Below are positions 1 to 64,000 of a stretch of DNA of 64,000 bases, one piece after another. The notes below the pieces were generated by a model, which made no database searches, was not told the origin of the DNA, and saw only the letters and a program-made list of their open reading frames with translations. The translations under genes and the position numbers were made by a program. This DNA comes from Saccharophagus degradans 2-40. GTDB lineage: Bacteria > Pseudomonadota > Gammaproteobacteria > Pseudomonadales > Cellvibrionaceae. The first letter of the stretch is position 1, and each line of letters opens with the position of its first letter. Location of the stretch: assembly GCF_000013665.1 (NCBI RefSeq), contig NC_007912.1, positions 4,525,684 to 4,589,683 of the forward strand, given 5' to 3'.

Positions 1-1229
1 TCACCTCGTTCAGGCTTTTCGCCCCGCGCCTTAAGCCGTTTGTATTCTGCATCAGCAGTAACAAGTGCTTGAGCACGGCTGTGATAGTAGCTCGAAAGTT
101 CTTCTATGTACTGGCGTAAATACGGCTTTAGCGGGGCGCGCTGCTCTTCACTGCGCTGTGCCCAAAACTCACTATTAATGCCGTAGTTTTGCACATACTC
201 TTCTTTAGCCGGCAAAATTTCACTTGGGAAATTGCCGAGGTTATATACCTCAATGGCTTTTACGCTAAAGTCTGGCGCTTGGTTTGTAGTTGGGAAATGC
301 TTTACGTAATGGCGATAGGTATCGGCACTATCACGATAACGGCGCTTCTCTAAGTACAAGTCACCCAATTGCATATACAACATATATTGGTAGTGACGCT
401 GGCCTAAATTGTTGTACACCTCGGTAATGGTTTCGGCACCGTCTATATACGAGAACACAATAGCCACAATGCGCAACGTGTCTGCTGCCATATTTTTTTG
501 GCTGTTGCTCATTTCTTCCGACGACTGCCCTTCGACCAAAACCGTATCTAACACTTCGGTAAAGGAGCGAATAGACGCGCGATAACTATTGCGCTTAAAT
601 TGCGACCAACCGTGCATATACACAGCGTTTAAGTAGAAAGGGGTTTCTTTGCCGCGCGCCATAACCTGGGCGTACAGTTTTTCCGAAAGGGCATAGTCAC
701 CTTCGCTAAAGGCTAACTCGGCACGACGGAATTCAGCTTCTGCAGCGTAATCTGATTCTGGGTGGTCGCTAACCAAAGCGCCCAACACTTGATTGGATTC
801 ATCGAGCTTACCATCTAACGCATAAGCCTTAGAAAGCTGATACAAAATACGCTCGTTCGTTGGCGTGTCATCCACACCTTGTCGCGCTTTGTTTAGCTCA
901 AGCAATTCTTGATACATGGTAATAGCGCCGCCAAAAAACTCCCCCTGTTCTTCGGCGGTAAGCTGGCGATTTTCGCTGCGCGCCATTTCTATATCGGCTA
1001 GACGAATAAGAATTTTGTGGCGTATTTCAGGGTCGATCGCCACTTCTAACGCCGAGCGATAACTTTTTTCAATTTCGCCAAGCTCTACCCGCGGCACTGG
1101 GTTTAAGTCGTCGGGTACTGAGGCGGCCTCTAAGCTTGCCAAGGTGCGACCATACTTTGGCCCATCGTCGCTAAACATGCTACAGCCGCTTGCGGCAACC
1201 ACTAAACTAGCTAGAAGAAGACGTTTCAC
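1..1229 (-). CDS. TPR-type lipoprotein, 3' end beyond the window
   Basis: An open frame starts at a GTG whose bases overlap the TGA of the upstream 624-residue gene (GTGA overlap) and stays open to base 1, so about 409 codons are visible and the C-terminus is missing. The N-terminus MKRLLLASLVVAASGC has a lipobox-like end with Cys16, suggesting an outer- or inner-membrane lipoprotein. The body is helical with repeated 34-residue-like units (for example around LYQLSKAYALDGKLDES and AEAEFRRAELAFSEGDYAL) typical of tetratricopeptide repeats. With the two genes upstream it forms an overlapping three-gene run and probably one envelope complex. I do not recognise the specific family. A link to gliding or TonB-type motor accessory TPR proteins is only a guess from general architecture. 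Confidence 0.75.
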   Translation of the reverse strand, partial: MKRLLLASLVVAASGCSMFSDDGPKYGRTLASLEAASVPDDLNPVPRVELGEIEKSYRSALEVAIDPEIRHKILIRLADIEMARSENRQLTAEEQGEFFGGAITMYQELLELNKARQGVDDTPTNERILYQLSKAYALDGKLDESNQVLGALVSDHPESDYAAEAEFRRAELAFSEGDYALSEKLYAQVMARGKETPFYLNAVYMHGWSQFKRNSYRASIRSFTEVLDTVLVEGQSSEEMSNSQKNMAADTLRIVAIVFSYIDGAETITEVYNNLGQRHYQYMLYMQLGDLYLEKRRYRDSADTYRHYVKHFPTTNQAPDFSVKAIEVYNLGNFPSEILPAKEEYVQNYGINSEFWAQRSEEQRAPLKPYLRQYIEELSSYYHSRAQALVTADAEYKRLKARGEKPERG

Positions 1230-3100
1230 TGGCCGTCCTCCACTGCATCGTAATCGGCTTGCTTGTTGGCTTTATCGTAAAGGCGAGCTATAGACAAACG
1301 GCTTTGCGCCAAGTACTGCAGAATGTTGTAGCGTTGGGTTTCTAACACATCGTAAATTTTGTCGCGCAGCGTATCTTGTTTGGCAAGTAGCGCGCGATCT
1401 ATACGCGCTTTTTCTGCGGTTAAACGATTGTGGGCTATATCTAGCTGCTGAAGGTAGGGCGAAATATCCTGCGCCTGACCCACAATTTTTTGAATAGATT
1501 GGTGACGAGCTCGAACTTGAGTAAGCGTTTCATCCAACTGCGCCAATACTTTTTCGGCGTGCCATAAACGGTCTGAAAACTGGCGGCTGGCATTCCACAA
1601 TAAAATACCGCGATAGCGGCGCATGGCTTCTTCGGTTTCGTCAATAAACGGATCTGAGTCGCGCACTAATTCAATAGTGGCTGCAGATCGCTCTACGCGG
1701 TGGATTAAATCGGCTTCCTCGCCTTTGGCTAGCGCAAAATAATCATTGCTTGCCTTGATTTGCTCAATTTTCGCTGCCATGGATTCGCGCTTGGCAACCA
1801 TTTCGTTAATCTGCTCGGTTAACTGCTGCTCGGCCAGGTACTGCATTTTTGCGGTGCGATCAAACTCGCGCGCATCGAGCATATCGGTGTAAAAGGTAAG
1901 TTTTTCTAGCCAGTTGTTGTAGGTATTTTGAATGGCGAGTAAGTCGCGCAGTTCGTGCACTTCCTTTTCGAAATCTTCTCGCGAAAAAAGCGCCACTAAG
2001 TAGCTAATTTCTGGGGTTAGCTGATTTTCTTTGGCGTAGCGCAACCAATCTAAACGCTGGCTGCGACTAATTTTGAGCACCTCCAACATGGAGTCGCCCT
2101 GTAAGTTCGCCATAATATCGTCAATTTCAACTAACGCCGCCGAGAAGCGACCCTCTGCGCGCTGAAAATGCTCAAGCGCCAACCCCTCTTTGCCCAACTG
2201 TTCGTAGGCATAGGGCACAGCTACCAAAGCCTCTTGGGTATTGGCATCCACTAACGATAAGGTAGAGAGGTGATACCAAGGTTTTAGTGCCTCGGTGTAA
2301 TCGTCTAGCTCCGCTGCGGCCCAACCGTACCCAAGTAACGCACGACTCGACAACGGGCTATCGAGACGCACCTTAGAAAACTGCAAAATAGCTTCGTGAG
2401 GACGGCCGGCAAATAGCAAACTGTAACCAGAAGCGGTCATGGCTTTATCGTAAAGGGAGCGATGCTCTTCGAGCTTAAACTCTTCTTCTTCGAACTTTGA
2501 ATAGTAAGCCAACGCGGCGGTGTAGTTTTGTTGACGCGCCCACGCCGAGCCCAAATTGAAATACAAATAAGGCAGCCAGCCTTGCTTAGGCTGCTGCTTG
2601 GCCAAGATAGATTCTGCACGCGCTAGGTTGCCCTGCTTAATGGCTGTGCTCACGCGCAGCGAGGTAAGTTCGTTGGCAATATGCTTGGCGGGTTTGGGGC
2701 TGATGCGATTGGCGGCGTCTTCTGCGGCATACCAGTCGCCCTGCTGATAGCGCATACGCGCAAGGTAAAACCAAGCAGCATCGCGCACATGCACTGGCCG
2801 ATTCTGCTCTAAAACGCGCTCAAATATATCGCCTGCGTACTGATCCATCCCGTACGCGAGGGCAAAGCCACCCTCCATAATATCGGGGTTATCACCGTGG
2901 CCGCGCACACCACCGCGCTGTTTGGCCAGCAGCAATTCCGAGAAAGCGGTAATGTGCTCTTCTTGAAAATAGTGATACAGGGCAACGCCGTAGCGCAAAT
3001 CGGCCACAGCAGTAAGAGGCTCTTCTTTAGCGAAGGCCGAACAAGGTAACGCAAGGCAAACAGCTAGCAGCCCGCGTTTGGCGACACTTACAGCTCCCAT
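1226..3100 (-). CDS. secreted TPR/coiled-coil protein, middle gene of the three-gene envelope operon
   Basis: The 624-residue product begins with a basic, hydrophobic leader ending around SAFA (residue 24), so it is predicted to be exported to the periplasm. Residues about 30-330 are helical repeats of TPR type (ALAYYSKFEEEE and ALLGYGWAAAELDDY are examples). Residues about 410-560 are rich in E, K, Q and A and look like a coiled coil. The start lies 13 bases inside the end of the gene upstream and the stop overlaps the GTG of the lipoprotein gene downstream, so the three are almost certainly translated together. No enzymatic motif is visible, and a scaffold role is inferred from the repeats. 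The exact start is uncertain: a GTG four codons in (MGAVSV, the first V) or nearby is also possible. Confidence 0.75.
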   Translation of the reverse strand: MGAVSVAKRGLLAVCLALPCSAFAKEEPLTAVADLRYGVALYHYFQEEHITAFSELLLAKQRGGVRGHGDNPDIMEGGFALAYGMDQYAGDIFERVLEQNRPVHVRDAAWFYLARMRYQQGDWYAAEDAANRISPKPAKHIANELTSLRVSTAIKQGNLARAESILAKQQPKQGWLPYLYFNLGSAWARQQNYTAALAYYSKFEEEEFKLEEHRSLYDKAMTASGYSLLFAGRPHEAILQFSKVRLDSPLSSRALLGYGWAAAELDDYTEALKPWYHLSTLSLVDANTQEALVAVPYAYEQLGKEGLALEHFQRAEGRFSAALVEIDDIMANLQGDSMLEVLKISRSQRLDWLRYAKENQLTPEISYLVALFSREDFEKEVHELRDLLAIQNTYNNWLEKLTFYTDMLDAREFDRTAKMQYLAEQQLTEQINEMVAKRESMAAKIEQIKASNDYFALAKGEEADLIHRVERSAATIELVRDSDPFIDETEEAMRRYRGILLWNASRQFSDRLWHAEKVLAQLDETLTQVRARHQSIQKIVGQAQDISPYLQQLDIAHNRLTAEKARIDRALLAKQDTLRDKIYDVLETQRYNILQYLAQSRLSIARLYDKANKQADYDAVEDGQ

Positions 3101-3732
3101 TCTTTAATATCAAATTCCGGCTGCATGTTAGAAGTCGCGTCGCGTATGCGAAGCTCCAGCATTTTTGGGTCGTCGTCTTTTTCAACAACCATGGTGGCGG
3201 CGCGTTTGTAATCGCGGCTGTCTGGGCCTTTACCGGTAAAAACCGCAGTAATTTCGTGATCGCCCGTTTTAACGTTGCCTATATATAAACGCTGTATGCC
3301 GCCGCGAATTAACGCGTCATTTTCGCGCTCGGTGTATAGGTGCGAAGCAACAACTTGATCGTCTATTTTAAGCTTTACGGAATCCAGGGTGAAAAATTGG
3401 CCTACATCCATAGATAAAAACACCACCATTTGGGTGTTGGCAGGGAACAGCAGTTCCTCTTCAAGGATGAGCAGGTCACGGTTTAATTCTAGTGCTGCTT
3501 TTTTAAGGTCTTCAATATCTTCGCTAAGCGGTGATGCCGTGGCTTCGGTCACAGCAGCTTGTTCTGTTTCGCCCTCAGCTGCTTCATCTTGCGCAAATGC
3601 TGCGCCCGCCGCCAAGCACATTGCGAGGGCACCAAACCGAAAAAGGTTTAACACGCCAAGACCAAGGCCTTCTAATAGGCGTTTGGACCCACAAAATGCC
3701 AAATTTTGGCAGTTATTAACTCTCAAGGTCAC
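3088..3732 (-). CDS. small secreted protein, first gene of the three-gene envelope operon
   Basis: The 214-residue frame has a hydrophobic stretch LFRFGALAMCLAAGAAFA at about residues 30-47 that looks like a signal peptide, followed by an acidic Glu/Ala-rich segment and then a beta-rich domain (about 75-214). The leader is unusually long if the GTG at 3732 is used. An internal GTG just before LNLFRF would give a conventional signal peptide, so the start is uncertain. The end overlaps the 624-residue TPR gene by 13 bases. I recognise no family; similar proteins are sometimes misnamed AraC regulators, but there is no helix-turn-helix here. Role unknown, probably a periplasmic partner of the two TPR proteins. 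Confidence 0.65.
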   Translation of the reverse strand: MTLRVNNCQNLAFCGSKRLLEGLGLGVLNLFRFGALAMCLAAGAAFAQDEAAEGETEQAAVTEATASPLSEDIEDLKKAALELNRDLLILEEELLFPANTQMVVFLSMDVGQFFTLDSVKLKIDDQVVASHLYTERENDALIRGGIQRLYIGNVKTGDHEITAVFTGKGPDSRDYKRAATMVVEKDDDPKMLELRIRDATSNMQPEFDIKEWEL

Positions 3733-3909
3733 TCTCCAATAACAGGTTAAGCAAGGATAATAACGCCAGAAGGCGGCTTACCATTCAAACCTACATTAAA
3801 AAAAATAGCGCTATCGTCTAGGCCTGCGCGTAACTTTTTACGTGTAATGTGACACACGTTTGATTTCGATCGAGCGGATTGTTTTTGCGCCGACCTTATT
3901 GTTCGATTA
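3733..3909. promoter_or_regulatory. promoter region of the three-gene envelope operon
   Basis: The gap between the ApbE gene and the operon carries the operon's likely promoter on the minus strand. It includes an inverted repeat ACGTGT-N8-ACACGT at 3840-3859 that could be an operator. The right half also contains TGTGA but no matching TCACA, so I do not call a CRP site. No clear terminator for apbE is visible. Confidence 0.3.
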
Positions 3910-4920
3910 TCAGTCTGCAGCTGCAGCTTCGGCTGGCGCGAGGCCGGCGCTGTAATGCACCTTACCTTGGCGATCTATAATTATGCCGTCCACTCCTTGC
4001 AAACTGTTGACCAACTCTAGCCCTTTTTCTACTCCCAGTACAAATACTGTTGTAGATAACGGGTCTGAATCTAACCCCCGTGGCGCCAATATAGTTACAC
4101 TGGTCACTTCCGAAGCTGACTTACCGGTTTTGGGGTTTAGAATATGGTGCACGCGCTCGCCAGTATGCTCATCAATAAAATAGCGCTCGTAGTCGCCAGA
4201 GGTAGACACAGCCGTATCGGTTAACGGAATGCGAATCGCAGCTTTGGCGGCTGGATCCTCTGCCCTTGGGTTTTTAATGCCCACTACCCACGGCCTACCT
4301 TGCCTGTCGCCCAGTAAATAAGAATCCCCGCCGGCACTAACACTAGCGTGTTCGACCCCCATTGTGCGCAGTATTTTAATTGCGTTATCAACCGCGTACC
4401 CTTTAGCAATACCCCCCAAATCAATTCGCACATTTTTATGCTTAAAGAATACACTGCGTGTTTTTTCGTCTAATACAATCAAGCGATAGTTGATGGCGGG
4501 TAATAAATTTTTTATTTCATTTTCTTGCGGTTGTTGATGTGCTCGATAATCGTAACGCCAACCAACAGAGGCGAAGGTAATATCAAAAGCTCCGCCGCTC
4601 AATGCACTTACGCGTAAAGAGTGATGGATTAGCCAATAAAATTCTTCAGAGATTTTTTGCGGGGCTGTAGCTGCATCGCGATTGACGCGCGCCAGCTCAC
4701 TGGTTTCTAGATAGGGCGAAAGCAGTTGGTTTATGCGCTCCATTTCGGTCATTACCGATGTAATGGCAAGCTTGGCGTGCTCGGGGTTTTCATCCCATAA
4801 GGTAACGGAGATTTCCGTGCCCATTATTCCTTGGGTTTCGCTATGCCATAGCGCCCATGCGTTAGAGGCTAACGCAACATAAATAAATAAACCTACAGCA
4901 AGGCGAGTGGGGTAGCGCAT
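3910..4920 (-). CDS. apbE: ApbE-family FAD:protein FMN transferase
   Basis: The 336-residue protein matches the ApbE family, which uses Mg2+ to move FMN from FAD onto a Thr of target proteins such as NqrB, NqrC and RnfG in the periplasm. Visible family landmarks are MGTEISVTLWD near the N-terminus, the DLGGIAKGYAVD segment, SAGGDSYLLG, and the metal-site region STSGDYERYF. The start at 4920 is chosen because MRYPTRLAVGLFIYVALASN begins a normal signal peptide ending near AWA; the frame stays open 20 codons further upstream but that part looks non-coding. There is no lipobox Cys, so it would be soluble rather than a lipoprotein. It lies 141 bases downstream of gspN on the same strand and may be transcribed with it, but a functional tie to secretion is not evident. 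Confidence 0.9.
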   Translation of the reverse strand: MRYPTRLAVGLFIYVALASNAWALWHSETQGIMGTEISVTLWDENPEHAKLAITSVMTEMERINQLLSPYLETSELARVNRDAATAPQKISEEFYWLIHHSLRVSALSGGAFDITFASVGWRYDYRAHQQPQENEIKNLLPAINYRLIVLDEKTRSVFFKHKNVRIDLGGIAKGYAVDNAIKILRTMGVEHASVSAGGDSYLLGDRQGRPWVVGIKNPRAEDPAAKAAIRIPLTDTAVSTSGDYERYFIDEHTGERVHHILNPKTGKSASEVTSVTILAPRGLDSDPLSTTVFVLGVEKGLELVNSLQGVDGIIIDRQGKVHYSAGLAPAEAAAAD

Positions 4921-5061
4921 GTTAAATCCATTTACTTCTCGGTGTGGAAGCGTGCGGCCAAGTATAGCCGCAACCACCACTTAAATAACACATTAACTAT
5001 TGCGTTTAATCGACCAGCAATGAAAAGGATTGATTCAAACTATCCATAAGCGCACAAGCAC

Positions 5062-5832
5062 TTACCAAACTATTTTATAGGCGCCGTCTTCTAACTCTTC
5101 ACCAATAACAGGCAGTGCTTGCACCAAAAGTTCTGGCGCATTGCTAAGCGGTTTAACCGTGCCGTTTAGCTTCCAACCTTGATTGGCCATCCAATCGGCA
5201 TTTAGCTTGGTTTGAAATGGGGCATCCAAGTCAAATACATCTGCCGCTAAACCGCCGCGACCATTTTCTTTTACATTAGCCGCATAAGAGCCAAGCGAAA
5301 ACCAAGTGCCATCGGCGAATACGCGCGCGTTCTGCCAGCTAACACGTGCGTCCATTTTTTGAATGGATTGCGGTGTGACCTCAGCCGAAATGACTTCTAT
5401 AGAGCCTGTACCACTCGCTTTGCCACCATTAGGTAACAACGCATTGACTATAGCTACTGAGCCATCAATCGATACATTTTTTAGCTTGGTTGTACCGCCG
5501 GCCGACTGACATAACTTACCCGAAATATTTTGTCTGGCTTGACTCGCCTTAAATTCCACGCATGGGCTTAACACTAATAAAGACCATGGGCTCAGGGTCC
5601 AAGACACTTTACCTAGCGCAATAGGGTTGCCCGCTATGTCTACTTGGCTTGCGCCGGCTTGGCCGTTCCACAAAGTACCGCGCACACCGGTTAACCATAA
5701 GTTGGGTACAGCATTGTGCACAGCCGATACCGCATAGGCCGCAGGCACACGCGATAAAACCAAAAACAGAAAGTACGCCACTAACGCAAGAATAACGAGT
5801 AAACGGGCGAATTTTTTAAGTATATTTGCCAT
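5062..5832 (-). CDS. gspN: type II secretion protein GspN
   Basis: The 256-residue protein has one N-terminal membrane segment (about residues 9-29) followed by a periplasmic beta-rich domain beginning VPAAYAVSAVHNAVPNLWL and containing GVRGTLWNGQAG, which is typical of the T2SS protein N family. GspN is an accessory inner-membrane part of some type II systems and is absent from many. It is the last gsp gene, 19 bases after gspM, in a 12-gene same-strand run. The order C to N matches the usual operon, which supports the call more strongly than the divergent sequence alone. Confidence 0.88.
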   Translation of the reverse strand: MANILKKFARLLVILALVAYFLFLVLSRVPAAYAVSAVHNAVPNLWLTGVRGTLWNGQAGASQVDIAGNPIALGKVSWTLSPWSLLVLSPCVEFKASQARQNISGKLCQSAGGTTKLKNVSIDGSVAIVNALLPNGGKASGTGSIEVISAEVTPQSIQKMDARVSWQNARVFADGTWFSLGSYAANVKENGRGGLAADVFDLDAPFQTKLNADWMANQGWKLNGTVKPLSNAPELLVQALPVIGEELEDGAYKIVW

Positions 5833-5851
5833 ATAAGTAGGTTAACGCTAA

Positions 5852-6340
5852 TTAGTTTTCTTGGTGGAGCCGAAGCGTAACGGATACCATCCCAATATTG
5901 GAGCTTTCTGCAATGGACATATCTTTAACTTGCAGACCCTTTTCAACTTCCATTTCATTTAGCCATGCAAGCAAACTGTTAAACGACACTTCATCCAAAC
6001 GCAAACGCACGTCTGAACGACCACTTGGTTGCATATTGGATAAGCGCAAACCATGGCTGCGCAAGCTAGAATCAACCAAGTCAACAATAGAAGGGCCACC
6101 GCTGCGACCATTACCTTCGCCGCTGCCTTTAATTTGTGCCGCTAACTCTTTTACGCGCGCCAAAGTAACCACTGCAGATTCGTGTGAGCGCACCTGTGCG
6201 TCACGCATATCGTAAAGCGGTGAAAGTACGCCCATAAATAATATGTAGAGTGCAACGCACACCGAGCACACAACCAGCGATATTTGATCGCGGGAGGAAG
6301 CGTTGCCCCACCACTCTTTAAATTCATTCACGTAATTCAT
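5852..6340 (-). CDS. gspM: type II secretion protein GspM
   Basis: The 162-residue bitopic inner-membrane protein has a short cytoplasmic N-terminus, a membrane helix at about 19-40 (LVVCSVCVALYILFMGV) and a periplasmic ferredoxin-like domain ending in VSVTLRLHQEN. GspM pairs with GspL in the inner-membrane platform that couples the GspE ATPase to the pseudopilus. The start overlaps the end of gspL by four bases (ATGA), so translation is coupled. The size is usual for the family. Confidence 0.92.
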   Translation of the reverse strand: MNYVNEFKEWWGNASSRDQISLVVCSVCVALYILFMGVLSPLYDMRDAQVRSHESAVVTLARVKELAAQIKGSGEGNGRSGGPSIVDLVDSSLRSHGLRLSNMQPSGRSDVRLRLDEVSFNSLLAWLNEMEVEKGLQVKDMSIAESSNIGMVSVTLRLHQEN

Positions 6341-7572
6341 GATTTTTCCTCAGCAACACTCATGCTTGCTTGCTGGATTTCACCTTGCGCACTCACGCGC
6401 AACAATTCAGCGGCCAAACCCATTTTGGCTATGGCTGTGCGCAATGTTTCTAAATCGGAGAAATTTTTGGTTTCTAAATTCACACGCAATTCTTTTTGAT
6501 CGCCGGAATAACGCATGCTGGTTAGATTAACTTCAGGCGTATTTTTTAGCGCCTTTGCGGTGCTGTCTATAAGCATCATCACGTTGGTAGGTTCAGATTT
6601 TCCGCCCTGACCTTTAACCATAGACTCCATTGCACGCACAGGGTCGCTAGAGCGGCCATTAGGTGCAACTTGCTTATACACTGCGAAAATTTCGGAGCGC
6701 ACCCGATCAAATTGCGCCTTTGCTTGAAAGTACTCTAGGCTTACTGCTGCCATAGCCAAAACAAAAGCCGCCGCCGCTACATAGCCGGGTACTTTCCAAT
6801 CTTTAACCCAGCGCATGATGGGCAATTGGCGAGCAAAACGGCCGCGACGCATATTAAATGTGGGGCACAAATGCAGCGGAGAAATACTGCTCCAAAAGTT
6901 ACCTTCACGCAGGCGTATTTCTGGGCCATTCTCATCTAACCATTTAGCAGGCAACCAAGATTTCATGGCTTCCGCTAGCTCTTCTGTTTCTGCTACTAGC
7001 TCGATAACACCCGTAAAATCGTACTCGTGCTTTAACTGGCTAACCACAATAGGAGCGGCCGACTCATCTATTGCAAAGCCGTCGTTATCTGAAGTGCGGC
7101 AATAAAGTACGCCTTCATCCAATACCAAAATAGCGCCAACGGGCTCGCGTACCAGGTGCAGGTAATCGGGCAAAATACGTTGAATATCGCAATTAACTTC
7201 TTCCAGAGAGGCAATAGCGCCCGCCACGCAATCTGCGTGCGCGTAAAGCATTTCAACGCGGTCGCCTTCTACTGGGCCAAATACAAAATGGATGTCGTCT
7301 ACTGGGTCAATAATTTGCTCTTCCATTTCAAACGGAAGTAACTTAGCTAAATGACGTTTAATAGAAGGCTCTACCGTTTCACTGGTAGCCACTACATTTG
7401 TACCGGGCAGAATAAGATGCACAACGGGCGATGCGCGATCACCCAAGGATTCCGCCAGCGCTTCGTTATCGCCAGTAAAGCAATCTTCATTTAGCCAGTT
7501 GCCTTGCTCATCGGCTAAGCGCCACTGCCATAGGCCGTTATCTAATTGTCTGGCAAATATTTTCTCGTTCAC
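6337..7572 (-). CDS. gspL: type II secretion protein GspL
   Basis: The 411-residue protein has the GspL layout: a cytoplasmic actin-like domain (about 1-255) with the conserved HLILPGTNV and LLPFEMEEQI segments, one membrane helix at about 265-285 (VPGYVAAAAFVLAMAAVSL), and a periplasmic ferredoxin-like domain to the end. The cytoplasmic part anchors the GspE ATPase and the periplasmic part meets GspM. It sits between gspK (13 bases) and gspM (4-base overlap). Confidence 0.95.
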   Translation of the reverse strand: MNEKIFARQLDNGLWQWRLADEQGNWLNEDCFTGDNEALAESLGDRASPVVHLILPGTNVVATSETVEPSIKRHLAKLLPFEMEEQIIDPVDDIHFVFGPVEGDRVEMLYAHADCVAGAIASLEEVNCDIQRILPDYLHLVREPVGAILVLDEGVLYCRTSDNDGFAIDESAAPIVVSQLKHEYDFTGVIELVAETEELAEAMKSWLPAKWLDENGPEIRLREGNFWSSISPLHLCPTFNMRRGRFARQLPIMRWVKDWKVPGYVAAAAFVLAMAAVSLEYFQAKAQFDRVRSEIFAVYKQVAPNGRSSDPVRAMESMVKGQGGKSEPTNVMMLIDSTAKALKNTPEVNLTSMRYSGDQKELRVNLETKNFSDLETLRTAIAKMGLAAELLRVSAQGEIQQASMSVAEEKS

Positions 7573-7585
7573 TTTTTATGACCTG

Positions 7586-8650
7586 TTAAAAATTCGCGTC
7601 TGTACGGCGAAGGGTAACAACTTTATCGCCCGCTCTAAAAAGCAGGGCATTGCTACGTCGAGTATGATCACCAACCATTACCTCGCCAAAGAGCAAAAAA
7701 TAGTCGCTGTTTACTGTTAAATCCTCTGTGCTTACTGCGGGGTTATTTCCATGCCCCGACCCCAGCACCATTGCTACTACATCTGAATCTTTAAAGAATT
7801 CAATCGATTCAAAACCTTCGGCACCTCGCCCCTCCACCATTTGCTCAGCTTCTTCAATTGTGAGCGGCACGAGTAACTCTGGGCTGTTCAGCGTGCGCAA
7901 CAACGGTGGCAACATGGTATTTATATTTGTCATTGCGGTTGGATCATTTAATGCAATAACGTAGGGCAATAAACCGCGGTAGAGCTGCGGCGTCATACCT
8001 TTTATAACCATTAATTCGCTTACACTTATCATCGGCCGGTTGGCTATTTGAATTGGTATTTCCAAACTCGAATAGTAGTCCGATTCCGCACCGCCAAAAC
8101 CCGATACATCGTTATCTGGGTCTATCCAATCTATTACTGCGTCGGTAAGTGTTACCGCATCGCCCTCTGTTAAGAATTCACCTTCTTCCAGTTCTATGGT
8201 TTGCAACAAACGTATAAAACGCTTTTGGCTTGTGGTGTATTTTTCGTGCAAAGGTGCACCGGGTTTTTGATTGCCCTTTTTAGCTAGCAGGTTTAAATTA
8301 AGTCGCCCATGAGCATCTTCAATTACACCTTTTATATAGCCGCCTTCATCGGTTGGGAACGGCGGCTGCTCCATTGCCCAAAATTCACCAAGGTGATCGT
8401 ACTCAGTCTCTTCTTTATCTACTTTGAGTGCGCTGTGCACCAAACCTTCTAAGCCAACCATATACGCATCAGCCTGCTGGCTGTGCCAACGATTGGCCGA
8501 ACGCGTTAAGCCCATATCAAAGTGCCAACTCGCTTTAACACTAATGGCCACTACAATTGCGGATATCATCACCGCCAATACCAAAGCCACGCCCTTTTCT
8601 TTGCTTGGCGCGGGGGATTTCGTTGGCCTATTTGTATACTTCAACGGCAT
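7586..8650 (-). CDS. gspK: type II secretion minor pseudopilin GspK
   Basis: The 354-residue protein has a prepilin leader ending KEKG, then VALVLAVMISAIVVAISV, the hydrophobic N1 segment of GspK. Position +5 of the mature protein is Leu rather than Glu, the known exception in GspK, which caps the pseudopilus tip with GspI and GspJ. The large globular region contains the helical insert (DAVTDAVIDWIDPDND-like segment, seen as TLTDAVIDWIDPDNDVSGF) that holds a helix-hairpin-helix-like domain. It starts one base after gspJ ends. Processing would need GspO/PilD, which is not in this window. Confidence 0.95.
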   Translation of the reverse strand: MPLKYTNRPTKSPAPSKEKGVALVLAVMISAIVVAISVKASWHFDMGLTRSANRWHSQQADAYMVGLEGLVHSALKVDKEETEYDHLGEFWAMEQPPFPTDEGGYIKGVIEDAHGRLNLNLLAKKGNQKPGAPLHEKYTTSQKRFIRLLQTIELEEGEFLTEGDAVTLTDAVIDWIDPDNDVSGFGGAESDYYSSLEIPIQIANRPMISVSELMVIKGMTPQLYRGLLPYVIALNDPTAMTNINTMLPPLLRTLNSPELLVPLTIEEAEQMVEGRGAEGFESIEFFKDSDVVAMVLGSGHGNNPAVSTEDLTVNSDYFLLFGEVMVGDHTRRSNALLFRAGDKVVTLRRTDANF

Positions 8651-8651
8651 A

Positions 8652-9290
8652 CTAAAGGCCCTCTACCAAATTAAAAATTCGGTAAATCTCTCGTTCATCC
8701 TCAAGTATTACCGTAATTTTTATTGCAACGGGTAATAATTGTGGCTGCCCTTGCGGAGGCCAACGCTCTAGCCATGCGTTGTTATCAATTGAGCGCGCCT
8801 GTGGCGGAAGCACTTCACCAATAATTTCGCTTACACCCTCAAGCATTTTTTGCGCAAAGGCTTCATCTGGGTCTGGGTTCGCGGGGTTTACCCACGAGTC
8901 CCGCCAAATAGTGTTTTCTTCATAGCGATAGCCCACACGGGTTATCTCCGTTCGCGGAAAAAGCATAGGGTTTGCCTTGCCACCGCGCAAAAACATCAAC
9001 CAATAGTTTTCACTTTTATCTACCACCATCGCAGGGTAGCTATCCCCATAAGGGGTGGTCATGGAGTAACCCAAAGCGTTTTTTAAATCCATTTCCAACG
9101 CCAACCAAAAGCGGTCTATGCGCTGAATTTCTTGTAGCTTGCGCTTGGTTACATCGCTCGCTCTATCGGCCATATCGAATGCTTGAAACGACAAAGCCGA
9201 AACCAAGGCTAAAATAGTAATAGAAACCAGTACTTCAATTAACGTAAAGCCCGACTGCTTACGTGAACATTTGGCTTTAGAGTTATTCAC
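8652..9290 (-). CDS. gspJ: type II secretion minor pseudopilin GspJ
   Basis: The 212-residue protein has a prepilin cleavage site SG|FTLIEVLVSITILAL at residues 14/15 with Glu at +5, and ends in the expected beta-rich domain. GspJ forms the pseudopilus tip complex with GspI and GspK. It overlaps gspI by eight bases and abuts gspK, which indicates coupled translation. Confidence 0.95.
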   Translation of the reverse strand: MNNSKAKCSRKQSGFTLIEVLVSITILALVSALSFQAFDMADRASDVTKRKLQEIQRIDRFWLALEMDLKNALGYSMTTPYGDSYPAMVVDKSENYWLMFLRGGKANPMLFPRTEITRVGYRYEENTIWRDSWVNPANPDPDEAFAQKMLEGVSEIIGEVLPPQARSIDNNAWLERWPPQGQPQLLPVAIKITVILEDEREIYRIFNLVEGL

Positions 9291-9657
9291 TTATAAACCC
9301 AGCCAAGCTCGCCAACCATTGATCTTTGGCTTCACCAACACTTACTTCAATGCGGTAGATACCTTTTACTTCGGTATCGATAGTCTCAATGGAGTAGACC
9401 CACTCTCTTCCGCCGTACTCTATTTCGTCGGTCTTTTTAATCTTGGTAAATGCGCCCTTTAAATTGCGCTCCAACTGAATTTCATTTAATTTGTTTTGCG
9501 CTATCCAGTAGGCATAATTTTTTTGTTCCATGCGACCGGTATGGTCGAGCATGGATTGAAAACGCAGAGCTAGAGCAGGCAGCGCCATACCTATTACCAC
9601 AAGCGCCACAAGCACTTCGATAAGGGTAAAACCTTTAAGTTTGCGCGATAACATCAT
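9283..9657 (-). CDS. gspI: type II secretion minor pseudopilin GspI
   Basis: The 124-residue protein has a short leader and the prepilin site KG|FTLIEVLVALVVIG at residues 9/10. The small size is normal for GspI, which initiates the pseudopilus tip with GspJ and GspK. It is separated from gspH by 38 bases and overlaps gspJ. Confidence 0.95.
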   Translation of the reverse strand: MMLSRKLKGFTLIEVLVALVVIGMALPALALRFQSMLDHTGRMEQKNYAYWIAQNKLNEIQLERNLKGAFTKIKKTDEIEYGGREWVYSIETIDTEVKGIYRIEVSVGEAKDQWLASLAGFISE

Positions 9658-9695
9658 GCCTAAACCTCTGTGTAACCTTTAAAAAGCACAGCTCT

Positions 9696-10283
9696 CTAAA
9701 GATTGCGCTCTTTTATTTCATCCAGCACTTCTTGCTGCTCTTTCCAAACAACCTCGCCCCACAGATTTACCGCAACGGTTTCGAGCAAATCGTTTTCTAG
9801 CTCGTGGGTAAACTCTATTTCAAACGGCGTAACTTCACCGGTTGGATAAAAGACTATTATGGGCTCCGAAATTTCTGGCGCCTCAGCACTATAGGACCAA
9901 AGCTGCTCTTCTAGGGTAATACCCAGCAATATATCGCGCTCTATTTGCTGCTTTGGCAAACTTTCTATTTCCTGCCAACCCTGATGCGTCATTTTGCGCC
10001 AGGCGTAAGACCAACCGTTGTTATCTGGGTCTTTTTGCCACTCTGGCGGCTCTAAAATTAAGCCGATAGGTTCACCACTTACAATGGCCATTTCCGCTGC
10101 AAATTTAGACCAAAGAGTAAATTCCTCTACTGTTTTTTGCATGCGCTTGCTGGGGCCATCGTCTCCAAAGTTAAATAAAACCAAAGAGAAAACCAGCCCC
10201 ACCATCATCAACACAACCATGATTTCTATAAGCGAGAAACCTTTATTGCGTTTATTCACAGCGGGGAACCTATATAACGTCAA
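9696..10283 (-). CDS. gspH: type II secretion minor pseudopilin GspH
   Basis: The 195-residue protein has the prepilin site KG|FSLIEIMVVLMMVG at residues 15/16. The globular part with TGEVTPFEIEF resembles the GspH beta-sandwich. GspH links the tip complex to the GspG shaft. The start directly abuts the end of gspG. Confidence 0.94.
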   Translation of the reverse strand: MTLYRFPAVNKRNKGFSLIEIMVVLMMVGLVFSLVLFNFGDDGPSKRMQKTVEEFTLWSKFAAEMAIVSGEPIGLILEPPEWQKDPDNNGWSYAWRKMTHQGWQEIESLPKQQIERDILLGITLEEQLWSYSAEAPEISEPIIVFYPTGEVTPFEIEFTHELENDLLETVAVNLWGEVVWKEQQEVLDEIKERNL

Positions 10284-10724
10284 TTAATTTACTTCGTCCC
10301 ACACACTTACATCTGCGTTTTCGTCAACGCCGCCGGCCAACCCATCTGCACCTAGGGTATAGATATCGTAAGGGTGAGAATCTGCTGGGCTTAGGTATTG
10401 ATAATCGTTGCCAAACGCATCTTTAGGAATCGAATCCATGTATCCACCCTGTGGGTAGTTGCGAGGCTCTGGCGATGTAGAAGGTTTATTCACCAACGCA
10501 TCCAAGCCTTGCTCGGTAGTTGGGTAAGTGAAGTTTTCTACCTTGTACATTTTTAATGCTGACTGAAAGTTTTTTAAATCGGCGCGGGTTTTTTGCTTGT
10601 AACCCTGACCTAATACACCCATAACTTTCGGGCCCACAATCGACATAAGCAGGCCGATAATTACCAACACCACCATAATCTCGATAAGGCTGAAACCTTT
10701 TTGTTTACCGCTTTTTGTTCGCAT
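10284..10724 (-). CDS. gspG: type II secretion major pseudopilin GspG
   Basis: The 146-residue major pseudopilin has the prepilin site KG|FSLIEIMVVLVIIG at residues 10/11. The C-terminal half shows the calcium-loop hallmark DAFGNDYQYL...GADGLAGGVDENAD. The frame is open for 27 more codons upstream, but the start at 10724 is favoured: it is preceded by AGGTG seven bases before the ATG and gives the usual short basic leader. GspG polymerises into the shaft that pushes folded cargo through the GspD channel. Confidence 0.96.
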   Translation of the reverse strand: MRTKSGKQKGFSLIEIMVVLVIIGLLMSIVGPKVMGVLGQGYKQKTRADLKNFQSALKMYKVENFTYPTTEQGLDALVNKPSTSPEPRNYPQGGYMDSIPKDAFGNDYQYLSPADSHPYDIYTLGADGLAGGVDENADVSVWDEVN

Positions 10725-10794
10725 TACTTTCACCTGTAATTTCCTTAACTTAAAACCCAGTAAGCTTGTGGCGCTTACAAACCAATTGTAAAAA

Positions 10795-12030
10795 CTAACC
10801 TGCAATCATGTCGTTCATCGCAAATATAGGCAGTAGAATTGCCATTACGATAAAAATAACAATACCCGCTAGCAACAACACAATTGCCGGTTGCAACAGG
10901 CCCATTGCAGTATTAATAGAAAACTCCAACTCGCGCTCTTGGTTGCGCGCAGCGTACAGTAATTGCTCATCTAGCTTGCCGTTAGACTCACCACTCGCCG
11001 CCATTTGCACTAACAAGGGAGGGAATACTTTAGCCTGATCTAACGCGCGACTTAACGAGCCACCTTCTTGCACGGCAATACACACCTGCTCGCTAGCGAG
11101 TTTCATTTCGCGGTTAGACAGTACTTGAGTAGCAATACGCAGCGCTTCTAACAGCGGCACCCCGCTGTGCGCAAGCAAACCTAAGGTTGAGGCATAGCGA
11201 GCAGTTTCGCCCAACAGTACCACCGAGCCAATCACCGGTAACTTTAATACAGTGCGATGCCATTTAAGCTTGCGCGCATCGTTTTTAAGTAACCACTGAA
11301 TAAAAATAAATATTGCCGTCACACCGGCAAATAAGAATATGCCGTAGTCCACCATAAAATTACTGGTGGCAACCAAAACCTTGGTAATACCTGGCAGTTC
11401 GTGTTTACCGCGCTCAAACAATTGCGTTAACTGCGGTACCACTTTAACCATAAGTACGGTTACAACACATACGCTAACAACCAACATAACCACGGGATAC
11501 ACCATGGCCATTTGAAGTTTTTGTCGTGTTTCTTGGCTGCGCTCTGTGTATTCAGCAAGCTGCTCTAACACCGGTCCTAAAAAGCCAGAGGATTCACCGG
11601 CGCGCACCATTGCCCGATATAAGTTATCAAACACTCTTGGCACTTCGGCCATGGCTTGATGCAGACTTATACCTTCTAATACACGCGCCCTAACTTGCAG
11701 TAATACACTTTTGGCAACAGGCTTACGCGATTGTTTGGCTGTAGATTGCAGCACTTCATCGAGCGGCAACCCCGACTGCACCAGCGACGCCAATTGACGC
11801 GTAACAAGCGATACATCGCGGTAGCCTAAACGCGGGCCACCAAAAAAACTGCTGTGGCTTTTGGCCGTTTTCTCTGACGAGCTTTTACGCCCAGAGGAGG
11901 ATTTTACATCTAGAGGCTTTAGCGATTGTGCGCGCAACTGCGTGCGGACGTGACGCTCAGAGTCGCCCTCGATAATGCCTTTTACTTTTTTACCTTTGGC
12001 ATTCAGAGCCTGATATGTATATGCGCCCAT
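10795..12030 (-). CDS. gspF: type II secretion inner-membrane platform protein GspF
   Basis: The 411-residue polytopic protein begins MGAYTYQALNAKGKKVKG, a near-universal GspF start, and has two T2SSF repeats, each a cytoplasmic helical bundle followed by membrane helices (about 175-200, 226-246 and 380-402). It forms the centre of the inner-membrane platform. It lies 21 bases downstream of gspE and 70 bases upstream of gspG, which suits unequal expression of the abundant pseudopilin. Confidence 0.96.
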   Translation of the reverse strand: MGAYTYQALNAKGKKVKGIIEGDSERHVRTQLRAQSLKPLDVKSSSGRKSSSEKTAKSHSSFFGGPRLGYRDVSLVTRQLASLVQSGLPLDEVLQSTAKQSRKPVAKSVLLQVRARVLEGISLHQAMAEVPRVFDNLYRAMVRAGESSGFLGPVLEQLAEYTERSQETRQKLQMAMVYPVVMLVVSVCVVTVLMVKVVPQLTQLFERGKHELPGITKVLVATSNFMVDYGIFLFAGVTAIFIFIQWLLKNDARKLKWHRTVLKLPVIGSVVLLGETARYASTLGLLAHSGVPLLEALRIATQVLSNREMKLASEQVCIAVQEGGSLSRALDQAKVFPPLLVQMAASGESNGKLDEQLLYAARNQERELEFSINTAMGLLQPAIVLLLAGIVIFIVMAILLPIFAMNDMIAG

Positions 12031-12051
12031 CTTAGCTCTACACCTTTACCG

Positions 12052-13563
12052 TTAAGATAGCGCGGTAACGCGCAGTACTTCTTCCACACTGGTCATACCC
12101 TGCAGCACTTTTTCTCGACCGTCTTGATCGATAGAGCGCACGGTTTTACGCGCATGGGCTAACATAGCCTGCTCACCCACTTCTTCGTGAATAAGTTGAC
12201 GCAATGTGTCGTCTACTGGAATTAATTCGTAAATACCGGTTCGGCCTCGGTAACCCGTTTGATGGCACTTATCACAACCAACAGCGCGATACACAATACT
12301 GCCCTCGGGCACGCCCAAGCGCTGAGATTCCGATGCACTGGCCTCGTGCGGCTCTTTACAGCTAGAGCACAACAAACGCACCAAACGCTGCGCCATCAAG
12401 CCTTCTAAACTGGATGACAACAAAAAGGGCTCTACGCCCATATCTTGCAAACGCATTACCGCACCTATTGCGGTGTTGGTGTGCAAGGTAGATAACACCA
12501 AGTGACCGGTCAAACTCGCCTGTACAGCAATTTGCGCGGTTTCTTGGTCGCGAATCTCACCGATCATGACTACATCGGGATCCTGACGAAGTATTGCCCG
12601 CAGCCCGCGTGCGAAGGTCATATCTACTTTGGTATTTACTTGTGTTTGGCCAATACCTGCCAACAAATACTCGATTGGGTCTTCAATAGTAAGAATATTG
12701 CGCGAGCGCGTATTCAAATAACTTAGGCCCGCATAAAGCGATGTGGTTTTACCCGAACCCGTAGGGCCGGTAACCAAAATAATACCGTGCGGTTTGCGCA
12801 GTGCTTTTTCGAAATTGGTTTGTACATCTTCAGGCATACGCAATTGCGGTAAGCCCAATTGGCCTGCGGCTTGGTCGAGCAGACGCAATACCACGCGCTC
12901 ACCGTGGGCAGATGGAATAGTCGAAACACGAATATCCACAGCGTGACCGGCTAACTTAACGGTAATGCGACCATCCTGCGGAATACGTTTTTCGGCAATA
13001 TCCAAGCGCGCCATAACTTTTAAGCGCGATACCAATACCGGGGCAAGCACAGGCTTAGGGGAAAGTACTTCGTTAAGAATACCATCCACGCGGAAGCGAA
13101 TAGAGACGCGATCTTCATAGGGCTCGACGTGAATATCCGACGCCTGCTCTTGTACCGCTTGCGACAACACCGCGTTAATTAAGCGAATAACCGGCGCATC
13201 ACCGTCGCCCGATAACAATTCACTATCGTCAGAAATATCATCTGCGAGCTGGGTAAGGTCAAACTCTGCACCCATTTCGTCAACAGCTTGTTGCGCTTCG
13301 CCGTCGTTACTTTGATACAACTTGGTGAGCTTCGATTTGAATTCGGCTTCATCCACTTGCTTTAAAATAAGTGGGCGCCCCATATGGCGGCGCAACTCAA
13401 GCAGGATGGGCGCAGAAATATCGGAGCGGTGCAATATACAACCGTCTTCTATTACCACACCGTGCTCAGACGCAAACGAGAACGGCAAGCGCGTGCGGCT
13501 AATCACCACTTCGTCTTGCTCTGTAACCTCGACTATTTCGTTTGCTTCGTTAACATCAATCAC
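12052..13563 (-). CDS. gspE: type II secretion ATPase GspE
   Basis: The 503-residue hexameric ATPase drives pseudopilus assembly from the cytoplasmic face. Visible are the Walker A GPTGSGKT (266-273), the Asp box around LTIEDPIEYLL (291), Walker B VVMIGEIRD (331-339), the His box TGHLVLSTLHTN (352-363) and the zinc-binding tetracysteine Cys399, Cys402, Cys430 and Cys433. Residues 1-120 form the GspE N-terminal domain that binds GspL. All key residues are present, so it should be active. It starts five bases downstream of gspD. Confidence 0.97.
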   Translation of the reverse strand: MIDVNEANEIVEVTEQDEVVISRTRLPFSFASEHGVVIEDGCILHRSDISAPILLELRRHMGRPLILKQVDEAEFKSKLTKLYQSNDGEAQQAVDEMGAEFDLTQLADDISDDSELLSGDGDAPVIRLINAVLSQAVQEQASDIHVEPYEDRVSIRFRVDGILNEVLSPKPVLAPVLVSRLKVMARLDIAEKRIPQDGRITVKLAGHAVDIRVSTIPSAHGERVVLRLLDQAAGQLGLPQLRMPEDVQTNFEKALRKPHGIILVTGPTGSGKTTSLYAGLSYLNTRSRNILTIEDPIEYLLAGIGQTQVNTKVDMTFARGLRAILRQDPDVVMIGEIRDQETAQIAVQASLTGHLVLSTLHTNTAIGAVMRLQDMGVEPFLLSSSLEGLMAQRLVRLLCSSCKEPHEASASESQRLGVPEGSIVYRAVGCDKCHQTGYRGRTGIYELIPVDDTLRQLIHEEVGEQAMLAHARKTVRSIDQDGREKVLQGMTSVEEVLRVTALS

Positions 13564-13568
13564 AGTAC

Positions 13569-15569
13569 TTACTCTTGTTCGGAATCAGATTCGCTTAAGG
13601 CAGCTTCCAGCGCTTGCTGCTCAAACGGCGTTAATTCGGGCAGTACTGGCAATATTTTACGGCTCATTAAATTCAAACCTTTATCGTGCTGGCGCATTTG
13701 CTGATCGCGAATATATTGATACTTCTCGGCGGTTGCACCGTACATGGCTTCATCATCGGTAACTATTTTTACTCGAATGAATACCATCAGGTTTTTCTTT
13801 AAGAACTTGGTAGACTGATATTTAAACAAATGGCCCAACAAAGGAATAGACCCTAAAAGCGGTACACGGGTATCACCATCTTGTACGTCTTCTTGAATCA
13901 AGCCACCTAAAATAACAATTTGACCGTCGTTGGCTAACAACTGGGTTTCAATTTTACTTTGGTTGGTAATCAAGTCGGCACTACCTGCTACCGAGCTAGA
14001 AATACTGGACACCTCTTGTGAGATATCCAAAAGAATTTTATTACCTTCGTTAACGTGTGGTGTAACCGTTAGGGTTATACCCACGTCTTCACGCTGAATA
14101 GTAGTGAACGGGTTGCCTACCGAACCTGTCGTACCCGTGGTGCTGTAACTGCCCGTTCTGAACGGTACACTTTGACCCACAGAAATCGACGCTTCTTGGT
14201 TATCCATAGTAACCAAAGAAGGCGTGGAAAGAATATTGGCATCGCTGCTGGTTTGCAGTGCAGATAACAGTGCAATAAAGTTCTCACCGCCGTTGTTGCC
14301 AGCCACACCTAATAATTGGCCTGTATTGCCGGCTATACCTGAAGCAAGATTAGTTAGCGCATCGGTGCCGCCACCCAAGGTACCAGTCGCTAGACTGCCC
14401 AACGAGCCATCACCTTGGCTAGAGCCGCCGAATGTGCCGTTATTTTCGTTAGAGAACATCCACTGCACACCAAGCTCTTTGTTGGCGTCTACGTTAATGT
14501 CCACAATAATCGCTTCAACCAATACCTGTGCGCGTTTTATATCTAAGCGCTCAACAATGGTAAGTAACGAGTTAAGCATATCGCCAGAGCCGGTTAATAG
14601 CAGCGCGTTTGTATCTTCATCGGCTTCTACTGTGGCGCCGTCCTTACCGCCTTTGTCTTTACCGCCAGGTTGCATTTGCTGCATGTTTTGCACAACTTTA
14701 CTTAAGGTTGCGGCAACATCTTTGGCGTTGGCGTAATTTAGGTAAACTACTCGCACATTACCCATCTGAACTGGCGGGCGATCTAGTTTGCGAATTAAAT
14801 CTTTGGCCCGCTTGCGCTGAATATCTTCACCGCTTAGCAATACTGAGTTGTTGCGTTTATCGGCAACTATTTGCAACTGGTTAACAGGGGTAGAGCTTTG
14901 TTTTTCGCCGCGGTCCAATTTAGTGAGGGTGGCCACTAAATCTTCGGCATCGGCATATTTAAGAGGCACAACTTCGGTGGTGGGCAGTGCCGCGGTATCA
15001 ATACGCTCAATAACGTCGCGCAAGCGCGCAATGTTTGGGGCTGTGTCGGATACAACAATTACGTTACTTTCAGTATAAGAAGACAAGTGAGAATGCTGTG
15101 GCACAAGTGGACGCAACACAGGTAACACTTTAGCGGCTTCAATATTTTTTAACTGAATAACTTCTGTTACATAACCGTTGGTGGATGCGCGATTACCCAC
15201 ATCACTTTCATCCTGCACGGGCACAGGTGAAGAGCGCGCATCTTTTAACGGTAGAATACGAACAACATCGCCTACCTGCACAGCAGTGAAGTCGTGCACT
15301 TCTAAAATAGTTAAAAACAGCTCAAACAGCTCGTCTTTATTTACCGTGGTTTGCGAAATAACTTTAATTCGGCCTTTAACCCGCGGGTCGATCACAATCG
15401 TTTTACCCGTAGCATCGGCCACAAACTTAATAACTTCGTGAATATCGGTATCTTTAAAGTTAACCGTGTAACTTGGCTGACTGCCTCGTGCAGCCGGCTG
15501 AGCCTGAACCGCGCAAGAGAATATAATTGTTATTGTTGCCAGCCCAATCGCTAGAGAATGCCTAAACAC
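13569..15569 (-). CDS. gspD: type II secretion outer-membrane secretin GspD
   Basis: The 666-residue protein has a signal peptide (cut near VQA, about residue 23), then N0 (YTVNFKDTDIHEVIKFVADATGKT), repeated N1-N3 domains (about 100-370, with EVIQLKNIEAAKVLPVLRPL) and the secretin barrel region, including VGQSVPFRTGSY and VPLLGSIPLLGHLF. A Gly/Ser/Thr-rich insert lies at about 380-430. It forms the 15-mer outer-membrane channel. No pilotin gene is visible nearby and the C-terminus ends in an acidic tail. It lies two bases downstream of gspC. Confidence 0.97.
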   Translation of the reverse strand: MFRHSLAIGLATITIIFSCAVQAQPAARGSQPSYTVNFKDTDIHEVIKFVADATGKTIVIDPRVKGRIKVISQTTVNKDELFELFLTILEVHDFTAVQVGDVVRILPLKDARSSPVPVQDESDVGNRASTNGYVTEVIQLKNIEAAKVLPVLRPLVPQHSHLSSYTESNVIVVSDTAPNIARLRDVIERIDTAALPTTEVVPLKYADAEDLVATLTKLDRGEKQSSTPVNQLQIVADKRNNSVLLSGEDIQRKRAKDLIRKLDRPPVQMGNVRVVYLNYANAKDVAATLSKVVQNMQQMQPGGKDKGGKDGATVEADEDTNALLLTGSGDMLNSLLTIVERLDIKRAQVLVEAIIVDINVDANKELGVQWMFSNENNGTFGGSSQGDGSLGSLATGTLGGGTDALTNLASGIAGNTGQLLGVAGNNGGENFIALLSALQTSSDANILSTPSLVTMDNQEASISVGQSVPFRTGSYSTTGTTGSVGNPFTTIQREDVGITLTVTPHVNEGNKILLDISQEVSSISSSVAGSADLITNQSKIETQLLANDGQIVILGGLIQEDVQDGDTRVPLLGSIPLLGHLFKYQSTKFLKKNLMVFIRVKIVTDDEAMYGATAEKYQYIRDQQMRQHDKGLNLMSRKILPVLPELTPFEQQALEAALSESDSEQE

Positions 15570-15571
15570 GT

Positions 15572-16567
15572 TTAACCACCTGAATCTAAACTGATGTTAA
15601 TAATGGAGGTTTCACCATCGCGCATAACTTCAAGTTGCGCTGATGTCGCAGTTTTTAGCGACTGATAAACCATACGAATCTGTTTGGGGTCGTCTACACG
15701 AATACCGTTAACCGAGGTAACGATATCGTTCATTTTTAGACCCACTTGATCAAATAACTCGCGCTCGCGCCCGGGACGAACACGATAACCTAACATTTTG
15801 CCGTCTTCGCGGTACACACTAAAACGAATAACATCGTTAATAGAGGTAGGAATTTGGTCCTGCTTCACAACAACTTGCTTGCCCTCTTCTGGGCCAGTCT
15901 GCCTAGACATAGGGACGGAAGCTGGTGCGCGCTCGGTGTAGGTTGCCTTTGGCGTAGATTTATAATCTTCTTCTGAATACAGCCATAACGCCTCGTGATT
16001 ACCTTTATTATCTAATATCACTCGGTCAGTTAACACTTTAGCCAGTTTTACGCCGGCATTTTTACCCACTTGCTCACCCACGCTGTACAGGGATTGATCA
16101 TTGCCATCCGCAATAACCGCGCGTGCGGCATTGGTATCTTCACTAGCCAACACGGCGCTAAGGGTAAGGTTGAGCTTAGTTGTTTCTATATCTTCGCCAA
16201 TCACTGGCGCCGCGGCAACATCTTGGCTGATAGGCCCCTGAGTTGCACCGGCAATACCAAATAAATTCTGCGCCTGAATAGCCGCCACATCGACATTTGC
16301 ACTACCTGCAGCGCCATCGACACTGGCAGGCGTGGCTATAACGGCCGGTTGCGGGATATCGGGCGTGGGCATAAGCGCCCAAAATAAGCTCGCGCCACTG
16401 TGGCACATCCAAATAAAGATGAGCACTAGCACTAAGTTGCGCCATAACGCGAGAGGCATACGCGCAACAGTTTCAGCTAAAGTTTTAAACTTCTCTGATG
16501 CGTTCTGCAAAAACGGGCTATCGGCTAGTTGCCGGGATGTCACTATACGTCTCCAACTATTCCCCAC
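15572..16567 (-). CDS. gspC: type II secretion protein GspC
   Basis: The 331-residue inner-membrane protein has a basic cytoplasmic N-terminus, a membrane helix at about 44-66 (LVLVLIFIWMCHSGASLFWAL), the homology region that contacts the secretin N0 domain (starting IQAQNLFGIAG), and a C-terminal PDZ domain (about 245-331: MLGYRVRPGRERELFDQVGL). The PDZ version is the Xcp/Out/Eps type with a role in substrate selection. It is the first gene of the operon, so the main promoter should lie upstream of 16567. Confidence 0.94.
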   Translation of the reverse strand: MGNSWRRIVTSRQLADSPFLQNASEKFKTLAETVARMPLALWRNLVLVLIFIWMCHSGASLFWALMPTPDIPQPAVIATPASVDGAAGSANVDVAAIQAQNLFGIAGATQGPISQDVAAAPVIGEDIETTKLNLTLSAVLASEDTNAARAVIADGNDQSLYSVGEQVGKNAGVKLAKVLTDRVILDNKGNHEALWLYSEEDYKSTPKATYTERAPASVPMSRQTGPEEGKQVVVKQDQIPTSINDVIRFSVYREDGKMLGYRVRPGRERELFDQVGLKMNDIVTSVNGIRVDDPKQIRMVYQSLKTATSAQLEVMRDGETSIINISLDSGG

Positions 16568-16960
16568 CTAAGAAAGACCACTATGGTCGCAATAGGTTCG
16601 CTTACACGCGAATCTATCTGCGAAATTGACAGTCAACAGTATAGATTACTCAATATAATCTGACGCTGACGCAGCGGGGCGAACAAGCTAACAAAAATTT
16701 ATAGGTTTATTATTACAGCACGCTAGTTTATACACAGTTAAGCTAGATTGGTACGTTTCTTAGCGCACAAGCCCTAAAGGCTAGCCGAGAACTGCGAACC
16801 GGCGCAACAAAGTTGTGTTAAGTGACACCATCAAATTCCCTTCAGCCCCCCATGTACCCCCCAAACTGGAGATAGCACGCTTGTTACCGCTAGGCCGAAA
16901 GCGGTATCCTTACGGCCACATAAACCGCCTAATTGGTCCGTAAACAGGTTAATAGTAGTT
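16568..16960. promoter_or_regulatory. divergent intergenic region between gspC and the 162-residue gene
   Basis: This 393-base gap must hold the promoter of the 12-gene secretion operon (minus strand) and that of the plus-strand gene. I see TTGACA at about 16628 and TATAAT at about 16655 on the plus strand, but their spacing is too long to pair. A palindrome TTGACAGTCAA overlaps the first, and a hairpin ACCGCT-N8-AGCGGT lies at 16886-16905. No coding sequence or RNA gene is evident. Confidence 0.3.
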
Positions 16961-17449
16961 ATGACAGAAGTGTTTTTACTTAAGAATCAGCATGGCAATT
17001 TTCTGGAAAAATCCGGTGAATGGGTCAACCCAACCCAGTCCAAGAGCTTATATCGCACACTCCACAAAGATGAAGCCATCAACCAAAAGGTTGAACTAGC
17101 AGTTAAAAATGCCGATTTACGGGTAGAGATTACTACCGGCCAAGTAGGCCCAGAAGGCAAGCTTATATTGCAGCACTGCGATATTCCGCTAGAAATGCCT
17201 GCCGCAGACATTGCCGCTGCAGCCGAAGAGGCCTCGAGCCTTGATCGCGAAATGAGCCAAAGCGACAGCGAACAGGTAGCCGAGCAAGAGCAGGCTGAAC
17301 CCGATCTATTCAACCAACCTACTACCAGCCAAGATGCTGAAACTGCCAGTGCGGAACTACACAGCATAGATAGCAGCACAGATAACATCGAAGAAAACAA
17401 CGAAGAGCAGCGAGAAAATAGCGAGCAGTCCTCTTTATTTTCTGCTTAG
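16961..17449 (+). CDS. unknown soluble protein with acidic tail
   Basis: The 162-residue protein starts MTEVFLLKNQHGNFLEKSGEWV and has a compact N-terminal region (about 1-80) that looks folded, with Trp, Gly and a pattern of alternating hydrophobic residues. It then has a very acidic, Gln/Ser/Glu-rich disordered tail (about 85-162). There is no signal peptide or membrane segment. It stands alone, divergent from the secretion operon and 130 bases before gshA. I do not recognise a family. The N-terminal half resembles short conserved cytoplasmic proteins of gammaproteobacteria, but that is an impression only. Confidence 0.65.
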   Translation: MTEVFLLKNQHGNFLEKSGEWVNPTQSKSLYRTLHKDEAINQKVELAVKNADLRVEITTGQVGPEGKLILQHCDIPLEMPAADIAAAAEEASSLDREMSQSDSEQVAEQEQAEPDLFNQPTTSQDAETASAELHSIDSSTDNIEENNEEQRENSEQSSLFSA

Positions 17450-17578
17450 CTTTTAAACAGCTATTCGAATTGACGTCGCCGCACACCCGAACGGTTCACC
17501 GCTGAGCGACGTCCTTCACCCTTGCCCTACAACACTTTTGCACGCCTCCCCAAGGACGCCAATACCAAGGAATTACTC

Positions 17579-19171
17579 ATGTACGAAATCCAATCCTTCC
17601 ACGCGGGGCTATACGATTCCAAAAACGCGCCCGTGCTCACGGGGATTATGCGCGGCATAGAACGCGAAGGTCTGCGCATTGATAGGGATGGCAAACTGGC
17701 ACAAACTCCACACCCCGTAGCGCTCGGGTCTGCACTTACCCACCCCCAAATAACCACTGATTTTAGTGAAGCGCTACTTGAATTTATTACGCCCCCCACA
17801 CATCGGGTGGAGGATCTGTTCAAACAGCTCTACGACATTCAAGGCTATACGCTTTCTAAGCTCGACGACGAGCTGATATGGAGTAGCAGCATGCCCTGCG
17901 TGCTGAACGACGATGCCACTATTCCCGTCGCTCAATACGGCAGCTCTAATAACGGCACCATGAAAACAGTGTATCGCGTGGGCCTAGGGCATCGCTATGG
18001 CCGCGCCATGCAAACCGTTGCAGGCCTACACTACAACTTTTCGCTGCCCGATGCCTTTTGGTCTTTCTTACACCGCGAAGAGTACAGCTTGCTCGACCTG
18101 CAAGATTTTAAAGACCAAAAATACTTCGCCCTTATTCGCAACTTTCGCCGCTACTACTGGTTATTGGTTTACCTATTCGGCGCCTCGCCAGCGCTGTGCG
18201 GCAGCTTTATTAAAGGTCGCGAGCACAATTTACAGCCCCTTATCGACGAGCGAACCTTACACCTACCCTACGCCACATCCCTGAGAATGGGCGACCTTGG
18301 CTACCAAAGCAGCGCACAGGAATCGCTCTACGTTTGCTACAACGACAAGCAGTCGTACATCACCACCCTTTGCGCGGCCATTACAACGCCAATAGATGAA
18401 TACAAAGCAATAGGCCTGCAGGACGAAAAAGGGGAGTTCAAGCAGCTAAATACCAGCCTGCTACAAATTGAAAACGAGTTTTACAGCTCAATTCGGCCCA
18501 AACGCACAGCGAAACACGGCGAAACCGCCCTATCGGCACTGCGCAACCGCGGCGTGGAATACATTGAAGTGCGCTGCCTCGATATAGACCCATTCGACCC
18601 GCTTGGGGTTAACAAGCCACAAGTGCGCTTTTTAGATACCTTTTTACTTTATTGCGCGCTGCAAGACAGCCCCGACACCTCTCCCGAAGAGTCGGCCAAT
18701 ATTTTGCGCAACCAAAAAACAGTGGTAACCGAAGGCCGCTCTCCAAAAGCGCTAATAGAAAGCTTCACGAAGGGTAAAATACCACTTAAGCAAGCGGGCG
18801 AAGCACTGATTAAAGCGATGCGCCCAGTGGCAGAGCTACTAGATATAGCCCACGAAACTGAAGAGCATACGCAAAGCCTAGAAACGCAATTGGCGGCAAT
18901 ACTCAACCCAGAGCTTACCCCATCGGCACGCATCATTTCGCACCTAAGCGCCAAAAAGCTGCCCTATGCACATTACGCTCTAGCACAGTCGCGCCATCAC
19001 CACGAAACACTGCTCGCCAAAAAGCCAAGCAACAATACAATGCAGCAATTTGAAAAAATGGCAGCCGAATCGCTCGACAAACAGACTCGACTGGAACAGA
19101 AAAACAGTGGTAACTTTAGTGAGTTTTTGCAGGAGTACTACAAGCAGTACCAAATGTGCTGCGACAAATAA
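17579..19171 (+). CDS. gshA: glutamate-cysteine ligase
   Basis: The 530-residue enzyme joins glutamate and cysteine with ATP, the first step of glutathione synthesis, in the cytoplasm. The N-terminal motif GIMRGIEREGLRI and the segments HPQITTDFSEALLEFITPP and LHYNFSLPDAFW are characteristic of the proteobacterial class 1 family, and the length is usual. The start at 17579 is preferred because AAGGA sits eight bases upstream; the frame extends 19 codons further to a TTG with no ribosome site. It is transcribed alone and converges on the FliL-like gene. Confidence 0.95.
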   Translation: MYEIQSFHAGLYDSKNAPVLTGIMRGIEREGLRIDRDGKLAQTPHPVALGSALTHPQITTDFSEALLEFITPPTHRVEDLFKQLYDIQGYTLSKLDDELIWSSSMPCVLNDDATIPVAQYGSSNNGTMKTVYRVGLGHRYGRAMQTVAGLHYNFSLPDAFWSFLHREEYSLLDLQDFKDQKYFALIRNFRRYYWLLVYLFGASPALCGSFIKGREHNLQPLIDERTLHLPYATSLRMGDLGYQSSAQESLYVCYNDKQSYITTLCAAITTPIDEYKAIGLQDEKGEFKQLNTSLLQIENEFYSSIRPKRTAKHGETALSALRNRGVEYIEVRCLDIDPFDPLGVNKPQVRFLDTFLLYCALQDSPDTSPEESANILRNQKTVVTEGRSPKALIESFTKGKIPLKQAGEALIKAMRPVAELLDIAHETEEHTQSLETQLAAILNPELTPSARIISHLSAKKLPYAHYALAQSRHHHETLLAKKPSNNTMQQFEKMAAESLDKQTRLEQKNSGNFSEFLQEYYKQYQMCCDK

Positions 19172-19182
19172 TATTGCGGGCT

Positions 19183-19206
19183 AGTGGCGCACTGCGGTGT
19201 GCCACT
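19183..19206. terminator. hairpin between gshA and the FliL-like gene
   Basis: AGTGGCGCAC and GTGTGCCACT form a 10-base stem with G-U pairs around a 4-base loop, between convergent genes. There is no good T-run on either side, so it may be a weak or Rho-assisted terminator. Confidence 0.4.
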
Positions 19207-19230
19207 ACTGTTACTGTATTGCCACCCATT

Positions 19231-19716
19231 TTAGCGCTGCACTATAAACGAATTAAAAAATACATCGATTACGCCTGCCGCCACTTCGTCGCCCTCCTCG
19301 CGTTTAATTATTTCGCGAATCTCTTTTAAACAGGCAATACGCAACGCCTCGCGCCCCTCCTGAGACGACATAGTCTCGTCGGTCTGACTGGAAAATAACA
19401 ACACGAGATTATTGCGCACATAGGGCAAATGATGCCTTACCGCATTGGCGGCAGTAGTATCCAAAAGCCGTACCGATAACTCTGTTTTAATATACTTTAA
19501 CCGCCCAGCACCACCGTAATTCACCACGAATGGCGGTTTAATTGGCAAATAAATGGCCGAAGCAGGCACTTCGGCACCTTCAGCCCCCTCCTCTGCTGGC
19601 GCCTCTTCGGGGGGCGGGTCATCTTGCGCCTGCGCTAAACCAGTAAACAGCAGCGCAATTGCCACCAACCAAGCGCAGCCAATCTGCTTTAAACGAGCTA
19701 TTGCGGAACCAGACAT
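19231..19716 (-). CDS. FliL-like periplasmic protein
   Basis: The 161-residue protein has an N-terminal hydrophobic segment ending LAQAQ (about residue 31) that looks like a cleavable signal peptide, an acidic Pro/Glu linker (about 32-52), and a FliL-type domain (about 55-161) with YLPIKPPFVVNYGG, LSVRLLDTTAANAVRHHLPYVRNNLVLLFS and the ending GVIDVFFNSFIVQR. FliL proteins surround the flagellar stator and support torque. Here no flagellar genes are adjacent, and the leader looks cleavable rather than an anchor, so it may be a stand-alone homologue with another role. Confidence 0.82.
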   Translation of the reverse strand: MSGSAIARLKQIGCAWLVAIALLFTGLAQAQDDPPPEEAPAEEGAEGAEVPASAIYLPIKPPFVVNYGGAGRLKYIKTELSVRLLDTTAANAVRHHLPYVRNNLVLLFSSQTDETMSSQEGREALRIACLKEIREIIKREEGDEVAAGVIDVFFNSFIVQR

Positions 19717-19901
19717 AACAAAGCTTCTCTAAGGGCTGTTAAATATTTACTAAGGTGGAGCCTAGCAACCCACACCTGAACACACCCTTAAGCATAGACG
19801 ACAAATAGCATCTGACGACCTCCATCAATTTGTCGACAGACCGCTTAAACTTCACCAGCCACTCGCATACAATAACCCCAACATTCTCGACGGATAGAAT
19901 A

Positions 19902-20402
19902 ATGAAAATAACCAAACTGCCATCTTATCGCCAAACCGCTTTAATCATTTTTGCAGGCTGTGTGGGCCTTATTTTGGCTGCACTATACATGCAAGAAGTG
20001 CTTGGCCTGCACCCGTGCCCGCTGTGTATTACCCAGCGCATATTTATTATTGGCGTAGGCTTAATATCGCTGATTGCCGCCATCCACAACCCCGCCGCCT
20101 TGGGCCGCAAAGTGTATGGCTGCTTGGCTACGCTTTCAGGCGTTATTGGCGCAGGCGTGTCGGCTAGGCATGTGTGGCTACAAAACTTACCCGAAGACCA
20201 AGTACCCGCTTGCGGGCCCGACCTTGCCTATATGTTCGACGCCTTCCCTCTGCTAGACGCCCTTAAACTGCTATTTGCTGGGGACGGCAACTGCGCCGAT
20301 GTAGTGGCAAGCTTTTTAGGGCTTAGTATTCCCGGTTGGACTTTTGTGGCGTTTGTAGGCCTTATTGCTATAAGTGTTTGGCAAGGCCTGCGGAAAGCTT
20401 AA
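19902..20402 (+). CDS. dsbB: disulfide bond formation protein DsbB
   Basis: The 166-residue inner-membrane protein has four membrane helices and both catalytic cysteine pairs: Cys39-Pro-Leu-Cys42 in the first periplasmic loop and Cys104/Cys131 in the second. It reoxidises DsbA and passes electrons to quinone. The start at 19902 gives the usual DsbB N-terminus; an upstream extension of 24 codons is open but looks spurious. In Pseudomonas a DsbB paralogue (dsbH) lies next to algQ, and the same neighbour order is seen here. DsbB-dependent disulfides matter for the secreted, Cys-containing enzymes in this window. Confidence 0.95.
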   Translation: MKITKLPSYRQTALIIFAGCVGLILAALYMQEVLGLHPCPLCITQRIFIIGVGLISLIAAIHNPAALGRKVYGCLATLSGVIGAGVSARHVWLQNLPEDQVPACGPDLAYMFDAFPLLDALKLLFAGDGNCADVVASFLGLSIPGWTFVAFVGLIAISVWQGLRKA

Positions 20403-20533
20403 GGGCGAAACCAGTTTTGCTTGCCCTTGCAGGCTAATTCACCTATCTTAAATCCATCTTGGTTTATTCGATAAGTGGAGTAAATCTTTAACAGGTTTTC
20501 GATATTACAAAATGAATTTATAAGGGTTGTTTT

Positions 20534-20998
20534 ATGCTAGAAGATTGCAAATCTGCGCAGGAGCGCTGGGGCGGTGTAAGCGAAATTATCGACCGCTGGC
20601 TACAAGAGCGTCAGCAAATGCTTGTTTTATATTGCAACCTCTCAGAAATTTGCGACCTTCCCGATCACCCCGAGCGCGCCGCCCAAGTTAAGACACTGTG
20701 CGAAATTGTGGTGGACTATGTTTCTGCTGGGCATTTCGAAATTTACAATCAGCTGCTGCAAGAAGGCGAAGAGTTCGAGGATCAAGAAGGCTTAAAGCAA
20801 GCCGGCGAACTGTTTAAAATTATCGATAGCTCAACCGAAGTTGCTTTAGATTTTAACGACAAATACCTCGAAACCGACGACTTAGAAACCATAAACCAAG
20901 ACCTCTCTCATTTAGGTGAAAGCTTGGTTAGCCGCTTTGAAGCCGAAGACAAAATGATCGAAGTACTACACGTTTCCCACAAAGATCAAGTAGCCTAA
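20534..20998 (+). CDS. rsd: sigma-70 regulator Rsd/AlgQ
   Basis: The 154-residue helical protein is of the Rsd/AlgQ family: it starts MLEDCKSAQERWGGVSEIID and contains the conserved WLQERQQMLVLYCNL and FCQ-like region seen as LKTLCEIVVDYVSAGHFEIY (exact: KTLCEIVVDYVSAGHFE). The family binds sigma-70 and lowers its competition for core RNA polymerase in stationary phase; in Pseudomonas, AlgQ affects alginate and virulence genes. It lies 131 bases downstream of dsbB on the same strand. The 131-base gap contains no obvious terminator, so partial co-transcription is possible. Confidence 0.92.
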   Translation: MLEDCKSAQERWGGVSEIIDRWLQERQQMLVLYCNLSEICDLPDHPERAAQVKTLCEIVVDYVSAGHFEIYNQLLQEGEEFEDQEGLKQAGELFKIIDSSTEVALDFNDKYLETDDLETINQDLSHLGESLVSRFEAEDKMIEVLHVSHKDQVA

Positions 20999-21014
20999 TT
21001 AGCCCTCCCCCTGC

Positions 21015-21036
21015 AGAGCCGCCAAACCGCGGCTCT
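21015..21036 (+). terminator. terminator downstream of rsd/algQ
   Basis: AGAGCCGC and GCGGCTCT form a perfect 8-base stem with a 6-base loop, 17 bases after the stop codon. The following tract TATATCTCTC is only moderately T-rich. Confidence 0.6.
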
Positions 21037-21157
21037 TATATCTCTCAATTCTTCTGCGATTCACTCCGTTCGTTGCTATGCTTAAGCTACACGCACCGGT
21101 TTTTAATGCACTTAAAAACCCCAAACGCCGCCACAAGCATAGGAATACACAGCCAAC

Positions 21158-22144
21158 ATGCTTAGAACAACACAATGGGGGGTGAGCCTAATTGCCTGCC
21201 TGCTACTCACAGGCTGCAACGACTATTTGGCACCAACAGATTCACTCGAGGTAGCGGTCAAAGGCATACATGCAGGCGCCTTTAGCAGCCAAGCCGACTA
21301 CGCGATTGTAGGCTCTATTCATCACGGCGGTAGCCTGTGGCAAATAGACAGCAAAGAGCGACTATACAATTGGAATCACAAAGCCGATGAGGCCACAACT
21401 ATCATCAGCGCTGACTTTTCCCCCGACGGCAAACTCGCCATTACAGCGGACCCATACACGCTGGTAATGTGGGAAACCACCAGCGGTGAAGCAACACGTT
21501 ACTGGACTGCACCCGGTGAAATTCTCGACGCCAAACTCGGCCCTAATGGCAGGCTTGCCCTACTCGGGCTAAGCGACCACAGCGCAGTGTTGTTTGATAT
21601 TCAAAAAGGCGGCATAAAGCGCACTCTGCCACACGGCAATCGCGTGCGCAGCGTAGACATAAGCGAGAATGGCCGCTGGGCATTAACCGGGTCTGAAGAT
21701 TATCACGCGCGCTTTTGGGATTTATCCAATGGCAAGCAGCTGTTTGATATTAAGCACGACGACGATGTACAGCTAGTAACGCTATCCAACGACGGCTCGC
21801 ATGCACTATCGGTAAGTAAGTACGATGCCGCATTGGTATGGGACACCAAAACAGGAGAAGTGCTTGGCAAAATCCCCCTGCGCGCCGAAAGGTTAAAACG
21901 CGGTTTGCAATTTACCTCCGCAGCCTTTAGCGCAAATAACGAATACTTGTTAACCGGTCGGCCAGATCAAATAGTGCAATTGTGGCGCGTTGAAACCTTA
22001 ACACTTGTTAACCAGTGGGAGGTGCCTAAGCGCGATGCATGGAAACCAACAGGCGCTTCGATTGTGGCTGTTGGCTTTGGCCAACAGGAGTGGACATACC
22101 TCGCCATGAGCTCAAACGGCTTTATCCACCACCTAAAACTTTAG
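21158..22144 (+). CDS. WD40-repeat lipoprotein
   Basis: The 328-residue protein has a lipoprotein signal peptide with lipobox LLTGC (Cys20) and six to seven WD40-type blades. Repeated GH/WD-like units include ADFSPDGKLAITADPYTLVMWE, SVDISENGRWALTGSEDYHARFWD and LSNDGSHALSVSKYDAALVWD. It should be a beta-propeller tethered to a membrane and probably acts as a binding scaffold; no catalytic site is expected. It is placed between algQ and the FKBP/algP genes, a neighbourhood otherwise conserved in pseudomonads. Position +2 after the lipobox Cys is Asn rather than Asp, which favours the outer membrane. Confidence 0.85.
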   Translation: MLRTTQWGVSLIACLLLTGCNDYLAPTDSLEVAVKGIHAGAFSSQADYAIVGSIHHGGSLWQIDSKERLYNWNHKADEATTIISADFSPDGKLAITADPYTLVMWETTSGEATRYWTAPGEILDAKLGPNGRLALLGLSDHSAVLFDIQKGGIKRTLPHGNRVRSVDISENGRWALTGSEDYHARFWDLSNGKQLFDIKHDDDVQLVTLSNDGSHALSVSKYDAALVWDTKTGEVLGKIPLRAERLKRGLQFTSAAFSANNEYLLTGRPDQIVQLWRVETLTLVNQWEVPKRDAWKPTGASIVAVGFGQQEWTYLAMSSNGFIHHLKL

Positions 22145-22170
22145 TGAGTAGCACCGCAAATAGCGCATAC

Positions 22171-22199
22171 AAAAATGCCCAGATAAACTGGGCATTTTT
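22171..22199. terminator. bidirectional terminator between the WD40 and FKBP genes
   Basis: AAAAATGCCCAG and CTGGGCATTTTT form a perfect 12-base inverted repeat with a 5-base loop. A-run and T-run flanks let it work for both convergent genes. Confidence 0.9.
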
Positions 22200-22232
22200 A
22201 GGCTACTCATTTTAGAGAGTCACTTTAGCAGC

Positions 22233-22964
22233 TTATTTCGCTTCAGCAGGAGCCTCTTTAGCTTTGATGTCTAACAATTCCATTTTGAAGATCAACGTAG
22301 AGTTGCCAGGAATGTTTGGCGTGCCGCCAGGGCCGTAAGCTAAGTCGGCAGGTACATATAGTTCCCACTCGTCGCCCACTTGCATCAACTGTAGCGCTTC
22401 AACCCAACCAGGAATAAGTGCACCCACCATAAATTCAGCAGGCTTACCGCGCTTGTGAGAGCTGTCAAATTCGGTACCGTCTAATAACGTACCAGAGTAG
22501 TGAACCACAACCGTGTCAGATGCGGTAGGGGTTGCGCCGTCGCCAGCTTTCAATTCTTTATACTGTAAGCCGCTTTCGGTTTGTACTACACCTTCTTTAG
22601 TGGCGTTTTCAGCTAAGAAAGCTTGTGCCTCAGCCAAAGTTTTTTGCGCTTCTTCTTGCTGAGCCGCTTCCATTTTGGCGCGTTGCTCGGCTTGGAAAGC
22701 CATCATTACGGCGCGAGCGTCTTCTTCAGAAATGCGGCTTTCTTTACCCGCAAGACCTTCTTCTAAGCCCGCAACCATTGCATCCATATCCAACTCAAAC
22801 TTATCTTGGCCCATGTTGGACCCTAAGTTTTGGCCAATAAGATAGCTAACTTTTTGCTCGGAGGTTTCCAATACCAATTCTTTTTTAACGGATGCTTCTT
22901 CTTTGTTGCACCCAGCCAATGCGATCACTGCGCACATAGCTGTAACCAATGGTAGTTTTTTCAT
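22233..22964 (-). CDS. FKBP-type peptidyl-prolyl isomerase lipoprotein
   Basis: The 243-residue protein has a lipoprotein signal with lipobox LAGC (Cys19), a helical FkpA-type N-terminal dimerisation domain (about 25-130: EQKVSYLIGQNLGSNM, KTLAEAQAFLAENATKEGV) and a C-terminal FKBP domain (about 140-235: VVVHYSGTLLDGTEFDSSH, IPGWVEALQLMQVGDEWELYVP, LAYGPGGTPNIPGNSTLIF). It should be a periplasmic, membrane-tethered folding chaperone. The start at 22964 is set by the lipoprotein leader and an AGGTC just upstream; the 50 extra upstream codons are not credible. A homologous FKBP gene lies beside algQ/algP in Pseudomonas. Confidence 0.93.
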   Translation of the reverse strand: MKKLPLVTAMCAVIALAGCNKEEASVKKELVLETSEQKVSYLIGQNLGSNMGQDKFELDMDAMVAGLEEGLAGKESRISEEDARAVMMAFQAEQRAKMEAAQQEEAQKTLAEAQAFLAENATKEGVVQTESGLQYKELKAGDGATPTASDTVVVHYSGTLLDGTEFDSSHKRGKPAEFMVGALIPGWVEALQLMQVGDEWELYVPADLAYGPGGTPNIPGNSTLIFKMELLDIKAKEAPAEAK

Positions 22965-23387
22965 GTTATGACCTAAATATTTATTGTGTGTAATCCAATT
23001 AGCTTGTTCCAAGACGGATACCCCCCGCCAAAAGCAGCACCGACTATACAACACAGGCCATCTAGCATTCAAACCTTCCGCTATCAAAACCAGCACTATT
23101 CGACACCGAAACACACAAAATGCAATTCCAACCGCAGCAAAATCGTCATTTTGAATAAAATTCGCCGCTTTAACCCTACTGTCATAACACTATGTTTCAT
23201 AAGTTGGTGAATAAAGGGTATAAATGTTGGATAAGATGCATTCAAAACTGTACAAAACTGGTAAAATTCGCGCTATTATTTTTCTTCACCTGCGCAGCTA
23301 ACCCGCTTTAATACACATAGGTTAATTAGCGTTTGCGGGTACACCTTCACCAACGATTCAAACACGACCACACTCAGGTACTAAAAC
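22965..23387. promoter_or_regulatory. divergent promoter region of the FKBP gene and algP
   Basis: A 423-base AT-rich gap separates two divergent genes. It should hold both promoters. A good AGGTACTAAAACATG ribosome site precedes algP. I see no RNA gene or conserved operator. Confidence 0.35.
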
Positions 23388-24392
23388 ATGGCCGCCAGAA
23401 AAAAAGTTACCGACCCTATTGCAGACTTAGAAAGCCAAATAGCGAAAGTTAGCGCGCAGCTAGACCAAGCTAGGGCTAAAAAAGTTGTAGCAGCCGAAAA
23501 AGCGTTAAAAGCTAGCGACAGCGCTGCTAAAAAAGCCAAAACCAAGTTAACTGGCTTACAAGCTAAAGCTAAAACAGCCGCAGCAAATGCAAAGGCAAAG
23601 AAAACAGCGGCCAGTAAAGCAAGTGCCGAGAAAGCACGTTTAGCTGTAGAAGCATTCAAACAAACCGCTGCCGCAGCTGCAGCCGATTTAGCCGCTGCCA
23701 AGCAAGCACTTGCCGATGCAAAAGCAGAAAAAGCGAAAGCAGACGCTCGCGCAAAACTTGTAGCCTCTGCCGAGAAAGCTGCCGCGCCTAAAGCCAAAAA
23801 AGCGAAGGCCAAGCCAAAAGCAAAACCCGCTGCGAAAAAAGCACCTGCGGCCAAAAAAGCCCCCGCAGCCAAAGCAGCCCCTGCTAGCGAAGCCGAGGCA
23901 CCAGCTAAGCCTGCCGCTAAAAAAGCACCCGCCAAAAAGGCCGCCCCAAAGAAAGTAGCAGCCAAGAAAGCGGCCCCTAAAAAAGTAGCAGAGAAGGCTG
24001 AAACAGCTGCCGCCCCAGCTAAACCCGCAGAGAAAAAACCAGCAGCTAAGAAAGCAGCCCCTAAAAAGGCAGCACCAAAAGCCGCAGCAGCTGCCGACAA
24101 ACCAGCACCAGCTAAAGCCGCACCCAAAGCGCCTGAAGCAAAAGTAGAAACACCTGCGCCAGTTGTACCACCAAAGCCAGCCCCAGTTATTCCCGCTACA
24201 CCAGTAGCCCCGGCGGCACCCGCGGTTGAAAAAACTGAAGTTAAAAAACCAGAAGTGAAAGTAGAGGCTAAAACAGAAGCTAAAGCAGAACAACCAGCTA
24301 AGCCTGCTCCACAACCAGCCCCTGCTGCACCAAGCGCACCCGAGGAAAAAATCATTCCTCAACCATCTGGCGGTTTATTCGATTCTGAGTAA
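23388..24392 (+). CDS. algP: AlgP-like histone H1-type Lys/Ala-rich DNA-binding protein
   Basis: The 334-residue protein starts MAARKKVTDPIADLESQI with a short coiled-coil head (about 1-150, heptad-like A/K/L/E pattern) followed by a long basic tail of degenerate AAKKAP/KKAAPKK repeats (about 145-245) and a Pro/Val/Glu-rich end. This composition matches AlgP (AlgR3) of Pseudomonas, a histone H1-like protein tied to alginate regulation, and the neighbourhood with algQ and an FKBP gene agrees. The repeat tract is low-complexity and prone to length change between strains. The antisense strand also has a long open frame, but that is an artefact of codon bias. Confidence 0.88.
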   Translation: MAARKKVTDPIADLESQIAKVSAQLDQARAKKVVAAEKALKASDSAAKKAKTKLTGLQAKAKTAAANAKAKKTAASKASAEKARLAVEAFKQTAAAAAADLAAAKQALADAKAEKAKADARAKLVASAEKAAAPKAKKAKAKPKAKPAAKKAPAAKKAPAAKAAPASEAEAPAKPAAKKAPAKKAAPKKVAAKKAAPKKVAEKAETAAAPAKPAEKKPAAKKAAPKKAAPKAAAAADKPAPAKAAPKAPEAKVETPAPVVPPKPAPVIPATPVAPAAPAVEKTEVKKPEVKVEAKTEAKAEQPAKPAPQPAPAAPSAPEEKIIPQPSGGLFDSE

Positions 24393-24411
24393 GCTCAGCG
24401 AGTAACAACCA

Positions 24412-24443
24412 CAAAAAAGCCCGGCTAAGTTCGGGCTTTTTTG
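24412..24443 (+). terminator. terminator of algP
   Basis: AAAAAAGCCCG and CGGGCTTTTTT form a strong GC-rich stem with T6 after it, 20 bases after the algP stop. The symmetric A-run lets it serve the converging gene as well. Confidence 0.92.
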
Positions 24444-24489
24444 TGCGTATTATTTATTGGTCAACAACCTAGCAAGGTATTGCTAGTGT

Positions 24490-24987
24490 TTATTCTGCGA
24501 GCGCTAGGTACTCTTGGGCGCACATCGCTGCATTGGGCATAGCTAGCGACTGCAAGTAATCTTCAAGCTGCAATGGCGCCTCTACATCGCGCATCACTTC
24601 TATGTATTTTTGAGTAACATCTTGCAACTTATGCACTAATATTTTTTCTATCGACAACTCAGCAGCCAGCACCTGCTTTTTAACTAGCTGTTGCTGCACG
24701 CGGGTAATTACCGATAAATCGTAGAGCGCAGCGCGCGCGCGGCGCAACGGCCAAAGGGTTGCGTCTTCCACCTCTTTAATAGTGGCCACTACATCTTGCA
24801 ATACATCTTTCGATAAGCAAATATTTTCTCGCTGCAGCCAAACACACCACAACATAAGTGTTACGTTGGCTCCGTATTGATCCTGCCACGCCAAACTTAA
24901 TTGCTCTACAGTGGGCTTAGAGTAACTATCTAAGACGCTCTCCCACAGGCTTTTCTGCCATAAGCCACTACCGGCAACTTCGCTCAT
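24490..24987 (-). CDS. TIGR02444-family protein of unknown function
   Basis: The 165-residue helical protein contains LWQKSLWESVLDSYSKP, YGANVTLMLWCVWL and the block ATLWPLRRARAALYDL, which I recognise as the small TIGR02444 (DUF2390) family found near algP in pseudomonads. No signal peptide or catalytic motif is seen. It converges on algP. Its function is not known. Confidence 0.82.
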   Translation of the reverse strand: MSEVAGSGLWQKSLWESVLDSYSKPTVEQLSLAWQDQYGANVTLMLWCVWLQRENICLSKDVLQDVVATIKEVEDATLWPLRRARAALYDLSVITRVQQQLVKKQVLAAELSIEKILVHKLQDVTQKYIEVMRDVEAPLQLEDYLQSLAMPNAAMCAQEYLALAE

Positions 24988-25098
24988 TAGTGCCTCCCGC
25001 TATTGCGTTAAAAGTATTAATGTGGCGCCTATTTAATACGAACACCCACCCTTAGGTCAAGAATCGAACAGTTTTGGCACGCAGGCTTTGTTAAGCGC

Positions 25099-25128
25099 AA
25101 AAAAAAGCAGCGGGCCAGCCGCTGCTTT
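25099..25128 (-). terminator. terminator of the OmpA-family gene
   Basis: On the minus strand AAAGCAGCGG and CCGCTGCTTT form a 10-base stem with a 5-base loop followed by a T8 run, 26 bases after the stop. Confidence 0.9.
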
Positions 25129-25153
25129 AAGGTGTGATCAAATTCGGTAAACC

Positions 25154-26296
25154 TTACTTTTGCTCAAGCTTCGTTACGCTAGCAGACACTTTAGCTACTA
25201 CGCGACGGTTAGCCACCAAACCTTCACGGGTGCTTTCGTCAGCTATAGGCTGCTCTTCGCCATAACCAACTGATGTCACTCTGCGCTTAGCTACATTCAT
25301 TTCCGATACCAAAACGGCAGCAACTGCATCTGCACGTTTTTGAGAAAGTGATTTATTGTAAGCTGCGGCACCGCGTGTATCTGTGTGCCCTTCAATAACA
25401 ACCACAGAGTTTTCGTACTGCGCCATAAAGTCGGCTACTTTGCGGATTTCAGCAAAATATTCTGGCTTAACAACACTGCTGTTGGAATCGAAATTAACTT
25501 TTAAATCAATAGAAACAGATTCGCTCAATTGAACCGGGCAACCTTTAGCGTCTACCTTTAAGTGCATAGCTGTATTTGGGCAGCTGTCTTTGTGGTCTGC
25601 CACGCCGTCTTGGTCGCTATCCAGCGCGCAACCTTTAGCATTTACTTTTACACCTGCCGGAGTATTTGGGCAGGCATCGTTGCCGTCTTGCACGCCGTCT
25701 TTATCGCTATCTACCATTTTTGCTGCTGCAACCGTTTTAGCTGAACTTGGCGCAGCAGATGAAGACACATTGCCGAAAAAGTAGCTAAAAGTAATACTAG
25801 AAAGCAAATGCGGTTTTTCTAGCTCTTGAGCACTAGCAATAAAAAAGTCTGGGCGGAAGGTAATGCGATCGGAAATATAACCTTTAATACCGGCGCCCAC
25901 ACCCACCAAGCTACTGTCGTCAGATACACCCATGCCGTCGAAAGTAAGCTGGCCTGCGCCAACAGAAATATACGGCTCGTAGCTCTCATCGGTTTTAAAG
26001 TGGTATAACGCGCTAGCGTAAGTTTGCGCTATTTTAATGCCGTCGCCAGAATCTAATTGTGGCGTTGCGCGCGCATAGTTAAGTTCTATGCTCCAAGGAT
26101 TGGCGAAGCGGTATCCGGCAAATACTTTACCACCAAAATCACCTTCCATTACTTCCTCATCCGCAAACGAGAAACGCGAAATGCCAGCGCCCAACTCTAT
26201 ACCTTCACGTACGTCTGCAGCATCCGCCGCTGATGTGATAGCCGCTATAGCCACAGCCAACGGGGCAATAATTTTTTTCGACATAACAAATTCCAT
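25154..26296 (-). CDS. OmpA-family outer-membrane porin with TSP3 calcium repeats
   Basis: The 380-residue protein has a signal peptide (cut after ADA, about residue 26), an N-terminal eight-stranded OmpA-type barrel (about 30-175, beginning GIELGAGISRFSFADEE and ending in SITFSYFFG), two thrombospondin-type-3 calcium repeats (DSDKDGVQDGNDACPNTPAG and a second DSDQDGVADHKDSCPNT, about 198-255), and a C-terminal peptidoglycan-binding OmpA domain (about 262-370, with VVIEGHTDTRGAAAYN and RRV). It links the outer membrane to peptidoglycan. GGAG six bases before the ATG sets the start at 26296; the longer TTG frame would place this site inside the gene. Confidence 0.93.
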   Translation of the reverse strand: MEFVMSKKIIAPLAVAIAAITSAADAADVREGIELGAGISRFSFADEEVMEGDFGGKVFAGYRFANPWSIELNYARATPQLDSGDGIKIAQTYASALYHFKTDESYEPYISVGAGQLTFDGMGVSDDSSLVGVGAGIKGYISDRITFRPDFFIASAQELEKPHLLSSITFSYFFGNVSSSAAPSSAKTVAAAKMVDSDKDGVQDGNDACPNTPAGVKVNAKGCALDSDQDGVADHKDSCPNTAMHLKVDAKGCPVQLSESVSIDLKVNFDSNSSVVKPEYFAEIRKVADFMAQYENSVVVIEGHTDTRGAAAYNKSLSQKRADAVAAVLVSEMNVAKRRVTSVGYGEEQPIADESTREGLVANRRVVAKVSASVTKLEQK

Positions 26297-26427
26297 GACA
26301 TTCTCCAAAAGAAATTAACACGTTCCTAGTGCCTACCCACAAAGGCAAGCGTTTACGATATTGAGGAAGTTTTTGTGATTCGCACAACTGCGCTAGAATA
26401 CAAACAATAAAATATAAAACAAGTGCA

Positions 26428-26443
26428 TGTGACTAATATTACA
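26428..26443. promoter_or_regulatory. CRP-like site upstream of the OmpA-family gene
   Basis: TGTGACTAATATTACA matches the CRP half-sites TGTGA-N6-TCACA at nine of ten bases, 132 bases before the OmpA-family start. An upstream activator position is plausible but unproven. Confidence 0.4.
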
Positions 26444-26521
26444 AAGCATCTATGCACAACATAGTAAACACTTGCTACGCAATAAACACTGTGCAGAAAA
26501 TTTATTTTTTATTGATAAGTA

Positions 26522-26550
26522 GAAAGAAAAACCGCAGCTATAAGCTGCGG
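26522..26550 (-). terminator. terminator overlapping the trmB stop codon
   Basis: On the minus strand CCGCAGCT-TAT-AGCTGCGG is followed by TTTTTCTTT. The stem includes the last codons and the TAG stop of trmB, so the ribosome must clear it before the hairpin can form. Confidence 0.85.
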
Positions 26551-27227
26551 CTAAAAATAATATCCCATACTCCGTGGCCAAGGTTTTCACCTCTGCGCTC
26601 GAATTTGGTTGTAGGACGATAGCTCGGCTGAGGGGCAAACTCGCTACCGCCGGCAATATTTTCATAACCCGGTGCAGCTGTCATCACTTCCATCATATGT
26701 TCGGCATAAGCCTCCCAATCGGTTGCCATATGAAAGTGGCCACCAATTTTTAGCTTAGCGCGAATTTTTTCTACAAACTCTGGCTGCACTATGCGACGCT
26801 TATTGTGCTTCTTTTTATGCCAAGGGTCGGGGAAGAACAATTGCAGCCTGTCTAAGCTACCATCAGGAATGCAATCGCTGAGCACGTCGTTGGCATCGGC
26901 CATATAGCAACGCAAATTAGGCACACCTTCGGTACCAGCTCTATTGATTAGACGACCAACACCAGGTGGGTGAACCTCGATGCCAATAAAATCGCTGTCA
27001 GGGTCGGCGATGGCCATATCCACCAGCGAGTCGCCCATACCAAAACCAATCTCCAACACCAACGGTGCACTGCGTCCAAACAACTCGGCAGGGTTAATTG
27101 GGCCATCAAACAGGCTTACACCATAGTGCGGCCACCACTTATCGAAGGCATTTTTTTGCCCCTCGGTCATTCGACCACCGCGAATTACAAAACTGCGGAT
27201 GGATTTCTTTTTAAATTCCGGCTGCAT
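26538..27227 (-). CDS. trmB: tRNA (guanine-N7)-methyltransferase TrmB
   Basis: The 229-residue SAM-dependent enzyme makes m7G46 in the tRNA variable loop. Motif [12 protein letters not shown], the acidic motif [10 protein letters not shown] and the family signature [16 protein letters not shown] are intact, and the C-terminal [16 protein letters not shown] is typical. The length is usual. It is transcribed toward the OmpA-family gene, after the DUF423 gene by 25 bases, and probably with it. Confidence 0.96.
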
Positions 27228-27252
27228 GCCTAACCCTTTACTGTATTTTTAA

Positions 27253-27624
27253 CTAAATCTTCACTGCGGCAACAATAAGTGCTGCCCACCCTAAAATAAA
27301 ACACAGGCCACCCATCGGGGTTACTGGCCCCAACCACGATGGCCCACCAAGCGCTAAACCAAAAAGGCTGCCACTAAAAAGCAGCGCGCCAGCAATAAAT
27401 AATGCGCCCGCACCATGCAACCAAACCGAGGTGATACTGCGCAATAAAATCGCTACGGCAAGCAATGCCAAAGCGTGAAAAAACAAATACTGCACACCGG
27501 TTTGAAATGCGTGCAATAGCGTTTCAGATAACTTGGCTTTAAGCCCGTGAGCGGCAAAGGCCCCCAACATAACACTCAGCATGCCCATGCTAGCGGCAAC
27601 AATTAGGTAGGTCTTGGCAATCAT
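27253..27624 (-). CDS. DUF423-family small membrane protein
   Basis: The 123-residue protein has four membrane helices and the family start MIAKTYLIVAASMGMLSVMLGAFAAHGLK, here interrupted for length: MIAKTYLIVAA then GAFAAHGLKAKL. The C-terminal helix LGPVTPMGGLCFILGWAAL is also typical of DUF423/YgdD. The function is unknown. A terminator for rpoH lies inside the longer upstream frame, and AAAGG stands before 27624, so the shorter start is chosen. Co-transcription with trmB is likely. Confidence 0.88.
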   Translation of the reverse strand: MIAKTYLIVAASMGMLSVMLGAFAAHGLKAKLSETLLHAFQTGVQYLFFHALALLAVAILLRSITSVWLHGAGALFIAGALLFSGSLFGLALGGPSWLGPVTPMGGLCFILGWAALIVAAVKI

Positions 27625-27684
27625 AATTTGGCCTTTAGCTAATACGCATAGCGGGCGATCAACACCAATCTGCTGGCTCGCATA

Positions 27685-27715
27685 TAAAAAAAGCCGCAAT
27701 AAATGCGGCTTTTTA
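27685..27715 (-). terminator. terminator of rpoH
   Basis: AAAAAGCCGCA and TGCGGCTTTTT form an 11-base stem with a short loop, 21 bases after the rpoH stop. The symmetric A- and T-runs allow activity on either strand. Confidence 0.9.
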
Positions 27716-27735
27716 GGGTAACAACTAAGTAAGTG

Positions 27736-28590
27736 TTACGCCTCTAAATAGGTTTTCACTTTTTTCATTGCGTTCTTTTCTAGCTGGCGAATACGCTCGG
27801 CAGAAACACCGTATTGTGCGGCTAAATCGTGCAAAGTGGATTTGTCGTCGCTCAGCCAGCGCTGTTGCAAAATATCGCGGCTGCGGTCGTCAAGGCTTTC
27901 TAGCGCTGTGGTTAAACCGCTTACGCTGTTTTCGGTCCAATCTTCATCTTCTAATAATGTAGATGGGTCGTAACGGCGATCTTCGAGGTAATTGGCAGGC
28001 GCTTGATATGCAGTATCGTCGTCTTCGTCGGCACCGGCGTCGAAAGTGGCATCGAATGAGGCTAAACGACCTTCCATTTCACGCACATGTTTTACATCTA
28101 CGTTTAAATCTTGCGCTACGGCTTCGGCTTCGCTGTTAGTTAACCATGCTAAGCGCTTTTTCTGACCGCGTAGATTAAAGAACAATTTGCGCTGCGCTTT
28201 GGTGGTAGCAATTTTAACTATGCGCCAGTTGCGCAATATAAATTCGTGTATTTCGGCTTTTATCCAATGTACCGCAAACGATACCAGACGCACGCCTTTT
28301 TCGGGGTTGAAGCGTTTTACCGCCTTCATTAAGCCCACGTTGCCCTCTTGGATAAGGTCAGATTGCGATAGACCATAGCCAGAGTAGGATTTAGCGATAT
28401 GCACAACAAAGCGCAAGTGCGCCATTACCATTTTACGTGCAGCATCTAAATTATCACGGTAGTAGAGGTCTTCTGCTAAGGCTTTCTCTTCCTCGGCAGT
28501 CAGCACCGCAACACCGTTTACAGTCTGAATATAAGCATTCAGATTCTGACCGGGTGCCATCATGTAGGCAGGCTGTAGACTTGTTCCCAT
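27736..28590 (-). CDS. rpoH: heat-shock sigma factor RpoH (sigma-32)
   Basis: The 284-residue sigma factor directs RNA polymerase to heat-shock promoters. Region 2 ([41 protein letters not shown]) and region 4.2 ([26 protein letters not shown]) are clear. The RpoH box [15 protein letters not shown], which distinguishes it from RpoD and RpoS and binds core polymerase and DnaK, is present. GGAGGT stands seven bases before the ATG. It follows ftsYEX on the same strand, the classic gammaproteobacterial order, but across a 274-base gap with its own leader. Confidence 0.97.
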
Positions 28591-28768
28591 GGATTACCTC
28601 CAAATTAGTTCAGGCGACACAGCTGCTTTGGCTGCGCCTCTCCTTATAGGACATTTATAACGGTAAAACGTTCGGCATTTGCCGTCCGATAAACATCTCG
28701 AATTCTTCTGCAAGCCCTCGTCGGGCTTAAAGCACGCTAGAGTCTAGCACGCACTTTACGACTTATCT

Positions 28769-28793
28769 ACATGCGTACCCGCATGTGTTTTTT
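28769..28793 (+). terminator. plus-strand terminator in the rpoH leader region
   Basis: ACATGCG-TACC-CGCATGT followed by GTTTTTT is a textbook intrinsic terminator reading rightwards. Both neighbouring genes run leftwards, so it would stop antisense transcription coming from the rpoH side. Confidence 0.65.
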
Positions 28794-28797
28794 CAAG

Positions 28798-28859
28798 GCT
28801 AAACAGTGATTTTTTTGCCTAAAAGGCAGCCAAAACGTCGATTGAATCACCGTTTAGGC
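28798..28859. repeat. 15-base imperfect inverted repeat with inner hairpin, ftsX-rpoH gap
   Basis: GGCTAAACAGTGATT (28798-28812) and AATCACCGTTTAGGC (28845-28859) are inverted copies with two mismatches. Between them lies a perfect small hairpin TGCCT-AAA-AGGCA (28816-28828). This structure sits just after the ftsX stop and could be a processing or attenuation element upstream of rpoH. Confidence 0.5.
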
Positions 28860-28864
28860 ATAAA

Positions 28865-29881
28865 TTAGCTCGGCTCTATTTTCGAAAGCTGTCTCGCTAC
28901 CGCCAGCCACGCGCCCAGCCAACCCAGTAATGCGCCCAAAGCCGCTAGCGCTAAAAAGCCAGAAAAGCCCAACCCCGCCAACTGAAAGTCGCTTTGATAG
29001 AGCTGCGCCAAGCGGTACACGGAGCCAGATATAGCCCAATACGCCACAACCACAATAAATGCGGCCAGCACACCACCCAATAACCCGTAACAGCCCCCGG
29101 TATACAAAAACGGGCGCCGAACAAAGGCATTAGTGCCGCCCACCAGCTTACTCACTAAAATTTCTTCGCGACGATTCTCAATGGCCAACCGCACCGTGTT
29201 ACCTATGGCCAATAGTACGCCTAACCCTAGCAAGGACGCTAACGCGAGCACTATGGTTTCACCTAACACCATTATTTCGCGCAGGCGACGCACCCAATCC
29301 ATGTCGTAAACCACTTCTTCCACAATCGCCTCGCTGGCAATAGCATCCGCTAGGATGCGCAGCGAGCTTGGGTCCATTGCGGTTGCCTTGGGTGAAATAA
29401 CCAAGGTTGCGGGCAGAGGGTTATTGTCTAGGCTGGTAAGCGCTTCACCAAAGCCAGAGTTAAGCTGAAAATCGGCCAGCACCTGCTCTGGGGTAAAGTA
29501 TTCCACCCGCGCTACATCAGCTCGGTTTTGTAGGTTTTTTACAAGGCTTTCAATTGCCGGCTCGCGCGCCTTTATATTGATATACACAGAGAGCTTGGGG
29601 TTGGCATCCCAGTTGTCGCCCAACTGCTGAAAGTTGTTCAGTGCAAGCAGCAAGGTAGCTGGCAACGCCAAGGCAATAGCCACTACAAGCGAGGTCATTA
29701 GGGTTTGTAACGGCGCGGCTAATAGGCGAGTGACACTGCTGGTAAGCGATGCACGATGATGCATCCAATAGCTGCGGCTTTTATCGCTAACGCTCGTTTT
29801 GGTTTGCTTCGCGCCGCCCGTTGCTGCCGGGCGTGCGGGTACAGCACCTTTAGCTTTAGGTGCGCGAGGTCGCTGACTCAT
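28865..29881 (-). CDS. ftsX: cell division ABC-like permease FtsX
   Basis: The 338-residue protein has a cytoplasmic basic N-terminus (about 1-50, Ala/Pro/Lys-rich), a membrane helix at about 60-85, a periplasmic domain with NPKLSVYINIKAREPAIE, and three more helices in the C-terminal half (about 205-330). FtsX with FtsE controls amidase activation through EnvC at the septum. Its start overlaps the end of ftsE by four bases. The length agrees with gammaproteobacterial FtsX. Confidence 0.96.
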   Translation of the reverse strand: MSQRPRAPKAKGAVPARPAATGGAKQTKTSVSDKSRSYWMHHRASLTSSVTRLLAAPLQTLMTSLVVAIALALPATLLLALNNFQQLGDNWDANPKLSVYINIKAREPAIESLVKNLQNRADVARVEYFTPEQVLADFQLNSGFGEALTSLDNNPLPATLVISPKATAMDPSSLRILADAIASEAIVEEVVYDMDWVRRLREIMVLGETIVLALASLLGLGVLLAIGNTVRLAIENRREEILVSKLVGGTNAFVRRPFLYTGGCYGLLGGVLAAFIVVVAYWAISGSVYRLAQLYQSDFQLAGLGFSGFLALAALGALLGWLGAWLAVARQLSKIEPS

Positions 29882-30570
29882 ACGCCACCTCCAACTTGCG
29901 GCTCCGGCAGCAGCCCATCATGCACCAAGCTACCATTGGCCAAAGTTAGCACTCGCTTACGCAGGCGACGCACCAGCGCCAAATCGTGACTGGCGATCAT
30001 AACCGTCACCCCCACGGCATTAAATTGGGCGAACAGTTTCATAATTTCGGCAGACAGTGCGGGGTCGAGGTTGCCGGTTGGCTCATCCGCCAACAGCAAT
30101 GGCGGCTTGTTTACCACAGCGCGGGCAATACCCACACGCTGCTGCTCACCGCCAGATAAGGTAATTGGGTTGAGCTTTTCTTTATCGAGTAGGCCGACTT
30201 TATCTAGTGCTGCGCGCACGCGGCGGCCCACTTCACGGGAATGAAAACCGGCTACCTGCAAAGGCAAGGCAACGTTTTCGAATACGCTGCGATCAAATAA
30301 AAGCTGATGGTTTTGGAACACCACCCCCACTTGGCGGCGGTGAAAAGGAATTTGGCTTGCGCGCATGCGGTTGAGATTGCGACCACCAATAATCACTTGG
30401 CCAGTGCTAGCGCGCTCCATGAGCATTATCAGCTTCATAAGGGTACTTTTACCGGCGCCTGAATGGCCGGTTAAAAACACCATTTCAGCGGGTTCGATAT
30501 CAAACGAAATACCCCCTAACGCCTCATGGCCGGTAGGGTAACGTTTGCTCACCTGACTAAAACTGATCAT
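29878..30570 (-). CDS. ftsE: cell division ATP-binding protein FtsE
   Basis: The 230-residue ABC ATPase has Walker [10 protein letters not shown] (35-43), the Q-loop VFQNHQLL, signature LSGGEQQR and Walker [13 protein letters not shown], with the switch His in IASHDL. It forms FtsEX with the downstream gene. It lies 78 bases after ftsY in the standard ftsYEX order. Confidence 0.97.
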
Positions 30571-30648
30571 TGCACGCCTGCGTGTTTTACACTTTTTAAA
30601 TTGTGGGTTGAAAGGTTGGCCATTTACTAACGCGAATAACTAACCGCC

Positions 30649-31776
30649 CTAATCACTAGTTGAAAACAATGCTTCGGTAAATTTCTTGGCGTCGAACGGC
30701 TGCAGGTCATCTACGCTTTCGCCCACGCCAATGTAGCGCACAGGAATATTGTGCTTTTTACTCAGCGCAAAAATAATACCGCCTTTAGCGGTGCCATCGA
30801 GTTTAGTAAGCACTAACCCCGTTACATCGGCAGCCTTTTTAAAGTGGTCTGCTTGGCTTACGGCGTTTTGGCCGGTACCGGCATCTAACACCAGCAACAC
30901 TTCATGGGGGGCTGTGTTATCCAACTTACCCATTACGCGCTTAACCTTGGCCAGCTCTTCCATGAGGTTGCTTTTGTTGTGTAGGCGGCCGGCGGTATCG
31001 GCTATAAGCACATCAATGCCGCGCGCCTGTGCCGATTGCACCGCATCAAAAATTACCGAGGCGCTATCTGCACCAGAATGCTGAGCAATAACCGGCACTT
31101 TGTTGCGCTCGCCCCACACTTGCAATTGCTCTACTGCAGCTGCACGGAATGTATCACCAGCGGCCAATATTACTGACTTACCTTGGTTTTGGTAGCGCTT
31201 GGCCAGTTTGCCAATGGTGGTGGTTTTACCCACACCATTCACACCAACAACCAAAATAACGTAGGGGGATGGCAATGGCGCATGGCTTTGCTCTAAATCG
31301 AAGGGTACTTCTACCTGCTGTAATAGCTTGGCCAGCGACTCGCGCAGTGCATCGTACAGCGCTTCAGAATCGTTAAGTTGCTTGCGTGCAACGCGGTCAG
31401 TCAGGTCTTCAATAATGTCGGTTGTTGCATCCATACCCACGTCTGCCATTAGCAGCAGGGTTTCGATTTCTTCGAGCAATTCATCGTCTATGGCTTTTTT
31501 ACCAAGCAATAAATTACTTAAACCATTGGCAAACTGGTTGCTGGTGCGCGACAAACCGCGTTTAATGCGCGCAAACACACCCAGTTTTTCGGATTGAGGC
31601 TCTGGCTCGCCATTATTTGGCAGCGAAGGCTCTACAGTTGGCACGCCCGTTTCGGGTTGCTCAGCAGGGGCCTGTTCACCGGTTGCTGAGGCTGCATTTT
31701 CGTCAATAGCGGGCTGGACTGCGTCCTTGGCGGCCGCGGTTTCGTCCTGAGATTTCTTTTTCCGTCTAAAAAACAT
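30649..31776 (-). CDS. ftsY: signal recognition particle receptor FtsY
   Basis: The 375-residue GTPase docks SRP-ribosome complexes at the inner membrane. An acidic, Gln/Pro-rich A domain (about 1-70) precedes the N domain (about 75-165) and the G domain with G1 GVNGVGKTTTIGKLA, DTFRAAAVEQL, DTAGR and TKLDGTAKGG. All GTPase motifs are intact. It is the first gene of ftsYEX and divergent from rsmD, with 58-82 bases of shared promoter region. Confidence 0.97.
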   Translation of the reverse strand: MFFRRKKKSQDETAAAKDAVQPAIDENAASATGEQAPAEQPETGVPTVEPSLPNNGEPEPQSEKLGVFARIKRGLSRTSNQFANGLSNLLLGKKAIDDELLEEIETLLLMADVGMDATTDIIEDLTDRVARKQLNDSEALYDALRESLAKLLQQVEVPFDLEQSHAPLPSPYVILVVGVNGVGKTTTIGKLAKRYQNQGKSVILAAGDTFRAAAVEQLQVWGERNKVPVIAQHSGADSASVIFDAVQSAQARGIDVLIADTAGRLHNKSNLMEELAKVKRVMGKLDNTAPHEVLLVLDAGTGQNAVSQADHFKKAADVTGLVLTKLDGTAKGGIIFALSKKHNIPVRYIGVGESVDDLQPFDAKKFTEALFSTSD

Positions 31777-31858
31777 AGTTGGGTCTAATAGGTAAATTGA
31801 TGAGCGGGCGATATCCTACCATTTCGCGCTGGCTTTGAGGGATTTAGAGGACACGCTT

Positions 31859-32443
31859 TTGCGTAAAAATAATCAAAAAAATGCGGGTTCGAGTATTCGC
31901 ATCATTGCCGGCGATTGGCGCGGGCGCAAATTACCCGTTGCCGAAGTGGATGGCCTGCGCCCCACCGGTGATCGCGTACGCGAAACCCTGTTTAATTGGC
32001 TGCAGTTAGATATAAGCGACGCACGCTGTTTAGACCTATTTGCAGGTACCGGTGCGCTGGGTTTAGAGGCCCTATCGCGCGGTGCCAGCGAAGTGGTTTT
32101 CACCGAGTTAGATGCCAAAGCACAGCAGCAACTACAGACAAACCTAACCACATTACAGCCGCACGGCGGGGTATTAAAACGCATGGCCGCCCTCGACCTG
32201 CTTAAGCAGCCCCCCGCCACCCCCTACGATATTGCCTTTATCGACCCACCTTTTGCCCTTAACCTGTGGGACGACACCCTCAAAGCGCTAACTCAAGCAC
32301 CTTGGCTAAGTGAACACGGGTTAATTTATGTGGAACACCCCAAACGCACGGCAATAACATTGCCCAATGGCTGGCAAGAGCGTAAAAGTAAAACCTCGGG
32401 GCAGGTAACTTACTGTCTGCTAGAGCGAATAGAAGGCGCGTGA
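31859..32443 (+). CDS. rsmD: 16S rRNA (guanine966-N2)-methyltransferase RsmD
   Basis: The 194-residue SAM enzyme methylates G966 of 16S rRNA. Landmarks are IRIIAGDWRGRKLPV, RPTGDRVRETLFNWL, motif I LDLFAGTGALGLEALSRGA and the catalytic motif IAFIDPPF. The TTG at 31859 is preferred because AGAGGA stands just upstream; a TTG at 31835 would add eight residues without a ribosome site. The ftsY-divergent position is standard in gammaproteobacteria. Confidence 0.94.
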   Translation: MRKNNQKNAGSSIRIIAGDWRGRKLPVAEVDGLRPTGDRVRETLFNWLQLDISDARCLDLFAGTGALGLEALSRGASEVVFTELDAKAQQQLQTNLTTLQPHGGVLKRMAALDLLKQPPATPYDIAFIDPPFALNLWDDTLKALTQAPWLSEHGLIYVEHPKRTAITLPNGWQERKSKTSGQVTYCLLERIEGA

Positions 32444-32563
32444 GATTAGCGCCCGCAACTTTTGCTGCCAAATAGTCACTACTTTGCAACTATGCACAAC
32501 GATTAGGCTAATAAACAAACAATCACACATCGCTTTTGCGCGAAAGCAAGACAAGGCGAATAA

Positions 32564-33121
<558 letters not shown>

Positions 33122-33163
33122 TTCGCTAAACCTTCCCCAATTTAAGCCTCGCTTAATATTTGC

Positions 33164-33187
33164 GCCCAGCTTGCAATGCAACTGGGC
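33164..33187 (+). terminator. hairpin downstream of coaD
   Basis: GCCCAGCTTGCA and TGCAACTGGGC form a near-perfect stem with a one-base bulge, 42 bases after the stop. The downstream tract is not strongly T-rich, so it is a candidate only. Confidence 0.4.
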
Positions 33188-33322
33188 CTAAATCTGCACT
33201 TTTATATAAAAACATCCCATAAGCAGCGGCGCTTTTTATGCTGCAGAGTTGCGTTTGCACTGCTAACCTTTAGAGGTTGATCACACTTTAGGCGGAACCA
33301 CTTCACGGGAGGAGCCAAGCCA

Positions 33323-36187
33323 ATGATCCGGCAGCGCGCCATTCCAGATACAACCCTTGAGGACGGCCTAGACAGACAGAACCTCACTTTATTGCGCAAA
33401 CGCTTTTTATCGATAAATACCGATCGATTAGAGCGCATGCGTTCGGCGCTTAATTCGCACCAGCAATTATGCCTAGATGCGCTGCCGCTGCTATTTCACA
33501 CCAACCACCCCATGATGCCCGGCTTTGTTTCGCGCAGCACACCGGCGCGGCTTTGCAATTTCAAACCCGATAAAGATATTTTACAGCTAGGCAGACGCGT
33601 AGCGCGCAGCTTTACCCTAGGCTACGACCCCAGTCTAGAAGAAGACATATACGGCATATACGTAATGGGCAGCGTGGGCACCATTGCCCAAAGTGAAAGC
33701 AGCGACTTGGATATTTGGCTGTGCCACAAGCCGGGCTTAAGCAAGCAGGCAGTGGATGAGCTAGAGAAAAAGTGCACAAAAATAAGCGAATGGGCCATGA
33801 GCCTGCGCTTAGAAATGCACTTTTTTACTATGGATTACGAAGAGTTTAAACGCGGCACACTCTCTGCGCTAAACGAAGAAAGCAGCGGCAGCGCGCAGCG
33901 CCTACTTTTACTGGATGAGTTTTATCGCTCTGCTATTTTTTTAGGTGGCCGCATACCGCTGTGGTGGTTTGTACCGGCGCGCGCAGAAAAAGATTACGAA
34001 AATTACAGCAGCACACTTTTAGACAAACGTTTTTTAAGTGATAACCTCGTATTAGATTTTGGCGACATTGCCACCATTCCCGATGGCGAATTTATTGGCG
34101 CGGGTATATGGCAACTTTATAAAGCCATTGAATCGCCCTACAAATCGGTTTTAAAACTTCTGCTGCTCGAAGCCTACGTAAGCGAGCACCCCAATATCGA
34201 CCCGCTCTCGCTCAGTTTTAAACGCGAAGTATTTGCCGGCGAAGTGGATATTAACAACCTCGACAGCTACTTAATTATTTATCGCCGCATTGAACGCTAC
34301 CTGCAACAAAAACAACAGTACAAACGCCTAGAGCTGGCGCGGCGCTGTTTTTATTTTAAAGTAAACAAACCCTTATCTCGCCCGTCGCGCAGCAATACTA
34401 AATCGTGGCAGCGCGTGCTTATGGAGCAACTGGTAAAAGATTGGGAGTGGAGCGAGGCCGATATAGCCCTGCTAGACAAACGCAAACGCTGGAAAACCAA
34501 CACAGTGGCTATGGAGCGCAGCCAATTAGTTAGCGAGCTAAACCACAGCTACCGCTTTTTATTAGACTTTGCCAACAACTGCGGCGTGGCCCACGCGATA
34601 AGCTCCGACGAGCTGAATATACTCGGCCGCAAATTACAGGCCGCCTTCGAGCGCAGGCCCGGTAAAATAGACTGGATAAACCCAGGCATCTCTCACGATT
34701 TATCTGAACCGTTAATTGCCCTACACAGCGAATACGAAGAAGCCTTAAAAACCACGCTGTGGACAGCCGTTACTTTTGATGAAGACTCCCCCAATGCCGG
34801 CGGCGAAGCCATAAAAGCGTCGCCCAGTGTGGTGGAGCTTATGCTGTGGTGCTATTACAACGGGTTGATCGACAACAGCACCCGCTTCGACTTAACCGGC
34901 TGCGAAGAAATAAACGAGTACGAACTGCGTCGCTTACTTAATTTATTTCAACAATGGCTGCCGCAAACAACGTCGTCCTTACCCCACGAAACTTTTAAAC
35001 AATCGGCGGTGCCCAGCGATGCCATGTTACTTATAAATGTGGCCAAGCACCCCATGTCGCAACTACAAGATCACGGCTACCAGCGTTTAAGTAGCCGCTC
35101 GGATGCCTTGCGCTACAGCGGCTTTGACGAAAACTTAGTTGTATCGGTAGACATTGTTATTCGCAACAGCTGGAATGAAATAAACACACGCCGCTTTGAA
35201 AAAGACACAGCCCTGCTAGACGCGCTGCACGAATACTTACAGCTATGCCTGCCTGGCACCCATCACCTGCCGCCAGCACTTACCGTAGAATGCGTAGGCG
35301 AAACGCTTTCGAACACCATTAGCCAGCGGGTAAAAGATTGGTTTAATGAAATAGTGCACTGCTTTTACGCCGATAAAAAAGCCGCAAACCGCCGCTATAT
35401 TTTTGAAATGGGCAACCACTATTACTGCTTGCAGTTTAGCGGCATGAAGTTAGTTACTCGCGCCTTCACCAACCCCAACGCCCTGCTTGCGCATTTGGGC
35501 GAAGAGCAAACCAAGCCCAGCCCCATAATACTAGACAGCAACGCGCTGCACTTGCACCCACTGCGCCCCATTTGTAGCCACACCAAAGCGCAATCGGTAA
35601 GTGTGTTTTATCACCGCTTTGATATAGGCATGGAAATTTTTGTAGTGGATGAAAAAGGCTCTATTCACTACACCCTATTGCGCGGCTGCAAAGATCACAA
35701 CCCGCTTAAATCGCTGCACCGTTTTTTACGCGCAACCATAAACCGCGAAGCGCGCTCCAACCCGGCTTTTTCCGGCGACTTTGGTATTTTTCCTATTCAT
35801 TTTTACGAGCTTAGTAAAAATATAACCAATCAATACGGCTGCGTAAGCAAACGTATTTCCACTGAGCTACCAAGCCCAGCGCTATTTGATGTTAAAGCCA
35901 TCGCCCACCCTGTTAACGATAACGTGGTGTTCGATTTTTATTGTGATGATCAAGAGTTTTCGGCGGTGTCTTTTGGGGAGCAACTAGAGCTAGTGGTCGC
36001 GCAATTTATTTTATCGCGCCGCGCCGACAACAACCGCTACCCCATATACATTACCGATATAGACTTAAGCCTTTGCGCCGGCAAAATAAGCGAAAATGGC
36101 GAACTGCAAATCAACCACTACCTCACCATAAAATCTGACTTAGAATTTAAACTCAACCAAGCCATTGGCATTTTACTTAAGGCGTAG
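33323..36187 (+). CDS. cyaA: class I adenylate cyclase
   Basis: The 954-residue protein is a class I (enterobacterial-type) adenylate cyclase that makes cAMP. The catalytic N-terminal half shows the nucleotidyltransferase signature GSVGTIAQSESSDLDIW (116-132), with Asp128 and Asp130 as likely metal ligands, and the family segment LEMHFFTMDYEEFKRG. The C-terminal half (about 550-954) is the regulatory region. A strong GGGAGGAG precedes the ATG. The gene stands alone after coaD. It supplies the signal for CRP, and a consensus CRP site lies upstream of the chitinase in this window. Confidence 0.96.
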   Translation: MIRQRAIPDTTLEDGLDRQNLTLLRKRFLSINTDRLERMRSALNSHQQLCLDALPLLFHTNHPMMPGFVSRSTPARLCNFKPDKDILQLGRRVARSFTLGYDPSLEEDIYGIYVMGSVGTIAQSESSDLDIWLCHKPGLSKQAVDELEKKCTKISEWAMSLRLEMHFFTMDYEEFKRGTLSALNEESSGSAQRLLLLDEFYRSAIFLGGRIPLWWFVPARAEKDYENYSSTLLDKRFLSDNLVLDFGDIATIPDGEFIGAGIWQLYKAIESPYKSVLKLLLLEAYVSEHPNIDPLSLSFKREVFAGEVDINNLDSYLIIYRRIERYLQQKQQYKRLELARRCFYFKVNKPLSRPSRSNTKSWQRVLMEQLVKDWEWSEADIALLDKRKRWKTNTVAMERSQLVSELNHSYRFLLDFANNCGVAHAISSDELNILGRKLQAAFERRPGKIDWINPGISHDLSEPLIALHSEYEEALKTTLWTAVTFDEDSPNAGGEAIKASPSVVELMLWCYYNGLIDNSTRFDLTGCEEINEYELRRLLNLFQQWLPQTTSSLPHETFKQSAVPSDAMLLINVAKHPMSQLQDHGYQRLSSRSDALRYSGFDENLVVSVDIVIRNSWNEINTRRFEKDTALLDALHEYLQLCLPGTHHLPPALTVECVGETLSNTISQRVKDWFNEIVHCFYADKKAANRRYIFEMGNHYYCLQFSGMKLVTRAFTNPNALLAHLGEEQTKPSPIILDSNALHLHPLRPICSHTKAQSVSVFYHRFDIGMEIFVVDEKGSIHYTLLRGCKDHNPLKSLHRFLRATINREARSNPAFSGDFGIFPIHFYELSKNITNQYGCVSKRISTELPSPALFDVKAIAHPVNDNVVFDFYCDDQEFSAVSFGEQLELVVAQFILSRRADNNRYPIYITDIDLSLCAGKISENGELQINHYLTIKSDLEFKLNQAIGILLKA

Positions 36188-36234
36188 GTTCAAACGCTAA
36201 GCGCTAGTTGCTAATCGCCAGTATTTGGAAACTA

Positions 36235-36257
36235 AAAACTAGCGATTAAAGATTAGC
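36235..36257 (+). repeat. left copy of an inverted repeat flanking the AraC gene
   Basis: AAAACTAGCGATTAAAGATT plus AGC resembles the reverse complement of 37121-37143 at about 20 of 23 positions. It sits directly beyond the 3' end of the AraC gene, inside a stretch of CTAGTT/GCTAATCGC-type short repeats (36196-36262). Confidence 0.6.
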
Positions 36258-36259
36258 CG

Positions 36260-37096
36260 TTAGAGTTTGTCCCTCGATTGTGTTCGGTAATGGCCTGGGC
36301 TTTGACCTAGAGATTTTTTGAAGCGTTTAGAAAAATTCAGCACATCGGTATAGCCCACCTGCCCACCAATTTGCGCAATAGACCAATCCGTATGCTGCAG
36401 TAAATATTTTGCCCGCTCCATGCGTAAATAAATTACCTGCTGCACTGGGCTGCGGCCAAAACGCTGGCGACACAAGCGGTGCAAATGGGGGGCCGAGTAG
36501 TGCACCAAATCGCACATATACTCTATGCTCCAATTAAAATGCAACTGGTTTTCTACTTGCCTAAACAACGTATCCACGCGCTGATAATCGTCGCGCGCCA
36601 CGCGCGGCTGGGTGAGGGTTTCGTTTAAATAATGGCTCAGCAAATGCATACTGCTTAGGCGCAGCGAAGGCTCGGGTTCGTAGTAGAGCACGCTTAATAA
36701 ATGGTACACCTGTAGCGCTTGCTCGCAGTACTCCACACTGGCAGCACTACTCGCCAATGCACGCCACTGGCGGGTGTTATAAAAACAAAACCATGCCGTC
36801 GACCAAGAGGCCGAATCCAACTCGAACAAAAACGGCAACCCAGCGGGCAACACTGTTACGCTGGGCGAAGTTATAGCTTGGCTGCCGGCATCGGTATGCA
36901 ACACCCCTTGACCATTAACGCTAAACAGCACCGTGTGAATATCCGCAGCCACGTGCCCTACTCTATAGGCCCCCTCAAGGCGCGATACCCCTGCCAACTG
37001 AATATCTGCCTCCACCAACTCGGGCGTGCGCGTAGGGTCCACAAACCGCTCTACACACTGCGGCCCAATATCCAAAACATCCTTCCACTTTTTCAA
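36260..37096 (-). CDS. AraC-family transcriptional regulator
   Basis: The 278-residue regulator has an N-terminal cupin-like effector domain (about 20-150: VNGQGVLHTDAGSQAITSPS, VLPAGLPFLFELD) and a C-terminal double helix-turn-helix (about 175-275: NWSIEYMCDLVHYSAPHLH, WSIAQIGGQVGYTDVLNFSK, then FKKSLGQSPGHYR). This is the form of sugar-responsive AraC proteins. A TTG at 37096 with AGGTG just upstream is the likely start; the open frame reaches a further TTG at 37111. It diverges from the SemiSWEET-GH1 pair, so it probably controls beta-glucoside uptake and hydrolysis. Short inverted repeats flank it on both sides. Confidence 0.88.
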   Translation of the reverse strand: MKKWKDVLDIGPQCVERFVDPTRTPELVEADIQLAGVSRLEGAYRVGHVAADIHTVLFSVNGQGVLHTDAGSQAITSPSVTVLPAGLPFLFELDSASWSTAWFCFYNTRQWRALASSAASVEYCEQALQVYHLLSVLYYEPEPSLRLSSMHLLSHYLNETLTQPRVARDDYQRVDTLFRQVENQLHFNWSIEYMCDLVHYSAPHLHRLCRQRFGRSPVQQVIYLRMERAKYLLQHTDWSIAQIGGQVGYTDVLNFSKRFKKSLGQSPGHYRTQSRDKL

Positions 37097-37120
37097 AATA
37101 CACCTACCCAATCGCCAATT

Positions 37121-37143
37121 GCGAATCTTTAACGGCTAGTTCT
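37121..37143 (-). repeat. right copy of the inverted repeat flanking the AraC gene
   Basis: GCGAATCTTTAACGGCTAGT plus TCT is the inverted counterpart of 36235-36257. It lies 25 bases upstream of the AraC start, so the gene is bracketed by the pair. Confidence 0.6.
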
Positions 37144-37280
37144 TGCGGCTAGAGACTAAGGATTATGAATTGAAATGATAGTTTTGACCATAAAGTTGAT
37201 AGAATCTTACATAGCGCCCAGCGCTGTATCGCCCTATAGTTAACCCATACTCGTCAACGATTATTGAAGTAGGCATTGTT

Positions 37281-37565
37281 ATGAGCGGTATAGATATATT
37301 GGGGTTTTGCGCTGCATTCTGCACAACTATTTCGTTTTTACCGCAGGCAATCAAAGTGATACGCTCGCGAGATACGTCATCCTTGTCGCTCGCCATGTAC
37401 AGTATATTCACTATTGGCGTTAGCTTGTGGCTTGCTTACGGTTTATACAAGCAAGATTTGGCCATGATTATAGCCAATATAATTACACTGGTATTAGCCA
37501 CCATTATTCTCGCCACCAAAATAGTTAACGATGTAATGGTAAAAAGAAACAACCCCGCACAATAA
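37281..37565 (+). CDS. SemiSWEET sugar transporter
   Basis: The 94-residue protein has three membrane helices and the PQ-loop signature TISFLPQAIKVIRSRDTSSLS in helix 1, followed by MYSIFTIGVSLWLAYG and a third helix. This is the bacterial half-size SWEET, which dimerises to form a bidirectional sugar uniporter in the inner membrane. It lies 143 bases upstream of a cytoplasmic GH1 beta-glucosidase on the same strand, so it may move glucose or cellobiose. A small palindrome AGCGC-CCA-GCGCT lies upstream at 37213-37225. Confidence 0.92.
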   Translation: MSGIDILGFCAAFCTTISFLPQAIKVIRSRDTSSLSLAMYSIFTIGVSLWLAYGLYKQDLAMIIANIITLVLATIILATKIVNDVMVKRNNPAQ

Positions 37566-37708
37566 GGCCGCGGCGGGCTGCTAAGCTGTAAACAGCACCC
37601 GCGCACAGCCAAGGCGCATTGCGCCAACTATCAAGTAAATAGCACATCGCCCCCGCAGTAGATGTAAAGATTAAGCACGTTAAAGTAAGCACAAGAGAGC
37701 AAAGCAGT

Positions 37709-39094
37709 ATGAAAACCTTTAACCCAGATTTCGTATGGGGAGCAGCCAGTTCCGCCTATCAGGTAGAAGGCGCCACCACCACCGATGGCAGAGGCCCCAG
37801 TATTTGGGATGCGTTCAGTTCCATTCCCGGTAAAACCTACCACAACCAAAACGCCGACATAGCCTGCGACCACTACAACCGCTGGCAAGAAGACGTGGCC
37901 ATAATGAAAGAGATGGGGCTAAAGGCTTACCGCTTTTCTATTTCTTGGTCGCGCATATTCCCTACTGGGCGCGGCGAAGTTAACGAAAAAGGCGTAGCCT
38001 TTTACAACAACCTTATCGACGAATTAATAAAAAACGACATTACCCCTTGGGTAACCCTATTTCACTGGGACTTTCCTCTGGCACTGCAAATGGAAATGGA
38101 CGGCCTACTTAACCCCGCCATCGCCGACGAATTCGCCAACTACGCCAAGCTGTGTTTCGCGCGCTTTGGCGACCGCGTTACCCACTGGATTACCCTAAAC
38201 GAACCTTGGTGCAGTGCCATGCTTGGCCACGGCATGGGCAGCAAAGCCCCTGGCCGCGTATCTAAGGATGAACCCTATATAGCCGCCCACAACTTGCTGC
38301 GTGCACACGGCAAAATGGTAGATATTTACCGGCGCGAATTTCAGCCCACACAAAAAGGCATGATAGGCATAGCCAACAATTGCGACTGGCGCGAACCCAA
38401 AACCGATTCTGAATTAGATAAAAAAGCAGCCGAGCGCGCCCTAGAATTTTTTGTAAGCTGGTTTGCCGACCCCATTTATTTGGGCGACTACCCAGCCAGC
38501 ATGCGCGAGCGCTTGGGTGAGCGTTTACCCACCTTTAGCGACGAAGACATTGCGCTAATAAAAAACTCTAGCGACTTTTTTGGTTTGAATCACTACACCA
38601 CCATGCTTGCCGAACAAACCCACGAAGGTGACGTTGTTGAAGATACTATTCGCGGCAACGGCGGCATATCGGAAGACCAAATGGTCACCCTCTCCAAAGA
38701 CCCAAGCTGGGAACAAACCGACATGGAGTGGAGCATTGTGCCCTGGGGCTGTAAAAAATTATTAATCTGGTTAAGCGAGCGCTACAACTACCCCGACATT
38801 TACATTACCGAAAACGGCTGCGCCCTACCCGACGAAGACGACGTAAACATAGCCATTAACGATACACGCCGCGTAGATTTTTACCGCGGTTATATCGATG
38901 CGTGTCACCAAGCAATAGAGGCCGGCGTAAAACTAAAAGGCTATTTTGCATGGACACTTATGGATAACTACGAATGGGAAGAAGGCTACACCAAACGCTT
39001 TGGCTTAAACCATGTAGATTTCACCACAGGCAAACGCACACCTAAACAGTCTGCAATTTGGTATAGCACGTTAATTAAAGATGGTGGGTTCTAG
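37709..39094 (+). CDS. GH1 beta-glucosidase
   Basis: The 461-residue family 1 glycoside hydrolase cleaves beta-glucosides such as cellobiose with retention. The acid/base Glu165 is in ITLNEPW and the nucleophile Glu368 in ITENG. The N-terminal FVWGAASSAYQVEGA is the standard GH1 start and the length is usual. There is no signal peptide, so it is cytoplasmic. It sits with a SemiSWEET carrier and a divergent AraC regulator as an intracellular cellodextrin module. It may correspond to a Bgl1A-type enzyme of Saccharophagus, but I cannot confirm the name. Confidence 0.96.
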   Translation: MKTFNPDFVWGAASSAYQVEGATTTDGRGPSIWDAFSSIPGKTYHNQNADIACDHYNRWQEDVAIMKEMGLKAYRFSISWSRIFPTGRGEVNEKGVAFYNNLIDELIKNDITPWVTLFHWDFPLALQMEMDGLLNPAIADEFANYAKLCFARFGDRVTHWITLNEPWCSAMLGHGMGSKAPGRVSKDEPYIAAHNLLRAHGKMVDIYRREFQPTQKGMIGIANNCDWREPKTDSELDKKAAERALEFFVSWFADPIYLGDYPASMRERLGERLPTFSDEDIALIKNSSDFFGLNHYTTMLAEQTHEGDVVEDTIRGNGGISEDQMVTLSKDPSWEQTDMEWSIVPWGCKKLLIWLSERYNYPDIYITENGCALPDEDDVNIAINDTRRVDFYRGYIDACHQAIEAGVKLKGYFAWTLMDNYEWEEGYTKRFGLNHVDFTTGKRTPKQSAIWYSTLIKDGGF

Positions 39095-39120
39095 TCAGTT
39101 TTTATTGCCGCCTATTTGCG

Positions 39121-39162
39121 TTTGCGCGAAACATGCTCGCTACATTTCGCGCAAACTTTTTT
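39121..39162 (+). terminator. terminator of the GH1 gene
   Basis: TTTGCGCGAAA and TTTCGCGCAAA form a perfect 11-base stem with a 13-base loop followed by C and T6. It lies between convergent genes. Confidence 0.88.
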
Positions 39163-39192
39163 ATTAAACGGCTCGTTTCAATTTCTACACTG

Positions 39193-41520
39193 CTAAATAA
39201 ACATCACACCGCTGTATATAGTACCCCCAACAATACCCATAGATACCAACAAGCGCGCAAGGGTTGGCGCTAAACCGTGCGCAAGCTGAAAGCGATTCCA
39301 CAAATCGAGTTTGCGCTGTAGCACATGCTCGTCACCCGGCATTAATTTTGGATGATTGCGCGGCGCAGCCCCAGGGTATGGCGCCTTGCTGGGCTGGGTG
39401 CCCTGCTCAATATGCTGTTTTAATTCTGCCTCGGTAGTAATAAGCGTTTCGAGCGCAATATTATTCAGCACACTTAGCGCGTGATTTATATTTTCCATTT
39501 GCTCTGCAGCGGCGGGGCACCACTGACCCCAGTTCTTTTTATTTACATCCACCAATTCAAACTTGGGGCATTCTTTGCTCCAGCTGTGAATGCCAATTTC
39601 TTCTAATATTGCCGCAGGCAGCGTAATTTTAGCCAAGGCAACCGACACTTCCTCCATTACCGCCTGCACACCATTACAGGCTTTAAGCATACGGCGTTTT
39701 TCAAAAAAGCCTATTTGGCCGTCGGCTGTTATTACTTGCCAAGTGTTTACCATAAACGCAAGTTCGTCTTCGACCTTTGCACTTAAATGTTCGGTGCAAT
39801 GCACTAACGCCACCAAGCTTTGCAAATAAACATCCCAATCTTGCCCCAGCTCTTTTGCGGCTTGCAGGTGGGCGCGGCGGCAACATGCATCATGTAATTT
39901 CAACCTGTCGGCAACCACTTTGCGCTCTTTGCTAATGGCTGCAATTGCATTGGGAATATCCCCTTTTTTAAGCTCTTCTCCGCGGTGCCGAATAATACCC
40001 CCAGAAGGTTTAAGCTCACCCGAAGCCAATGCCTGTAAGGTGGAGCGTTCTATATCTAAGCTGCGCGCGGCTTCTAAATCGTCGCGCAGAGATTGCGGGT
40101 AAATATCGGCCAAGGATTCTTTCGCGCTAGCCTTCTCAGAACCAAAGGAAAAAATTTCTTCCGCCGATTCAAAATTTCTAGCCCAACTGCGATTCAAATA
40201 CGTACCGCGATATTCCGGCGAATACGAAGCGCGACTAAAGCGCGCTTGTACAGCTTGCTGTGGGCAGGTTTTTTCCCACTCTTTGGCTTTTTCGGTGTTA
40301 AAAATATCTACACTTACTTTATTTCTTATGGCCTGCGCATCGCTAAACACTAACCACGCAGAACGAGAATCTATTTCGGCGGGTACATATACGCTTTTGG
40401 CATTATCTTCTCGGTCGCGGTTTGCAGGGTGTGTTGCCCACATTTGCGGTGGCCGCGCAGAATCGGCATCAAACACGCGGTGCGCAGGGCGCAGGTTTTC
40501 TGCCGGTAATTCTGGTGTAGCCCCATAGGTATCGTCGGCCATAACTCTGCGCAATTGGTTAATGGCTTCTTGTTGCGCCAAAAATAAATCGTCTACTAAT
40601 TTACCCGAGCCAGCTTCGCGGCCGGCTATGTTCAATGCCGTTTGCCAAGCGTGATCGGCAGCTTGCAATTTGTGTAGTGCATTCACCAGCGCATCACTAC
40701 CGGTTACGCTTACCGCCACTAAATCGGCATTAAATTCCATTTCGCGGCTAAGCGCGCGCTCGGCAATAATTACCACGCGAAACAGGGTATCCACTACACT
40801 GCGCATGGCCCACATTACCAACGACAACAACCACCCAACCCAGGCTATACGTAAATCAATGCGCGAAATAAAACTTACGGTTTTATCTAACCAGTCGCGG
40901 GTAGCCACCATATGGCCAATAATTTGTTGCGCTATATACACCCAGCGCCCCACCATCATCGAGCCCTGTGCAAAATGCCCAAATTCGTGGGCGAGCACAG
41001 CTTTAAATTCGCCAAGGTTTAAGACATTAACCAAACCCAAGCCAACAATTAAATTTTTCTTAGAGGGAAAAAGTAAATTCCACAGCGATAAATCGTAAAA
41101 CACTGCGGCGTTTACTTCTGGGGTAAGAAATACACGGTGCGGTTTAGGCGCGCCCACTTCATCGGCGAGTGTATTTAAAAATTCAAATAATTTTGGCTCT
41201 TGCTCGGCAGTAACTTCTATACCGCGCGGGTCGCCAGATTTGCGCACAGCAAACAGCGATTTTGCCATAAACACAGCAAGCATTAGCGAAACAACGCTAA
41301 TAAATAGGGTAACCAGATCGAACACACTACTTAGCGCCAAGAAGCCTTGGTAACTAATAAAACCAAAGCTCACCATTAACGCAATATACAACAGCATAAA
41401 TACCAACAAGCCCGCCATGGCATACATGGCTTGGCGCTTATAACTGGCTTTGGCTTTGGTTAATTCCTGAGGTACGCCGCTAGGGCTGGCGGGGTAAAGA
41501 GGCAGGCTATTCATATCCAT
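39193..41520 (-). CDS. large M48-family membrane metalloprotease
   Basis: The 775-residue protein has two or more N-terminal membrane helices (about 30-60 and 62-88), then an M48 catalytic domain with the zinc motif HEFGH (His178, Glu179, His182) and the third ligand in the EMEFNAD segment. Further helices lie around 225-250 and at the extreme C-terminus (about 755-772). The catalytic centre is of the HtpX/Ste24 type, but the protein is more than twice the length of HtpX. The C-terminal 400 residues are a helical soluble region of unknown role (IDSRSAWLVFSDAQAIRNK and on). It is transcribed alone. Substrates cannot be told from sequence. Confidence 0.88.
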   Translation of the reverse strand: MDMNSLPLYPASPSGVPQELTKAKASYKRQAMYAMAGLLVFMLLYIALMVSFGFISYQGFLALSSVFDLVTLFISVVSLMLAVFMAKSLFAVRKSGDPRGIEVTAEQEPKLFEFLNTLADEVGAPKPHRVFLTPEVNAAVFYDLSLWNLLFPSKKNLIVGLGLVNVLNLGEFKAVLAHEFGHFAQGSMMVGRWVYIAQQIIGHMVATRDWLDKTVSFISRIDLRIAWVGWLLSLVMWAMRSVVDTLFRVVIIAERALSREMEFNADLVAVSVTGSDALVNALHKLQAADHAWQTALNIAGREAGSGKLVDDLFLAQQEAINQLRRVMADDTYGATPELPAENLRPAHRVFDADSARPPQMWATHPANRDREDNAKSVYVPAEIDSRSAWLVFSDAQAIRNKVSVDIFNTEKAKEWEKTCPQQAVQARFSRASYSPEYRGTYLNRSWARNFESAEEIFSFGSEKASAKESLADIYPQSLRDDLEAARSLDIERSTLQALASGELKPSGGIIRHRGEELKKGDIPNAIAAISKERKVVADRLKLHDACCRRAHLQAAKELGQDWDVYLQSLVALVHCTEHLSAKVEDELAFMVNTWQVITADGQIGFFEKRRMLKACNGVQAVMEEVSVALAKITLPAAILEEIGIHSWSKECPKFELVDVNKKNWGQWCPAAAEQMENINHALSVLNNIALETLITTEAELKQHIEQGTQPSKAPYPGAAPRNHPKLMPGDEHVLQRKLDLWNRFQLAHGLAPTLARLLVSMGIVGGTIYSGVMFI

Positions 41521-42112
41521 CTCCGTTGGGGTTTATTGTTATTTGGGCACACAATAGGTGCGCCGCTTCCTGTTTTAGCTTGCTCTACAACCGGCTTAAC
41601 GCATGCATTGCGAGCATTTATTAATCAAGCTGGCGTAATTTATAACAGTTTATTCCAAACGCAAAAAGCACTAATTGCAGCTAAAAACAGCACTACCCTA
41701 TAGACCCCCGCACAATCAAACACCTCCAACCCTTGCACACCAAACAAACTTTTGTCGCACAAAACAATGCGCGTTAACGGGTAGGTAGCGGTTAAAACGG
41801 TGGATTTAAGCGATATTTATGTGACGCACATCACACTATTTGGATCAAAATACGATCAATTCAACAATTCTACGTTCATGTATTGACCAGCGACGCAATT
41901 AGCAGGACTATATTTGACAACGTTGTCTTTTGGCTTCTCGCTCAATCAGTCAGCTCGAGTACGAAACCAATAAGCCAGTGTTTATAAAAATAATAGTCAC
42001 GTTGTAGTCGCGCCCAGCGCAGTTTGTGACACAAAAAACGACCTCTGCTCAGTGGGCTTTGTCGAGCTGTCTTCCCACCAAGCTCCAACCTACGTACAAA
42101 TTGGACTCTATT
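41521..42112. promoter_or_regulatory. regulatory region between the M48 protease and the chitinase
   Basis: A 592-base gap divides two divergent genes. It holds a consensus CRP site at 41820-41835 and AT-rich tracts on both sides. The long untranslated stretch before the chitinase ATG at 42113 has no obvious gene. The frame open from 42026 lacks a signal peptide and is not used. Confidence 0.5.
41820..41835. promoter_or_regulatory. consensus CRP-cAMP site upstream of the chitinase
   Basis: TGTGACGCACATCACA matches both CRP half-sites TGTGA and TCACA exactly with the canonical 6-base spacer. It is 278 bases upstream of the chitinase start and 300 from the protease start, so either could be the target. 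The chitinase is the more natural carbon-regulated gene. Confidence 0.8.
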
Positions 42113-44491
42113 ATGAACCCTATAGCTAAACTCACATTAGCCACTGGCGCCATGCTAAGTGCGCATGTGGCCTACGCTTACGACTGCGATGGCCTTGCCA
42201 CATGGAACGCATCGTCTGCCTATGCCGGCTCTACCGTTGTGCAACACAGTAACGTGGCTTACAAAGCCAACTGGTGGACACAAAACCAAAACCCCGCTTC
42301 ACATTCTGGCCCTTGGCAAGAGTGGACGAACCTAGGCAACTGCGATGGCGACGGTGGCGGCAACACCAACCAAGCGCCCAGCGCAAATGCCAACGGCCCC
42401 TACGCCGCGCAACTTGGCGCCGCCATAGCGTTTAGCTCTGCAGGCTCTAGCGATAGCGACGGCAATATTGCCAGCTACAACTGGACCTTTGGCGACGGTA
42501 ACAGCAGCAACCAAGCTAGCCCAAGCCACACCTATGGCAGCCAAGGCACCTACGCGGTTACCTTAACCGTTACCGATAACGAAGGCGCAAGCAGCAGTGC
42601 CACCACAAGCGCAAGCGTTACCCAAGGCGGAGACCCTGGCGATTGCCAAGCACCGCAATACAGTGCGGGCACCCAATACGCTGCGGGCGATATCGTTGCC
42701 AATGGCGGCAACCTGTACCAGTGTAATATTGCGGGCTGGTGCTCTTCATCTGCCGCATGGGCCTATGCCCCAGGTACTGGCGCACACTGGCAAGATGCGT
42801 GGTCACTTACGAGCGAATGCGACGACAACGGCAACACCAACCAAGCACCTACAGCCAATGCTAACGGCCCATATTCTGGTAGCGCTGGTATAAGCATTAG
42901 TTTTAGCAGCAATGGCTCTGCCGACAGCGACGGCACAATTGCCAGTTACAGTTGGAACTTTGGCGACGGCGCAAGCAGCAGCCAAGCAAACCCAAGCCAC
43001 AGCTACATGAATGAAGGCACTTACCAAGTTAGCCTAACCGTAACCGATGACGACGGCGCGAGCGCCACCGCATTCACCACCGCTAACGTAACTGGTAATG
43101 GCGAAAACCAAGAGCCTGTTGCAAGCATTAGTGCACCATCCAGCGCTAGCGAAGGCGCTAGTGTGAACTTTTCCAGCGCGGGCAGTAACGACCCAGACGG
43201 CAGCATAGTTAGCTACAGCTGGAACTTTGGCGATGGCACTAGCAGTCAACAAGCTAACCCCAGCCACACCTACAGCAGCGCAGGTAGCTATAGCGTTAGC
43301 CTAACGGTTGTTGATAACGAAGGCGCGAATAACGTCGCCAACCACAGCATTACAATCAGTGGCGATACCGGCGGCGGTACACACGGCGATAAAATTATTG
43401 GCTACTTCGCAGAGTGGGGCGTATACGGCCGCAATTATCACGTTAAAAACATTCACACCAGCGGCTCTGCCGACAAACTCACTCACATCGTTTACGCGTT
43501 TGGCAACGTTCAAAACGGCGAGTGTAAAATTGGCGATTCCTACGCAGCATACGACAAAGCCTACAGCGCAGCAGACAGTGTAGATGGCGTTGCCGATACT
43601 TGGGACGACGGTGTACTGCGCGGTAACTTCGGTCAACTACGCCGCTTAAAAGCCATGCACCCACAAATTAAAATAGTGTGGTCTTTCGGTGGCTGGACAT
43701 GGTCTGGCGGTTTTGGCGAAGCAGCAGCGAATGCCGATCACTTTGCCAACTCCTGTTACGACTTAGTATTCGACGCACGCTGGGCAGACGTTTTCGACGG
43801 CATCGACATCGACTGGGAATACCCCAACGACTGCGGCCTAAGCTGTGATAATAGCGGCTACGATGGCTACCGCGTACTCATGCAAGCATTGCGCAATCGT
43901 TTTGGCAACAAACTAGTAACCGCTGCCATTGGCGCTGGCGAATCTAAACAAAATGCAGCCGACTACGGTGGCGCAGCACAGTACTTAGATTTTTACATGC
44001 TAATGACCTACGACTTCTTCGGCGCATTTAACCCACAAGGGCCAACCGCACCGCACTCACCGCTATACAACTACCCAGGCATGCCAATAGAAGGATTCTC
44101 TTCTGACCACGGTATCCAAGTACTTAAAAGCAAAGGTGTACCTGCCGAGAAAATCTTACTGGGCATAGGCTTTTACGGCCGCGGCTGGACCAACGTAACG
44201 CAAGATGCCCCAGGCGGCAGCGCTAACGGCGCAGCACCTGGCACCTACGAAAAAGGCATTGAAGATTACAAAGTGTTGAAAAACACCTGCCCAGCCACCG
44301 GCACAATTGCCGGCACCGCTTACGCCAAATGCGGAAGCAACTGGTGGGGCTACGACACACCAGCCACCATCGATAGCAAAATGGACTACGCCAAACAACA
44401 AGGCCTAGGCGGCGCGTTCTTCTGGGAGCTAAGTGGCGACACCACCGATGGCGAACTGATTAGAGCGATTGATAATGGCTTAAAAAACTAA
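42113..44491 (+). CDS. secreted multidomain GH18 chitinase (CBM5/12-PKD-CBM5/12-PKD-PKD-GH18)
   Basis: The 792-residue enzyme has a signal peptide ending AYA (residue 22). A CBM5/12-like chitin-binding module (about 23-85, with WNASSAYAGSTVV) is followed by PKD repeat 1 (about 92-175), a second CBM5/12 (about 180-245, with YSAGTQYAAGDIV) and two more PKD repeats (about 250-425, each with a YxWxFGDG core). The GH18 barrel follows (about 430-792). The catalytic DGIDIDWEYP has Asp565, Asp567 and Glu569, and the active-site Met-Tyr-Asp segment MLMTYDFFG is intact. It should be an extracellular endo- or processive chitinase and a natural cargo of the type II system. The start at 42113 gives the signal peptide. 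Confidence 0.95.
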   Translation: MNPIAKLTLATGAMLSAHVAYAYDCDGLATWNASSAYAGSTVVQHSNVAYKANWWTQNQNPASHSGPWQEWTNLGNCDGDGGGNTNQAPSANANGPYAAQLGAAIAFSSAGSSDSDGNIASYNWTFGDGNSSNQASPSHTYGSQGTYAVTLTVTDNEGASSSATTSASVTQGGDPGDCQAPQYSAGTQYAAGDIVANGGNLYQCNIAGWCSSSAAWAYAPGTGAHWQDAWSLTSECDDNGNTNQAPTANANGPYSGSAGISISFSSNGSADSDGTIASYSWNFGDGASSSQANPSHSYMNEGTYQVSLTVTDDDGASATAFTTANVTGNGENQEPVASISAPSSASEGASVNFSSAGSNDPDGSIVSYSWNFGDGTSSQQANPSHTYSSAGSYSVSLTVVDNEGANNVANHSITISGDTGGGTHGDKIIGYFAEWGVYGRNYHVKNIHTSGSADKLTHIVYAFGNVQNGECKIGDSYAAYDKAYSAADSVDGVADTWDDGVLRGNFGQLRRLKAMHPQIKIVWSFGGWTWSGGFGEAAANADHFANSCYDLVFDARWADVFDGIDIDWEYPNDCGLSCDNSGYDGYRVLMQALRNRFGNKLVTAAIGAGESKQNAADYGGAAQYLDFYMLMTYDFFGAFNPQGPTAPHSPLYNYPGMPIEGFSSDHGIQVLKSKGVPAEKILLGIGFYGRGWTNVTQDAPGGSANGAAPGTYEKGIEDYKVLKNTCPATGTIAGTAYAKCGSNWWGYDTPATIDSKMDYAKQQGLGGAFFWELSGDTTDGELIRAIDNGLKN

Positions 44492-44523
44492 CCCATAAAC
44501 CCACAAGGTTTTAGGTTAAAAAC

Positions 44524-44558
44524 AAAAGGCTTGGCAGCAAACTGCCAAGCCTTTTTTA
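44524..44558 (+). terminator. terminator of the chitinase gene
   Basis: AAAGGCTTGGCAG and CTGCCAAGCCTTT form a perfect 13-base stem with a 4-base loop and T6 tail. Confidence 0.93.
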
Positions 44559-44803
44559 TTGGGCAACGCATAAACTACAAAACCAAATACATTTAGCGTT
44601 AATACGCGTTGTATTTACACCATGCAACGGTGGGCAGTGCCCCCAACCTTGTAAATAATTAATCTGATAACAAGCTACACACAAATAAATCTATAAATAA
44701 GGACATCTTAAAAATAACAGACGCGCTTACCAATAAACTTGTACCTTCCACCATGTATAGCGCGCAAGCAAAAAATTAATTACTACACAAAGGCACTATT
44801 CAC
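44559..44803. other. AT-rich gap after the chitinase
   Basis: The gap between the chitinase terminator and the DUF1761 gene is AT-rich. I see no gene, repeat or RNA in it. Confidence 0.4.
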
Positions 44804-45193
44804 CTACAACACCCCCTGCACCACAACCATTATTATCGCCATGGCAACCACATAGCCCTGCTCGATTAAAATGGCCGCTATCGATTTTTTAATAAACAAA
44901 CCTTGGCTAGCAGAAAGCAATGTAAAGGTAATTACCACCAATAACAGGGTAAGTAACGAGCTGGTCACTGCTGTAATACCCACTAGCCACGCCAGCATAA
45001 TGGTGCCCAGCAACTGTGTAACCATTGCCGCTGCGGGCGGTTTGTTGTCGGCGGCTTCTATGTCTATGCCCACCCCAGCGGCCCAAGGTTTGCCTAAAAA
45101 CTTAGGAGAGAACCACAGCCAACCCATTAAAAAAGACAAAAACGCGCCTACCGCGACGGCTAACCAATTTACACTTAGTGTTATCTCATCCAT
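44804..45193 (-). CDS. DUF1761-family small membrane protein
   Basis: The 129-residue protein has four membrane helices. The start WLAVAVGAFLSFLMGWLWFSP and the segment LGKPWAAGVG are the marks of DUF1761, a family of unknown function. It stands alone on the minus strand, divergent from the 700-residue gene to the right. No regulatory site is evident. Confidence 0.8.
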   Translation of the reverse strand: MDEITLSVNWLAVAVGAFLSFLMGWLWFSPKFLGKPWAAGVGIDIEAADNKPPAAAMVTQLLGTIMLAWLVGITAVTSSLLTLLLVVITFTLLSASQGLFIKKSIAAILIEQGYVVAMAIIMVVVQGVL

Positions 45194-45433
45194 TTTTTAC
45201 CCCTTAATATATGTAAGTAGTTGCTAACTTAGAGTGTAGAGCCGACTGTAACTGCCATCAATACTGAGAACCACTTAAAAGCGTCACACGCCGTCGCTAA
45301 TATTTTTTGGACACGCACGCTGCAAACTCCTATTCTATGCGCACACAAAAAAGACGCCTGCTTCCATCTGCAGTACATACTTTGTGCGGATTGCAGCGTT
45401 GCACCACCAACCACCCTCTATAGGATGAATAGA

Positions 45434-47536
45434 ATGACTAAATGGATACTAATCGTAGCGCTGGCTCTTGGCGGCGTAATTATATGGAAGTTTGCTCCGC
45501 TAACAGGCGGCGGTGCTAGCAAAAGTGACTTGCTTGCCACAGTGCCCGCAGATACCGCGTTTTATGTAGGCGGCAATAGCAGTGAAGAGCTCGCAGAGTT
45601 TATGCGGGATTACAGTATTATTCCCACCACGCCAACTCAAATGGCTCAATGGGCAAAAATGCTAGAAGAAATAAGCGGCAGTGAAACCCCAGCTGCGCAA
45701 TTCTTTGCATCTTTGCAGCGTCAAATTGCGGCTACCGAAGGCAGTACTTTAACCGCATTAGAGAAAACCGGTGGCATTTCCAACACGGGTAACTATGCAT
45801 TGTATTTGCACGGTGCGGTACCCGTAGCACGCTTAACCCTAAGCGACCCAGCAGCCTTCGATGCAATGATCGAAAAAGCGGTTGCCGACAGTAACTTCAC
45901 CTACAACAAAGCAACGATAGGCGCTGCCGAAGCGCGCGTATGGCGCATTACAGATGCCGACGAAGCGTTACAAGTTGATTTGGCTGTAGCGGTAGCAGGC
46001 AGCGATTTAGCCATTACCTTTTTTATTGGCGCGGATGATGAAGCCACTAAAAAAGAACGCATAGGCCAAAGCAAGCCAGCTAAAAGCCTAGCTTCATCTG
46101 GCGAGATTGCGAATATTCAAAAACAGTACGGCTTTAACGATGCCATGGTTACCTTTGTGCACATAGAGCGCATAGTGCAGGGCATTTTAAAACCAGAAAC
46201 CAATAGTTTTGGCAAAGATTTACAACGCTATTTGCCAGAAGATGCTAAAGCAGGCTTGGCAGCAGATGTGACGGAAGCTTGTCGTACAGACTACCTAAGC
46301 CTAGCCGCGAGCATGCCGCGTTTAGTAAGTGGCTACAGCGCACTAGAAATAAAAGGCAACACCCTCTACAACGCCGGCGACTTTATTTTAGAGCTTACTA
46401 ACGAGTCGGTAAAAACCGAACTGGGTAAAATGCGCGGCCACTTACCGTTGCACACACTAAATGCTTCCGACAAATTAATGAGCTTTAGTGCTGGCGTAAA
46501 TATGGATCAATTAGTGCCTGCTGTTACCGCACTATGGAACCAATTTACTCAAGCGCCCTATAGCTGTGAAGCATTAGTAGAAATGCAAAACAAAGCCAAA
46601 GAAACCAGCCCAGCAATGCTCGCCATGGCGATGGGTATGGCGCAAGGCGTTAAAGGCTTAGGCGTTTCGTTTTACGATTTTAAGATGGACGAAATGATGA
46701 TGCCTAGCTCGCTATCTTTCTTAGCTAGCGTAGCAACCGAAAACCCCGGCACACTTGCCTCTTTAACCAGCATGATTCCTGTGCCAGGGCTTAACGAGCT
46801 GGTTATTCCTGCCGACGGCACCGCAGTACCAGTACCTGTACCCATGTTGCCACCAAGCATAGAAGTTAAAGCAGCAATAAAAGGCAAACACTTAGTGGTG
46901 TATGCCGGTGCTAAAGCTGAAGCCGAAGTAGCAAAAATAGAACAAGAAGCAATTACGCCAAATGGACTATACGCGATAGGCTTAAACTACCGCAGGTTTG
47001 GTGAGCTTTTAGAACTACAAAGCAATGGCATGTTTGCACAGGGCGGCGGCCAAGGCTGTATTGCCCAACAAGAAATGAAACACATGATGCAAAATTTAAA
47101 AATGGACTTTGCAGTTTCTTTCGATGTAAACAACCAAGGCTTAGTGGGCCATGCAGAAGCATCTATGGATAAACCCACCACCAGCACAACAAAACTACCC
47201 GGCAAATACCAACTCGCTTATTTAGATGGCGCATGTAATTGGGAAACCGCAGGAGTGGAAACCATTAACGCAGACGGCACAGGCTCGGTAACTGAAAAGT
47301 CTAACGAAGGCGAATGCAATACCTACGAAAGCGCCTACACCTGGACACAAGCTGGCTCTGTAGTGTCTATGACTGCCACTTCCGACCGCTACCGCGAAAG
47401 CTGCGACAGCGAATGGGACAACAACGACCTAAGCACCTACGAATGCCACATTTTAAATGTAAGCGAAACGGGCTTTCAGTGCTTATTTGACCCAGGCAGC
47501 GAAGATGCCGCTATATACAGCTATACGCGTATGTAG
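45434..47536 (+). CDS. large membrane-anchored periplasmic protein of unknown function
   Basis: The 700-residue protein starts with one hydrophobic segment (WILIVALALGGVIIWKF, about 3-19), probably an uncleaved anchor or a signal peptide, and is otherwise soluble. The body contains LLATVPADTAFYVGGNSSEEL near the start. A short C-terminal module (about 590-700) is rich in Trp, Cys, Tyr and Gly (YLDGACNWETAGVETINADG, CNTYESAYTWTQ) and may be a lipocalin-like or small beta-barrel domain. Opening residues like VPADTAFYVG recall DUF3352-type proteins, but I am not sure. A Shine-Dalgarno AGGA eight bases before the second ATG favours 45434 over 45425. It is transcribed alone with its own terminator. 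Confidence 0.75.
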   Translation: MTKWILIVALALGGVIIWKFAPLTGGGASKSDLLATVPADTAFYVGGNSSEELAEFMRDYSIIPTTPTQMAQWAKMLEEISGSETPAAQFFASLQRQIAATEGSTLTALEKTGGISNTGNYALYLHGAVPVARLTLSDPAAFDAMIEKAVADSNFTYNKATIGAAEARVWRITDADEALQVDLAVAVAGSDLAITFFIGADDEATKKERIGQSKPAKSLASSGEIANIQKQYGFNDAMVTFVHIERIVQGILKPETNSFGKDLQRYLPEDAKAGLAADVTEACRTDYLSLAASMPRLVSGYSALEIKGNTLYNAGDFILELTNESVKTELGKMRGHLPLHTLNASDKLMSFSAGVNMDQLVPAVTALWNQFTQAPYSCEALVEMQNKAKETSPAMLAMAMGMAQGVKGLGVSFYDFKMDEMMMPSSLSFLASVATENPGTLASLTSMIPVPGLNELVIPADGTAVPVPVPMLPPSIEVKAAIKGKHLVVYAGAKAEAEVAKIEQEAITPNGLYAIGLNYRRFGELLELQSNGMFAQGGGQGCIAQQEMKHMMQNLKMDFAVSFDVNNQGLVGHAEASMDKPTTSTTKLPGKYQLAYLDGACNWETAGVETINADGTGSVTEKSNEGECNTYESAYTWTQAGSVVSMTATSDRYRESCDSEWDNNDLSTYECHILNVSETGFQCLFDPGSEDAAIYSYTRM

Positions 47537-47552
47537 TTGAAGTAGTTAAACT

Positions 47553-47582
47553 AAAAAGGAGCGCGCGGCGCTCCTTTTTTTA
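47553..47582 (+). terminator. terminator of the 700-residue gene
   Basis: AAAAAGGAGCGC and GCGCTCCTTTTT form a 12-base stem with a 3-base loop followed by more T. Confidence 0.92.
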
Positions 47583-47605
47583 TTTTATTTTATGGTTTTT
47601 AGCGA

Positions 47606-47714
47606 ATTAAAACTCTGACACCCACTCTAACCATTCCCCCCCTAATCACTGTATTCCACCGCTCGTAAAAACTAGCAAAGCACAAAAGGTCTATGGTTCA
47701 TGGCCTATGTGTTG
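47606..47714 (+). repeat. dispersed repeat, copy A
   Basis: Begins TTAAAACTCTGACACCCACT and includes GTATTCCACCGCTCGTAAAA, ACTAGC and CTATGTGTTG. It shares long blocks with copies at 59571 and 62128, all in the same orientation. It is the most diverged copy and lies next to the 3' end of the ABC permease gene. Confidence 0.8.
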
Positions 47715-47730
47715 ATTAGGCAAACCTCGG

Positions 47731-48984
47731 TCAGTGCACATCAAAATTCGGTAAATCTTCTAGCAGTTCGCGATCAAAGGCCACATTGCGAAAAAATAAA
47801 GGATAGTAAAATGCGCGCAGCTCGGCATGAAATGCTCGCACCCGCTCTTCATATTCTAGGCTGGCATGCGCGTCGGTATTCGCCAAAGCCTGCAGAGTTT
47901 GCTCTAGCAAAGATGGCGGAGCAAAAACGGAAAGCCATGTCGCTAATTCGGCGCGGCGTTTGCGACCTTCACGGTAGGCCATCGCTAACGGCTCCGCTCT
48001 CTGGTCTCCCACCTGCTGAAATGCGTAATACCACTGCCATTCGAACGAGCTTTCCACAGGCTGGTAATCAGCCCACTGTGGGTGGCGCTCGAAAAAAGCA
48101 TCCATTGTCATTTTTCTGGGCAAGTCCCAGGCGTCATTCACTGTTTCGCGCTGTAGCATGAGTATGTCTGCACCATCTGGAACAGGCACAGCTCTATCAA
48201 TTGCTAGCCGCGCTGCGCTTGGAATAAGTACCGCAGTCATCACCCAAAGTGCAATCAACGATATCAGAATTAGCTGGCCTTGTTTACGCCACGCCGAAAA
48301 CCAAAAGCACACCAGCCCCCAAAACACCCCGTAAGCAATAACAGCAAGGCATGCCAGTACCAACTTGAGTGCCGAGACTTCCGCAATAAGCCCGCCAATA
48401 ATCAAAGGGACGATTAAACACAACAACACCGCTAGCGTTCTTATACTGGCGCGCTGCAACCAGAATAGGCGCGGCTGCGCGACCGTTGCTTCAATCAAAT
48501 TAATACGCCCAGCGCTGCGCTCGTGTGCACGAAGATCATAGAGCAAAACCATCAGTACAAGCGGGAATACAAAAGCGGCGAAAAATGCAAAATCAAATCG
48601 CCCCAGTATAGCTACACTGGGGTTGCCAACATCTCGCTCGTATACCTGCCCCTCCAAAGCGAGCATTTTAACCCGGTGCTTCCACGGCTGAGTATCGCGC
48701 ATGCCAAGCGCGGCAAAAGCAAAGTCGGAGGGGGCATCGTAGGTTAAATGCAAGCCGTAATAAGCGGCGCTGCCCCAATCACTTTTTTTGCTATGTTGTA
48801 GAGCACGATCGGTTTTATCTGCTTGAATAAGCTGTTCTATCGTCTTATTTTGTACCGCTATTTCGGCCAAACCGAAACCAACAGCCGCGGATGACAAGCA
48901 AAACACTAAGGCCAGCCATAACCAAATAATGCGGTCCCGTGCTAGAAATTTAATTTCACGTTTAAGGCCATTTATTTTATTCAT
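47731..48984 (-). CDS. ABC-2 type transporter permease (second of two, DUF3526-like)
   Basis: The 417-residue protein has an N-terminal membrane helix (IIWLWLALVFCLSSAAVGFGL, about 19-39), a long extracytoplasmic loop, then five or so helices at about 130-280, and a C-terminal soluble tail. This is the layout of the ABC-2/DUF3526 permeases. It overlaps the upstream permease by four bases and ends the receptor-ABC operon. The substrate is unknown. Confidence 0.82.
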   Translation of the reverse strand: MNKINGLKREIKFLARDRIIWLWLALVFCLSSAAVGFGLAEIAVQNKTIEQLIQADKTDRALQHSKKSDWGSAAYYGLHLTYDAPSDFAFAALGMRDTQPWKHRVKMLALEGQVYERDVGNPSVAILGRFDFAFFAAFVFPLVLMVLLYDLRAHERSAGRINLIEATVAQPRLFWLQRASIRTLAVLLCLIVPLIIGGLIAEVSALKLVLACLAVIAYGVFWGLVCFWFSAWRKQGQLILISLIALWVMTAVLIPSAARLAIDRAVPVPDGADILMLQRETVNDAWDLPRKMTMDAFFERHPQWADYQPVESSFEWQWYYAFQQVGDQRAEPLAMAYREGRKRRAELATWLSVFAPPSLLEQTLQALANTDAHASLEYEERVRAFHAELRAFYYPLFFRNVAFDRELLEDLPNFDVH

Positions 48985-50417
48985 GGTTTAATGCTTCCAC
49001 TCCGCCAAACAAGCGCGACCATCGAGATCAGCAGCCACAAAAATAAATTTAAAAGGGATGATGCAGCGCGGGCTAATCTCTGGCTCGAGTCGGCGGCAAT
49101 AAATTCGTAGCTATTGAGCACTTGCCAATTACTTGCATCCACGCGCGCGCGCTGCGCCGAGGCTTCATCTTTATAACGATGGATATCCAGTTGATACGAG
49201 AGCTTCTCGGCGTGCGCACGATTTAAGCCTTGAACAAAATCAAAGCGCAGTGCTTCGGCTTCTCGCTGAAAGCGATGATAGTGCGCCAGATCCGTAGCGG
49301 CGATAGCCCTAGATGCAAAGGTGACCGCCAGTACCGGTGAGATAAACCCATATTTTGCGAGGCTGCGCTCTTGCTCCTGCTCAGCTTGCATGCGCGCTTC
49401 GGCATATTGGTTTAATAGTTCGGTGAGTTTTCGCTCACCTTCTAAAGCGACTATGCCTCTAAAGTTCACCGGTAGGTCTTCAACATGATCTACATTGTGT
49501 TGTTCTAGCAAATCTGAACGCAGCTTTAAAAAAGCCGGATCATTCGCGTTGTGGCCATTACCTAGTTTTTCAATGTCGCGTTGCATAGCCAAGTCGGACT
49601 CGATTTTTCCTGCGCTAGCTTTATAACTACTTACAATATTCACTGCGAGTGCTGGTAACACCAGTGAAACTACACACCAAAATGAGAGCATCACAATCAG
49701 CACTTCCGAGCGCCGCTTAACCAGTGTTGATACCAACAAGGTCAACACGACCCACACTAGGCAATAAAAAAAGTAAACGGCAATTAACGCCAACAAAGCA
49801 CCTAAGCGTTCACCTTGAAAATAAGCCAGCAAGGCTCCGATGATCAGTGGAACAAGTAAAAGTGTGGTGAAAAAAGTTAACGCCACCGCTTTACCAGCCA
49901 TTAGTTTGCGCCCGCTAACTCCTAGCGCCAATATTGGCGAAAGTACTGACGCTTCGCGCTCTCGCACTAGCGCGCTGTGCCCCAACAACACAATCATTAA
50001 AGGTGCGAAGAGTTGGTACATAAGTGCAGGACTTAACCACGATAAACCACCGAAATCTGCACTCGCGCCCGCCTCTGAAAACGTTAGTGAATTTTGCCTA
50101 TGCCCTTCTAAAAAAATGGCCTGACCTGTAATCGCATCCAACCCCGGATCGAAGAGGGATAGCGGTACGGGTGTGCGAAACAGGTAGTGACCGTAATGCA
50201 CCATTCTATGTGGATGCCGATCGGGCTGCGCCAGAAAGGCTTGCTCAGCTTCACTCTGATGCTGCGTTCTAGTCTCGCTTTCTGAGCTCAAACGCGCTGC
50301 AGAGATAAAATTTGTTGCTAGAATCAGTGCTAGAAAAATCAAAGTAGCAACGAGCACAACCTGTGACCGACACCAATATCGCCATTCATCATGAGCGATA
50401 AGCATTAGTTGTTTCAT
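48981..50417 (-). CDS. ABC-2 type transporter permease (first of two)
   Basis: The 478-residue protein has an N-terminal helix (VVLVATLIFLALILATNFISAA), a large periplasmic loop (about 45-155), and further helices at about 155-290 and near the C-terminus (ASSLLNLFLWLLISMVALV). The MYQLFAPLMIVLLGHSALVRERE segment is typical of ABC-2 permeases, with the conserved RE pair after the helix. The start shares one base with the end of the ATPase gene (TAATG), so it is translationally coupled. It likely pairs with the next permease as a heterodimer. Confidence 0.85.
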   Translation of the reverse strand: MKQLMLIAHDEWRYWCRSQVVLVATLIFLALILATNFISAARLSSESETRTQHQSEAEQAFLAQPDRHPHRMVHYGHYLFRTPVPLSLFDPGLDAITGQAIFLEGHRQNSLTFSEAGASADFGGLSWLSPALMYQLFAPLMIVLLGHSALVREREASVLSPILALGVSGRKLMAGKAVALTFFTTLLLVPLIIGALLAYFQGERLGALLALIAVYFFYCLVWVVLTLLVSTLVKRRSEVLIVMLSFWCVVSLVLPALAVNIVSSYKASAGKIESDLAMQRDIEKLGNGHNANDPAFLKLRSDLLEQHNVDHVEDLPVNFRGIVALEGERKLTELLNQYAEARMQAEQEQERSLAKYGFISPVLAVTFASRAIAATDLAHYHRFQREAEALRFDFVQGLNRAHAEKLSYQLDIHRYKDEASAQRARVDASNWQVLNSYEFIAADSSQRLARAASSLLNLFLWLLISMVALVWRSGSIKP

Positions 50418-51166
50418 TAGCCTTGCTCCAACATTGCTGACCTTACAGATGATGCATGATCAACAGTGGAAGCAAACGCTTTGTGGACCGTCTCGGTATC
50501 AATCCGAGCATGTTCGGCCACAAACTCCCCGACTAACAAGCCACTGTGCAGTAAGCCAATTTTATCCGCTACCTGACAGGCACCGTATACATCATGGGTT
50601 ACCATCAGTACGGCTTTACCGCTGTCCGCCAGATCCCGCACCAGCTGATGGAATTCATCAATGGCGCTAGGATCTAAACCCGAAGTAGGCTCGTCTAATA
50701 GCAATATGCTGCTATCGCGCAATATTGCTAATGCAATCGCGACTTTTTGACGCATGCCTTTCGAGTAACCGCGTAGTTTGTTCTGCCGTGCTCCTTGCGC
50801 TAGCGATACACGCTCGAGCGCGGTTTCTATATCTGCGCGATTAACTGCCCCGCCAGCCAACTGCATAAAGTAATCAATATTTTCATAGGCATTTAAGTGC
50901 TCGTATAACGACGCAGACTCCGGCAGATATGCCATCGCTTTTCGGGCGCTAGCTACATCTTTATATACATCTTGATTATTAACGGAAACACTGCCGCTCG
51001 TAGGAGATAAAAACCCTAAAAAGCTGAGTAAGGTGGTGGATTTACCGGCGCCATTGCCACCGAGTAAGGCATATACCTCACCGGCGGCAACTTGAAAAGA
51101 AATGCCGTTAAGCACCTGCTTTCCTGAACGCATAATATTAAGTGATTCGGCTTGTAAAATAGTCAT
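50417..51166 (-). CDS. ABC transporter ATPase of the receptor-linked system
   Basis: The 249-residue ATPase has Walker A GGNGAGKST, signature YSKGMRQK and Walker B ILLLDEPTSGLDP, with the switch His in MVTHDV. The SKGMRQK-type signature is characteristic of ATPases that drive ABC-2 exporters (NatA/NosF/GldA group) rather than importers. The start at 51166 is one base after the TAA of the TonB-dependent receptor gene. The longer frame would overlap that gene. Confidence 0.92.
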   Translation of the reverse strand: MTILQAESLNIMRSGKQVLNGISFQVAAGEVYALLGGNGAGKSTTLLSFLGFLSPTSGSVSVNNQDVYKDVASARKAMAYLPESASLYEHLNAYENIDYFMQLAGGAVNRADIETALERVSLAQGARQNKLRGYSKGMRQKVAIALAILRDSSILLLDEPTSGLDPSAIDEFHQLVRDLADSGKAVLMVTHDVYGACQVADKIGLLHSGLLVGEFVAEHARIDTETVHKAFASTVDHASSVRSAMLEQG

Positions 51167-51167
51167 A

Positions 51168-53267
51168 TTAAAAACGGAAACGGGTAGATAATCGGAAGTT
51201 ACGCGGCGCACCGGGCATTACCCAGGTTGGGCCATAGGAATTGGCATAGTAGCTTTTGTCGAATAAATTATTAATCTCAAAGCTGAATTCAATCTGCTCG
51301 CTAATTTCGTACTGTGCAGCAACGCGAGCAGTGGTGTAGCTTGGCAAATTAAATGCAGGATTACCAAATTCACCACTGCGATCACCCACATATAGTACAC
51401 CAGCGATTAATTTAACCGGCTTACCGGCAAGCTCTGTTTTCTGAACCAGTTGAGTGCTTAGCTGATGATCAGGTACGTTCAGTAAATCTGAGCCCGCAGG
51501 TATAGAGGCCCAGCCAACGGCATCGGTAAAATCGTTTTTAGTTTCGGTTTCAGTGTAAGCGTAAGACACCCATACACTTAAGGAGTCAGTAAGGCTACCT
51601 GTTAGGTCGAATTCTATGCCTTGACTGCCCGCTTCACCCACGGCGGTTGGATTATAGTCTGCATCCAAGGTCGCAATATTGGATTGCTTAACATCGAATA
51701 TCGCAATATTGCCCTGCAAGTCGCCATCGTTCAGTGCAAACTTAAGCCCAAGCTCCGTTGATTCAGATAAATTCGGCTCCAAGCCGTTTTCATCCGTAGC
51801 CCCAGATAGCGGCCGGAAATTTTCGCCATACACCACGTAAAATGAAAGCACCTCTGAGCTTTTATATACCACCCCAAACTGTGGGCTGGCCTGCGTTTTA
51901 GAATATTCCGAAACACCGTCGTTTAGACGGTTCACGAGTTTTTGTTGATAATCATCAATACGCACACCAACGCGCACATCAAGGTTATCGGTGAGGCTAA
52001 TTTGATCCTGAATAAACAAACCAGATGATTCTTGGGTTTCAACTCGATCGATATTATCAGCCAGCTCTAGCTCGTCTGCTGGTGACTGACCATAAACAGG
52101 ATTAAAGATATTGATACTTTGATCGGTGGATCTGTCGCGTAGCGAATATTGATCATTTTCAAACGTATCCGCATCAACACCAACAATTACACGGTGCACG
52201 ATATTGCCGGTATTAAAACTACCATTTAATTCCGCTCTAAATACCTGATAGACCGCATCGTAATCTCGACTGCGACTAAAGCGCGCAAAAGTACCATCCT
52301 CTGCGGGTACAGCAAATCCATTTTCGGAAGCGAGGCCTTCAAGCGAGGTTGCGCGATAATTAAATCCAACCAGCGCAGTCCAATCATCATTTAGGTTTCG
52401 CTGAAATTCCAACTGATGGCCCAGCACGCCGGTTTCAATTGGGCCATAGCTCGGCTCGCCTAAAAAGCGGCTTTCAGGTATTACCCCCAGCTCGTTATTC
52501 ATCGCCACCACGCCGCGATCGAATGGAATTTCCTGCTGAGTGTATTCGAGCTCGTAGTTCAATTTTGTTTGATCACTAAATAAAATCGCTACCGACGGAT
52601 TTAATCCGTATTTGGAGGTTTCAACCGTATCGCGATAGCTTTCGGCATCTTCATAAAAACCGACTAAACGAACTGCGACCATGTCAGAAACTGGGGAAGT
52701 CCAATCCACATCGGTACGGTATGTGTTAAAGCTTCCGGCAGATAAAACTATTTCGCCATCACGCTCAAAAGTCGGTCGCTTGGTTACTAAATTGATGGTG
52801 CCACCGGGCTCTCCGCGCCCAAACAAAGCTGCACGTGGACCTTTCAATACCTCTACCGACTCAATCCCCGATAAATCACGCGGGCCACCAAAGCCTCGCC
52901 CCGCATTAAACCCATTAACCAAATAATTACTGGGTAGGTTTTCGTCGCCAACAAATCCGCGAATTGCAAAACTGTTCCAAAGGCCACCAAAGTTATTTTG
53001 CCGAGCGACTGATGCCGATAAATCCAGCGCTTGAACAAGATCTACTACGCCCGCGCTCTTAAGTACTTCTTCACTAATTACCAATTCTGCTTGCGGCGTT
53101 TCGAGTACAGTGAAATCCCCCTGATACGCTTGGCGATTACCAATCACCGTAATATTTTCAACCGGCTTAAGCTCGGCATCTTCGGCGTAAGAAATAGTAG
53201 GGGAAAGCAGTAAAGTTACAAAACTTGAGACACACCAACGCGTCGTCCGATTGAACGAGATTTTCAC
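51168..53267 (-). CDS. TonB-dependent outer-membrane receptor (siderophore type)
   Basis: The 699-residue protein has a signal peptide (cut after SYA, about residue 28), a possible TonB box around ENITVIG, a plug domain (about 50-170: VSARQNNFGGLWNSFAIRGF-like region, IESVEVLKGPRAALFGRGEPGG) and a 22-stranded barrel ending in the aromatic RLSTRFRF. The plug wording matches the FhuA/FpvA-type siderophore receptor class. It heads an operon with an ABC-2 transporter only one base downstream, an unusual pairing. A plausible promoter lies at 53356-53385. Confidence 0.92.
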   Translation of the reverse strand: MKISFNRTTRWCVSSFVTLLLSPTISYAEDAELKPVENITVIGNRQAYQGDFTVLETPQAELVISEEVLKSAGVVDLVQALDLSASVARQNNFGGLWNSFAIRGFVGDENLPSNYLVNGFNAGRGFGGPRDLSGIESVEVLKGPRAALFGRGEPGGTINLVTKRPTFERDGEIVLSAGSFNTYRTDVDWTSPVSDMVAVRLVGFYEDAESYRDTVETSKYGLNPSVAILFSDQTKLNYELEYTQQEIPFDRGVVAMNNELGVIPESRFLGEPSYGPIETGVLGHQLEFQRNLNDDWTALVGFNYRATSLEGLASENGFAVPAEDGTFARFSRSRDYDAVYQVFRAELNGSFNTGNIVHRVIVGVDADTFENDQYSLRDRSTDQSINIFNPVYGQSPADELELADNIDRVETQESSGLFIQDQISLTDNLDVRVGVRIDDYQQKLVNRLNDGVSEYSKTQASPQFGVVYKSSEVLSFYVVYGENFRPLSGATDENGLEPNLSESTELGLKFALNDGDLQGNIAIFDVKQSNIATLDADYNPTAVGEAGSQGIEFDLTGSLTDSLSVWVSYAYTETETKNDFTDAVGWASIPAGSDLLNVPDHQLSTQLVQKTELAGKPVKLIAGVLYVGDRSGEFGNPAFNLPSYTTARVAAQYEISEQIEFSFEINNLFDKSYYANSYGPTWVMPGAPRNFRLSTRFRF

Positions 53268-53343
53268 AAATTACTCCAGATTAAGGGCTGAAAGTGGCTA
53301 AACAAGCTTCGAGGGAAAATGATTGAAACTTGCTCACCACTTA

Positions 53344-53385
53344 ATGATATAATACATCATAACCTCAACAACATTAGGTTGTCTA
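53344..53385 (-). promoter_or_regulatory. candidate promoter and operator of the receptor-ABC operon
   Basis: On the minus strand TAGACA (53380-53385) and TATGAT (53356-53361) are 18 bases apart, each five of six to consensus, about 90 bases before the receptor ATG. An inverted repeat ATGAT-N7-ATCAT (53344-53360) overlaps the -10 region. It is only weakly Fur-like (about 11 of 19 positions). Confidence 0.45.
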
Positions 53386-53688
53386 CCTCGTGATACAACA
53401 TCTACAGCCAGGGAGGAATAACATCACGGCCCATCTATAGCTAGTATCCCTTTTGATTATTGCGTCACCTACTTCTAAAAAACTTCGCGCAGAGTGCTTA
53501 GATTACACCTAAAATCCTCTACCCTTCTGTGGATAACCCACACACCAACCATAGCTAGACGGCCAGCTTTTGAACTAGTCGATTATTTAGGATGAGTAGA
53601 TTGGAGTGGGCGTGCAATACGGTTAAAAAAACGCGATAGTACTAGCCAGCATATACCGTAAATTCTTACGCGGCCAGGTATAGCGCCT
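53386..53688. other. gap between the receptor promoter and the gene remnant
   Basis: About 300 bases with no coding frame that I can support. It carries several short scraps but no recognised repeat or RNA. Confidence 0.35.
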
Positions 53689-53716
53689 ATTTAGTGGTTA
53701 ATTTTAACCACTAAAT
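53689..53716. repeat. 13-base perfect inverted repeat
   Basis: ATTTAGTGGTTAA and TTAACCACTAAAT are perfect inverted arms with a 2-base centre. The right arm overlaps the start of the gene remnant. Confidence 0.75.
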
Positions 53717-53832
53717 TTGAAAAACGGGTTTCGACTTTTGCAGGTTCTGAAAATGCTATTCGATTAGCAGCCGAAAATCTTGGTTATAAAAAATCACTGG
53801 GGATTAGCTTAGCTAGAAGCTTGTTTGTGTAA
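53695..53832 (+). pseudogene. C-terminal gene remnant, copy 1
   Basis: A frame of 45 codons runs from just after an in-frame TAG to a TAA, with no start codon. The peptide contains STFAGSENAIRLAAENLGYK and ends LARSLFV. The same pattern occurs in a second remnant at 61363-61527 (STFAGSESKIRIAAELLGYK, ending AKSLFA). Two independent copies sharing about 60 percent of residues and the stop position show that this is decayed coding DNA. I do not recognise the parent family. Confidence 0.6.
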
Positions 53833-53973
53833 CCCAATCTTAACCCTACAGCAGCACTTCAAGAGTTTCGCTCGCCTAAAATTTGAGAAAACAATCAAGA
53901 ATGCCAATATCTAGGCGTATCAGACATTCCATTTTCCAATAAAATAAAAATCAAACTAACAGGAATAAAAAAA

Positions 53974-54010
53974 ACAGGCAATAGCTATTACTTCTTTAAC
54001 TATTGCCTGT
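53974..54010. repeat. ACAGGC hairpin element, copy D
   Basis: ACAGGCAATAG and CTATTGCCTGT form a perfect 11-base stem with a 15-base loop (containing TTCTTTAA), flanked by an A-run before and T-rich DNA after. It lies 180 bases beyond the 3' end of the GH43-GH10 gene and could act as its terminator. Confidence 0.8.
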
Positions 54011-54189
54011 CTTGATTATTTGATTATTTATGTTTTGCTTATTTATACCTGATTAGGTGATGCACCTCGAATTTGAATCCGCGTTATTTAATCAGACTGA
54101 AAAGTTTAAATGTAGCTTCCATAAAAGTGGACGCAAACGCGCCCACAAAAAGTATTTATCTAACAATTCTTATTGCAGTCAATAACCCA

Positions 54190-57100
54190 CTATCTATTCA
54201 AGTAATCCATTAACCAAGTAAGTGCCGGTCTGGGTGTTCCGTTACTGTGCAACAATCCCGTCCCATCGCGCCAAGTAGCCCCAACAACATACCCCCAAAT
54301 AGTAATGCCTTTCACCGATGGATGGTTATAAAACAGCGGGAACTGAGTTTGCATTACGCGCAGCTGTTCTTGGTCGTTAGTTTTTTCTATATCGTATTCG
54401 GATATATAAATGGGTAAACCCAATGCCGCAACCTGGTTTAGTTTGGTTTCTAAATCACTTAAAGACCAATCCGCTAAGCCGTGTGCTTGTAATCCAATTG
54501 CATCTACAACGCCTGCATTGACAGCCGGAGTAGCCATCTGGATAAACTCTTGAGTGTTCCAACTTAAAACATTGTAATCGTTCAATATTAAAATGCTGTT
54601 AGGACAATATTGACGAGTAAGCTCGAACGAACGAATGATCCAATTATTGCCAAACGCACTCGCCGCGTAGTTAGCAGGAGCATGGCCCAGCGTTGCTTCG
54701 TTTACCACATCAATCATTTCAGTATCAGGATAGCGCGCACAATAATCTCTTATCCACTCCTCTATCTCTGCAGCCTGTTCTGCTGGGCTGAGCGAATCAA
54801 TCCAGTTGGGCTGTTGGCTACCCCACACCATAGTATGCTGTTTAAACGGAATATTATTTTGTTTGGCGTAGTTATAGGCTCTGTCTAGTCCACTCCAATC
54901 ATACACATCACGAGTGCGTTCTACCGAACCCCACTTTCCTTCATTTTCTGGTGTTAGTTGATCCCAGTACTGAGTAAAATCATTGCGCACATTGCCATTA
55001 GTGGTAATGTTACCCACAAAAAATCCCACTTCGTTTTTGGGCGTGACCTCTCCACCAATAGAAAACTCATCGGCATAAAAACTTACGCTATCGCTTTCTG
55101 ACTCGATAATAAAATGCTCAAACGCTGTGCCAGTTTGAGTGTATTGCCCGTGCAGCAGCACCCATTCAGAATCGTTAGCAATGGTCGTGACTATGCCGGT
55201 ATATTCGTTATAAGTGGAATCGTCGCTATCATTTTGTCGTTTGGCGGTAAGCGTAATAGGTGTGTCCGCACTGCCTGCCGCAAGTTTTACCCACACCGCA
55301 ACTTCGTACAGGTTGCCTTGCGTAAGCTCACCAACACTGAACGTCAAACCGTGCCAGTTTTCTGCTCGATTTGTTATACGCGCGCTTGCGTTTCCGCTAT
55401 AACGTTGTTCAGTAGAACGTGTTACTGAACCCGCCGTTGCGCCCCAGCTCTGCAGGTTGTTTTCTACACCACCATTGACTGCGAAATTATTACTCGGAAC
55501 GGTATAGCCTCCCGATGAACTAGAGCTTGATGTGGAACCGGAAGTAGAACTTGTTGTAGAGCTGGAGGAAGACGAGCTGGCACGTGTAGCACAAAATCCT
55601 ATGCCACTCTGGCTTTGCCCTGCTTGCAACGTATTATTCCACTCTACCCCGCTTACGTTAAGTATGTTCCCGCTCTGCGACCAGCTAGCATTCCACATAC
55701 TGTCGACACTATCGCTCATAGAAACACTAGCTTGCCACTGCAGAGCGTTGTTCGTGTTATTGGTAACGGTAAGCTCCGCACAATAACCACTTTGCCAGTC
55801 GTTAGTAACATTTATAGAGTAAGTAACGTTACCAGTTGGCGCGGCGCCAGAGGAACTACTCGAGCTGGTTGAACTTGAGCTAGTCGTTGAACTACTGCTG
55901 GAGGTAGAACTTGATGAGCTGTTATTGGTTTGAATACTGCCCGCGGAGGCTACCAACGTGAGGGTATCTAATTTGGCGCCATCTTCACGCCGAAGTAGAG
56001 TAAGAATGTGATTCCCAGGGCTAAGACCAGTGAAGGTGTTGGGCGTGAGCACCTGCCAACCAGTGGTAGCTTGATTATTAAAAGTCTGCCAGCTATTACT
56101 GTTTAGCTTGTAATAAAACGAATCATCATTGCCATTAGCAAGATTCACGCGTACGTTAAATTCGACATCGGAAGCTTGCGATAGAGTAAATGGGACACTG
56201 ATTTGGCCTTGCGATTGCTCGCTGGCCACACTGAGAATCTGATTGCTCCCATCATTACTCCATTCAATGTAAGCGCCGTTATTAGCCATGTTATCGGAGC
56301 GTACGCTAAGGGGAGCAAAAAGAGATTGCGAAGCCAAGTCTTCCAACTCAACCGTTAGCTGACTGCTTCCTCCATTATTTTCGCCTTCAAATTCAAACCA
56401 ATTTAGGTTGTGCCCAGAAGTACCGCGCAGGTATACATCGTGAACACCAGTTATTGCATTAAAACTTGTGCTTTGTGTTTGCCAATTTTGCCACCCGCCT
56501 GTGTTGGTAATTTCGAGCGAGGCATGCGGGGTATTACTGAGACTGCCTAAAATAATTTCCAGCTTTGAATTATCGATTGCGCTAGCAACTCGAGCGTTAA
56601 ATTGTGTGGCGCCGTTACCAAAATCGACGTTAGCAACTTTTACCCAATCTCCTGGGCCCATCTGAATATTCAAGGTACCTTCAGAAGACGGCTCAGTTTC
56701 TATGCCACCTTCTTGATCGAATGTTTCTGCTTGGTTTATGGAAAAAGCATTAACATTACGTACCGCGGGTACACCTATTGAACTGGCATTTACTTCTCGA
56801 ATACTGCCGTCGGAATTGTAGTAAAGACGATCCACGTTAATAGAGCGGGAAAAGGTACTATCGCCCCGCGTATTTGCGACAGCTCTATTGTGGTAAAAAA
56901 TGTACCATTCGTTATTAAATTCAATAATTGACTGGTGGTTGTTATTGGAATTATTTTCCCAAGGGTTGGGCAAAATGGTGCCGCGATGGGTGAACCCTGA
57001 GGTAGGGTTATTACTCGTCATGTAATCTATGCTCATCCCCGCGCTGGGGTTGGTCGAGTAGGATAAGTAGTAAATGCCGTTGCGCTTATGCATGTATAGC

Positions 57101-57750
57101 GCTTCAAAGAAGTTAGGTACGTCAATACTTATGGCTGCACCACTGGTACTTATCATGTCGTTATTTAAACGAATAACGCGCGCGGTTCCATCAGCGCCTC
57201 CACCAAAGTACAAAAAGGCTTGTCCGTCGTCATCAATAAATACACCGGGATCGAACAGCCAGTCAACATTGGCATTGGGGGTATTGCGGTCAACCAGCGG
57301 CCTACCGAGTGGATCAGTATAGGGGCCCTCAGGGCTATCGGCCACAGCGACACCAATAGAGTTTGCGCCGTTGGGAAAGTACAGGTAGTACTTTCCATTG
57401 CGCTCGATAAAATCTGGGGCGTAAGCAAGACTGGCCCAACTACTGTCTGTTCGAGAATTCCACACAATACCGTGATCTTGCCAATTAACCATATCGTCCG
57501 ATGAGAACAGGTAGTAATCAATCAAACCACCGTAATCATTTTGGTTATCCTGATCGTGGGTAACCATTACATAGGCTCTTCCGTTTATTACCCGTGCAGC
57601 AGGGTCTGCGGTATATACATGAGACACAATAGGGTTACCTGCCCAAGAGATCGAGGCCGTGCAGACGCTAAGTAACACGCACAGACCCCAACCTACATAG
57701 GCAGAAATCTTTCGCTTAACAATGGGTGTTGATTGGGTGCTTCGCAACAT
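54190..57750 (-). CDS. bifunctional GH43-CBM-GH10 hemicellulase with polyserine linkers
   Basis: The 1186-residue secreted enzyme has a signal peptide (about 1-37) and then GH43 (about 40-325; putative base Asp49, acid Glu216 in NFFEALYMH, Asp167 in WLFDPGVFID). CBM6 follows (about 338-456), then a second beta-sandwich, probably CBM6/35-like (about 465-600), a polyserine linker (611-635), CBM2 (about 640-722), another polyserine linker (725-746), CBM22 (about 753-898) and GH10 (about 905-1186; acid/base Glu1018 in VVNEA, nucleophile Glu1118 in YISEYD). It pairs an arabinofuranosidase/xylosidase-type activity with an endoxylanase. Polyserine linkers are typical of Saccharophagus and Cellvibrio. 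It probably matches a Xyl/Arb43-Xyn10 type gene. Confidence 0.94.
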   Translation of the reverse strand: MLRSTQSTPIVKRKISAYVGWGLCVLLSVCTASISWAGNPIVSHVYTADPAARVINGRAYVMVTHDQDNQNDYGGLIDYYLFSSDDMVNWQDHGIVWNSRTDSSWASLAYAPDFIERNGKYYLYFPNGANSIGVAVADSPEGPYTDPLGRPLVDRNTPNANVDWLFDPGVFIDDDGQAFLYFGGGADGTARVIRLNNDMISTSGAAISIDVPNFFEALYMHKRNGIYYLSYSTNPSAGMSIDYMTSNNPTSGFTHRGTILPNPWENNSNNNHQSIIEFNNEWYIFYHNRAVANTRGDSTFSRSINVDRLYYNSDGSIREVNASSIGVPAVRNVNAFSINQAETFDQEGGIETEPSSEGTLNIQMGPGDWVKVANVDFGNGATQFNARVASAIDNSKLEIILGSLSNTPHASLEITNTGGWQNWQTQSTSFNAITGVHDVYLRGTSGHNLNWFEFEGENNGGSSQLTVELEDLASQSLFAPLSVRSDNMANNGAYIEWSNDGSNQILSVASEQSQGQISVPFTLSQASDVEFNVRVNLANGNDDSFYYKLNSNSWQTFNNQATTGWQVLTPNTFTGLSPGNHILTLLRREDGAKLDTLTLVASAGSIQTNNSSSSSTSSSSSTTSSSSTSSSSSSGAAPTGNVTYSINVTNDWQSGYCAELTVTNNTNNALQWQASVSMSDSVDSMWNASWSQSGNILNVSGVEWNNTLQAGQSQSGIGFCATRASSSSSSSTTSSTSGSTSSSSSSGGYTVPSNNFAVNGGVENNLQSWGATAGSVTRSTEQRYSGNASARITNRAENWHGLTFSVGELTQGNLYEVAVWVKLAAGSADTPITLTAKRQNDSDDSTYNEYTGIVTTIANDSEWVLLHGQYTQTGTAFEHFIIESESDSVSFYADEFSIGGEVTPKNEVGFFVGNITTNGNVRNDFTQYWDQLTPENEGKWGSVERTRDVYDWSGLDRAYNYAKQNNIPFKQHTMVWGSQQPNWIDSLSPAEQAAEIEEWIRDYCARYPDTEMIDVVNEATLGHAPANYAASAFGNNWIIRSFELTRQYCPNSILILNDYNVLSWNTQEFIQMATPAVNAGVVDAIGLQAHGLADWSLSDLETKLNQVAALGLPIYISEYDIEKTNDQEQLRVMQTQFPLFYNHPSVKGITIWGYVVGATWRDGTGLLHSNGTPRPALTWLMDYLNR

Positions 57751-58170
57751 GATGACTCCTTATATTTTTATATGGATTTGTCCAGCATAAAAGTCACTTA
57801 CCCAAAAATGTGCAATTTCCACTCGGTAAAGTAGTTTGTGATCACACGCTATAGTTTGAGTAACGCCGCCAACGGGATGAATTAAATGAGCAACCCGTAT
57901 TTGGCGAGCAACAGTACCTTTACACTTAGCCAAGCAACATGAACTGAGCTTGGTATTGAGCAGGCTAGAGAGAGGGCATTCGAAGATCTTAATATTTTGT
58001 ATAAAATACTTATGGTGTGCGAAATGTATAAAAATTGATGTTAATTTTGCTAGCTAACGTTTAGCCATGGAGCATTCTTGCGCTTAGAACATTTATTAAA
58101 TGACGCAACAATAATTAAGCGGAGTAAAATATGTATAACGTGCCAATTCGTTTACATTTATGGGAACCAA
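57751..58170. promoter_or_regulatory. region between the GH43-GH10 gene and the membrane AraC regulator
   Basis: A 420-base AT-rich gap holds the hemicellulase promoter on the minus strand. It includes the perfect palindrome TGTGATCACA (57837-57846), about 87 bases upstream of the start. Its spacing is wrong for CRP. A possible 18-codon frame with a good GGAG site starts at 58131 but overlaps the regulator's end. Confidence 0.4.
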
Positions 58171-59328
58171 CTAAAGCTGTGAAATAGTCGACTGAGCTTT
58201 TATATGTTTAGTTTTATACACTTTTGGCGTGCACTGATAGGTTTCTTTAAATAGCCTATTGAAATACGACACATTTTTGTAACCAACATACAAGGCCACT
58301 TCCGAAATGTTGACATTATCATTACTGCTTAGCAATCTAGCGGCTTCGTCTAAACGCAACCAGTTTAAATAACTGCTGAAGGTTTGGCCAAATTCCTGTT
58401 TTAAAATATCATTCACTTTATTTCTATTAATCCCCAAAGTACTTGCAGTGTACGCTAAGCTAAGTTCGCCATTGCGGTACTGGGCATCTAAAAATGTAAT
58501 GAGCTGCTGTTTTTCCTTCGCTCTGTAAGGCAGTAATTCCACAGCTTGTGGCAGGCCAACATGACTAGGTAATGTATTCTGGCGAATACGGCGAACAAAA
58601 CCACGCAGGGCCCAAACAGCATATACAAGCCAACCAACAACCAATATAACAATGTATGCGTAAATGACAGGCCATTTAAACCCATTTAGTTGTAACTGAC
58701 TAACCTTAACGTTAGTTACCAAGTTCATTGGACCGTGTCGAGAAGCCCCAAAGGTAAGAGCGCGTGTTTTTTTAAGATTGTAGCTTTGATCCGAAAGCGG
58801 CATATTAAAACTTTCTAACCACCACCTTGGGGCTGGAATATGATGTAAATCCACTTCAATAGTTTGCCATTTATTTTCGCAGTTAAATAAATGGCTCACA
58901 ATTTTAAACGTGGGAAACTCGCTAGGTTTTGTTACGGTGGCATCGAAAGTAGCCACATTAAAAGAGAGCATATTTGTGTGCTGACACTTAATATCGAATG
59001 ACACCGTTTGATAATGACTAAGGTCTACATAAGAACTAGCTTGCTCCTTGTGATCGAAATCCAGCACAGAAATAACATAGGGGTAAGCCAGCTGTGGTGT
59101 GATTTGGTAGTCGAAATCTAAAGCGTAATCGCTGTCCTTTAGAGCAATGTGCGACGCCCCTCCCATTTCGCTATCACTAATGGTACGCGCAGTCCATTGA
59201 TGCTGGCTTCGCGGTGCAGGAAGCAGTGAATGCTGTGTAGTAGCCAGCCAAAAGCTCAGCCCAGCCCCCACGATAGAACTGCTTATCAATAGTACAAACA
59301 CTATGGTCTTAGTATGTGGGCTGCGCAT
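58171..59328 (-). CDS. membrane-anchored AraC regulator with CIA30-like periplasmic sensor
   Basis: The 385-residue protein has a membrane helix at about 8-30, a periplasmic domain (about 31-218) that opens with SDSEMGGASHIAL, a motif like the DGVMGG start of CIA30/CBM11-type jelly-roll domains, a second helix at about 219-241, and a cytoplasmic AraC DNA-binding domain (about 275-372: LAYTASTLGINRNKVNDILK, ISEVALYVGYKNVSYFNRLF). This makes it a one-component transmembrane sensor-regulator. It reads toward the GH43-GH10 gene from directly upstream on the same strand, so that gene is the likely target and a xylan or arabinan oligosaccharide the likely ligand (inference). Confidence 0.88.
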   Translation of the reverse strand: MRSPHTKTIVFVLLISSSIVGAGLSFWLATTQHSLLPAPRSQHQWTARTISDSEMGGASHIALKDSDYALDFDYQITPQLAYPYVISVLDFDHKEQASSYVDLSHYQTVSFDIKCQHTNMLSFNVATFDATVTKPSEFPTFKIVSHLFNCENKWQTIEVDLHHIPAPRWWLESFNMPLSDQSYNLKKTRALTFGASRHGPMNLVTNVKVSQLQLNGFKWPVIYAYIVILVVGWLVYAVWALRGFVRRIRQNTLPSHVGLPQAVELLPYRAKEKQQLITFLDAQYRNGELSLAYTASTLGINRNKVNDILKQEFGQTFSSYLNWLRLDEAARLLSSNDNVNISEVALYVGYKNVSYFNRLFKETYQCTPKVYKTKHIKAQSTISQL

Positions 59329-59570
59329 AGGGCTACCAATGATGCTACTTATTTTTGTTATATGGATGACGCGCTAAAACAGCTACGAATATACATCGAT
59401 TAGTATTGTAGTACAAATGACTAGATCATGGTTTTAAGGTAAAGACGCGTTCGCTTAGCACTGTTTCCTTCACTGAAGCCATTCAGGTAACGAACAACCG
59501 TCAACAGGCATAGGCTATTGGCCGAATTCGCTTATTCAGCTTGATTATAAGGGAGTAAAACTCAGGACAG
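59329..59570. other. gap upstream of the membrane AraC regulator
   Basis: About 240 bases with no supportable gene. It should hold the promoter of the regulator on the minus strand. It ends at repeat copy B. Confidence 0.35.
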
Positions 59571-59680
59571 CTAAAACTCTGACACCTGCTAAAACTCTGC
59601 CCCCCTCTAGCTATTGCATTCCGCCGCTAGTAAAAACTAGCGAAGAACAAAAGGCTATATGGTGCATGTCCTATGTATTG
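59571..59680 (+). repeat. dispersed repeat, copy B
   Basis: Starts CTAAAACTCTGACACC, has an internal duplication of CTAAAACTCTG, and contains GCATTCCGCCGCTAGTAAAA followed by ACTAGC and a perfect GCTAGT-AAAA-ACTAGC hairpin. It ends CCTATGTATTG and runs directly into hairpin copy B. It matches copy C nearly base for base over about 75 bases. Confidence 0.85.
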
Positions 59681-59685
59681 TAAAA

Positions 59686-59722
59686 ACAGGCAGTAGCTAA
59701 GATTCCCTTAATTCGTGCCTGT
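59686..59722. repeat. ACAGGC hairpin element, copy B
   Basis: ACAGGCA and TGCCTGT form a 7-base stem around a loop with AGATTCCCTTAA. It joins directly to dispersed repeat copy B, so the two form one composite unit of about 155 bases. Confidence 0.75.
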
Positions 59723-59730
59723 CTCTAATT

Positions 59731-60516
59731 GTGGCAGTGGGTAACTATCATATGACACGCGCATTTGGAGGTTCGCCAATGGAGGCGCTTAGGGCTGGGG
59801 CAATTGCAGGTGCAAGTGCATGGGCTTTTAGTAATGCGGTTGAGTGGGCTGGTGCTACGGCATCGGCGCCTGGCGAAGGGTTAATAAGGGTTTCACAAAA
59901 TACTTGGGCTACCGCAGAGCAGTTTAGGCGGTTGGTGATGATTCACGGTGCAATTGGCGGTGTTTCTTCCGTACTACAAGGAGGTAAGTTTGGCCACGGT
60001 TTTGCTAGTGCTGGGGTGACTAAGCTGCTGTCGCCGTCCATTGGGAATATTAAGGCAGGGAGAATAGGTAATATTAGTGTTGTCCAAACATTTACCGCGG
60101 CGGCCTTGGGGGGCTCTGTTTCAAAGGCCACTGGTGGTAAGTTTGCTAATGGGGCTATTACTGCGGCTTATAGGAATTTGTTTAATCAGCAGGGGGAGGT
60201 TGATAGACGTAAAAAAATGAGTGTAATTAAAGAATCTGTTGCTGACTATCGTGAATTAATATCAACAGTAATGAGTGATTTAGACAGCGGTGGTGATCCA
60301 AGGTCCGTCAGTTTAATTATTGAGGGATTTAATGGTGAGACTCAAGACGCCGCTTTTACAGCGCTTTTGAAAGTTGATCAAAAGTTGGCGCAAATTCAGT
60401 TTCAGCTTATGAATGAATCTGGGGCAGCATTCATTGATTCGGTGACAAAAAATATTGTAAAAAGTGCAGGGGGGAAGCTTAGTAAACCTCAAACTACGGG
60501 GGGGGGTCGGAACTAA
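59731..60516 (+). CDS. orphan Rhs-type toxin tip, interrupted by a frame break
   Basis: The 261-residue frame starts at GTG and contains AIAGASAWAFSNAVEWAG and the segment GGSVSKATGGKFANGAITAA, which closely resembles the Gly-rich pretoxin region just before the variable toxin in Rhs and similar polymorphic toxins. No Rhs repeat core lies upstream; instead a dispersed repeat and hairpin stop 10 bases before the GTG, so this is a displaced C-terminal cassette. The frame ends four codons after a run of nine G (60498-60506). The next frame stays open to 60664 and overlaps the start of the next gene, so the intended protein probably continues there. The toxin's activity cannot be named. Confidence 0.7.
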   Translation: MAVGNYHMTRAFGGSPMEALRAGAIAGASAWAFSNAVEWAGATASAPGEGLIRVSQNTWATAEQFRRLVMIHGAIGGVSSVLQGGKFGHGFASAGVTKLLSPSIGNIKAGRIGNISVVQTFTAAALGGSVSKATGGKFANGAITAAYRNLFNQQGEVDRRKKMSVIKESVADYRELISTVMSDLDSGGDPRSVSLIIEGFNGETQDAAFTALLKVDQKLAQIQFQLMNESGAAFIDSVTKNIVKSAGGKLSKPQTTGGGRN

Positions 60517-60664
60517 GTCTCGGCATCCTGTTTTGAGTTTTGTTTCCAATACGGTTCGTGATGAAATTAATGTTCGAGTGTTTAATGACTATAATGCAAG
60601 TACGATGTGTAGCTATAATTCATGTCAGATTTACGTAAATGAGGTGTTACTACATGAAAAGTAA
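60482..60664 (+). pseudogene. shifted-frame continuation of the toxin tip
   Basis: In the +1 frame relative to the toxin gene, an open stretch from the G9 run to the TAA at 60662-60664 encodes about 55 residues with coding-like content (RHPVLSFVSNTVRDEINVRV and so on). Its stop overlaps the ATG of the next gene by 11 bases, as coupled toxin-immunity pairs do. Eight G in place of nine would fuse the two frames. Confidence 0.55.
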
Positions 60665-61103
60665 ATTTTATTTTATCTTGTGCGTACATATAATTTTTAT
60701 TTGGTCAATGCAAGCGCATGCTAATAAATACGTGCAGCTAAATAATTGCCAATTTGAGCTGCCCGCGGAATTTGAAAAAGTATCCAAAAATGGTACTGAA
60801 ATGTTTTTAAGAAAGAGGCCTTACGCTAGAATAATAATCACATCTCAATTAAGGATTCCTATCAGTTCAAAGGAGCAAAGTAAAGCTGCAGATACGGAGT
60901 TGGGCCGAATTTTGTTATTTGAAGGTGAGTTAGCAGGGATGAATGTTCGACTCACCGATATTGAGGATCTTACTTTTTCTCCTATTTGGTTTGTAGATAC
61001 AAATAGTGGGGATGAATATCTAATAACTGCTGGGCTATCTTTAACAGAAATTGAGACCCTAATACGAACTAGAAGCTGCACAAGAACCGGCAATAATAAT
61101 TAG
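60654..61103 (+). CDS. small secreted protein, candidate immunity protein
   Basis: The 149-residue protein has a signal peptide (cut after AHA, about residue 23) and is otherwise a small soluble domain with one Cys near the start of the mature protein and one near its end. GAGGTG stands seven bases before the ATG at 60654, so this start is chosen over 60639. Its start overlaps the end of the shifted toxin frame. The AT-rich codon use matches the toxin tip and differs from the core genes. Being the next gene after a toxin tip, and exported, it is a plausible immunity protein against a periplasmic toxin. No family was recognised. Confidence 0.6.
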   Translation: MKSKFYFILCVHIIFIWSMQAHANKYVQLNNCQFELPAEFEKVSKNGTEMFLRKRPYARIIITSQLRIPISSKEQSKAADTELGRILLFEGELAGMNVRLTDIEDLTFSPIWFVDTNSGDEYLITAGLSLTEIETLIRTRSCTRTGNNN

Positions 61104-61110
61104 AATAATC

Positions 61111-61158
61111 AAGACAGTCACTAGTTAAATAAATTTCTCAAATTTCAGGAAGTGTCTA
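61111..61158 (-). repeat. degenerate ACAGGC hairpin element, copy E1
   Basis: AAGACAGTCACTAGTTAAAT repeats the start of copy E2 at 61188 but its other arm has decayed. The shared 34-base block AATAATCAAGACAG... occurs at 61103-61136 and 61179-61212, a tandem duplication. Confidence 0.55.
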
Positions 61159-61190
61159 TTTGGGAACTCGAAATAGTACGAATAATCAAG

Positions 61191-61226
61191 ACAGGCACTA
61201 GTTAAAGAAATTAAATTAGCGCCTGT
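61191..61226 (-). repeat. ACAGGC hairpin element, copy E2
   Basis: ACAGGCACTA and TAGCGCCTGT pair with one mismatch around a loop. Read on the minus strand it aligns with copies B, C and D. On the plus strand T-runs follow the second arm, so it can act as a terminator after the candidate immunity gene. Confidence 0.75.
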
Positions 61227-61362
61227 TTTTATTTTCGTTTGTTTTTTCTTTTGTTTGATTTTAAATGATGAATGTCCAATACCCTTGAATACAAGCTGTT
61301 TTATCAAATTTAAGGCGAGCGAAACTTAAGAGGGTATTGAAAAAAAGAAGTTGGAACTGTGT

Positions 61363-61527
61363 TTAAGCGAATAGAGATTTCGCGTTAGCGATGCCAGGTG
61401 GCTTTTTATAGCCAAGTAACTCGGCAGCAATTCTAATTTTGCTTTCGCTGCCAGCAAAAGTAGATGTTTTTCTCTCGAATTGTGCAGTTAATGTAAGCCA
61501 TTCGTTGGCCTCTATGCCTTTCCTTTT
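61363..61527 (-). pseudogene. C-terminal gene remnant, copy 2
   Basis: A minus-strand frame of 54 codons runs from just after a TAA to a TAA, without a start codon. It encodes EWLTLTAQFERKTSTFAGSE followed by SKIRIAAELLGYKKPPG and ends AKSLFA. It is clearly related to remnant copy 1 at 53695-53832, which extends from WLILT to SLFV. It is decayed DNA of an unrecognised gene family that has been spread through this region. Confidence 0.6.
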
Positions 61528-61749
61528 TTAGCTAAGCAACAACCAATATTACGACAGTATTGTTAAAGAAATAGAGTGGACAAAACACGCTGACCACGGC
61601 CAGTGCAGCCTTCAATTAATAGAAAGTAAAATAAATAATTTTCACTTCGAAACAGCACAGCTCTAGACTTAACCCACCAGCCTTTTAATGGAGTACTACA
61701 TTTGGACTCGGTAACTAAAACAGCAATACAATAGTAAAACTACTTCCCC
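61528..61749. other. AT-rich gap between remnants
   Basis: No coding frame, repeat or RNA gene was found here. Confidence 0.35.
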
Positions 61750-62148
61750 CTAATTCCGCGCCCCACGCCTAACCTCACCTGCGGTTTGTTTAAATTCGCT
61801 TTTAAATGCGCGCGAGAAGGCGGCTTCGGATTGGTAGCCAATTTTATCGGCTACTATTGCTACGGGTTCGCCATCGGCTAGTAGGTGCCACGCGAGTTGC
61901 ATGCGCCACCAGGTGAGATATTGCATTGGGGTCCAGCCGCTTAGTTCTTTAAAGGCGGTTGCGAATGCTGTGCGCGACATGGCTGCTTGCTGCGCCAGCG
62001 CTTCTAGGCTCCAACTTTTTGCTGGGTGGTCGTGCATGGCTTGGATGGCAGCAGAAAGCCGCGGGTGGGCGTAGAGTGCAAGTAGGCCGGTTTGTACCGT
62101 GCTGTCTCCTATGCAGTTTGCCATTGCAGCTAAAACTCTGACACCCAC
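61750..62148 (-). pseudogene. truncated AraC-family regulator
   Basis: The frame gives 132 residues, of which about the last 125 are the C-terminal end of a cupin-type AraC regulator: HPRLSAAIQAMHDHPAKSWS, LEALAQQAAMSRTAFATAF, TPMQYLTWWRMQLAWHLL and IADKIGYQSEAAFSRAFK. The first codons lie inside dispersed repeat copy C, so the N-terminal cupin domain has been lost where the repeat begins. Both helix-turn-helix motifs are intact, so a DNA-binding fragment could still be made if a promoter remains, but loss of the sensor domain argues for a pseudogene. Confidence 0.8.
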
Positions 62149-62269
62149 TCTAAATATTGCATTCCGCCGCTCGTAAAACTAGCGAAGAACAAAAGACTAT
62201 AATATGGTGCATGCCCTATGTATTGCGATCAAACTGATACAAATTCGTTTCCTCAACGAGTGCGTGTCT
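62128..62269 (+). repeat. dispersed repeat, copy C, with decayed hairpin end
   Basis: AGCTAAAACTCTGACACCCA through GCCCTATGTATTG matches copy B. The following 45 bases, ending GTGCGTGTCTC, align with the hairpin element of copy B at the same spacing but have lost the left arm. The repeat's left edge coincides with the break in the AraC gene. Confidence 0.85.
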
Positions 62270-62313
62270 CATTTTTTTACTAAAACATAAGCCAAGCTCA
62301 TGGGAATATAAAA

Positions 62314-62349
62314 ACAGGCAATAGTAAAATTTCCTTAACTAAGGCCTGT
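62314..62349. repeat. ACAGGC hairpin element, copy C
   Basis: ACAGGC and GCCTGT form the stem with a loop containing TTTCCTTAAC, followed by CTTATTTTTTC. It is 50 bases beyond the stop of the AT-rich gene at 62399, whose terminator it may be (minus strand). Confidence 0.75.
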
Positions 62350-62398
62350 CTTATTTTTTCTCCTTGTGCAAAGAATGACTGCCTGAGTTTTAGTCTTT

Positions 62399-64000
62399 CT
62401 AGTCATATCGAATGTCTATTCTTTGAAGCTCTTCAATTTCATTTCCTTTTCTTACACCTTCAATAACCTCAAACTTTAGCAAAGAAAATATCCTATTTTC
62501 CCAAAAAATAGCTCTTGATAAGAAATCCCAACTTAAGCATGATCCGTCGCAAGGACTTAAATTCCACTTTATCTCTTCTTTACCTTCTACATTTGCCATT
62601 AAATTTAAATTGAGATCTGGGCTTATCCATATATAACTCATATTGGTGATATCGTCTTTCTCGAACGTAATCCCTTCAATAGAGTAGCTTTCATCTTCAC
62701 GGGCAGTTCTAGCGACAGTTAGAATACTTCCATTCTTATTTGTTAAGTAGTTTCCTGCCTTGATTATTGTTCGTCGCTCTGACTCTCCAATATACTTTGG
62801 AAAAATCAGCTCATCATGCTTACCCCAATCAGATCCTAGCTTTACAGTTAAAATAAAATTCGTCTCAGTTTGATTGTTGTATGCGAAAACAGCAATACCT
62901 TGTCCTAAAGGATATAGCTGTATAAAATTGGCGTTAATTACTGTAGATCGTATTTCAGTTGGATTTTCAATACTCGTAACTTTTAGCGATGACTGTGTAC
63001 GGCCTATATAGCTTGAAAAAAACACATAGTTATCATGAAAAATGGCTATCTTGTTACCGTGATGGTCATACGATAACCTAGAGTAATGTTCGGTAGGTAG
63101 CTCTATTATTTTTTCTGGCTCGAATAACTTGCGAGGTATTGAGATAAACCTAGATTCCCCAGGGGAATTATTATAGAAATCTACACGAAGACGATTTGGA
63201 TTATATAAAGCAACGAAATATAAGTGCGTATTAGTACCTTTAAAGGCTTCTCCTCCTAAAGGGCTTCCTGTTAGTTTTATCGCTGAAACAGGTTGATCAC
63301 CTAATGGCATTTGATAAAGCACCGAACGAGTAATTGCAGCGTGACCATATTGACTAGATGCTAGATACCGAATATCTTCTTCTTTTATTTTTGATAAATC
63401 TGGTGACCAACGATGACCAGACACCCAAAAATAAGCAGCATCCTGTGTGATATAACTTTCATCTAGGTTCCCCCCCAAAATTGTTTTCCCGCTGCAACGG
63501 AACTCTTCTTGGTCAATGCTGCATTCTGCAAGAAAGTGGATGCTTAAGTATTTTCCATCTACTATCGAGCTATATATTTCATTTCTATCGAACAATAATG
63601 ATCTACTAATTATTGCACCATTTTCATCTACTTTGGTTACTTGTAGATTAAAAACCGAACTTTCATTACCACTTTCAACCGGCAAGTATGGGTTATTTTT
63701 ATTTATTATAATTAGCTTATTGTCAATGACGCGCTGCGAACTTGCGCTAGAATAGCATTGTATGTACGACACTCGAATAGTTGAACAACGTACCTTTTCT
63801 TCTACAAAGTATGTCTTTTTTCTTTTAAAAGACCCATTATCACTAAATTCAACAAACACATACTCACTTTGTTTCTTCGTGTTATTTTTGCCAACTATTA
63901 TTAATGTGTTGTTGCTGATAAATAACTTATTAAACAGCGTGCCCTGCCCAACTTCTCCCAACTTCAACCTTAAACTATCTGCTTTTTCCAGCTTCTTTTC
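62399..64000 (-). CDS. AT-rich unknown protein, 5' end beyond the window
   Basis: The frame is open from the right edge (visible as EKKLEKADSLRLKLGEVGQG) to a stop at 62399, so 533 codons are seen and the N-terminus is missing. The visible part is beta-rich with repeated short Tyr/Phe/Asn/Asp patterns (IDNKLIIINKNN, VDGKYLSIHFLAE, GNKIAIFHDNYVFFSS), which suggests a beta-propeller or other repeat fold. It has four or five Cys, including CDGSC near the end. The base composition is far more AT-rich than the core genes, consistent with horizontal acquisition. The family is not recognised. Confidence 0.65.
   Translation of the reverse strand, partial: EKKLEKADSLRLKLGEVGQGTLFNKLFISNNTLIIVGKNNTKKQSEYVFVEFSDNGSFKRKKTYFVEEKVRCSTIRVSYIQCYSSASSQRVIDNKLIIINKNNPYLPVESGNESSVFNLQVTKVDENGAIISRSLLFDRNEIYSSIVDGKYLSIHFLAECSIDQEEFRCSGKTILGGNLDESYITQDAAYFWVSGHRWSPDLSKIKEEDIRYLASSQYGHAAITRSVLYQMPLGDQPVSAIKLTGSPLGGEAFKGTNTHLYFVALYNPNRLRVDFYNNSPGESRFISIPRKLFEPEKIIELPTEHYSRLSYDHHGNKIAIFHDNYVFFSSYIGRTQSSLKVTSIENPTEIRSTVINANFIQLYPLGQGIAVFAYNNQTETNFILTVKLGSDWGKHDELIFPKYIGESERRTIIKAGNYLTNKNGSILTVARTAREDESYSIEGITFEKDDITNMSYIWISPDLNLNLMANVEGKEEIKWNLSPCDGSCLSWDFLSRAIFWENRIFSLLKFEVIEGVRKGNEIEELQRIDIRYD

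Follow-up and report, generated by a model that had tools for sequence, protein, structure and literature searches.

A membrane-bound AraC-type regulator with a CBM11-fold sensor domain next to a GH43-GH10 gene in Saccharophagus degradans 2-40, and its relatives

The window analysed here is a stretch of 64,000 nucleotides of the Saccharophagus degradans 2-40 chromosome, to which all coordinates without a prefix refer. It contains the gene of a membrane AraC regulator, identified as Sde_3613 through the match of its neighbour, an open reading frame (ORF) on the minus strand that runs from an ATG at 59328 to a stop at 58171 and codes for 385 residues; frame 1 of the plus strand across 58171-59328 is riddled with stops. 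The adjoining GH43-GH10 gene, pointed out by the first-pass annotation, lies on the same strand, 420 bp past the regulator stop, and fits Xyn10D (Sde_3612), given in Table 9 of PMC3124978 as a 129.6-kDa protein with GH10, GH43 and CBMs 2, 6 and 22 (Table 1). Upstream of the regulator, a plus-strand ORF (59731-60516) shows a weak DUF637 match (possible hemagglutinin, E 0.041) and possibly codes for part of a polymorphic toxin or of a secreted repeat protein. A minus-strand ORF of 132 residues (61750-62148) comprises barely more than an AraC DNA-binding domain and may be what is left of a longer regulator.

Table 1. Coordinates of the features of the regulator locus and of an unlinked gene preceded by a family operator.
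Feature	Coordinates	Strand	Basis
Membrane AraC regulator gene, 385 aa, Sde_3613 (neighbour match)	58171..59328	-	ORF and Pfam
First membrane helix, residues 5-29	59242..59316	-	predicted structure; hydropathy
CBM11/CIA30-fold beta-sandwich, residues 30-217, presumably extracytoplasmic from topology	58678..59241	-	model, fold comparison
Cys115, candidate disulfide with Cys150	58984..58986	-	alignment
Cys150, candidate partner of Cys115	58879..58881	-	alignment
Trp169-Trp170	58819..58824	-	invariant in 44 aligned full-length members, four phyla
Second membrane helix extending as cytoplasmic helix, residues 219-252	58573..58674	-	model; hydropathy
AraC DNA-binding domain, residues 268-384	58177..58527	-	Pfam, model, fold comparison
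GH43-CBM6-CBM2-GH10 protein, 1186 aa, Xyn10D, Sde_3612, presumed target	54190..57750	-	Pfam; PMC3124978
Intergenic region of 420 bp, from Sde_3613 stop to GH43-GH10 gene	57751..58170	-	no tandem family operator
Hotdog-thioesterase-like gene, 142-residue ORF	G000:C1:3768521-3768949 (L202:8525-8950)	-	predicted structure of homolog

The Sde_3613 protein is genuine and well formed, a membrane regulator of the AraC kind whose sensor is of CBM11 type. Its output domain belongs to the AraC/XylS type, with an HTH_18 match over residues 295-372 (E 2.7e-20; 72.9 bits against a cut-off of 33.6), and HTH_18 is matched at E <= 0.1 by all 44 family members. An AlphaFold2 run on a 44-row alignment of family proteins gave a model with a mean pLDDT of 91.3 and a pTM of 0.63, in which confidence is low for linker residues 253-266. 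The two membrane helices of the model flank the sensor, and the hydropathy maxima (residues 8-26 and 221-239) agree with them. Sensor and DNA-binding domain are thus carried by one chain with membrane helices, as in one-component membrane regulators, and a Pfam scan detected neither a kinase nor a receiver domain, which sets the protein apart from the hybrid two-component systems (HTCS). On the paired helices, the AraC output and the absence of a kinase, the earlier reading of the sequence was right.

That reading also held that the layout had no standard name, which proves mistaken. Sde_3613 belongs to the membrane-bound one-component HTH_AraC factors of S. degradans tabulated in 2008 (PMC2386152), where Table 2 lists 'HTH_AraC (3613), 2 TM' next to 'beta-1,4-xylanase (3612)' and, likewise, 'HTH_AraC (0324), 2 TM' next to 'Cellulase (0325)'; TfoS (PMC7564644) and SusR (PMC3878776), discussed below, are also known kinds. 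According to the 2008 paper, 16 of the 31 AraC regulators of strain 2-40 are membrane-bound, 4 of the 6 AraC factors listed have 6-7 TM regions, and a role in detecting extracellular polysaccharides is proposed (PMC2386152). Both the layout and the sensing hypothesis were therefore already in print. The section of that paper on these factors names no sensor fold, operator or outside relatives, and our literature search found no later test of the sensing idea for Sde_3613 and no expression or binding data on it; nor was a report of the sensor fold or the operator found in the largely open-access literature of PubMed Central. The present analysis adds the wider family, its sensor fold, the predicted operator and the link to the thioesterase. 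Many further AraC genes of this genome (L112-L126) code for a hydrophobic N-terminal part ('FNFHDVVL...').

The S. degradans genome codes for three paralogs of identical layout, one at locus L016 (Sde_0324 in PMC2386152), flanked by genes for GH10 and GH5, and two in tandem at L017, where a GH10 gene is transcribed divergently from them. All three family loci (four genes) adjoin a GH10 gene, and three of the five GH10 genes of the genome adjoin a family locus. Tandem regulator pairs, besides the one in S. degradans (L017:9780-12094), occur at L063:8866-9990 and 9956-11089 and at L072:1998-3113 and 3110-4192, in Bacteroidota and Spirochaetota. With regard to the signal, Xyn10E (Sde_0323) and Cbm2C (Sde_0182) figure among the examples detected by culture-fluid mass spectrometry on xylan and not on Avicel in Table 6 of PMC2386152, among which Xyn10D does not appear. 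By length and domain, Xyn10E (670 aa) is the GH10 protein of L016, and Cbm2C (933 aa) is the neighbour at L017; xylan would suit as the signal of these paralogs.

Outside this genome, one other genome of the genus (84% complete) gave no more than a weak match, in a frame of 455 residues, and a search of a plasmid collection gave none. In a scan of one genome per species, the best 80 of 463 relatives were kept. Of these, 31 (L032-L062) come from Cellvibrionaceae, Alteromonadaceae and Massilia, with L040, L051 and L056 assigned only to Gammaproteobacteria, and 12 (L063-L074) are distant relatives from Bacteroidota, Spirochaetota and Fibrobacterota with the same layout as judged by ORFs, which makes 43 same-layout relatives in four phyla; the other 37 (L075-L111) match in the HTH region only and served as controls. 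The same architecture recurs beside CAZyme genes: a GH- or CE-type gene matching our seeds lies within two ORFs at 30 of the 43 relative loci against 0 of the 37 controls, a contrast that is biased because the seeds were taken from family neighbours and from the S. degradans genome. The 13 loci lacking such a neighbour include some on short contigs, and the seed count missed a GH95 gene (L034:7255-9789), a GH30-CBM2 gene (L051:7593-9299) and a GH16 gene (L043:11918-17146) recognised by Pfam. Pfam tallies, which are free of the seed bias, gave GH5 11, GH43 4, GH18 4, GH42 3 and GH10 3 for the 79 nearest family neighbours (best 25 of 71 families), and GH31 2, GH130 2 and amylase 1 for the 69 nearest neighbours of the HTH-only AraC genes (best 25 of 113 families), these controls coming largely from other taxa.

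In a midpoint-rooted tree of 47 rows, all 35 proteins from Pseudomonadota group in a single clade (100/100). Sde_3613 branches near the base, with an unresolved fork, on an end branch of 1.19 changes per column. As judged by eye, the neighbouring enzymes follow the clades, with GH10 in one, GH5 in another, GH42 and GH39 in Massilia, GH18 and CE2 in Bacteroidota, and GH16 in Fibrobacterota.

The domain between the two helices had been described as a CIA30-like sensor, which stands at the level of fold (pLDDT 91) and fails at the level of sequence. The top Foldseek hit is CBM11 from C. thermocellum (E 3.4e-10), ahead of NDUFAF1 and CBM30, and VIA-align ranked CBM11 (1v0a; Z 16.9, rmsd 3.3, 163 aligned) and NDUFAF1/CIA30 (7zkq; Z 16.3 over 164 residues) as tied, followed by agarase and xanthanase modules with Z about 13; the sandwich as a whole falls in the CBM11/CIA30 fold group, a carbohydrate-type fold as the first-pass annotation had anticipated. 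The Pfam CIA30 model (PF08547) matches Sde_3613 with an E-value of 0.071 and 13.6 bits, below its cut-off of 24, and is matched at E <= 0.1 in 3 of the 44 family members, at best with 0.0018. A profile of the sensor found nothing up to E 10 among PDB chain sequences, so that the link to CBM11 is structural only. When the whole protein was compared with the PDB by phmmer, the AraC part was matched, and the hits to an iodotyrosine deiodinase (E 0.26) and a tail-fibre protein (E 0.11) were dismissed as chance. The sensor thus has its fold in common with the CBM11 of C. thermocellum Lic26A-Cel5E and with CIA30/NDUFAF1, but it shares no sequence match with them at curated cut-offs, and whereas the former is an enzyme module and the latter a mitochondrial assembly factor, the sandwich of Sde_3613 is part of a regulator. 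Cys115 and Cys150 are invariant in 26 aligned Pseudomonadota sensor domains (of 35 available) and absent from the Bacteroidota rows among the alignment rows listed.

NDUFAF1 has the same fold in a mitochondrial assembly factor, and the fold alone is no proof of sugar binding. The sandwich might instead bind no sugar and act as a protein–protein or structural module that senses a partner, such as a working transporter or a binding protein; the tie between NDUFAF1 and CBM11 would suit such a role, as would the position of the invariant Trp pair, which the model places in a short helix (residues 168-173). Against this, the neighbouring enzymes vary by clade, by eye, among GH5, GH10, GH42, GH39, GH16, GH18 and CE2, as would suit a changing ligand, and we hold a sugar-blind sensor to be rather improbable. 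The CBM11-type fold supports a carbohydrate module, and Sde_3613 is discussed below as a putative sugar receptor.

A related sensor also occurs outside AraC proteins. In a profile search of 61 genomes from the taxonomic family of the host, 25 have a sensor match; 50 of the matches are strong (E < 1e-38), and the 15 weak ones fall in frames 440-477 residues long. Among 28 strong-match loci taken, the 18 readable on the plus strand all have an AraC C-terminus, recognised in 16 by pattern and in 2 by eye, and the one weak-match locus read (L153) has a C-terminal end that is GGDEF-like by eye. Three S. degradans proteins likewise combine a TM-sensor-TM front end with GGDEF: L018:7045-8415 (weak sensor match, GGDEF end by Pfam), its tandem neighbour L018:5692-6999 (GGDEF by Pfam, sensor likeness by eye) and L127:2532-3887 (weak sensor match, GGDEF end by eye).

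We then considered the DNA targets. In 26 intergenic regions beside family genes, our own expectation-maximisation program found a motif of width 24 (consensus CTTCAACTTTTnGCAnTTT) with a log-likelihood of 188.1, against 74.1-88.3 in 4 shuffled sets, which were given 25 starts and 30 rounds against 40 and 40 in the real run, the loci themselves being related. The predicted AraC-like operator reads CTTCAACTTTTnGCA and often forms a 21-bp direct repeat, as in L036, L040, L041, L059, L061, L062 and the S. degradans locus L016; 21 bp is the spacing of I1 and I2 in AraC. At 64-66 bp past the start of the downstream half-site, 20 of 27 sites (15 at exactly 65) display a -10-like box, TAnnCT or TAGGAT, and at 26 other distances it occurs in 0-2 of the 27, a sample that includes close kin (L052, L054 and L055; L062, L040 and L160) and in which L191 repeats L061. 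The box is lacking in L016, L033, L035, L036, L038, L051 and L202, and the S. degradans sites have TAATGT (L016) and TAATGC (L202) at 65 bp in place of the common box. This operator–promoter architecture is conserved beside many relatives: operators lie next to GH5, GH10, GH30, GH95 and hotdog-thioesterase genes, and the Cellvibrio GH10 loci have a single clear half-site at the same distance from the box.

Outside the discovery set, the divergent GH95 gene of L034 has upstream of it a 30.0-bit site followed by TAGGCT at 65 bp, an 18.5-bit site with the box TACTTT precedes the divergent GH30-CBM2 gene of L051, and a 17.0-bit site lacking a box is found just behind the regulator in L032; the operator test failed in L037, L057 and L058. 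Weak sites ahead of the regulator itself occur in the near-identical Massilia loci L046-L049. A joint model of operator and box was trained on 16 sites, picked after viewing the 27 and omitting L016, L033, L035, L036, L038, L051, L054, L060, L166, L191 and L202; its operator is not the top regulator-adjacent site in L017, L033, L037, L038, L045, L057, L058 and the Sde_3613 locus, and the intergenic region of the L017 pair has no recognisable operator.

At the scale of whole genomes, a first pattern without an A-tract spacer was abandoned, with 17 matches at 0-1 mismatch (4 of them behind a regulator) against 23 for the reversed control. The refined tandem pattern with this spacer gave 9 matches at 0-1 mismatch in the 61 genomes, a count that is not blind because the pattern was refined after viewing the first matches, 5 of the 9 (G021, G026, G046, G050 and the unlinked S. 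degradans site) being already among these; in addition, the G000 L016, G046 and G053 sites are identical to sites of the discovery set (L016, L041 and L061). Only 0-1 mismatch was used because at 0-3 mismatches 98 matches stood against 85 in the reversed control, which was not split by mismatch. All 9 fall in genomes with a strong sensor match, and 8 lie 522-573 bp past the end of that match, thus just behind the regulator gene.

The ninth match is perfect, belongs to S. degradans (C1:3769047-3769077) and is unlinked to any family gene. It is located about 100 bp ahead of a 142-residue ORF that matches no Pfam family, but whose homologs adjoin the regulator at 7 of the 43 relative loci (L040-L044, L059 and L061). 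For the homolog at L061, the predicted structure (pLDDT 84.4) is that of a hotdog thioesterase; 3e1e matches it best (7.9e-7), and the first 31 structural matches include PaaI and 4-hydroxybenzoyl-CoA thioesterase. The gene is present in 8 of the 61 genomes, all among the 25 with a sensor match and 7 of them near the regulator, a co-occurrence with a chance of about 4e-4 if the genomes were independent, which they are not. As a guess, the putative enzyme may handle aromatic acids freed from arabinoxylan.

In contrast to many of its relatives, Sde_3613 has no recognisable operator in the intergenic region that precedes the GH43-GH10 gene. The best tandem site there scores -7.4 bits (rank 78 of 127,916), the best joint site reaches 5.4 bits (rank 32 of 127,856), neither this nor a weak half-site, CATCAATTTTTATACATTT, near 58022 is significant, and no significant CTTCAAC-type half-site is followed by a box at 64-66 bp. 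A TAGCCT box was considered and rejected, the half-site at 65 bp being poor (-2.2 bits). The best direct repeat was equalled in 128 of 200 shuffles, and the best at 21 bp in 191 of 200; a promoter and terminator scan remained at chance level. Control of the GH43-GH10 gene by Sde_3613 therefore rests on adjacency and kinship. Either the site has drifted along with the diverged protein, or Sde_3613 acts elsewhere.

Taken together, these data make it likely that Sde_3613 is a membrane-bound one-component activator of the AraC/XylS type, with a CBM11-fold receptor, that acts on a nearby CAZyme promoter. The periplasmic domain would serve as the receptor, most likely for a xylan-derived oligosaccharide; binding would be relayed to the AraC domain by the second membrane helix with its cytoplasmic extension, and this domain would then bind an operator by the CAZyme promoter and help RNA polymerase to start. 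Both the outside-to-inside direction of the signal and activation rather than repression are parts of this proposal, and for its own locus we infer the GH43-GH10 gene as the target. An unlikely alternative is that Sde_3613 regulates CAZymes at other loci or through a different site, its adjacency to the GH43-GH10 gene being a relic of duplication. The intergenic region devoid of a family operator agrees with it, and since the perfect S. degradans operator precedes an unlinked gene, members of the family probably can act at distant sites. However, Marinimicrobium agarilyticum (L050) keeps the order of regulator and GH43-GH10 gene, the latter about 190 bp on, with 65 bp between a half-site and a TACTCT box (this locus belonged to the discovery and training sets), which is the strongest comparison in favour of action on the GH43-GH10 gene; moreover, the operator of Sde_3613 may have drifted because the protein is on a long end branch. 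That CAZyme adjacency merely reflects chance in CAZyme-rich genomes is very improbable, since, although 17 other S. degradans AraC genes also have some CAZymes among their 34 neighbouring ORFs (GH5 3, CBM6 2, acetylesterase 1; best 25 of 47 families), the matches to our biased seeds fall from 29 of 79 ORFs at distance 1 to 7 of 76 at 2, 9 of 135 at 3-4 and 3 of 246 at >=5, the unbiased Pfam tallies differ from those of the HTH-only controls, and the operator, inexplicable by chance, comes close to refuting it.

The putative sugar-responsive activator has counterparts among known systems. TfoS of Vibrio is likewise a membrane-bound AraC-family protein, tied to chitin sensing, and V. parahaemolyticus that lacks it expresses less chitinase (PMC7564644); its periplasmic domain, by the description given there, is akin to the sensors of hybrid two-component systems, whereas that of Sde_3613 is a CBM11-type sandwich. 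SusR of Bacteroides is also a single polypeptide with a periplasmic sensor and a cytoplasmic DNA-binding domain, and, akin to the Sde_3613 family, governs polysaccharide genes with predicted direct-repeat sites (PMC3878776). However, its DNA-binding domain is described as having no significant similarity to known factors, unlike the AraC domain of Sde_3613, and its repeats are spaced by 67 or 77 bp, compared with 21 bp in the Sde_3613 family (PMC3878776). HTCS, including the xylan system of Cellvibrio japonicus, have CAZyme control through an AraC-type output in common with Sde_3613 (PMC10766802), but they carry a histidine kinase and a receiver, both missing here.

For the largely open question of how Gram-negative bacteria with many wall-degrading enzymes choose among them, a 2024 review gives HTCS, sigma/anti-sigma pairs and catabolite repression as the canonical models (PMC10766802). 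Sde_3613 probably serves to turn on enzymes that degrade plant walls whenever their substrate is close by. With about even confidence, we propose more broadly that these proteins are cross-phylum membrane AraC activators in which a CBM fold is the direct periplasmic receptor, that each clade is adapted to the polysaccharide on which the adjacent enzyme acts (for example xylan, chitin or beta-glucan), that a related receptor serves diguanylate cyclases, and that part of the family reads a 21-bp direct-repeat operator set at constant spacing from a weak promoter, with the hotdog thioesterase also under its control. For a one-protein switch whose fold is known and whose operator is predicted, direct questions can be put, namely, which sugar and which promoter, and, if it works, it would provide a small sugar-responsive switch for engineering.
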